From IMG/VR virus record IMGVR_UViG_3300009163_000136, positions 1 to 28,688 of that record: DNA of 28,688 nt. One strand, given 5' to 3'. Made by a program: the position numbers and the translations under genes. A model generated the notes under the pieces. It had not been told where the DNA came from. It did no database searches and saw only the letters and a program-made list of their open reading frames with translations. The DNA is from a virus. Position 1 is the first letter of the stretch; each line of letters starts with the position of its first letter. Below, one piece after another: positions 1 to 28,688 of this stretch.

Positions 1-886
1 TACGCTGCTTTTGGCACATTAGAAACATATCTGGCTGCTTCTCGTCATAGTCCTCATTGTTCCTGCGAGCGTTCTCCTTCTTCTTATTACGCCACACAAG
101 GAACACGTTATCAACCTGATCTGCAATGCTTCCAGAACCCTTTAAATCGGTCTTAGAAGGCTGTATCTCCTCAGACTGCAACTTGCGTATATGGTGGACT
201 AAATGAATGTGTACGTTATGGTCTCGTGCCAATGCACATAACTCGTCAACGAATGACTTTTGCTCGTTTAATGAGTCCTCTGCCACTACACACTTCATTA
301 ATGAGTCAATGAAGATATGCTTAATGCCTAGCTCAACAGCACAGTACCTTGCCATTGCTATAGTCTTTTGCGGAGTAGTGCTACCTTGCTGGTCGTAAAG
401 ATAGAGATTATCTTCCATGAAATTGGTAAACCTGCCAAGCAATTGACGTATGTATCCTTCCTTGTCATGCGTTAGCGGAACATTAATATTCTCACCAGCA
501 AACTGCCTAAGCATCCTGACAATGGTAGTTATAGGTTTCATTTCGTAACTAGCAATACATACCTTTAGGTTCTGTTTTATTAAACCTAACGCTATCTGCC
601 CTGTTACGAGAGACTTACCGCCTCCGTTAGAACCAGCATATACCGTAACTTCACCAAGCCTAAACTTAACGTCTGAGTGAGTCTTTGACCACGGCATAAC
701 AGCATCATCAGTTTTTTCAGGATCAACGTAATTCTGGTAAATGTCATCTAGCCAGCTTGTCGCTGATTTAACCTGTGCTGATAAATCATTATTCTTGAGA
801 TACTTCTCTACATCAATATCTTGAGACTTGATGATATGACGATCTTCGTAAAGTCGTTCCGCTATTGAAATAATATTATCCGACAT
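1..886 (-). CDS. Replicative DNA helicase, DnaB/T7 gp4-type (SF4), C-terminus cut off
   Basis: This is a RecA-fold, ring-type 5'-3' helicase for phage DNA replication. The start is the ATG at 886 and the gene runs off the left edge after 295 codons. Visible motifs are Walker A GSNGGGKS (residues 85-92), Walker B HIFIDS (190-195, Asp194), the sensor-like segment HIHLVHHIRK (226-235) and DLKGSGSIADQVDNVF (about 248-263), which is typical of DnaB/Twinkle/T7 gp4 helicases. Only about 80 residues precede Walker A, so there is no fused primase domain. Its start overlaps the end of the CHC2 zinc-finger gene by 11 bases, which argues for coupled translation and joint function. The family assignment is firm. 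Whether it is closer to DnaB or to T7 gp4 cannot be settled from the truncated part. Confidence 0.9.
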   Translation of the reverse strand, partial: MSDNIISIAERLYEDRHIIKSQDIDVEKYLKNNDLSAQVKSATSWLDDIYQNYVDPEKTDDAVMPWSKTHSDVKFRLGEVTVYAGSNGGGKSLVTGQIALGLIKQNLKVCIASYEMKPITTIVRMLRQFAGENINVPLTHDKEGYIRQLLGRFTNFMEDNLYLYDQQGSTTPQKTIAMARYCAVELGIKHIFIDSLMKCVVAEDSLNEQKSFVDELCALARDHNVHIHLVHHIRKLQSEEIQPSKTDLKGSGSIADQVDNVFLVWRNKKKENARRNNEDYDEKQPDMFLMCQKQR

Positions 887-1286
887 ACTTAACTGCCTCC
901 ATTATCCTAGAAGTTGCTACTTTCATTCTGTCTCTATCGGTATCAGATAATTTCTTACCTGTGCTCATAGTATGTGCTGCTACTGATATTACCCATGCCT
1001 CAAATTCAATAACGCGAAGCAAGTCTGAAGCATAATACTTTCTTTTGACTTGAGGCAAGTCTTTCTTTGTGTCTGGAAATAAATCGCCTATCTCCATTCC
1101 GATAGAACCAATGATGTCCTGAACGCTACAGTCTGCAAAGCATTTCAATAGGATACGACCATCCTCTAATTCTCTTATCGCTAAGGATGGACTCTTATCG
1201 CTATGAGCAGGACAGCAAGCCGTATAAGCTCCGTTACGACCTTTAACTTTCTCTAAACGGCTGAGTATGTTCTCTATCATTTCCAC
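876..1286 (-). CDS. Stand-alone primase-type CHC2 zinc-binding protein
   Basis: This 136-residue protein carries a CHC2-type zinc site of the kind at the N-terminus of DnaG and T7 gp4 primases: Cys25-x2-His28, then Cys49 and Cys53 in the segment KCFADC. The spacing and the preceding CPAHSDKSPSLAI block fit the family. The zinc module reads single-stranded template for primer synthesis. The rest (about 80-136) is a basic and helical tail. No TOPRIM catalytic domain is present here or in the neighbouring helicase N-terminus, so this is at most half a primase. It overlaps the DUF1376 gene by 10 bases upstream and the helicase by 11 bases downstream. It may recruit host DnaG or act as a helicase accessory factor; that role is inference. 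Confidence 0.8.
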   Translation of the reverse strand: MEMIENILSRLEKVKGRNGAYTACCPAHSDKSPSLAIRELEDGRILLKCFADCSVQDIIGSIGMEIGDLFPDTKKDLPQVKRKYYASDLLRVIEFEAWVISVAAHTMSTGKKLSDTDRDRMKVATSRIMEAVKYVG

Positions 1287-1909
1287 CCCATCAATGGTTT
1301 TTGAGTAGTTCCAGCTATTTCATCTTCCCATCGTTTAGCGTTAAGCCAAGTAGCCGCATGAGGAATAAACTGTTGTTCTCGTTCAGATAACTTTTGATCT
1401 TTAACAGCTTTTGTGATTTTTGCAATGAGATCATCGTTAGGATTAATCTTTATCCAAGCCTTTTTAGCATTTTCTTTAGCTGTCTTTTTTGGATAGACTT
1501 TCCAAAATGTCTCAAACTGATCGATAGATATATGGTTAATGGTTATTGGTTCTTGGTTACTGGTTGGTTGAACGTCCGTTGAACGTCCGTTAATCCTCCG
1601 TTCAGCAGATGCTCTACCAGCCCTAGATGCTTGCTCAACTTTGGCTTTGTAATGCTCAATTTCTTTATCTGCCCTACGATTAATGTATCCACCATCAATG
1701 TGGTCAAAGAACTCGGTTAGGACTAAATCTACTTCAGATTCATACTCACGCATGTTGATCTGTCGTGCAACGGTTGTTAAACAGTCGCTCAACGGACGTT
1801 CATGTAGATAATAAATATCAAGCAATCTGCGGTAAGCGATATCTTCTATGGGATTTAAATGGCGTGTATGTGTTGCGTAATCGCCAATATGGAATTGGTA
1901 GTAGTGCAT
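1277..1909 (-). CDS. DUF1376 (YdaU-type) phage replication protein
   Basis: This 210-residue protein begins MHYYQFHIGDYATHTRHLNP, followed by EDIAYRRLLDIYYLHERPL, the hallmark of DUF1376 proteins found in phage replication modules. Residues 1-95 form the conserved helical domain. Residues 96-128 are a polar linker rich in N, Q, S and T. The C-terminal part (FWKVYPKKTAKENAKKAW, later HAATWLNAKRWEDE) matches the replication-initiator tail seen in phage O/GP18-like proteins. By analogy it probably recognises the origin and helps load the helicase encoded two genes downstream. The start is supported by a GAGGTAA ribosome site a few bases upstream. The linker-coding DNA is unusual: it holds iteron-like repeats, described separately. 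Confidence 0.8.
   Translation of the reverse strand: MHYYQFHIGDYATHTRHLNPIEDIAYRRLLDIYYLHERPLSDCLTTVARQINMREYESEVDLVLTEFFDHIDGGYINRRADKEIEHYKAKVEQASRAGRASAERRINGRSTDVQPTSNQEPITINHISIDQFETFWKVYPKKTAKENAKKAWIKINPNDDLIAKITKAVKDQKLSEREQQFIPHAATWLNAKRWEDEIAGTTQKPLMGWK
1534..1591. repeat. Iteron-like tandem repeats inside the DUF1376 gene (candidate origin)
   Basis: On the plus strand four 7-base units begin with GGTT (GGTTAAT, GGTTATT, GGTTCTT, GGTTACT at 1534-1561). Two further GGTT units follow, then two perfect 11-base direct repeats GAACGTCCGTT at 1570-1580 and 1581-1591. Neither 7 nor 11 is a multiple of three, so the copies are read in different frames (NGR in one 11-mer, TDV in the other). 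That suggests selection on DNA rather than on protein. The adjacent 1381-1500 is about 31 percent G+C (37 of 120 counted). The arrangement resembles lambda ori, where iterons and an AT-rich stretch lie inside the O gene. Origin function is inference. Confidence 0.6.
1791..1801. repeat. Inverted copy of the 11-base iteron
   Basis: AACGGACGTTC here is the exact reverse complement of the two GAACGTCCGTT direct repeats at 1570-1591. It lies in the N-terminal coding part of the same DUF1376 gene, about 200 bases away in opposite orientation, as expected for a second binding site of an origin or regulatory protein. Confidence 0.5.
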
Positions 1910-1934
1910 ATTTACCTCACGTTATCGGTAGTCG

Positions 1935-1997
1935 TTACAAAATAGGTGGTATGGCAGGACGGTAACGAATCGTCTTTTCGGGAGCTACCCTAGCCAT
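1935..1997 (-). CDS. Possible 20-residue peptide
   Basis: A 20-codon ORF encodes a basic, proline-containing peptide starting MARVAPEKTI and ending in PPIL. It is preceded by an AGAGGA element about ten bases upstream of the ATG. It lies in the gap between the tiny zinc-ribbon ORF and the DUF1376 gene, on the same strand. No family is recognised. It may be a real short gene, a translational leader or chance. Confidence 0.25.
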   Translation of the reverse strand: MARVAPEKTIRYRPAIPPIL

Positions 1998-2016
1998 TCC
2001 GGTGAATCCTCTAGGA

Positions 2017-2115
2017 CTATATCGTAACTTTTCTTTTGCTGCAAGTCCTACAAATATCAGAGTTTCTAAATTGAATTGCTGAACGTGAATGTTTACAAAT
2101 AGGACACTTTTGCAT
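2017..2115 (-). CDS. Tiny zinc-ribbon-like protein (32 residues)
   Basis: The ORF has two CxxC pairs, CPIC (residues 4-7) and CRTC (22-25), spaced as in a zinc ribbon or knuckle, and a basic C-terminus SKRKV. Its ATG lies seven bases after the stop of the upstream winged-helix-like gene on the same strand, so re-initiation could drive it, although no clear ribosome site is seen. The paired cysteines in such a short ORF are unlikely by chance. A nucleic-acid-binding role is plausible but unproven. Confidence 0.45.
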   Translation of the reverse strand: MQKCPICKHSRSAIQFRNSDICRTCSKRKVTI

Positions 2116-2122
2116 AGAGAAG

Positions 2123-2503
2123 TTATAAATCGTTTTCTCTTTTGTAACGGACGTTGGACTTACAGGTTTTAAAGGTGTGTCTTTCAATTACTTGTCCTCT
2201 TGGGCTTACTGTTCGTGGAAATGTTTGCAACGGCTTAAATGGCACAGGTTCTCTAGGCTGGACTAGATTAACTTCATCGTTAATAAGTGCTGGTCTATCC
2301 CTATAGGCAGGAAAGAATACATCACCTTCCATCTTAAAGCACTTTAACCTGACTAATTTCCTAAGCTCTACCGTTATATCCCAATCATTAGCAAACCCCA
2401 TCATTCCGTACTTTTGTATTATCTCTTTGACAGTAATACCGCCGGAATTGTTAACAATATCAATAAATTCAGCCCTACGGCTACCTATTCTTGGTACGTA
2501 CAT
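2123..2503 (-). CDS. Winged-helix-like hypothetical protein, first gene of the replication operon
   Basis: This is a 126-residue basic protein. Residues 8-60 (RRAEFIDIVNNSGGITVKEI, then a segment containing ELRKLVRLKCFKMEGDVFFP) read like a winged helix-turn-helix: a helix pair followed by a short beta wing. The rest is proline-rich and basic without a recognised domain. It is the first gene leftward from the divergent control region, so a DNA-binding regulator or replication accessory role is reasonable. I do not recognise a named family. The ribosome site is weak. The assigned start is the first ATG after the intergenic region. Confidence 0.6.
   Translation of the reverse strand: MYVPRIGSRRAEFIDIVNNSGGITVKEIIQKYGMMGFANDWDITVELRKLVRLKCFKMEGDVFFPAYRDRPALINDEVNLVQPREPVPFKPLQTFPRTVSPRGQVIERHTFKTCKSNVRYKRENDL
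2146..2155. repeat. Fourth copy (10-base core) of the iteron
   Basis: AACGGACGTT, matching ten of the eleven bases of the iteron, sits in the last codons of the winged-helix-like gene. With the copies at 1570, 1581 and 1791 this makes four occurrences of a 10-mer within about 590 bases. I found no other copy by eye in the window. Confidence 0.45.
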
Positions 2504-2523
2504 AAAATATTTTCATAAAGTTG

Positions 2524-2553
2524 TTGACATCCAATATTGGACTAAGTTATAGT
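2524..2553 (+). promoter_or_regulatory. Early rightward promoter with embedded palindromic operator
   Basis: The -35 box is TTGACA (2524-2529, perfect consensus) and the -10 box is TATAGT (2548-2553), with an 18-base spacer. The spacer holds the perfect 12-base palindrome TCCAATATTGGA (2530-2541). The predicted start lies about 35 bases before the first plus-strand gene at 2594. A dimeric repressor bound to the palindrome would block RNA polymerase directly. Candidate binders are the Cro-like protein at 4582 or the winged-helix-like protein at 2123. Confidence 0.65.
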
Positions 2554-2593
2554 TTCTTTGCTGCAACACACTATTAACCACTAGGAGAATACT

Positions 2594-2893
2594 ATGAAAT
2601 ACCAAATTAATTATATAAATGGTGAAACAAAAAAATTCCGCAAAAACAACTGGACATCTTTTGAATCAGAAGTTTGGTACATTTCATTATATGTAAATTC
2701 TGGTATGTCAGAATCTGATTTTGAAATTTTGGTAGATGGAAAAATTGTTGATTTACAAACTGCCATGCAAGCTGCAAGTTTTGCTAGAAAAGAATGGGAA
2801 TTAAAACGAGCAGAAACAAAAAAACCAATTCGTGTCTTGCATGGAGTAGCAAATCTACCTAGCAACTGGCATACAGTTTGGGTAAATAAATAA
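2594..2893 (+). CDS. Hypothetical early protein (99 aa)
   Basis: This is the first gene of the rightward early operon, directly downstream of the strong promoter. It has an excellent ribosome site (AGGAGAATACT before the ATG). It encodes a 99-residue soluble protein starting MKYQINYINGETKKFRKNNW, with an acidic-polar middle and a C-terminal helix of K, R and E, and no recognised motif. Its base composition is AT-rich. As a first-transcribed phage gene it could be a host-takeover protein, but nothing in the sequence proves this. Confidence 0.7.
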   Translation: MKYQINYINGETKKFRKNNWTSFESEVWYISLYVNSGMSESDFEILVDGKIVDLQTAMQAASFARKEWELKRAETKKPIRVLHGVANLPSNWHTVWVNK

Positions 2894-2921
2894 TTAACCA
2901 GCAACCTACTAGGAGAATACT

Positions 2922-3119
2922 ATGAATACAAATAAATCAGCAACAGTTCGCACAGTTTCTAAAGGTAGCCCATTTACAGACGCATACGATCTTATCGTTG
3001 AAGTCTTAGTAAACGGTGAATGGACATACTATCAAGGCTTTAACACGCTCTCTAACGACTACGCATACTCAGAAGCTCGTTCAGCAGAAGCTCGTGCAAA
3101 GGCTGAATATGAAAACTAA
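2922..3119 (+). CDS. Hypothetical small early protein (65 aa)
   Basis: A 65-residue protein preceded by the same 19-base leader (ACTAGGAGAATACTATGAA) found before the first early gene. It has a predicted beta-type N-terminal half and a C-terminal stretch of alternating S, E, A and R (EARSAEARAKAEYEN) that should be helical. No family is recognised. Its end overlaps the start of the next gene by 11 bases. Confidence 0.65.
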   Translation: MNTNKSATVRTVSKGSPFTDAYDLIVEVLVNGEWTYYQGFNTLSNDYAYSEARSAEARAKAEYEN

Positions 3120-3318
3120 TATGCACAATTGGGAAGTAGCTGAGATTGTCTATGCTTTGCGATTGCTAACTGACAACTTATATGTAAAAGAACTAGAAAA
3201 TAAACTTAGCGATAGAGAGAAAGAAATATTTAATATAGCTTGTGAAGCCTTGCTAGTAGCTCCTAGAGAAATCCACGAACTTGTTAATATTTTAGAATCG
3301 AATGATAACTATGAATAA
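3109..3318 (+). CDS. Hypothetical small acidic protein (69 aa)
   Basis: The longest in-frame ORF begins at 3016, but that part lies out of frame inside the previous gene. The ATG at 3109 gives an 11-base overlap typical of this operon and is the preferred start; 3121 is another in-frame ATG. The 69-residue product is largely helical with acidic stretches (VKELENKLSDREKEIF). No recognised domain. Confidence 0.55.
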   Translation: MKTNMHNWEVAEIVYALRLLTDNLYVKELENKLSDREKEIFNIACEALLVAPREIHELVNILESNDNYE

Positions 3319-3409
3319 ATTGCTCAACACCAATGATTTCTTTGCTCGTCATCCAATACTTTGTGGTGTAATATTGCTTTTCCTCTACATTTTGGCTTGT
3401 TCACTATGA
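3311..3409 (+). CDS. Small single-pass membrane protein (32 aa)
   Basis: The ATG at 3311 lies inside the end of the preceding gene. The stop TGA at 3407-3409 overlaps the next ATG (3406) in an ATGA junction. The polar N-terminus (MNKLLNTNDFFARHP) is followed by one hydrophobic segment (ILCGVILLFLYILACSL) running to the C-terminus. The overlaps at both ends support a real gene. Function unknown. Confidence 0.5.
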   Translation: MNKLLNTNDFFARHPILCGVILLFLYILACSL

Positions 3410-3576
3410 CAGATGAAAAAAACATACTTTACAAGAAAGACTACGTTACGGCAGCTAAGACGGACATTCGTAAGACTTTCGCTAAACTTAGAAAGGAGCA
3501 AAAGGCGGCTACAAAAATATCTACTCTTGAGAAAACACAACCTACCAATATTGTTCAGTATAAAAAATTCAAATAA
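3406..3576 (+). CDS. Hypothetical basic protein (56 aa)
   Basis: An in-frame ATG exists at 3361, but the ATGA overlap with the preceding membrane microORF fixes 3406 as the likely start. The 56-residue product starts MTDEKNILYKKDYVTAAKTD and is rich in lysine (KLRKEQKAATK). It resembles short lysine-rich proteins often seen before recombination genes in phages, but I do not recognise a named family. It sits 13 bases before the ERF gene. Confidence 0.55.
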   Translation: MTDEKNILYKKDYVTAAKTDIRKTFAKLRKEQKAATKISTLEKTQPTNIVQYKKFK

Positions 3577-3589
3577 ATAGGAATCTACT

Positions 3590-4252
3590 ATGAATAACGA
3601 CTATCAATTGCAAGAGCAGCACGAACAGCAACAATGGCTTGTATATAGCAAGCTACAGAAAGCCAGAGTTCTACTACAAGAACAGCCATTAAAAAAGTCA
3701 GGCTTTAACTCATTCGCCGGATTTAAATACTTTGAACTGGCAGACTTCCTTCCTAGCATTAACGTCATCTTTGATAATCTAGGTCTATGCTCAGTCTTTA
3801 GCATTAGCGAAGGTGAAGCTACCCTGCGTATTTACGACTCAGAGTTCGGTGGTGCTATTTATTTCAGTAGTCCTACCGCAGAGGCTGGAGCAGGCAAAGC
3901 ACCTCCCATACAGGCTCTAGGATCGATGCACACCTACTTGCGTAGATACCTAATGCTGAATGCCCTAGAGATAACTGAGCATGACGCTGTAGACGCTACG
4001 ATCAAGAAAGACGAGCCTAAGTCAGCCAAGCCTATTACCGTAGATGTATTCGACAAAATGGACGCAAAGACTCAGGAACTGCTTGAGGATATTGCTATGG
4101 ATGTGCGTATGCTATTGCAAAAAAACGACATTCAAGGAGCCATTGATTACATCACGTTACAAGAGTTTGACGCAGACTCTAAGACAGCATTTTGGAGTAG
4201 GTTAGAGCCTAGTGAACGCAGCACAATTAAGAAATTTTCAACAGGGAAATAA
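3590..4252 (+). CDS. ERF-family single-strand annealing protein
   Basis: A 220-residue protein of the ERF superfamily, which anneals complementary single strands in phage recombination. The diagnostic block runs from FAGFKYFELADFLPSINVIF (about residues 43-62), through the TLRIYDSE region, to GAGKAPPIQALGSMHTYLRR (about 100-119), ending near ITEHDAVDA. Residues 135-220 form a less conserved acidic-helical tail that may bind partners. The next gene, one base downstream, encodes an SSB-like protein, so the two probably form an annealing pair. No exonuclease partner is seen in the window. Confidence 0.85.
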   Translation: MNNDYQLQEQHEQQQWLVYSKLQKARVLLQEQPLKKSGFNSFAGFKYFELADFLPSINVIFDNLGLCSVFSISEGEATLRIYDSEFGGAIYFSSPTAEAGAGKAPPIQALGSMHTYLRRYLMLNALEITEHDAVDATIKKDEPKSAKPITVDVFDKMDAKTQELLEDIAMDVRMLLQKNDIQGAIDYITLQEFDADSKTAFWSRLEPSERSTIKKFSTGK

Positions 4253-4253
4253 T

Positions 4254-4508
4254 ATGACTGAATACGATAATACAGACCGTGGAGTGCTATACCGAAATGA
4301 GAATAAAACGAGTGAAAACCATCCAGACTATTCAGGTAGCATCAATGTATCTGGTACAGATTTCTGGCTTTCTGGTTGGCTTAAAGAATCCAAGAAGGAC
4401 GGTAAAAAGTTCTTTAGCTTATCGGTACGCCCAAAGAATGATGCAGCGTCTAAGCCGGTAAATAAGCCTGTTAAAACGGCTGATCCTGACGATATTATTC
4501 CATTTTGA
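4254..4508 (+). CDS. Small SSB-like single-strand DNA-binding partner
   Basis: The preferred start is the ATG at 4254, one base after the ERF stop, giving 84 residues; an upstream in-frame ATG at 4212 lies inside ERF. The core (NENKTSENHPDYSGSINVSG then DFWLSGWLKESKKDGKKFFS) is a short beta-rich fold seen in phage proteins next to recombinases. The C-terminus DPDDIIPF matches the acidic DxIPF tip that bacterial SSB proteins use to recruit partners. I infer an SSB-like or SSB-mimic function. Confidence 0.65.
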   Translation: MTEYDNTDRGVLYRNENKTSENHPDYSGSINVSGTDFWLSGWLKESKKDGKKFFSLSVRPKNDAASKPVNKPVKTADPDDIIPF

Positions 4509-4515
4509 TTTCGCT

Positions 4516-4567
4516 GCCCCAATCCTCCTTCTGGGGCTTTAACAGGGGCTTCGGCTCCTGTCTTTTT
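4516..4567 (+). terminator. Rho-independent terminator with UUCG loop and an alternative upstream stem
   Basis: ACAGGGGC (4542-4549), loop TTCG, GCTCCTGT (4554-4561) form an 8-pair stem with one G-U pair, followed by CTTTTT. This is a classic intrinsic terminator. Just upstream, GCCCC (4516-4520) can pair with GGGGC at 4533-4537. It could instead pair with the GGGGC (4545-4549) inside the terminator stem, which would disrupt it. It separates the ERF/SSB genes from the Cro-like regulator. Confidence 0.75.
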
Positions 4568-4581
4568 ATTCTGAGGCAACT

Positions 4582-4773
4582 ATGGAATTGTTAGACGCAA
4601 TTAAAGAGCTATACAGCATTAAGAATGATGCAGAACTTAGCCGTACTTTAAATGTGCCACGTCCTACGATAAGTAAGATTCGCTCAGGCAAAGTAAACGT
4701 ATCAGCAGACATAATTCTACGGATTCACGAATGCTTAGGTATGCCAGTAGCAGACATTAGGGCTTTGTTATGA
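4582..4773 (+). CDS. Cro/CI-like helix-turn-helix regulator (63 aa)
   Basis: A 63-residue XRE-type protein. The helix-turn-helix is clear at residues 15-37 (NDAELSRTLNVPRPTISKIR, then SGK), followed by two helices (ADIILRIHECLGM, VADIRALL). There is no additional oligomerisation or cleavage domain, so it is Cro-sized rather than CI-sized. It has a GAGG ribosome site and lies just after the terminator, so its expression should depend on read-through. It is the best candidate to bind the palindrome in the early promoter; that link is inference. The same small family is familiar from Burkholderiales phages and genomes. Confidence 0.75.
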   Translation: MELLDAIKELYSIKNDAELSRTLNVPRPTISKIRSGKVNVSADIILRIHECLGMPVADIRALL

Positions 4774-4964
4774 AAATACTATTAGTGTTTGCGGCTGCAT
4801 TAGCGGCTCTGTGGGCTTGTTCTCTTGTTCTGACTACCAGAGTACAGTCTGCCTATAACGCTGGCTTTAGAGACGGTAAAAACGCCTTTACAATCGATTC
4901 TCAATGCTCTGCTTGGCTAATGAACTCTAATCTTAAAGAAGCTAAAGAAAGAATATGCAAATGA
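4770..4964 (+). CDS. Small membrane-anchored or lipoprotein-like protein (64 aa)
   Basis: ATGA overlap with the regulator. The N-terminus MKILLVFAAALAALWACSLV is a strong signal/anchor segment. Cys17 is preceded by LWA, which partly fits a lipobox, so a lipoprotein is possible, although the hydrophobic run continues past the Cys and a simple anchor is equally likely. The remaining 40 residues, with two further cysteines (CSAWLMN and the final ICK), would lie outside the inner membrane. Function unknown. Confidence 0.6.
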   Translation: MKILLVFAAALAALWACSLVLTTRVQSAYNAGFRDGKNAFTIDSQCSAWLMNSNLKEAKERICK

Positions 4965-5122
4965 CTAACGAAGATAAGTTTTATGAATGGTGGAACGGAG
5001 ACGAAATGGCTGACGATCTTGACGTTGTAAAACACACGCCTCTTTATTGGGCTATGCAAGGATGGGAAGCTGCATTGCGCGAAATAAATAAAGAAGCCGA
5101 GAAGAATGGTGAGCCATTATGA
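4961..5122 (+). CDS. Hypothetical small acidic protein (53 aa)
   Basis: This ORF is linked by ATGA overlaps at both ends (upstream stop at 4962-4964, downstream ATG at 5119), which strongly supports it. The product starts MTNEDKFYEWWNGDEMADDL, is rich in D, E and W, and has a helix around WAMQGWEAALREI. That segment faintly resembles the RAGWSNGADFARTLEARL part of the next protein, so the two may be distant relatives. Function unknown. Confidence 0.6.
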   Translation: MTNEDKFYEWWNGDEMADDLDVVKHTPLYWAMQGWEAALREINKEAEKNGEPL

Positions 5123-5427
5123 TTGACTACGACATACACAGTTGCGGATACTACTGCGACAGACCTGCTTGCATTGAAGCGCAGCGCAATGAGTTGAGAG
5201 ATAAGATGTTTGAAGGTCAAGCTGTAAAAACGTATTCTGGTGGCAAGCCGAACTACACGCAGCCGATAGAGAAAGAATGGGTAGGACTGACGGATGAGGA
5301 AATTGCAGAAATATATCGCGCAGGTTGGTCTAATGGTGCTGACTTTGCCAGAACACTTGAGGCTAGGTTAAAGGAGAAAAACAGCACGACCGAAAAGATT
5401 ATACAAATATCGGACAAGAATGACTAA
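5119..5427 (+). CDS. Hypothetical protein with N-terminal Cys cluster (102 aa)
   Basis: The N-terminus has HSCGYYCDRPACIEAQRNEL, three cysteines with a CDRPAC motif, which recurs in small proteins of betaproteobacterial phages and could bind metal. A middle segment LTDEEIAEIYRAGWSNGADF is a predicted helical hairpin. The start is coupled by an ATGA overlap. No enzyme motif is seen and the function is unknown. Confidence 0.65.
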   Translation: MIDYDIHSCGYYCDRPACIEAQRNELRDKMFEGQAVKTYSGGKPNYTQPIEKEWVGLTDEEIAEIYRAGWSNGADFARTLEARLKEKNSTTEKIIQISDKND

Positions 5428-5668
5428 GAATCCTCGTAAGCGTAAGGATGATTATGACTGGCAAGCAGTAATAGACGCTAATCGTAAGGGTATCTCAGCA
5501 GTATTAAATAATATACGTAACGGAGAAGTAGACGAGCTAGAGTTAGAGAAGTTGCAGAACTTTGTGCAATTCTCATTAGCGTTAATGCAACTATCTGGCT
5601 CTACTAAGTGGGCACAAGCAAAGATGAATGCAGAGATGATGAATTACATGAAGTCAGCAGATTCGTAA
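5420..5668 (+). CDS. Hypothetical helical protein (82 aa), last gene of the early operon
   Basis: Overlaps the previous gene by 8 bases. The 82-residue product has a basic N-terminus (MTKNPRKRKDD) and then two long amphipathic helices, with no recognised domain. Its 3' end overlaps the end of a minus-strand gene by 25 bases. No terminator hairpin is visible at this convergent junction. Confidence 0.6.
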   Translation: MTKNPRKRKDDYDWQAVIDANRKGISAVLNNIRNGEVDELELEKLQNFVQFSLALMQLSGSTKWAQAKMNAEMMNYMKSADS

Positions 5669-5847
5669 AATCTTAGTTTTTGACGTAATTTTGCTATTTC
5701 AGCATCACGTTCGTTTAGTTTTTGCTGTAGATTTTCACTTAATATGTAAACTGCTGCAATTTTTTCAAACCGTTGCTTATGATCTTCTCGCATAATGTTA
5801 TATAAACGCTCTGAAGCATCGATCTGTTTTTGAATAAAGTCGTACAT
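5644..5847 (-). CDS. Coiled-coil hypothetical protein (67 aa), last gene of the late block
   Basis: A 67-residue, largely helical protein with heptad-like spacing (LSENLQQKLNERDAEIAKLR), so a coiled-coil dimer is likely. The ribosome site GGAGAG lies just before the ATG at 5847. Its end overlaps the convergent plus-strand gene by 25 bases. It resembles small accessory coiled-coil proteins near phage lysis genes but is not recognised. Confidence 0.55.
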   Translation of the reverse strand: MYDFIQKQIDASERLYNIMREDHKQRFEKIAAVYILSENLQQKLNERDAEIAKLRQKLRFYESADFM

Positions 5848-5856
5848 ATCGCTCTC

Positions 5857-6804
5857 CTACACTTCTATTATTTGTCCACGGAAATACACCAAGCCTTCGG
5901 AGATTACTTCAACAAGCTCCGGAGGCATCAACTTACCATTCCAGAACGTAAGCACAGCAAAACCAGAACGCCAGTTGCGAGGGTTATCTTCAGCATACTC
6001 AAATGTAGGATCATCTAGGTTAGCCATAGTGCCTGTATCTACACCGTAACGAGTTCCAGTATAGTCAGTCCACGGAGTAACTTTTAAACTATGAAGATGA
6101 CCTGTAACAATAGACGCACCTGATTTTGTTACATTATTGTAAATAGCATGGATTCCGTTATGCCACCTGTGTTTAATCATCGTGTGATCGTTGACCATAA
6201 TTGACGTTGAGAACTTCCAACGTGGGAAATGGTCAGTCAGATTCATCCCATGTACACCTTCAAATGCAGTACCAGCCTGAGCCGCTAAACGAGTGTTAAA
6301 GCGCATATCGTGGTTACCCCATGTCCAATGTAGGGCAGCACTCTTAGACGCGCTCTCAACCTCATTTAATCGGTCTATACAGGCATCTAGCTCCTGTTTA
6401 ACGCTAGGTAGCTTTTGCCAGCCTATTGGGTCATGTCTTGATACTGATGCGCCATCAAAAACATCTCCGTTCATAATAATCATTCGCGGCTTTAATTCTG
6501 GTATTAACTTAACAAAAGCCTTATGAGCGGTTGATATAATTCCAGGGTAATAATGGCAGTCTGATGCCACCATAATTACTCCGTCATCTATTTCTACCTT
6601 AGTGCGGATACCGTTGCCTGGTATCGTTATATTGAAAGTAGGACTACGCTTATCACCTGAAACTAATTGAATGCTATGCTTTCTTTCAACTGATTTACGT
6701 CTTGCATGAACATTACGGACATCTAAATCTAGTGCTTCGGCTACCTTTGTGGCTGAATGATACTTATTCCATACTGCAATAAATTCATCATCAGTTGTTC
6801 TCAT
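5857..6804 (-). CDS. Metallophosphoesterase with N-terminal HTH-like region
   Basis: A 315-residue calcineurin-like phosphoesterase. All metal-binding blocks are present in order: DCH (82-84), GDVFD (113-117), GNHD (163-166), His212 in IKHRWH, and GHLH (235-238). The enzyme would hydrolyse a phosphoester using two metal ions; the substrate is unknown and could be a nucleotide, nucleic acid or phosphoprotein. Residues 15-45 (SATKVAEALDLDVRNVHARR) look like a helix-turn-helix, which would target the enzyme to DNA. The start overlaps the upstream stop as UAAUG. It lies at the late end of the block near lysis genes. Confidence 0.85.
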   Translation of the reverse strand: MRTTDDEFIAVWNKYHSATKVAEALDLDVRNVHARRKSVERKHSIQLVSGDKRSPTFNITIPGNGIRTKVEIDDGVIMVASDCHYYPGIISTAHKAFVKLIPELKPRMIIMNGDVFDGASVSRHDPIGWQKLPSVKQELDACIDRLNEVESASKSAALHWTWGNHDMRFNTRLAAQAGTAFEGVHGMNLTDHFPRWKFSTSIMVNDHTMIKHRWHNGIHAIYNNVTKSGASIVTGHLHSLKVTPWTDYTGTRYGVDTGTMANLDDPTFEYAEDNPRNWRSGFAVLTFWNGKLMPPELVEVISEGLVYFRGQIIEV

Positions 6805-7004
6805 TAGTTCACCTTACGGATAAATTCACCACACCAATCGGTACGCTCAGTCACCGGATAGCAACTCTCAAAGTTACCTTCTATTTCAATTAGTGTGGGA
6901 GGATAACGATTGCAGTAACCTAGATCGTCTTTAGGCTCGCAACTATAGAAAGCGCAGCTAATACAAGCTGGCATACAATCTTCAGGTATTTTGATTTTAG
7001 GCAT
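6804..7004 (-). CDS. Cysteine-rich small protein, probable metal-binding (66 aa)
   Basis: Seven cysteines in 66 residues (CMPACISC, FYSC, YCNRYPP, SCYP, DWCGEF). The pattern CxxC, then YCNRYPP, then a final WCGEF is one I recall from small phage proteins of unknown function; it probably folds around a metal. No ribosome site is visible and a candidate promoter ends only 11 bases before the ATG. The stop overlaps the metallophosphoesterase start as UAAUG. Confidence 0.65.
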   Translation of the reverse strand: MPKIKIPEDCMPACISCAFYSCEPKDDLGYCNRYPPTLIEIEGNFESCYPVTERTDWCGEFIRKVN

Positions 7005-7015
7005 TTGATCTATAT

Positions 7016-7044
7016 ATCATATACTTATTGCAATTGCATTACAA
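7016..7044 (-). promoter_or_regulatory. Candidate minus-strand promoter before the Cys-rich protein
   Basis: Read on the minus strand: TTGTAA (-35, 7044-7039), 17-base spacer, TATGAT (-10, 7021-7016). The predicted start is only about 5 bases before the ATG at 7004, so the message would be almost leaderless. That fits the absent ribosome site but also weakens the call. Confidence 0.35.
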
Positions 7045-7045
7045 A

Positions 7046-7522
7046 TTACATTAGATACATAGCTCGTTCATCTTTTCTTCTATTTTCTAAACCTTTAAGA
7101 ACCTTACCTGCTGCCTTACAATACTTTAAGAGTTCATCAGCAGCACCCTCGTAATCGCCTCTGTTATGCTTCTGACGCAAAGTTGATCTCTGAAGAGTAC
7201 CTAAGCCTACATTGAAACTAAAAGAGACGAGAGCGTCCATCCAGCCTTGCCTAGAGCCAGCACTAGGACAGTATTTAAGAACTCCGAGCTCGAACCTCTC
7301 AAGGTCTTTAGCAAGTATTGCATTGACTTCTTCCATCGTAAATGTACGATTCCAACCATCTGGAATAGATAGATTATTACGCTCCTCAAACGGAACCTTA
7401 GCGTGATTAGGATCAATTACATGACCTACCCCAACCGTCCATAACCTAGCAGGACAGCGATAAGGCTTAGTCCTTATGCCCTCATGATGAGCAATCATCT
7501 CAAGTGCTTTTTTGCTAATCAT
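7046..7522 (-). CDS. Endolysin, GH24 (T4-type) lysozyme
   Basis: This 158-residue muramidase cleaves the peptidoglycan glycan backbone. The catalytic pattern E-x8-C-x5-T of GH24 phage lysozymes is exact: Glu14, Cys23, Thr29, followed by VGVGH. The C-terminal half contains the conserved segment DALVSFSFNVGLGTLQRSTL and ends ENRRKDERAMYLM. No signal peptide or signal-anchor is present, so release needs a holin. Its ATG overlaps the stop of a 25-codon membrane microORF as ATGA. Confidence 0.92.
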   Translation of the reverse strand: MISKKALEMIAHHEGIRTKPYRCPARLWTVGVGHVIDPNHAKVPFEERNNLSIPDGWNRTFTMEEVNAILAKDLERFELGVLKYCPSAGSRQGWMDALVSFSFNVGLGTLQRSTLRQKHNRGDYEGAADELLKYCKAAGKVLKGLENRRKDERAMYLM

Positions 7523-7596
7523 TTGGGCAAATGCAGAATTAAATAAGAACTAGCTAACACGGTAACCAGCATCCTGAAATAAATAGCGTAGATCAT
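7519..7596 (-). CDS. 25-residue membrane microprotein between holin-like gene and lysozyme
   Basis: The ORF fills the apparent gap exactly. Its ATG overlaps the stop of the holin-like gene (AAATGA at 7593-7596 region) and its own stop overlaps the lysozyme ATG (AAATGA at 7519-7522). The product has one hydrophobic segment (YFRMLVTVLASSYLILHL) between a short N-terminus and a terminal Lys. Two four-base overlaps in one tiny ORF argue strongly for translation. Its location suggests a lysis role (holin, antiholin or regulator). Confidence 0.55.
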   Translation of the reverse strand: MIYAIYFRMLVTVLASSYLILHLPK

Positions 7597-8108
7597 TTGC
7601 CGAACGCACGACCGCCAAAGTGGAACGCTATGATTGAAGCGAATAGAGCCTGAGTCTCGTCATCCCATAGCTGATTAGCCAACTGGTTAAAATCAATCCC
7701 GCTAGTCAATCCTTTGTACGCTAAAACAGCATCAATACCTACCAATAGAAAGAAGAATCCGTAGGTAATAACAGGACGTACACTAGCGCGTAGGTTCTTC
7801 ATCCATTGACTAGTGCCTTCATTGAGACTTGTGTCGTGCGCGTAGATAGCTTGCATCTCCGCAGATTGTGCGTCAATTAGCGATACTTTCTCCGCAGAAG
7901 CAGTTTGAGTCTTGATCTCGTCTAGCTTTATTTCTTCAATGTGTTGCTGTGCTATATATCCAGCAGCAGCCATTTGAAGCTCACGGTCTGTCTGCATTTG
8001 AGCCAGCTTTAATTCATGAGACTTGTCTGACTTGTCCTGAAAGAAGTCAAGAATCTTAGGTAAGCCACCCATTAAGAACGATACGAGTGTTGAAAAGATT
8101 GTTAGCAT
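7593..8108 (-). CDS. Holin-like membrane protein (3-TM gene-transfer-agent holin type)
   Basis: 171 residues: an N-terminal hydrophobic segment (TIFSTLVSFLMGGLP), a long charged helix (about 25-100), then LRASVRPVITYGFFFLLVGI and a last hydrophobic segment (TQALFASIIAFHFGGRAFG). The LRASVRP-TYG motif and GGRAFGK end match proteins annotated as the three-TM holin of gene-transfer agents and many phages. It lies immediately upstream of the lysozyme, consistent with making the membrane hole. The start overlaps the upstream stop as UAAUG. A structural role has also been suggested for similar proteins, so the function is not certain. Confidence 0.6.
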   Translation of the reverse strand: MLTIFSTLVSFLMGGLPKILDFFQDKSDKSHELKLAQMQTDRELQMAAAGYIAQQHIEEIKLDEIKTQTASAEKVSLIDAQSAEMQAIYAHDTSLNEGTSQWMKNLRASVRPVITYGFFFLLVGIDAVLAYKGLTSGIDFNQLANQLWDDETQALFASIIAFHFGGRAFGK

Positions 8109-8401
8109 TATTGTCCTTGCATTTCAGTTAACAGTTTTAAGCGCAATTCCTTCATCTTGCGTATTTCTTCATTAGCTACAATAGTCGCATTATTCATGTC
8201 CATGTACATTACCCCCATGACAGGCAATGCAATTACGAGCACAAGACACAAGACCACCAATGAGATGAGTAAAGTCCACGGTATGTGTGGCTCGTTCTTA
8301 TTAGTATCATCAACCATAGGAACCAGATCGTTACGAATAGAACTGCGAAAACTGAAGTCAGTTGACTGTGTATTTGTTTTTTTATCCTTGCTCTTCGCCA
8401 T
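8108..8401 (-). CDS. Small single-pass membrane protein (up to 97 aa) overlapping the upstream gene
   Basis: The polar N-terminus is followed by one strong membrane segment (WTLLISLVVLCLVLVIALPV, residues 42-61) and a C-terminal helix of K, R and E (IRKMKELRLKLLTEM). The first 169 bases overlap the preceding gene in another frame. The stop overlaps the holin-like gene as UAAUG, supporting expression. The ATG at 8401 has a weak AGG upstream; an internal in-frame ATG at 8317 would give 69 residues with the membrane segment intact. Probably part of the lysis cassette. Confidence 0.6.
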   Translation of the reverse strand: MAKSKDKKTNTQSTDFSFRSSIRNDLVPMVDDTNKNEPHIPWTLLISLVVLCLVLVIALPVMGVMYMDMNNATIVANEEIRKMKELRLKLLTEMQGQ

Positions 8402-8847
8402 ATTGATGCCTGTTGTTTCTGCAATTCTTGACGCTGAACCTCTGCTCTTTCTGCCTTAACCTTATCGCGCATAGCCTCAAAAGATGACCATATCGCACCA
8501 AGCTCTTTAGGAGCCGAATACACGAGAGTTTCGCGTAATTCGGTTTCTAGCCTTTGCATTTCCTTTTGAGCCATTACTCTATTAAACGCTTCTTGGTTTA
8601 CCGATAGCTCAGGATCACGTACCTTATTGGTCTTTAGCTCTTCCTCGTAAACGTGTTTCTCAAGCTGCTCATGCGCTTTAAAGAAGTTTCCCAAATGACC
8701 ACTAATGTCAGCAACCACATCCTTGGCTTTACCGTATGCGTCCACCAATTCCATACCATCAGCCTTAGCCGATTGGTACAGTTCACAACCTTGTTTAATT
8801 GCACTTGCAGCCAGCTTTGCAGCAGCAAGAATTGTAAGTGGATCCAC
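8233..8847 (-). CDS. Helical C-tail-anchored protein of the lysis region (204 aa, GTG start)
   Basis: It starts at GTG 8847 (MDPLTILAAAKLAASAIKQG), right at the stop of the preceding gene. The N-terminal MDPLTIL-type start recurs in a phage protein family I recall from lysis regions, which supports GTG over the out-of-frame ATG at 8849. Residues 1-160 are long charged helices with YSAPKELGAIWSSFEAMRDK in the middle. Residues 165-185 (LTSVFAVLFVTIWFLWLMIL) form a membrane segment near the C-terminus. The last 56 codons overlap the next gene. Function unproven; membrane or lysis associated by context. Confidence 0.65.
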   Translation of the reverse strand: MDPLTILAAAKLAASAIKQGCELYQSAKADGMELVDAYGKAKDVVADISGHLGNFFKAHEQLEKHVYEEELKTNKVRDPELSVNQEAFNRVMAQKEMQRLETELRETLVYSAPKELGAIWSSFEAMRDKVKAERAEVQRQELQKQQASIWRRARIKKQIHSQLTSVFAVLFVTIWFLWLMILIRTSHTYRGLYSSHWWSCVLCS

Positions 8848-8848
8848 A

Positions 8849-9034
8849 TTACTTAGGTAGCTGACCGTTACCAGCTAACCAAATCATTATACCTAGAGCA
8901 CCAGCCCCTACAATCCAGAATATTTTTTTAACAACCGACCGACCTACTTCTTCATAGATACGCTTAAATGCTACTTCAGCAGCACGTTCTGCTATAGCGT
9001 CAATTTGGTCATCGGTTAGCTGTATATTTTCCAT
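8849..9034 (-). CDS. Small membrane protein (61 aa), possible holin/antiholin
   Basis: The acidic N-terminal helix (LTDDQIDAIAERAAEVAFKR) is followed by one membrane segment (KIFWIVGAGALGIMIWLAG) and a short tail. Similar one-pass proteins occur beside fibre and lysis genes in podoviruses. A class III holin or an internal-core accessory are both possible. The ATG at 9034 lies three bases after the fibre gene stop. Confidence 0.6.
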   Translation of the reverse strand: MENIQLTDDQIDAIAERAAEVAFKRIYEEVGRSVVKKIFWIVGAGALGIMIWLAGNGQLPK

Positions 9035-9037
9035 AAT

Positions 9038-10321
9038 TTACTCGTAGAGAATGTTGACTGTGCCAGCATCAAAAGTCTGAGTGCCATCGATATAGAATTG
9101 TAGTCTAGTTAACGCTGCTGAAAGCGATTTAGAGCCAGCACTTTCTCTAAGTGAAGCAGTATTAGATAGCCCTAATAAACCTGACTCCACCCATGTATTA
9201 CTGTCTAGATTTACGAGAGTAACAATCCCATGATAAACGCTACCAGCAGTAGACGAATTTGCTATTGCAAATCCTGATGAAAAATTATCTGCTGTTCCTG
9301 CTGATGTACTAGCAGAACCAAGATAGCCGCTAGTTTCATACGAGCTAGACGTTCCTAGCTGGATCAATACGGAACCAGTTCCTGACGTAGATAAGCCAGA
9401 AATTGCTATAGTTATACGCTTTACCCACGATGGAATAGCAGTAAACTCAAATGACGTACCAGACGCAGTTACGACTGTCTTAGGTATTAAAGCCGATCCA
9501 AATGAAGGAGCAGCATCGCCATTCGATAGCAATACCTGACCTGCTGTACCGTAGTTAGTAGCACCTGAGCCAAACGAGAATCCGCCTTTAGGAGTTATCT
9601 TTAAACGCTGAGTTAGTGTGTTAGCTGTAGAGCCTGTAGAACCTACATCAGCCGTCTTAATAACAATGCTTCCAGAGCCACCAGTACCAGTACCGTTACC
9701 AGCATTAATCTCAAAGTCAGCACCAACTATATTAGTTCCTGCACCACTAGGAGCACGTAATATATTGCCTGTTACGGACGTAGTAGCCTCACCAGTACCG
9801 ATGATTACAATACCAGCAGAGTTCATCCGTAGACGATCTACACCACCAGTAACTAAAGCTAACGTATCAGCAGCAGGACGATAGACACCTGTATTAGTGT
9901 CACCACTCCACGATAATGGAGGAGCCGAAGGTGTAGTAGCAGCAGCATCTAAAAACAGTACAGAGCCGCTAGTCTGAGTAACTGAGCCACTTAATATAGT
10001 CGCACTTGTAGTCGTGCCGATAGTATTAGCAGAACCTGTCATCGTTACATTGTTGCTCATGGCAACCGTACTGCTCATCACAACAGCAGCAGAGAATGTT
10101 GTGCCAGAGGAGAATACTGCACCACCAGACGAAGTAAACGCACCACTTACTACTAGACCGTCACTATCAGAACCAGCTTGCATATCCTTAATTTGAGCCA
10201 TTAGCTCACGAATAGCATTATTGATACCCGATGGAGCACAACCTTCCGCGATATTAATACCACCAATATCCGTGTTATTTGCAGCCGTTGAACTGTACTC
10301 GCTAACTTTATTCTTTGCCAT
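9038..10321 (-). CDS. Tail fibre / receptor-binding structural protein (427 aa)
   Basis: The N-terminus KVSEYSSTAANNTDIGGINI then IAEGCAPSGINNAIRELMAQ is a conserved anchoring start of many phage tail fibres. The middle is rich in S, T, G and A (about residues 55-130). The block GDTNTGVYRPAADTLALVTG followed by RLRMNSAGIVIIGTG is typical of trimeric fibre repeats. The C-terminal 150 residues are beta-rich and presumably form the receptor-binding head. No intramolecular chaperone motif is seen. It is the last virion gene before the lysis cassette, a usual podovirus position. Confidence 0.75.
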   Translation of the reverse strand: MAKNKVSEYSSTAANNTDIGGINIAEGCAPSGINNAIRELMAQIKDMQAGSDSDGLVVSGAFTSSGGAVFSSGTTFSAAVVMSSTVAMSNNVTMTGSANTIGTTTSATILSGSVTQTSGSVLFLDAAATTPSAPPLSWSGDTNTGVYRPAADTLALVTGGVDRLRMNSAGIVIIGTGEATTSVTGNILRAPSGAGTNIVGADFEINAGNGTGTGGSGSIVIKTADVGSTGSTANTLTQRLKITPKGGFSFGSGATNYGTAGQVLLSNGDAAPSFGSALIPKTVVTASGTSFEFTAIPSWVKRITIAISGLSTSGTGSVLIQLGTSSSYETSGYLGSASTSAGTADNFSSGFAIANSSTAGSVYHGIVTLVNLDSNTWVESGLLGLSNTASLRESAGSKSLSAALTRLQFYIDGTQTFDAGTVNILYE

Positions 10322-10324
10322 GAT

Positions 10325-12352
10325 TTATTCCTCTATAGCTAATATTCCAGCACCAGACAATAACTGTGCTATTCCAGCCCATCGTTTAGCTGATGTGGGT
10401 GACATTTTCTTTAATTCTTTAAGTCGTGAAATACCGTCAGGACTTGTAATTATGTCTGCGATATTTGCTGCATTCGCTGAGGCATCCTTTTTAGTAGCCC
10501 AATCAGCAATCATCTTTCCATAGTTTTGAGGCTGAAGTGCAGCACCTACAGTCCTAGCAACACCAGTAGTAATGCTAGTAGCTGGCGGATTCTTCATCAA
10601 TTCTTCAGTTATTAATTGATTAAATGCGGTATCAGAACCTAGCTTTTTAACCCGACCAGCAGCCTCTAATACCTCAGCTAAGTCACGCAAAGCCTGAAAA
10701 GACTCAGGAGACAATGCAGCTTGCATAGCTTTCATCTGCTTTGGATCACCCATTATTACATTCTGCCAAGTATTACCAGTATCAAGTTTAGTACCTTGTT
10801 GTGACTTAGATGGCTTCTTAGCTAACGTCCATTGTTCCTCTAGGAAAGCCTTAGTAACAGCGTTCCATGCTTCCTCACCACCACCAGCAATAATTTGCTT
10901 CTTAGCGTACTTAATTGTTTCTGGACTAGGATTCTGGAATATTCTATTAGCAAAGTTCTTAAGATTATCTGGTGACATCTGCATCAATGAGACACCAGTA
11001 ATACGCTCATTAAACTCATTAATAGGAGCAGATAGTCTTTCAAATGCTCTATTAGCAGCAACATAGTCAGCGTTTTCAGCACCCATACGCTCTACTAGAT
11101 TCTTTTGAATGCCTGTAATTTGACCTTGAATTGTTTTATCTAATGAGCCAAATGCCTCATCTTTAAGCATTGAGTCAATTTCAAACTTTGCATTTTGCAG
11201 GTTAGGCAATCGATCTTCTGGTTTGAATGTCTTTAATACATTACCTTCTTGGTCAATATCAGGACGCTGTATTAAGTCTTTAATCTTACGTAAATACCCA
11301 GCAGCCTTACCAGTAGGAGGCTGAGTTTTCAACATATTATCAATTTGATCTAATACTGGCTGAGTATTTACTGGTACAGATGAATCAAAAGCAGCTTGAT
11401 AAATAGGCGCAACAGCATCGCTTCTAGCTCTAATTAAATTCTCTCTTTGAACCTCAAGAGCCTGTACTCCTCGATTACCTGCAACTGCTGGATCGTCTAC
11501 TCTAGATAAGCTACTCAAGTAATCATCTACTGCATTCTGTACCTGACCTTCTCTTCTCTTATAGAAGTCCTGCATCTTCTTAGTAGACTCAGGAACATTA
11601 CCTACAACTTTTTGCTGTGCAAACAATGAAGCCATGTCAGTAAGTTCAGCAGGAGTTAAATCAACACCTACCTTGCCAGCTTTAGACCTCAATGAAGCAA
11701 CCGTATTAGGATTAACTTGCGCTATATCCTTAGCTAATCTACGCTCTACCATCGCTTGACGAGCGACAGGAGCCAACTCAGCACCACCAGACAATAGACC
11801 AGCTAAACCTACTTGATACGGATCAATTTCTTGCCCAGCTATTGCTTGCCCTATTTTTTGTCTTAAATAATTAGTTCCAGCAGCAACACCACCAACACCA
11901 CCAGCAGCAACCAATGGATTAACTAAAGCAGTAGGAGCCAAAGCAATACCAGCAGCTATATCAGGAACCATCTCAGCTACGTCAGGAGCGTAGTAAGCAG
12001 CCTTAGCACCAGCACCTACTACCTCTTTATAAAACTTTCCATCGTCAGCCTGATACGCTATATCGCCATCAATAACTGTATATCGTCTAGGAGATATTCC
12101 ACGCTGTTTAGCAAAGTAATTAATAGCCGCTTGCTTATCTGTAGGAATACCAGCCATAAACGCAGTACCAGCACCAGCAGCCATAGAAGGCTCAGAAATA
12201 GCTACAGGAGGCTTTTCCATAGGTGGATATACACCACTACCTACCATTGGTTTACCACCAACTAAGTTAGACGCGAAATCAAATTGTTGAGGCTCATTAA
12301 CTGTCTGCTGTTTGCTAGACATTAATGCTTTAGCATAATCAAACTCAGCCAT
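10325..12352 (-). CDS. Large internal virion / DNA-ejection-type protein (675 aa)
   Basis: N-terminal residues 1-70 are polar. Residues 115-215 contain several Gly/Ala-rich hydrophobic helices (MVPDIAAGIALAPTALVNPL, AAGGVGGVAAGTNYLRQKIG) that could insert in a membrane. Residues 215-620 are long charged helices, followed by another helical end. This layout and its place between fibre and tail genes resemble podovirus ejection proteins that form the channel for DNA entry. Sequence alone does not name the family. AAGGGTAA precedes the ATG. Confidence 0.55.
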   Translation of the reverse strand: MAEFDYAKALMSSKQQTVNEPQQFDFASNLVGGKPMVGSGVYPPMEKPPVAISEPSMAAGAGTAFMAGIPTDKQAAINYFAKQRGISPRRYTVIDGDIAYQADDGKFYKEVVGAGAKAAYYAPDVAEMVPDIAAGIALAPTALVNPLVAAGGVGGVAAGTNYLRQKIGQAIAGQEIDPYQVGLAGLLSGGAELAPVARQAMVERRLAKDIAQVNPNTVASLRSKAGKVGVDLTPAELTDMASLFAQQKVVGNVPESTKKMQDFYKRREGQVQNAVDDYLSSLSRVDDPAVAGNRGVQALEVQRENLIRARSDAVAPIYQAAFDSSVPVNTQPVLDQIDNMLKTQPPTGKAAGYLRKIKDLIQRPDIDQEGNVLKTFKPEDRLPNLQNAKFEIDSMLKDEAFGSLDKTIQGQITGIQKNLVERMGAENADYVAANRAFERLSAPINEFNERITGVSLMQMSPDNLKNFANRIFQNPSPETIKYAKKQIIAGGGEEAWNAVTKAFLEEQWTLAKKPSKSQQGTKLDTGNTWQNVIMGDPKQMKAMQAALSPESFQALRDLAEVLEAAGRVKKLGSDTAFNQLITEELMKNPPATSITTGVARTVGAALQPQNYGKMIADWATKKDASANAANIADIITSPDGISRLKELKKMSPTSAKRWAGIAQLLSGAGILAIEE

Positions 12353-12360
12353 GATTACCC

Positions 12361-13737
12361 TTAAAAGTTAATGCCAAATTCAGCAGCTAATTGTCTGTTA
12401 ATAGTTTTAAGATCAGCAGGTTTAGTAGGATCAAGTTTATATTGCTGTGCTATTGCTGCCCCACGTTGGTTAATAATATTAGGCATTTTAGATAATGGTA
12501 AATTTTCCCATTTTAAATTATTATTAAGAGAATAATTTTTACGAGCAATAGCATATTTTGTCTGCTCAATTGCATTATTAAGTTTTGACTCAAACTGAGT
12601 AGGGCTATCACCATCAAATAAACCAGTTCCAGCATTAGGCAATGTAGAAATAATACGATCAGCTTCTTGTACACCCATAGCAGAACCAGTCAAATCTTTA
12701 ATAGTTTGATTTAAGTTCTGAGTAGCATTTTGTTTATAACTAGAAAAATTAGCTAGTTGTGTTTTTTCTTCTGGCTTTAAAGCACCAAATTTATCTTTTA
12801 ATGTAGCCCATTCTTGAGCACCTCTGAACTTAATTCCTAAATATTCAGGTTTATAAGAAGCCTGAATAGTATTTAATCGAGTAAGAGCATCACCACTAGA
12901 TAATATTGTTTCTTCTAGTTTACTCTTGGTTGTCTTGCTTAGATCACCAGTATTAACAGTTACATTAGTACCAGATTTTCCAACACCCAATCTATCTGCT
13001 TCTTTGCCAAGTTCTTTTCTTTGTGGTTCACTTAATTTACTTACATCAGCAGTTCCAAACATCCTCATTGATAAATTACCGTAATCACCTGTAAATGACT
13101 CTGGTTTTAATTCTTTAGTTGGAAGTGTTCCCTCAATTGGGCTAATCTTTCCAGTTGCATCTACTTGGTACTTTTGACCTGCACCTGTAGGTAATTGATA
13201 TTGCATGACTTCATCAGGAGTCATTATTCTTGCTTGTGGCTTATTCTTAGTAGATGAATAAAGAACTTCACCTGTAGGTGATACCAATGTTCCACCTTCA
13301 CTAACAACAGTAGGTTTACGAGTAGCAGCCTCACGCTCCGCAACGATACGGAACGCACCAGCAGGGTTAGTATCAAACTCATCAGCTAAGTCTGGATACT
13401 TCATCTTCATAGCCTGTACGCCAGCCTGTTGACGCTGTTGAATAGCTAACTGCTGTGTTTGTCCAAAGTTCTGTAATCCTTGCTGATATGCCTGACCAGC
13501 AGAACCATAACCAGCACCTAACGCACCAATAATATTTTGAGCCGCCGAACGTCTAGCACCTTGACCGCTAACACCTTGAGCCAACGCAGCAGCAGCACCT
13601 AGCAACCCTGCAATATTTGATGATCTTTTAAGACCTGCGGCTTGATCTCCTAGCAGTCCAGTATAGGCAGGATTCTCTACACCAAATACATTGTAGTTTG
13701 CTGGATTTAAGTAACTTAAATAATCGCCGATAGCCAT
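12361..13737 (-). CDS. Probable internal virion / ejection protein (458 aa)
   Basis: The N-terminus MAIGDYLSYLNPANYNVFGV leads into Ala/Gly-rich helices (NIAGLLGAAAALAQGVSGQG) and a glutamine-rich segment (LQNFGQTQQLAIQQRQQ), then about 300 polar, largely helical residues. No enzyme motif is seen. Co-located with three other Gly/Ala-rich proteins, it probably belongs to the internal core released during infection. The middle part (about 12480-13100) is more AT-rich than the flanks. Confidence 0.5.
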   Translation of the reverse strand: MAIGDYLSYLNPANYNVFGVENPAYTGLLGDQAAGLKRSSNIAGLLGAAAALAQGVSGQGARRSAAQNIIGALGAGYGSAGQAYQQGLQNFGQTQQLAIQQRQQAGVQAMKMKYPDLADEFDTNPAGAFRIVAEREAATRKPTVVSEGGTLVSPTGEVLYSSTKNKPQARIMTPDEVMQYQLPTGAGQKYQVDATGKISPIEGTLPTKELKPESFTGDYGNLSMRMFGTADVSKLSEPQRKELGKEADRLGVGKSGTNVTVNTGDLSKTTKSKLEETILSSGDALTRLNTIQASYKPEYLGIKFRGAQEWATLKDKFGALKPEEKTQLANFSSYKQNATQNLNQTIKDLTGSAMGVQEADRIISTLPNAGTGLFDGDSPTQFESKLNNAIEQTKYAIARKNYSLNNNLKWENLPLSKMPNIINQRGAAIAQQYKLDPTKPADLKTINRQLAAEFGINF

Positions 13738-13740
13738 AAA

Positions 13741-14382
13741 TTACCCCAATAACGAAATGGGTTGAGGACGCATAACAGACTGACCTTGTGGATTCAATAG
13801 GCTCATGTAATCCATTGGCTGAATCTGTCCACGTTGAATCTGACCTTGTGGAGCGTATTGAAGCTGCTCTGGAGTTAACGCATCTTTAGCCAAACTAAAT
13901 CCTATTTGTGAAGTGGTAGGATAAGCATTTATAAATTTATTAGCACTTCCTAAAGACTCCATTACCCCTTGACCAACTCCGCTAATAGAAGGATCAAACC
14001 CGAATAATGACTCACCACCAGCACCATATCCACTACCAGCATTAGGAACACCAACGCTACCATAATTGCCACCATTAAGCGGATTAAACCCGCCACCAGA
14101 GCCAGCAAGTGCAGCAGCATTCATAGCCAAGCCTTTAGCTGGATCACCACCAGCAGCAGCATTTGTGCCAAAACCATTAAGTATTGAACCTAAACTAAAT
14201 GGGGCTGTTGAGCCACTCATGCCACCACTAGCACCGCCAAACCCACCAGCTAATCCACCACCAATACCACCAGTAGCGCCACCAATTAATGCAGCTTTTA
14301 GTGGGTCTTGACCTTTAATAGCAGCACTCCCGCCACCCATAGCAGCACCAACTAAAATTCCTGTAGTTACTGGATCACCCAT
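13741..14382 (-). CDS. Glycine/alanine-rich virion protein (213 aa)
   Basis: Residues 1-65 are extremely Gly/Ala-rich with hydrophobic blocks (LVGAAMGGGSAAIKG, IGGATGGIGGGLAGGFGG) suited to membrane insertion or flexible packing. The C-terminal 60 residues (FINAYPTTSQIGFSLAKDAL, PQGQIQRGQIQPMDYMSLLN) are more ordered. The start overlaps the upstream stop as UAAUG. By position and composition it is a candidate minor ejection-type protein; no family is recognised. Confidence 0.5.
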   Translation of the reverse strand: MGDPVTTGILVGAAMGGGSAAIKGQDPLKAALIGGATGGIGGGLAGGFGGASGGMSGSTAPFSLGSILNGFGTNAAAGGDPAKGLAMNAAALAGSGGGFNPLNGGNYGSVGVPNAGSGYGAGGESLFGFDPSISGVGQGVMESLGSANKFINAYPTTSQIGFSLAKDALTPEQLQYAPQGQIQRGQIQPMDYMSLLNPQGQSVMRPQPISLLG

Positions 14383-15116
14383 TATTTGCCTCCTGTCGGC
14401 GTAGCAGTCTGCGTAGTCTTAGTTCCTTGAGGAGAATTAGAATACAAATTAGCAAACTGACTTAATTTCATTTGTGGCAAGTTCTGTTCATAGTTAAAAC
14501 GATTAATGTCAGCCTGTAATCTAGCTTGATCGTAACCCTCACCAGCCTGACCAACTCTTAACAATTGATTAATATCAAAGTAATCAGCATTAGCCATCTG
14601 TGGAGCATACTGAGAAGCAGCAACCTGACGAGCACGTTCAGCCTCAGCAGAGTTATAAGCCATACGATTACCTGCTTCCGCTAAGTTCCTAGCAAATATG
14701 TCCTGAGCCTGACCTGCTTGTTGACCCATAGCACTAGAACCGTAACGACCAGCCGATGAAGCCTGAGACTGTAATGCCTGAATTGCTTTAGTGTAATCTT
14801 GTCCAGCCTGACGATTTACACCCTCTAAAGCACCCGCTAGGAATGGATTAACGCCTCGTCCTGCGATTGTATCGAGTGTCTCCTGTTGTGCAGCCTTAAC
14901 AAGCGGAGAGCCTCCTAAAGCGCGTTCTTGTGCCATCTGAAGCGATTGCTGAGTAGCTTGAGAAGGAGAGATATACGTCTGCCCTTGATAATACTGTGGG
15001 CTACCACCCTCATATAGACGTTTAGCTTCCTCAAGTCCATACGTTACATACGGAGCTATACGAGGATCGATACTCGTAGTTGTCGTGCTACTTTGTTGTC
15101 CGCCGCCACCACCCAT
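14382..15116 (-). CDS. Conserved podovirus structural protein with MGGGGG start (244 aa)
   Basis: It starts MGGGGGQQSSTTTTSIDPRI, then YVTYGLEEAKRLYEGG and a segment with YQGQTYISPSQATQQSL. The central ASSAGRYGSSAMGQQAGQAQ and ASQYAPQMANADYFDINQLL motifs are features I recall from a widespread podovirus virion family of unknown exact role. It is helical and glutamine-rich, with no catalytic residues. It lies with the internal and ejection-type proteins, so a minor virion or ejection function is likely. Confidence 0.6.
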   Translation of the reverse strand: MGGGGGQQSSTTTTSIDPRIAPYVTYGLEEAKRLYEGGSPQYYQGQTYISPSQATQQSLQMAQERALGGSPLVKAAQQETLDTIAGRGVNPFLAGALEGVNRQAGQDYTKAIQALQSQASSAGRYGSSAMGQQAGQAQDIFARNLAEAGNRMAYNSAEAERARQVAASQYAPQMANADYFDINQLLRVGQAGEGYDQARLQADINRFNYEQNLPQMKLSQFANLYSNSPQGTKTTQTATPTGGK

Positions 15117-15118
15117 AA

Positions 15119-15517
15119 TTACACCTCACAAATCCATTGTTTCGGACGGAATCCGTAACTAGCCGCCCTTTTAGCCCAACCGCGCCTATGGCTAGAAAAT
15201 GTTATGTATTTGACGTTAGCTTCAGCAGCCATGCCCTTTATGTATTTTAAGGCATTTTCGACAACATCATAACTATTTTCTAACGAATAAGCAGCCCATA
15301 AGTGCATTGTTTCACCCTGTGGCTGTAATACAAAGAATCCAGCGTAGTGGTTGTTCTCTATCAGCACAAATAACAGACTCTTTTGATTGAAGCAGTCCGT
15401 ATATACATCCTCAACTATCCAGTTTTCTGGACTCTTGGTTTTAATCTTCTCTAAGCCTAACTTAACGCTAGACCACCAGTTCCGTAGTTCTTGCGGAGCA
15501 ATATATCTATACTCCAT
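15119..15517 (-). CDS. GNAT-fold-like protein of the tail module (132 aa)
   Basis: The length and beta/alpha order fit a GNAT acetyltransferase fold: SLLFVLIENNHYAGFFVLQP (beta 3-4 region), HLWAAYSLENSYDVVENALK, then VKYITFSSHRRGWAKRAASY-GFRP at the end. The usual acetyl-CoA loop (Q/R-x-x-G-x-G/A) is not clear, so activity is doubtful. Similar GNAT-like proteins recur among podovirus tail genes. The start overlaps the upstream stop as UGAUG. Confidence 0.5.
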   Translation of the reverse strand: MEYRYIAPQELRNWWSSVKLGLEKIKTKSPENWIVEDVYTDCFNQKSLLFVLIENNHYAGFFVLQPQGETMHLWAAYSLENSYDVVENALKYIKGMAAEANVKYITFSSHRRGWAKRAASYGFRPKQWICEV

Positions 15518-15831
15518 CAGCCCACCACAATGTAACCATACGTTTTATCAGCAATCACGTTAGCAGAATGAGTTATCGTAGCACTTCCTTGTGCTCTATT
15601 GCTAATATAGGACGTAGATAAGCTAGACGCTGCGTTAGCCGTTAATGGCATTAAAAGAATAATGCTTCCATAGCCTATTCGTTCATCATTGATAGTTGTA
15701 GTAGTTGCACCGCCTACTGCAAATGTAACCGTTCCAGTATTGTTCGTCTTACCGTCCATAATTCCACGGACAACCTCAGCCACAGCACGATTATCACCAC
15801 CAAACGCAGGTAACGTACGAAACTGAGTCAT
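15517..15831 (-). CDS. Small beta-rich virion protein (104 aa)
   Basis: The motif VAEVVRGIMDGKTNNTGTVT followed by alternating T, A and G segments and SATITHSANVIADKTYGYIV is a compact beta pattern seen in small phage structural proteins. It overlaps the propeller-like tail gene by four bases (ATGA). Possibly a fibre- or decoration-type component; no exact name is assigned. Confidence 0.55.
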   Translation of the reverse strand: MTQFRTLPAFGGDNRAVAEVVRGIMDGKTNNTGTVTFAVGGATTTTINDERIGYGSIILLMPLTANAASSLSTSYISNRAQGSATITHSANVIADKTYGYIVVG

Positions 15832-17243
15832 CGAGTACCCTGTGGAGTAATAGTAATTTCAGTCGATACAGCAGTTTTCCATGACGCACTAGTAGGACTC
15901 ATCTTAATCCTGTGATATCGACCACCAGAACGAAGCGGAACACGACCCTCACTATCAGCCGCTACTGCTGTGCTAAATGTAATATCGTCAGTTAATAATT
16001 CACGACTAGCAACAGCTACAGTTCCAGTACCATTCTCAATTATTGGTCTAGCCAATGTGATAACAGACCTTCCTACATCTATATCACCAGAGGATATAGA
16101 GGCTGACTTAGGCTGACCTGAGAAAGAGATAATCTTTTTGCCAGTAACACCCATCAATAGCAGTATTCCACCAGCCCAAACAGGAGAATCTAACGGAATA
16201 TCTAGCGTATCTAAATTGTTATCGTAGTTATCAACCTGCTCAAGTGTGGCACTAGGTGTCAGTCCAAATGAAACAGATACAGCCGTAGTCTCAGCATAGC
16301 TCCAACGACCTAAATCGATGGAATACAGCAGCAAATAACGACTACCAAACGTATTTTTAAAATCCCATACAATTAATTTACGCACCGGATCAACCGTAGC
16401 ACTCATCGAAGTACGTATTTCGTTAGGAATAGCGTTATCAAAGAACCATCTGTTTATCTTTTCAGCACCGATACTCTTAGTTGTCTGCCCATCACAAGCA
16501 TAGAAGCCATCATCAGATAGAAAGTAAGTAATACCGCCAAACTGAGCTATAGAGCCGTTCGTAGAGCATCCTAAAGTACGAGAAATAGCATCAAACTGAA
16601 AGAAAAACGGAGAGCCTACGTAGCTCATCCGATAAATAGCTCGCTCCATAAAGATCAAGCCGTACTCACCACCGACTAAGCCTGTAATGTCTCCACCGTC
16701 AGGAAGAATCTGGTTATCTGACTGACTAGATGAGGCTGGAGTCCAATCAGTCTCATCGTTAATATCAGACCAGTAAATCTTATTACTATCACTTCCATCA
16801 TCAGCAGCTACAACAAAGTCTCTCACTACTGTTACGTACTTAGCAACAGGAGCAGCAGCAGCCAAATCAGCAAACGATGATCCACCAGATAAATTATAGG
16901 CTTGCAACTTATTTATACCATTGGCAATAATAACTTTAGAGCCAAACTGAGTCACATCCCATGAATCGGTAGACGTATATGTAGTGCTTACAGAGTCTAA
17001 TGTAGTATCGTTAGAGTCAAACTTATAAACTTGAGTAGCACCAGCCGCAAATAGAGTCGTAGCACCGTCATACTTGCCAGCAAAGGTAACTAACAAGTCC
17101 TGAGCAGCTTCAGCAGAATAATCAGCTTCCTGCCTAAATGGAGCATAGCCATTGGTTACAGGATAGCAATTAATAGCATCCGTAACTGCACCAGTAACAC
17201 TAGGCTGGTCTGGCAACCATTCACCAAAGATAATCTTTTGCAT
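15828..17243 (-). CDS. Beta-propeller-like tail protein (P22 gp10 / tail-tube type)
   Basis: An in-frame ATG at 17258 exists, but the ATG at 17243 (MQKIIFGEWLPDQPSVTGAV) overlaps the upstream stop as UAAUG and is preferred, giving 471 residues. The N-terminal NCYPVTNGYAPFRQ and the repeated beta blades (KYDGATTLFAAGATQVYKFD; YWSDINDETDWTPA; GEYGLIFMERAIYRMSYVG; ITYFLSDDGFYACDG) are typical of podovirus tail proteins related to P22 gp10, which closes the portal exit. No enzyme motif. The exact position in the tail is inferred. Confidence 0.6.
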   Translation of the reverse strand: MQKIIFGEWLPDQPSVTGAVTDAINCYPVTNGYAPFRQEADYSAEAAQDLLVTFAGKYDGATTLFAAGATQVYKFDSNDTTLDSVSTTYTSTDSWDVTQFGSKVIIANGINKLQAYNLSGGSSFADLAAAAPVAKYVTVVRDFVVAADDGSDSNKIYWSDINDETDWTPASSSQSDNQILPDGGDITGLVGGEYGLIFMERAIYRMSYVGSPFFFQFDAISRTLGCSTNGSIAQFGGITYFLSDDGFYACDGQTTKSIGAEKINRWFFDNAIPNEIRTSMSATVDPVRKLIVWDFKNTFGSRYLLLYSIDLGRWSYAETTAVSVSFGLTPSATLEQVDNYDNNLDTLDIPLDSPVWAGGILLLMGVTGKKIISFSGQPKSASISSGDIDVGRSVITLARPIIENGTGTVAVASRELLTDDITFSTAVAADSEGRVPLRSGGRYHRIKMSPTSASWKTAVSTEITITPQGTR

Positions 17244-20200
17244 TATTGTATAAACCAAGTAGTTGAAACTGGCTGGCTAGTTATCCATTCTTCACCAACT
17301 TTTTTAAGATTAGCATTAAGCGATGCAGAGTTATTTATTAAAGCATTTATGCTAGTTGCTATTGAAATATTAGAAACAACATCAGCATTGCAAAGAATTA
17401 TTCCATTTATAGAAGCTATCCCAATAGCATTACCACTTACAGTAGCAGCAGAGTTTATTAGTCCATTAATAAACCCAAGTCCATAAGCATTACCAGAAAC
17501 AGTAGCAGCAGCATTCATTAATCCATTTGCTGGAAGCAGACGATAATTATTACCTACTACAGTAGCTGATGCACTTATATCACCATTTAAAGGTACTATA
17601 AAACTCCAACCAGTATTATTCCCACTATTTGTAGAATCGTTAGCTATCCAAGTAGCACCACCTGTAGCAGCACTATCCTGAATATCTAAATAAGATACAG
17701 ATACCGTTCCTGATGGATCAGATAATGTAAATCTAGTTCCTGACGATGAACTACGTAATGTAATTAAATTGCCAACAGTTCCAGACAATGAAAAGCTAGT
17801 AAATGTATTAGTTGTGCTTGCAGGGAAAGTAATCTGTGCAGGTTGTACTGTGTTAGTAATATTGCTAAACGTATTTGCACCAGTAATTGTCAACGTACCA
17901 GCACCACCTTGATTTAATGTGCAGTTGTATGTTGACCCACCACCAACAAAAGTTTTTGCAGTAGCAGCAGTCATTGAGATAGTGCCAGTACCTGTACCTG
18001 CTGTAGTCGAAAAATTAGTAGGAGCAGCATTATTGAAGGCTGTTGCACTAGCAGTAGGACAAATTAATGTACCGCCATTAAATGTCAGATTCTTTGTTCC
18101 TGTTGCTGTTACAAAGCTAGTTCCTACAGTACAAGTCTTTCCAGATAAATCTAGCGTTCCATTAGTCAACGTCATGGTTCTTGTAGAACCCATTGTAAAA
18201 GCATCTTGTAACTGCCATGCTCCACCAATACCATCAAACGTAATTGGGAAATCAATTGTTTGAGCATTAGTAGTAATAGTTTTAGTACCACTAGTAGCAA
18301 GAAATGACATAGCACTAGCTGAAGCAGTTAATGCCATTCCTGAAGAAAGTTTTAAATTTCCAAAAATACGTCCTGTGCTAGTAGCTTGCAAAACACCGGC
18401 AAATCCTGTGAAGTCTACATTTCTAGCAGAATTACTAAGAGAAGCCAAAAATGTTAAAGCATATGTTCCAGAAATAAAGTTATAACTAATTGAATTTGCT
18501 TCTGATAAAGAACCACCCAATACAGAAGTTGTTGATGTAGTATTATTATTTATTTCAACAAGCTGAGTTCCAGTAGTAGTTAAATTTGTTGAAGTTGATG
18601 TAGTCCAAACAGTACCAGTACCATTACAAGAAATTTTACCTGTGCCAAATGCAATAGTTCGTGTATTGCTATTAGCAGAATCAAACTTACCTACTGTTAA
18701 TGTTAGATTATTTAAGTCAAGCGTTCCCTGATTTAACGTGAATATTTCCGTTACAGTAGAAAGCGTCATGTTGTTAGTGACAAGCTGAATGCCACCACTA
18801 GGAGCATCAATTGTTATTGACTGTGTAAAAGATATACCAGCAGAATTAAGTGTTTTAGTTGATCTGTTTGTAAATGTAAGTTCACCAGTTCCAGTAGTAG
18901 TTACACCAGAACCAAAATTAAAATTTCCATAAAAATAAGGAATTGTTGAACCAGTTGCAAATGTCATCGCATTAGTGCGAGTTGACATATCTACACCTGA
19001 TATATTTATATATCCAGATATAGTAATAGTTGCACTTGTATTTAAACCTGTATTTTCAACAATTGCAGTATCTTGTGGTAATGGGTAGTTAGTTGTAGCT
19101 ATAGCACCACCAGAGCTAGTAGCCCATGCGTTAGCGTTCCAGTTTCCACCAGCAGCTAAGTTCCAATAAACAGTTTTACCAGCAACAAAAGTGATATTGC
19201 TATTTCCGCCACAATTACCAAGACGAGTACCAGATAATGTACCTGCCGCACCAGCAATAGTAATATCACTAAAGTCTACATCGCTCATAGCAGCAATAGC
19301 AGCGCAAGTAATTGTTACTGAAGTTCCAAATGATGCAGCAGCAGTAGTTTGAGAACGAAGCCATAATCTCTGATTACCATTAGCACCAGTAGCTGTTAAT
19401 GTGCCGTTAATAGTTTGATTATTGACAAAACCAAACGCATTGCAAGCAGCAGCAGCAGGAGTAGAAATAGTTAGATTATTAAACGTATTTGTTCCGCTTA
19501 TATATCTATCAGAATTTGTCGTTCCTGTTCCTGTAAAAGAAACATTGTAGTAAGTTCTGTTTCCTCCAGCAAAACCACCTGCTAAAGAATTAGAAGAAAA
19601 TACTATGGTTGATGTTCCTGTATTGAGAGTTAAACTAGCACTTATATCCCATGTTGCTGATGCACTGCTACTCATAGTAAATGTTGATCCGTTAAGCGTT
19701 AATGTCCTAGTATTAGCGTTATTAGAACCAAATGTGCCAGTAGTAATAGCGTAATTACTTCCTGACGTATTAAGTGTTCCGTTAGTTAAAGTTATTCCAT
19801 TAGAGCCAACACTTAGAGCAGAACCTAACGTCCATCCACCACCAACACCATTGAAAACAATATCCTGACCAAATGCAACACCATTGGTAGTAATAGTTTT
19901 ACCAGTAGTTGTAGCGTCAAATGTTGTCGTACCTGTGTAAGTACGAGTAAAGTTAGTTGCTTGGAAAGTTAAACTACCACTAACAGTCAAGCCAATAGCT
20001 GATCCCGCTAGAGTCATCGTTCCATCTAGACCAGACGCAGTAAAGTCGTTACAGAGACGAGGCGTATTTGCCATCGTAACGGTAAAGTTGGTTGTGCCGC
20101 TATTTGAGTTTGCATCAAAAAATACGCTATCAGCAGCAGTAGGAACAGATGCACCAGCAGTAGCAGCACTCATAGCTTGGGAAGCAAAAGTACCCCCAAC

Positions 20201-20422
20201 AGAAACCGTCCATAAACCACCACCAAGATTAGCGGTAATATTTCCTAAACTTGTGTGATTGTTTGACCAAACGGTATCACCAATAACTACCGTTCCAGCA
20301 GTTACAGTTAGTGTCGTGCTCGCGCAACTTGCTGTAATTGACTTGCCAGTAGCAGTAGACCAGTTAGTTGTGCTTGTTGAGTTCCACGCACCTGTTCCAC
20401 CTACCCAATAGCGATCTGCCAT
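17243..20422 (-). CDS. Giant repetitive tail fibre / adhesin-like protein (1059 aa)
   Basis: The largest gene in the window. The product is rich in T, S, N and G, with beta-helix-type repeats. The N-terminal block RYWVGGTGAWNSTSTTNWST recurs in altered form near residue 418 (VYWNLAAGGNWNANAWATSS). A unit of about 80-110 residues with KTITTN, then a GxGGxWxL-like turn, then LTNGTLxxSG occurs near residues 173, 522 and 713. Residues 946-1045 hold five 20-residue repeats. It probably projects from the tail and binds the cell surface. No catalytic depolymerase residues are recognised. Confidence 0.7.
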   Translation of the reverse strand: MADRYWVGGTGAWNSTSTTNWSTATGKSITASCASTTLTVTAGTVVIGDTVWSNNHTSLGNITANLGGGLWTVSVGGTFASQAMSAATAGASVPTAADSVFFDANSNSGTTNFTVTMANTPRLCNDFTASGLDGTMTLAGSAIGLTVSGSLTFQATNFTRTYTGTTTFDATTTGKTITTNGVAFGQDIVFNGVGGGWTLGSALSVGSNGITLTNGTLNTSGSNYAITTGTFGSNNANTRTLTLNGSTFTMSSSASATWDISASLTLNTGTSTIVFSSNSLAGGFAGGNRTYYNVSFTGTGTTNSDRYISGTNTFNNLTISTPAAAACNAFGFVNNQTINGTLTATGANGNQRLWLRSQTTAAASFGTSVTITCAAIAAMSDVDFSDITIAGAAGTLSGTRLGNCGGNSNITFVAGKTVYWNLAAGGNWNANAWATSSGGAIATTNYPLPQDTAIVENTGLNTSATITISGYINISGVDMSTRTNAMTFATGSTIPYFYGNFNFGSGVTTTGTGELTFTNRSTKTLNSAGISFTQSITIDAPSGGIQLVTNNMTLSTVTEIFTLNQGTLDLNNLTLTVGKFDSANSNTRTIAFGTGKISCNGTGTVWTTSTSTNLTTTGTQLVEINNNTTSTTSVLGGSLSEANSISYNFISGTYALTFLASLSNSARNVDFTGFAGVLQATSTGRIFGNLKLSSGMALTASASAMSFLATSGTKTITTNAQTIDFPITFDGIGGAWQLQDAFTMGSTRTMTLTNGTLDLSGKTCTVGTSFVTATGTKNLTFNGGTLICPTASATAFNNAAPTNFSTTAGTGTGTISMTAATAKTFVGGGSTYNCTLNQGGAGTLTITGANTFSNITNTVQPAQITFPASTTNTFTSFSLSGTVGNLITLRSSSSGTRFTLSDPSGTVSVSYLDIQDSAATGGATWIANDSTNSGNNTGWSFIVPLNGDISASATVVGNNYRLLPANGLMNAAATVSGNAYGLGFINGLINSAATVSGNAIGIASINGIILCNADVVSNISIATSINALINNSASLNANLKKVGEEWITSQPVSTTWFIQ
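17288..17587 (-). repeat. Five 20-residue (60-base) tandem repeats at the fibre C-terminus
   Basis: Aligned units in residues 946-1045 start NGDISASATVVGNN, NGLMNAAATVSGNA, NGLINSAATVSGNA, NGIILCNADVVSNI and NALINNSASLNANL, each 20 residues apart. Units 2 and 3 are the closest; the outer ones have diverged. The regular period fits a stacked beta turn structure and shows past unequal duplication. Confidence 0.75.
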
Positions 20423-20423
20423 T

Positions 20424-20585
20424 TTATTCCTCTACGCTTGGCGCACTAACGATAGCAATCCAATTGTCTAGCCTTTGCTGCTTCATCGTTTCAATCTCAG
20501 CATCAGTTAACGTATGATCATCTGGCAAATGAATTGCATCACAAAAGTTACCGTACTGAGTTTCAAATGAAAAATCGATCTTCAT
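20424..20585 (-). CDS. Hypothetical protein (53 aa) between fibre and beta protein
   Basis: The ORF fills the 160-base space between its neighbours: ATG two bases after the upstream stop and TAA one base before the giant fibre ATG. The product starts MKIDFSFETQYGNFCDAIHL, then DDHTLTDAEIETMKQQRLDN and WIAIV. Such a short conserved protein next to fibre genes recurs in phages, but its role is unknown. The tight spacing and helix-forming C-terminus support it. Confidence 0.65.
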   Translation of the reverse strand: MKIDFSFETQYGNFCDAIHLPDDHTLTDAEIETMKQQRLDNWIAIVSAPSVEE

Positions 20586-20587
20586 AA

Positions 20588-20974
20588 TTAAGCCAAAGTT
20601 ACCGATATGCCAGCAACAGCAAACTTCAACGTATCACCTGACACAACAGATTTAGACGTAGTTAGTGGTGTATGGTAAAGAAGATTACCGCTAGTCAGAG
20701 CATCAAGGATACCCATGTGAGTAACAGTTCCCCAGCTACCTGTGGCTACTGGAAACTCAACAGAAGCACTATTCGTAGATACACCATCGCTAGGAGCACC
20801 AAAGGTAGCAGCTACTCGCGCATAAGAGCCACCAGTAACCTCAGTTCCTGTATTAGCGTCAGTTGGATCAGTTGTGTAAAGACCAATGTAAACTGTAGCT
20901 GGACTTGAATAGCTCGTATTACGCAACGTAGCGTTAATCAAAGCATTTTCTAAATAATTCGACATTTCAGACAT
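20588..20974 (-). CDS. Small beta-sandwich structural protein (128 aa)
   Basis: The motif pattern SNYLENALINATLRNTSYSS, YIGLYTTDPTD, GGSYARVAATFGAPSDG, WGTVTHMGILDALTSGNLLY belongs to a common phage structural family that forms parts of tail or fibre. It is soluble and beta-rich. It lies between the adaptor and fibre genes, supporting a tail-tip or fibre-connector role. No catalytic residues. Confidence 0.65.
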   Translation of the reverse strand: MSEMSNYLENALINATLRNTSYSSPATVYIGLYTTDPTDANTGTEVTGGSYARVAATFGAPSDGVSTNSASVEFPVATGSWGTVTHMGILDALTSGNLLYHTPLTTSKSVVSGDTLKFAVAGISVTLA

Positions 20975-20976
20975 AA

Positions 20977-21591
20977 TTACCTCACGGACATAGACATAGG
21001 CTGACCACCGTACTCACTACTTTGGTCAGATACATTGATTGTGGAAATAGCTCGGTCATATAAAGCACCCCAAACCTGAAGCCTTGCATCGTTCATCAAA
21101 TATGGTTCAGCCTCACCCAATGCTCCATAAAGCAAAGCATCAGGATAATTAACCAAAAATATATTCGATGGATTGGTACTGCTTAAAACATCCGGTTTAA
21201 CGTAATACAACATCTGTACGCTATACTCAGAATCAGGTATCGGAGCAAACTGAATCTCTGACGAAAGTATCGTGTAATTTAAAGGATTACCCGAATCAGT
21301 TGTCCTAGCTGTTGCAAAAAATGTATTAGGAGAAAGGTACGTTAACGACCGCACAGGATTAGTACGGATATGTACGTCACGCATCTCTAGGAAGCTCGCA
21401 GGAAGCGATAACGTCTCTATACCTGCTACGGTATCAGCTCGAGCCACAACGAGCATCTTGCGTGTTCTAAGCTCTCTAGATAGCCTTGCCTCAGCCAGAG
21501 CAATGAAGTCTGGTATCTGGTCTGTTAGGTCACTACGAGCTAGATAGTTTGCTATCGTAGTCTTTAAATCCGTATAGCTCGTAAATGCCAT
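20977..21591 (-). CDS. Head-tail adaptor-like protein (P22 gp4 / T7 gp11-like position)
   Basis: 204 residues. The N-terminal helices (YTDLKTTIANYLARSDLTDQ, IALAEARLSRELRTRKM) are followed by a beta domain (LSLPASFLEMRDVHI, NYTILSSEIQFAPIPDSEYS, VQMLYYVKP) and C-terminal helices (YPDALLYGALGEAEPYLMND). This pattern is shared by podovirus adaptor proteins sitting between portal and tail. The assignment rests on family resemblance and position. Confidence 0.6.
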   Translation of the reverse strand: MAFTSYTDLKTTIANYLARSDLTDQIPDFIALAEARLSRELRTRKMLVVARADTVAGIETLSLPASFLEMRDVHIRTNPVRSLTYLSPNTFFATARTTDSGNPLNYTILSSEIQFAPIPDSEYSVQMLYYVKPDVLSSTNPSNIFLVNYPDALLYGALGEAEPYLMNDARLQVWGALYDRAISTINVSDQSSEYGGQPMSMSVR

Positions 21592-21593
21592 CG

Positions 21594-22280
21594 CTATTTC
21601 CCTGAGTTGTGTCTCTCCACAGCACCGTCCTCAACATCATCCCATCGGTATTCATACGTACCAATGTGACCAATATGCTTAGATAGACTGTGATCTACAT
21701 ACGTCTGGAATCCATTATCCAGAGCCTTAACGCAAAAATGTACATCTTCGCCAATGATTCCCTTACTACCCCAACCTACGTCATACCACGGCTTTGGTAT
21801 GGCTTTAAATACATCTTTGTGGATCATTACTACGCCACCACCAACTGCTGTACAAGGCTCAATACCCTCTTTATCTCTAGAGTCTATTTTATGCCAAGCA
21901 TGGTTAATAATCTTGCCTTCTTCATCTTTTTCTATCTGAAGATTTAAGGCTGTTGGTAACGTAGGCTTGCGTCTAGTAACCGCATTAACACCGACAATAG
22001 GTACATTCCTGCTCAACAATATCTCTATCGTATCGCTAGGAAACCTCATATCTGAGTCAATAAACAGAATGTAGTCACAACCTTCGCTTAACGCAGCATC
22101 AACCAGCTTTTCTCTCTGGTCAAATATCAACGTACCAGCCATTGTGTATAACTTCAGACCATTATCACCAGAACCACACCGAAACTTAGAATCTCGTCCT
22201 ACCATCTTCGCAAAGTCAAACGCAAAGCCAGTATGAACCTCGTCTCTAGCTGGAACACATACGCCAACTGTTATACCCAT
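21594..22280 (-). CDS. GT-A-type glycosyltransferase
   Basis: A 228-residue GT2-like enzyme. It starts with GITVGVCVPARDEVHTGFAF, has the metal-binding DSD motif (residues 75-77 in YILFIDSDMRF), the GGGVVMIHKDVF acceptor region (147-158) and the GED motif (177-179) followed by DHSLSKHIGHIG. It would transfer a sugar from a nucleotide sugar. Embedded among virion genes, it may glycosylate a capsid or fibre protein, or host surface glycan. The start overlaps the upstream stop as UAAUG. Confidence 0.75.
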   Translation of the reverse strand: MGITVGVCVPARDEVHTGFAFDFAKMVGRDSKFRCGSGDNGLKLYTMAGTLIFDQREKLVDAALSEGCDYILFIDSDMRFPSDTIEILLSRNVPIVGVNAVTRRKPTLPTALNLQIEKDEEGKIINHAWHKIDSRDKEGIEPCTAVGGGVVMIHKDVFKAIPKPWYDVGWGSKGIIGEDVHFCVKALDNGFQTYVDHSLSKHIGHIGTYEYRWDDVEDGAVERHNSGK

Positions 22281-22576
22281 TAGATATTACCCCTATAGAC
22301 TTTCCATTGTGCATTATCGGAATCATTGAGCCACTTAGCAAATGCTACATCGTCAAGAATAGTGAACCCTCTCATAACTCCTTTTTTATTCAAGTCATCA
22401 ATGACCGTAAAAGGTATTCGAGCTACGTGGTGCAATTCTTTAAGATTTCCTAGCCTTGCCTTGTCTGCCTCTCTGATATGGTTGTTACTCTCTAGTATCT
22501 CAGTAACATCCTGTTTAGTCTCGATGATAATGCCGCCATCACCGTCCGCGTGTACAACCTGTTTTCTAAAGTCCAT
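22280..22576 (-). CDS. Small conserved protein downstream of the capsid gene (98 aa)
   Basis: The sequence (QVVHADGDGGIIIETKQDVT, EILESNNHIREADKAR, HVARIPFTVIDDLNKKGVM, FAKWLNDSDNAQWKVYRG) resembles a short protein often found just after the capsid gene in phages with this type of capsid. It is soluble, with mixed alpha/beta content. GAGG precedes the ATG. A role in head completion is possible but unproven. Confidence 0.6.
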   Translation of the reverse strand: MDFRKQVVHADGDGGIIIETKQDVTEILESNNHIREADKARLGNLKELHHVARIPFTVIDDLNKKGVMRGFTILDDVAFAKWLNDSDNAQWKVYRGNI

Positions 22577-22590
22577 AAGTCCTCGTAAAT

Positions 22591-22616
22591 GCCCCCAGAG
22601 ACGAATCCCTGAGGGC
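22591..22616 (-). terminator. Hairpin after the capsid gene (possible partial terminator)
   Basis: On the minus strand GCCCTCAG pairs with CTGGGGGC (eight pairs, one G-U) around a 10-base loop, just after the capsid stop. Only a short ATTT follows, so it is at best a weak terminator. It could instead protect the abundant capsid message. Confidence 0.45.
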
Positions 22617-22623
22617 TATTCAA

Positions 22624-23580
22624 TTACAGAGCCATATTCAAGTCAGCAACGATACCGTGCGCGGCTTCGTTTTTAACTTCCAATGTGCACTCAACCAAAA
22701 TCTGAGTCTTGTCAGCATCACCAGCTTTTGCAAGCTCGTTAGTCTGGAAAGGACGCAGATAAGCGATTGCAGCGTACTCAGGATCAAGTACCAGAGCATC
22801 GCGTGTACGCATGAAACGGTTAGGAACAACAGCCATTGAGCCGAAGTCTGACAAGTAAACGTCAGCAGCACCAACGATAGTAGCTTGCGAACCGCCTGTA
22901 CCACCATTGACGTTATAACGATAAGCCGACAGACCTGTGAAGCTAGATACTTTCTGCTTGCCCAATGCACCAACCATCAGAATCTTAGGTGAACCACCCG
23001 ATACAAATACCTCAGAAACGACTGTTTTCAGCAGAGCTTCAGTAAATGTACGTGTGTTACCGTCTGTACGAGTTGATACACCGATAGTAGTTGGATCACC
23101 ACCGTTAGTCTGAGCATCAGAGTTAGTCTTGATCCATGACAGCAATGAACCCATCTTACGAGCAGTAGAGTTAGTTGTACCAGCAGAACGACCTTGATTA
23201 GCCAACAGAATAGTCTCTAGATCACGCTTGATTTCATTTGATGCCTTAGCCAATTGGTAAGCCTTCTCAGACTTACGACCAGCTTTGTTAACTGTATCCA
23301 AAGTGCCAGAGACCTTGATAGTCTTTTGCAGAATCTGAGTATAGTTACCCAAGCGAGTTGTTGGAGACAATGTAGCGTCAGAAGCATCAGCACCTTCAAC
23401 AGCAGCATTGTTAGTAGTTGCAGCAGCCAACGAGTCAGTCTGCCACTCGTGGTAAACAGCAGTTGCCTTAGTCTTGCCAATAGAACTCATGAATGGAGTT
23501 TCAGTAGGCGTAATATCATAAATTACATCGGTCAAATCTTCACGCTGACCAATTGCGTCATAAGCATTATAAATAGCCAT
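22624..23580 (-). CDS. Major capsid protein, HK97-fold DUF5309-type
   Basis: 318 residues. The N-terminal segment REDLTDVIYDITPTETPFMS and TKATAVYHEWQTDSLAAATT, a middle TQILQKTIKVSGTLDTVNKA, and the C-terminal DVYLSDFGSMAVVPNRFMRT and DPEYAAIAYLRPFQ are hallmarks of the DUF5309 group of major capsid proteins. It forms the icosahedral shell. It lies directly after the scaffold gene in the usual order. A hairpin follows its stop. Confidence 0.9.
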   Translation of the reverse strand: MAIYNAYDAIGQREDLTDVIYDITPTETPFMSSIGKTKATAVYHEWQTDSLAAATTNNAAVEGADASDATLSPTTRLGNYTQILQKTIKVSGTLDTVNKAGRKSEKAYQLAKASNEIKRDLETILLANQGRSAGTTNSTARKMGSLLSWIKTNSDAQTNGGDPTTIGVSTRTDGNTRTFTEALLKTVVSEVFVSGGSPKILMVGALGKQKVSSFTGLSAYRYNVNGGTGGSQATIVGAADVYLSDFGSMAVVPNRFMRTRDALVLDPEYAAIAYLRPFQTNELAKAGDADKTQILVECTLEVKNEAAHGIVADLNMAL

Positions 23581-23591
23581 GATTTAATTCC

Positions 23592-24548
23592 TTATAAAAA
23601 TCGTTCAAATACACTAGCTGCATCGCGGATACTTCCGCTAGACTTAGCTCGTGCCTTTAGTTTCCGCATTTCTTCAGCATTACTATCTCTAGGCTTGCTT
23701 ACTCCAGCTTTAATCGCTTTAGGAGCCTCGTTCACCTTCTTAGTGATAGCTGGTTTACTTGCGACTAACTTATCGTACTGCATAGCCTTATACAGAGTTA
23801 GTACCGCACGACTATCATAGACAGCCGCTAATTCGTTATCAGAAAACCCTAACTGCTTACCAAAAGCTCGAATATCATTTCTGATAGCCTCACCCTTAGC
23901 AGGATCAGTAAATTCAGGGATAGCAGTAGTCAGTTTTTGCATTTCCTCAGCCACTAAGTGCTGCATCTGCATCTGTCTTTCTTGCTCCTGTTGCTGATTA
24001 ATCCTATTTCTATCAGCCTGTACAGCAGCTAGCTGCTTATCTCTCTGAATCATATCTGCAACCTTTACAGAGTATCCAATAGGATCAGTCTCTTTTAGGT
24101 ATTCCAGATTTTCTTCTTGTTGCGGCTGTAGCCATTGCTCAATCATCTCAAGTCTCTGCGCGTACGTATCACGCATCTGCTTGGCTTCCTGAACTGCTTG
24201 ACGCTCGGCTTCGACTACCTTGCGCTCTTCTGCGACAGCTTGCGATTTCTTGGTGTAATCCGTGCCAAGTTGATAGGACTTGATAAGCTCATCAAGCGTT
24301 ACCTCACGTTCTTCTCCGGCTGCTTTAACCAGATACGTGGGCTGCTCTTGCTCCTCACCGTCATCTTCCTGTTCTACCTCAGATTCCTCTGATTCGGCAT
24401 CGCTTTCGTTAGCTTCTGAATCCGGTTCTGGTTGTCCTTGTTGGGAGCCATCTTCACGTTCCATCATGCTCAAGAAAGCGTTAGCTGCACCTTCTACCGT
24501 TAACTCTGCATTTCCCTGTTCGGGAGTCGTGCTTTGAGTATCGCTCAT
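23592..24548 (-). CDS. Capsid scaffolding protein
   Basis: 318 residues, highly charged and helical. It has an acidic, disordered region (about 40-70, runs of E, D and S), then long coiled-coil helices rich in Q, E and R (VAEERKVVEAERQAVQEAKQ; NRINQQQEQERQMQMQHLVA). The C-terminus (AEEMRKLKARAKSSGSIRDA then ASVFERFL) is basic, as expected for the capsid-binding end. Position directly before the capsid gene supports the call. AAGGAAACAT precedes the ATG. Confidence 0.85.
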   Translation of the reverse strand: MSDTQSTTPEQGNAELTVEGAANAFLSMMEREDGSQQGQPEPDSEANESDAESEESEVEQEDDGEEQEQPTYLVKAAGEEREVTLDELIKSYQLGTDYTKKSQAVAEERKVVEAERQAVQEAKQMRDTYAQRLEMIEQWLQPQQEENLEYLKETDPIGYSVKVADMIQRDKQLAAVQADRNRINQQQEQERQMQMQHLVAEEMQKLTTAIPEFTDPAKGEAIRNDIRAFGKQLGFSDNELAAVYDSRAVLTLYKAMQYDKLVASKPAITKKVNEAPKAIKAGVSKPRDSNAEEMRKLKARAKSSGSIRDAASVFERFL

Positions 24549-24588
24549 TTATGTTTCCTTAATTATATCGCCAACCGGACGATTCGGA

Positions 24589-24819
24589 CTACAAAATCTT
24601 AAACTTTTTTGCATCAATCTGCTTTTGATCCGCTAACCCTTGAATGTGATTATCAATGGACTCTAAGACTCTTAAACGCATATACGCTTGCTCACGTATC
24701 TCTACATCGTTATAGTCGCTATTTAAGAACTTAGTCATCTCTACACCTCTGAGTTCTTCCATCATCTCTATGAAGAAGTCATCTCTCAGCAGGTTTAATG
24801 CCCAATCTGATTTTTTCAT
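24589..24819 (-). CDS. Small conserved helical protein between ART-like and scaffold genes (76 aa)
   Basis: A helical protein (KKSDWALNLLRDDFFIEMME; REQAYMRLRVLESIDNHIQG) matching a short family seen between portal and scaffold genes in related podoviruses. It is coupled to the preceding gene by ATGA overlap. No catalytic motif. It may help head assembly. Confidence 0.6.
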   Translation of the reverse strand: MKKSDWALNLLRDDFFIEMMEELRGVEMTKFLNSDYNDVEIREQAYMRLRVLESIDNHIQGLADQKQIDAKKFKIL

Positions 24820-25532
24820 TTTTCAAATATAGATTTAATTTTTGCATTAGTCAAAGCAATAGCTATATCACCCTCATCAGCAGTATTTTTTATCAAAATT
24901 GCATCATACTTACCAGATTTTACAGCATTTCTAAATTTTGTAGATTTATCGCCAAATTGTAATTCTCCTGCTTTTTTACCTTTAGCATTAATGGTAAATA
25001 CTTTCTCAGCATTAATATTTACAGGATAAACAGCACCACTTTCAGCAGGAGCAAACTCACTTGCTACTTTTGGAGACTTAGCAAAAAATCCCCTAATTCC
25101 TTCTAAATCAGGCAATGAAGAAAATGATGGGAATGGAGTAGTTCTTGCAATATCTTTTGGATCAATTAATGGACCAGTATCAATTACTTCTTGTTTCCAT
25201 TGTGGAACATTAGGAACTGTTGCCCTAACTTCTTTAGTGTAATCAAAAGGATACATTCCTTTATACCAAGTTCCCTTAATTGGATTTACTGAACCAACAA
25301 ATCCCATTGCTAAGTTTCGAGTGTAGTCATCCACCATTTGCTTTGCTGCTAACTGCTCCGGCGTAGATGGTCTGCCATTCATAGCATTACGCTCTGCCTG
25401 AACCGCCAATAAAGAAGCCTGATTAAACGCTCCAGCCTGTTGATTCATCTGACCAATAGCTGCTCTAGGATCGTTCGCCAATAGCCCTAAACGAGTTCCT
25501 AGCAGGTTATCAATGCTATCTAGCAATCCCAT
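24816..25532 (-). CDS. Portal-adjacent protein with ADP-ribosyltransferase-like C-terminal domain
   Basis: 238 residues. The N-terminal 1-85 is helical (AAIGQMNQQAGAFNQASLLA) and looks virion-related. The C-terminal 87-238 follows the order of ART/ART-PolyVal toxin domains: TWYKGMYPFD (88-97, where a YHG-like block would sit), GFFAKSPKVASEFA (148-161), AVYPVNINAEKVF (167-179) and GKYDAILIKNTADEGDIAIA then IKSIF (207-236). The usual catalytic His is a Lys, so activity is uncertain. The C-terminal coding DNA is about 30 percent G+C (36 of 120 at 24841-24960), lower than the portal gene. It may be packaged and injected, like T4 Alt; this is inference. Confidence 0.45.
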   Translation of the reverse strand: MGLLDSIDNLLGTRLGLLANDPRAAIGQMNQQAGAFNQASLLAVQAERNAMNGRPSTPEQLAAKQMVDDYTRNLAMGFVGSVNPIKGTWYKGMYPFDYTKEVRATVPNVPQWKQEVIDTGPLIDPKDIARTTPFPSFSSLPDLEGIRGFFAKSPKVASEFAPAESGAVYPVNINAEKVFTINAKGKKAGELQFGDKSTKFRNAVKSGKYDAILIKNTADEGDIAIALTNAKIKSIFEK

Positions 25533-27631
25533 TACATTCCTCTAGTCAGAGAGCCTAGTTCACGTAGAGCCTTCAATGTCAGCTCAGTCTGCTTGTTCTT
25601 CGTAGCCTCGTCAGCCAAGTCCATAGCCAGTACGGCTTGCAATTGCTTAACTGCTAACTCAGCTTCCTTAATACGCAACTCAGCAGAGTCCTTCTGGTTC
25701 TTCATATTGATTTCTATGCCCTTTCGGGTAAATTCGGCTTCAAGTGTCTGCCTCTCAAGATCAAGTTTCGCCGCATCAATCTGAGCCTTAGCTTGTGTCT
25801 TTTCTCTTTCGACCTGAGCCAGCATCTCAGCAACCTGAGCCTGTGCGTCTGGGGATGGAGGCTGTGGCTGAGAAAGCGCAGCATTTTGCTCTGGCGTAAT
25901 TTCATTCATGAACTCGTTAGCATCTTTGAAACCTGCCGACTCAATAAACTTCGCAAGCGTGTTGCGATACTGACCGATAGATACCAAAGGATTAGAAGCA
26001 CCATACTGCTGAATGATCTGCTCTTGCTTCGCTAGAACCATTTGCAACATGGCTAACTTCTGATCTCTATCTCCTGAGCCTAGACCAACATTAACGCTGA
26101 CATCGTACTGATTAGCCCACGTTCTAGGATCAAACTGAACGTACTTACCACGCATACGAACGACTCTAGGCTTGTCCTGATACTTGCCCAATAGATGCAA
26201 GATGCCCTTAAACAGACTCTTTACACCTGTCTCAGCAAAGATACGAGCGATTAACTCTAGCTTGCCTGAGTTGGACTTCATCATCGCAGCCACAGCAGTA
26301 GCCGTTACATTGCTCAATACGTCTGGATCAAGTCCTGCCTGAGAGTCACTAACACCTGTACGTTTAGCCTGTACCGCATCCAAGTATTCCAGCATAGGCA
26401 TTGCCTGACCGAATGTACTTGCAACCGTTAGTGGAACCAGAGCGTTCGGGTTCTTCATGCGAATTACGCCACCAGCCGTACTGTTAAGCAAGTCATCCAC
26501 ATTAACCTGACCATCAACATAACCAACCCTAGCATTATTAGTCAGGTACAGATTGTCTAAACTTTGTCGTGTAATCGTGGACTTTTGGAGCTGGATATCC
26601 ATCGTCCTGTCAGCCAGAGATTGACCGAAGAACTTGTGCGGAATAGGAATAGGACAGATAGAATGAAATGGAACATAGTCTGTTTCCTCATCTTCCAATA
26701 TCTCAGAACCGCAATAGACAATACGCCTTAACTCAGCAATACCGTCATCATCCTCATCGATACGTATATAGCACTCGTATACCTCAACAGTCTCCATCGA
26801 GAAGTCTAGGCTGTTGTTCTGGTCTGGCTGTTCACCGTTAGGGAATCGTGCAATACGCTCAGAGCTAAACTCTAAATCATTGTAACTAGCCAAGTCATCG
26901 ACTACCTTCTGATCGTAGCCAATAGCCACCAACTCAGAACGAGTCATGAGCCTACGATGAGCTACAAAGTTAGCCTCCTCGATATTACGAGCAGACTTAG
27001 CAATCAAGAACTCCTCTGGAGGTACATTCTCAATCTTTACCTGACCTGATTCTTCAGTACGCTGTACATACACTTCATAGCTAGGAATCTGTATGACATT
27101 GCCCATCATGTCCGACATTTCCGTATATTCTATTTCCTGCTTGACAACTTTAAGCGACTGATCCGATAGCAACAGAGCCAGTTCATCCTCAGTAAGATTC
27201 TTATACTCTTCCTTCGTTACGTCTGTTTTCTGATCCCAATACGATTTAACTACGCCTACCTTCTGTAGCAGAGCGTCCTTGAACCAGTTATGTAGGATGA
27301 TTAGACCGTCATTGTCACGATAGAAAGCCCAGTTACAGTAGTCCGTAGCCTGTTTAGCTGACTCTTCGTCCTGCTGACCTCTAGGCTCAAAGTAGACAAT
27401 ATCCTCAGTCGTGGTAAATACACGCATTAACTGTGGCAATGCACCATCGATAGCCTCAGCTACCTCACCTGTAACTATCGAGCTACGACCTTCACGCTCG
27501 TTACCGTAAGGCTGACGTAAGTAATACTCTAGTGCCCTCGTTCTATCTTCGGTAGTCTCTGAGTCAAGATAACCGATTGCATTATCAATCTCATTCTCGA
27601 CAATGCTTTTTACTTTGCCTTCGTCCATCAT
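25532..27631 (-). CDS. Portal protein (P22-type)
   Basis: 699 residues. The N-terminus TTEDRTRALEYYLRQPYGNE, then RSSIVTGEVAEAIDGALPQL, ILHNWFKDALLQKVGVVKSY, PFHSICPIPIPHKFFGQSLA and TGVSDSQAGLDPDVLSNVTA are typical of P22-like portals. The C-terminal 120 residues are long coiled-coil helices (VEREKTQAKAQIDAAKLDLE) like the portal barrel. It forms the dodecameric DNA channel. AAGAGGA precedes the start; the second Met codon at 27628 is an alternative. Its stop overlaps the ART-like gene as UAAUG. Confidence 0.92.
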   Translation of the reverse strand: MMDEGKVKSIVENEIDNAIGYLDSETTEDRTRALEYYLRQPYGNEREGRSSIVTGEVAEAIDGALPQLMRVFTTTEDIVYFEPRGQQDEESAKQATDYCNWAFYRDNDGLIILHNWFKDALLQKVGVVKSYWDQKTDVTKEEYKNLTEDELALLLSDQSLKVVKQEIEYTEMSDMMGNVIQIPSYEVYVQRTEESGQVKIENVPPEEFLIAKSARNIEEANFVAHRRLMTRSELVAIGYDQKVVDDLASYNDLEFSSERIARFPNGEQPDQNNSLDFSMETVEVYECYIRIDEDDDGIAELRRIVYCGSEILEDEETDYVPFHSICPIPIPHKFFGQSLADRTMDIQLQKSTITRQSLDNLYLTNNARVGYVDGQVNVDDLLNSTAGGVIRMKNPNALVPLTVASTFGQAMPMLEYLDAVQAKRTGVSDSQAGLDPDVLSNVTATAVAAMMKSNSGKLELIARIFAETGVKSLFKGILHLLGKYQDKPRVVRMRGKYVQFDPRTWANQYDVSVNVGLGSGDRDQKLAMLQMVLAKQEQIIQQYGASNPLVSIGQYRNTLAKFIESAGFKDANEFMNEITPEQNAALSQPQPPSPDAQAQVAEMLAQVEREKTQAKAQIDAAKLDLERQTLEAEFTRKGIEINMKNQKDSAELRIKEAELAVKQLQAVLAMDLADEATKNKQTELTLKALRELGSLTRGM

Positions 27632-27658
27632 AATGCGTTCCTCTTAGGATTTTCGCAA

Positions 27659-28688
27659 TTATACAATCCATTTTGTATTATTGGGCAATTCTGACTGCCA
27701 TGAAGTTTCATTATCGTCAAGACTTATCGCTAGATACCTAAATGCGTCTGCTGCATGGCTAGACCAATCATGTAACGGCTTATCGTAGAACACCTGCTGT
27801 CTCTCGTTATACTCCCTCCGGTAGTTCCTGAGAGCATCCAGACCTGCTTTAGTCTTATGATCGAACCAGCATTGCGGTAATAGCCTTCTGGTGGCTTGTA
27901 TACCGTCTGCAATCGATAAACGAGGAGCTACAGTTATATCGAGTCCAGCTTCACTTAAAACCTCTCTACGGCTCTTCCCTGTGCCTAGCTCTCTGACTTC
28001 AACGTCATGAGGCAAGAACTGCGTGTAGCCTTCGTAGTCGTTATCTTTGAGCCATGATACATACCAGTCCAAACCGACTCCGTGGTTTTCCGTGAAGTCA
28101 ATAAGTCGTACCTCTTTTCCCACCACCTGAGCAACCCACAGACTAGTAGAATCAGACATCCCCAAATCCCAAGCAACATAAGAGCGACACAAGTCATCAC
28201 GTTCAATAGTGGTGATTCGGTTCTTAGCCTCAAGATTGTTGATAATCTGCCCATAATAGCTACCCTCTACGGCTGCATCAAAGCTGCACTCGAACTCTTG
28301 GTTATACTTGTCATCGCCCATTTCCTTACGAGCACCCCAAAGTTCCTTCTCCGCTAGTATCCCTGTATCACTAGCCTTGAACTCTAGTAGCTTCCAGCCT
28401 TCAGCAGTCTTAGCCCTGTCTCTGAACTCTGCGAAATGGTTTCTGCCTTTAGGCGTACCAATGAATAAGCACCACGTAGGAGCCTCGTCTGTGTTCCTAT
28501 CCGCTAGTGCTGGACGTATAACCTCGTTCCATATCTTAGGGTTCTGATCGCCTATTTCATCAAGAATAACGCCATCGAAATACTGCCCCCTAAGGCTATC
28601 AGCATTATCGCTACCGTACAGGCTAATCCTACGACCCCAAAAGTCAACTCTAAGCTCTGAGATATTAGCAACAGCCCCAAGAGGACGA
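27659..28688 (-). CDS. Large terminase subunit, N-terminus cut off
   Basis: The reading frame is open from the right edge to the stop at 27659, about 342 residues, well beyond the internal ATG at 28321. Visible motifs: NISELRVDFWGRRISLYGSD, Walker B DGVILDEIGD, the ATPase coupling motif LFIGTPKGRNHF, and the nuclease domain with VAWDLGMSDSTSLW (first acidic cluster), a second acidic region near HDVEVRELGTGKSRREVL and the last one in HDWSSHAADAFRYL. The motor packages DNA into the head and cuts the concatemer. The Walker A part lies outside the window. Confidence 0.92.
   Translation of the reverse strand, partial: RPLGAVANISELRVDFWGRRISLYGSDNADSLRGQYFDGVILDEIGDQNPKIWNEVIRPALADRNTDEAPTWCLFIGTPKGRNHFAEFRDRAKTAEGWKLLEFKASDTGILAEKELWGARKEMGDDKYNQEFECSFDAAVEGSYYGQIINNLEAKNRITTIERDDLCRSYVAWDLGMSDSTSLWVAQVVGKEVRLIDFTENHGVGLDWYVSWLKDNDYEGYTQFLPHDVEVRELGTGKSRREVLSEAGLDITVAPRLSIADGIQATRRLLPQCWFDHKTKAGLDALRNYRREYNERQQVFYDKPLHDWSSHAADAFRYLAISLDDNETSWQSELPNNTKWIV

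Follow-up and report, generated by a model that had tools for sequence, protein, structure and literature searches.

Replication origins that lie inside the genes of their own initiators are already known. In phage lambda, ori sits in gene O and is made up of four 18-bp iterons with dyad symmetry and a 39-bp AT-rich region (PMC6022878). The Stx phages P27 and 933W have a lambdoid origin with iterons in the initiator gene, like the one proposed here, and the function of their iterons has been tested by synonymous mutation (PMC7466680), and in Francisella phage KIRK iterons and an AT-rich region have been predicted within a replication gene (PMC7924643). Our analysis of a virus record of 28,688 bases (positions 1-28,688 of IMG/VR record IMGVR_UViG_3300009163_000136, hereafter the window), and of about 230 relatives across all sets, argues strongly that a repeat element in the linker of a DUF1376 gene is a phage replication origin within the gene of its own initiator, in the manner of lambda O. 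The initial annotation of this DNA had proposed an origin from repeats at this place; the repeats themselves are confirmed and the reading as an origin is supported. If right, it would give a function to the DUF1376 family, which is mentioned only in passing in the literature searched and is still labelled 'unknown function', and would predict the origin of replication in many phages and prophages, both of Proteobacteria and of some other groups.

The DUF1376 gene occupies positions 1277-1909 on the minus strand and encodes a proposed replication initiator of 210 amino acids, which according to Pfam, PHROG and AlphaFold2 consists of an N-domain (aa 1-108, winged-helix-like), a disordered linker (about aa 110-127) and a helical C-domain (about aa 125-202). 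The N-terminal domain matches PF07120 (DUF1376) along the entire profile (positions 1-86 of 86, E=8.1e-23), the protein matches PHROG 9327 ('primosomal protein', E=7e-48), and its C-terminal half matches PHROG 270 ('replication initiation protein'). In the AlphaFold2 model the N-domain (pLDDT 94, pTM 0.81) is predicted to combine helices with a short hairpin and a long helix, arranged in winged-helix-like order, and the stretch predicted to be disordered, aa 110-127, is the linker encoded by the repeats. The N-domain showed no homology to lambda O: DUF1376 was the sole Pfam family matched by the window protein, sequence searches of the PDB with this protein gave no significant match, and neither did a fold search of the PDB with Foldseek (best E 0.25), where many of the top matches were winged-helix proteins.

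The genes that follow belong to the replication machinery. The next one, a zinc-ribbon (CHC2-like) primase fragment (876-1286, minus strand), matches PF01807 just under the cut-off (E=2e-5) and PHROG 6088 (DNA primase), and after it comes a DnaB-type replicative helicase (1-886, minus strand; PF03796, DnaB_C, E=1e-15; PHROG 239) truncated by the contig end. Relatives also have a helicase-loader gene adjacent, either DnaC-like (IstB/DnaC fold, in L204, L207, L276 and Pseudomonas phage MR13) or lambda-P-like (in L215 and, weakly, in L260). The order in MR13, cI-cro-DUF1376-DnaC-like loader-ninB-ninG, is syntenic with lambda, and the lambda O/ori-like layout that the initial annotation saw in the window holds across the family as N-domain, linker repeats, AT-rich DNA, C-domain and helicase or loader genes. 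Two labels in the MR13 record look wrong, 'putative antirepressor' for gp61, the DUF1376 gene, and 'putative globin' for gp62, the DnaC-like loader after it (L360 2498-4100 spans both). As for the surroundings in the window, the zinc-ribbon primase gene carries a perfect 12-base direct repeat, CTCTTATCGCTA, with 20-base spacing (1172-1203); the gene upstream of DUF1376 (2123-2503, minus strand), with no Pfam or PHROG match, looks like that of a small DNA-binding protein; and an ERF single-strand annealing protein and, after it, a single-strand-binding protein (3590-4505, plus strand) make up a recombination module that diverges from the replication genes.

The two perfect 11-base repeats first reported in the linker-coding part are real. 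GAACGTCCGTT occurs exactly at 1570-1580, 1581-1591 and 1791-1801 (minus strand) and with one mismatch at 2146-2156, which makes four matches where 0.13 are expected, a number that none of 100 shuffles got to. Its dyad form, AACGNNCGTT, has only four copies in the 28.7 kb (at 1571, 1582, 1791 and 2146), and the pattern, AACG-NN-CGTT, is its own inverse; the 11-mer is near-palindromic. Two clusters of 11-mers can be recognized, a duality that had been overlooked: cluster I (1769-1801, minus strand) lies in the N-domain coding region and comprises GAACGTCCGTT, GAGCGACTGTT and TAACAACCGTT, and cluster II (1571-1603, minus strand) lies in the linker and comprises GAACGGAGGAT (degenerate), TAACGGACGTT and CAACGGACGTT. 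Cluster II provides direct repeats with dyad symmetry between the two domains of the initiator gene, an arrangement kept in relatives, and its 11-bp spacing bears out the earlier observation that successive 11-mers are read in different frames. The copy at 1791-1801, previously described as inverted, is indeed an exact match and the first unit of cluster I; since AACG-NN-CGTT is its own inverse, however, the orientation means little. The isolated copy in the upstream gene (2146-2155) is present as described and in L005, L007 and L021, but is probably incidental, because it has been lost by substitution in the close relatives L004, L006, L019 and L020.

Directly after cluster II, and entering AT-rich DNA, lies an array of 7-mers (1531-1565, minus strand) that we propose as the opening element. 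The GGTTNNT units of the initial annotation number five rather than four and read AACCANN on the coding strand: AACCAGT (1559-1565), AACCAAG (1552-1558), AACCAAT (1545-1551), AACCATT (1538-1544) and AACCATA (1531-1537). It had also been missed that, of the two repeats, the 7-mers are the more widespread. The AT-rich flank (1381-1530, about 31-32% G+C) extends from the array into C-domain coding DNA, with a G+C content of 30.8% at 1381-1500, in agreement with the figure of about 31% given earlier, and 32.3% at 1381-1569, versus 39.3% for the DUF1376 gene.

The repetition is kept at the DNA level, with the synonymous sites of the linker nearly frozen across the roughly 230 relatives. In a first set of 80 DUF1376 relatives from viral contigs, whose genes were read, the linker codons ACC, CCA, AAC, ATA, TCA and ACG are all or nearly all one synonym, unlike most columns of the N- and C-domains. 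In 48 distinct genes (effective number 15), the linker uses a single synonym at most codons, and the codons of the N-domain are mostly close to background. In genes with unrelated C-domains, the linker DNA CGTTCAACGGACGTTCAACCAACCAATAACCATAAACCAATAACC is kept almost letter for letter, and the variation in amino acids, N[QH][EKQ]P[IL]T[INKS]N, corresponds to what is possible for an AACCANN array in three frames. The initial annotation had named, as the outcome that would count against it, relatives keeping the amino-acid linker rather than the bases; what relatives keep is the bases, and not the amino acids alone, the synonymous codons of the linker being near-invariant.

An unbiased gene set was assembled from named bacterial genomes and viral contigs with a profile limited to the first 92 residues, so that the linker played no part in the selection. 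At least three AACC at 7-bp spacing are present in 55 of 75 viral genes and 26 of 80 genome genes, versus 7% and 2.5%, respectively, after synonymous codon shuffling. Autocorrelation in these N-terminus-fetched genes shows a clear excess over codon-shuffled controls only at lags 7, 14, 21, 11 and 22, and the positional profile places lag 11 at nucleotides 105-150 and 300-345 of the gene and lag 7 at 345-405, that is, in the order 11-mer, 11-mer, 7-mer. The periodicity also exceeds codon-shuffled controls in divergent genes: among 50 with N-domain identity below 70%, lag-11 identity before the 7-mers is 0.464 versus 0.343 shuffled (p=6.7e-9; raised in 47 of the 50), and in the N-domain cluster 0.345 versus 0.292 (p=6e-5; 34 of the 50), with neighbouring lags and control regions flat or showing weak marginal differences only. 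These codon tests largely refute the explanation that the repeats are a low-complexity protein linker, or a product of slippage, without DNA function. The linker is rich in N, Q, P and T and predicted to be disordered, as a mere protein spacer might be, but neither 7 nor 11 is divisible by three, codons are fixed much more strongly than in the codon-shuffled null, and slippage would not preserve a constant AACC while two N positions vary, so that we give this explanation hardly any credence.

A blind scan with the DNA pattern (AACCANN)4AACC across all IMG/VR contigs returned at least 80 loci, and 79 of the 80 loci listed lie in DUF1376-type linkers, all on the sense strand; a single degenerate pattern thus finds the origin-like element with almost no false matches among the loci listed. 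Three matches appeared to be antisense, of which two proved to be sense in DUF1376 genes and the third (L126) an unrelated simple repeat. The array is unique in the window and in the four isolated phages considered (Methylophilaceae P19250A, Thalassomonas BA3, Moraxella Mcat18, bases 1-49,999, and Pseudomonas MR13). The 7-mers were present in all six isolated phages examined, most weakly in Vibrio ValSw3-3 (p=0.09), and clear 11-bp repeats were seen by inspection in Mcat18, P19250A and MR13, with lag 11 significant in Mcat18 and MR13. More generally, the linker repeat element recurs in phages of many bacteria. The AT fraction on and after the 7-mers is 0.64-0.69 versus a gene mean of 0.55 in viral contigs, and 0.53-0.58 versus 0.46 in genomes; the AT peak across relatives covers the array and the next 20 nucleotides, and duplex stability is minimal at the 7-mers. 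The constant sense orientation of the array could also be expected if the element worked in mRNA and not in DNA, for example as a protein- or sRNA-binding AACCANN tract. Nevertheless, an origin predicts this polarity equally well, and near-palindromic 11-mers at helical-turn spacing next to an AT-rich flank of low stability indicate duplex DNA, which makes a role in mRNA very improbable.

Some genome loci have 6-bp instead of 7-bp repeats, and a few lack a clear array. Linker repeats of 6 bp (ACACCA or AACCAG) replace the 7-mer tract in L209, L210, L217, L226, L248 and L280 (Comamonas, Delftia, Rhodoferax, a Betaproteobacteria MAG, Pseudoduganella and Massilia, in that order). The first four of these lineages (L209, L210, L217 and L226) suggest that the exact step is less important than the presence of an unstable repeated tract.

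The sequence of the 11-mers, for its part, varies with the N-domain group: AACGNNCGTT, AACCCANNNNT, GCGAACGCATT, GTGACGCACCT or GTGCACGAAGC, with GCGAACGCA repeats next to the L024-type N-domain and AACCCA repeats next to the L035-type. The 11-bp period is nonetheless raised in every N-domain group of at least four genes (lag-11 match 0.40-0.66, where most other lags give about 0.15-0.33), with a further peak at lag 12 in one group. Natural domain swaps show that the 11-mers go with the N-domain and not with the C-domain: L024 and L035 have nearly the C-domain of the window and a different N-domain with different 11-mers, and L020 has the N-domain and 11-mers of the window joined to an unrelated C-domain. 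The genes are mosaics in general (L024, L035, L044 and L050 compared with window 1277-1909), their domains having been reshuffled both ways with the junction at the repeat-bearing linker. Sharing of 6-mers among the 11-mers is about 0.05 at 45-50% N-domain identity and 0.21-0.24 at 60-70%, regardless of the C-domain, and the observed partial correlation was equalled or exceeded by none of 200 Mantel permutations for the N-domain and by 3 of 200 for the weaker C-domain effect. Cluster I, moreover, shares 8.55 6-mers with the linker of its own gene, versus 4.54 with linkers of other N-types and 4.87 after codon shuffling, and control regions have no such sharing with their own linker.

Part of the N-domain effect may reflect physical linkage, as the 11-mers adjoin this domain, and domain and motif are not strictly paired, with the AACGNNCGTT type recurring in several N-domain groups; co-inheritance consequently supports, and does not prove, recognition of the 11-mers by the N-domain. 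Covariation between N-domain residues and 11-mer class was considered as a sign of contacts and rejected: its best signals fell at residues 91-95, attributable to linkage, and at residues 48-52, which are not readable as contacts because they fall within or next to the codons that make up the N-domain 11-mer cluster. Joining of unlike domains might suggest that the linker is kept simply as a recombination junction for N- and C-domain swapping, given that at this point unrelated C-domains are found with similar N-domains, and similar C-domains with dissimilar N-domains. Recombination by itself, though, produces neither periods of 7 and 11 bp nor 11-mers specific to the N-domain, and the swapping is better read as a consequence of the origin staying with its initiator; we regard a junction as the reason for the repeats as very unlikely. 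The same swaps of N-domain and 11-mers against unrelated C-domains make the co-evolution of initiator and origin testable.

For the linker element as an origin, a mechanism can be envisaged in which the DUF1376 N-domain would bind the near-palindromic 11-mers, whose linker units are about one helical turn apart, and also those of cluster I, a second cluster about 200 bp away in the N-domain coding region. Such binding is suggested by co-inheritance and by the predicted winged-helix-like fold. The initiator would have its sites in the 11-mers, where the DNA is richer in G+C, and the adjacent AT-rich 7-bp array would be the site of strand opening, so that replication would start here; the C-domain, variable among phages, would bring in the helicase or loader whose gene lies immediately downstream. 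The two clusters of 11-mers, about 200 bp apart, resemble protein sites with dyad symmetry and would suit looping repression, in which DUF1376 would bind within its own gene and so block or tune the transcription of the replication operon, with the origin elsewhere. An operator of this kind is improbable, however, as the sites are well within the gene and away from the promoter, a repressor has no need of an AT-rich 7-mer array of fixed polarity, and the arrangement remains constant while downstream genes change. Cumulative GC skew, which the initial annotation had put forward as a check on the origin, gave no consistent support: in the window it is almost monotonic and tracks gene direction, and of four isolated phages only two have their minimum within about 1.5 kb of the DUF1376 gene.

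How the strands open is the clear question raised by the 7-mers. As a tentative and somewhat doubtful extension, the array could be a shared strand-opening or loading element, bound as single strand in 7-nucleotide steps, with a role comparable to that of DnaA-trios and common to many N-domains and to unrelated C-domains and loaders (DnaB/primase, DnaC-like, P-like); only 11-mer and N-domain would then be matched to each other, in a modular origin system.

In the literature searched, mostly journals open without subscription, we found no two-period (11+7) origin in DUF1376 genes. The Rac prophage of Escherichia coli K-12 has a reported origin, oriJ, which is little mapped and whose map position we did not find in the open literature. 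Its YdaU is encoded by a DUF1376 gene followed by ydaV, and the linker has AACAGGTGTT and AACAGATGTT, akin to AACGNNCGTT; it differs from the present locus in having no 7-mer array and a repeat spacing of about 11-12. In ydaU (L358 5120-5977) a lag-23 repeat is above the codon-shuffled control, and these linker repeats are a candidate for oriJ. The putative origin of KIRK, a prediction from a single genome, lies in a gene that belongs to Phg_2220_C and not to DUF1376, with no 11+7 architecture reported, and the Stx phages have six longer iterons whose sequences are unrelated to the DUF1376 11- and 7-mers. Lambda shares with the layout proposed for the window an origin in the initiator gene, with dyad direct repeats and then AT-rich DNA (PMC6022878), a helicase-loader gene next to it and, as DUF1376 has in MR13, a place between the lysogeny and nin genes. 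The differences are that lambda has four 18-bp iterons, whereas here the units are of 11 bp, often in two clusters, with a tandem 7-bp array, and that P is replaced in the window by a primase fragment and a DnaB helicase. We propose that the DUF1376 system works like lambda O/ori without belonging to the lambda O protein family.
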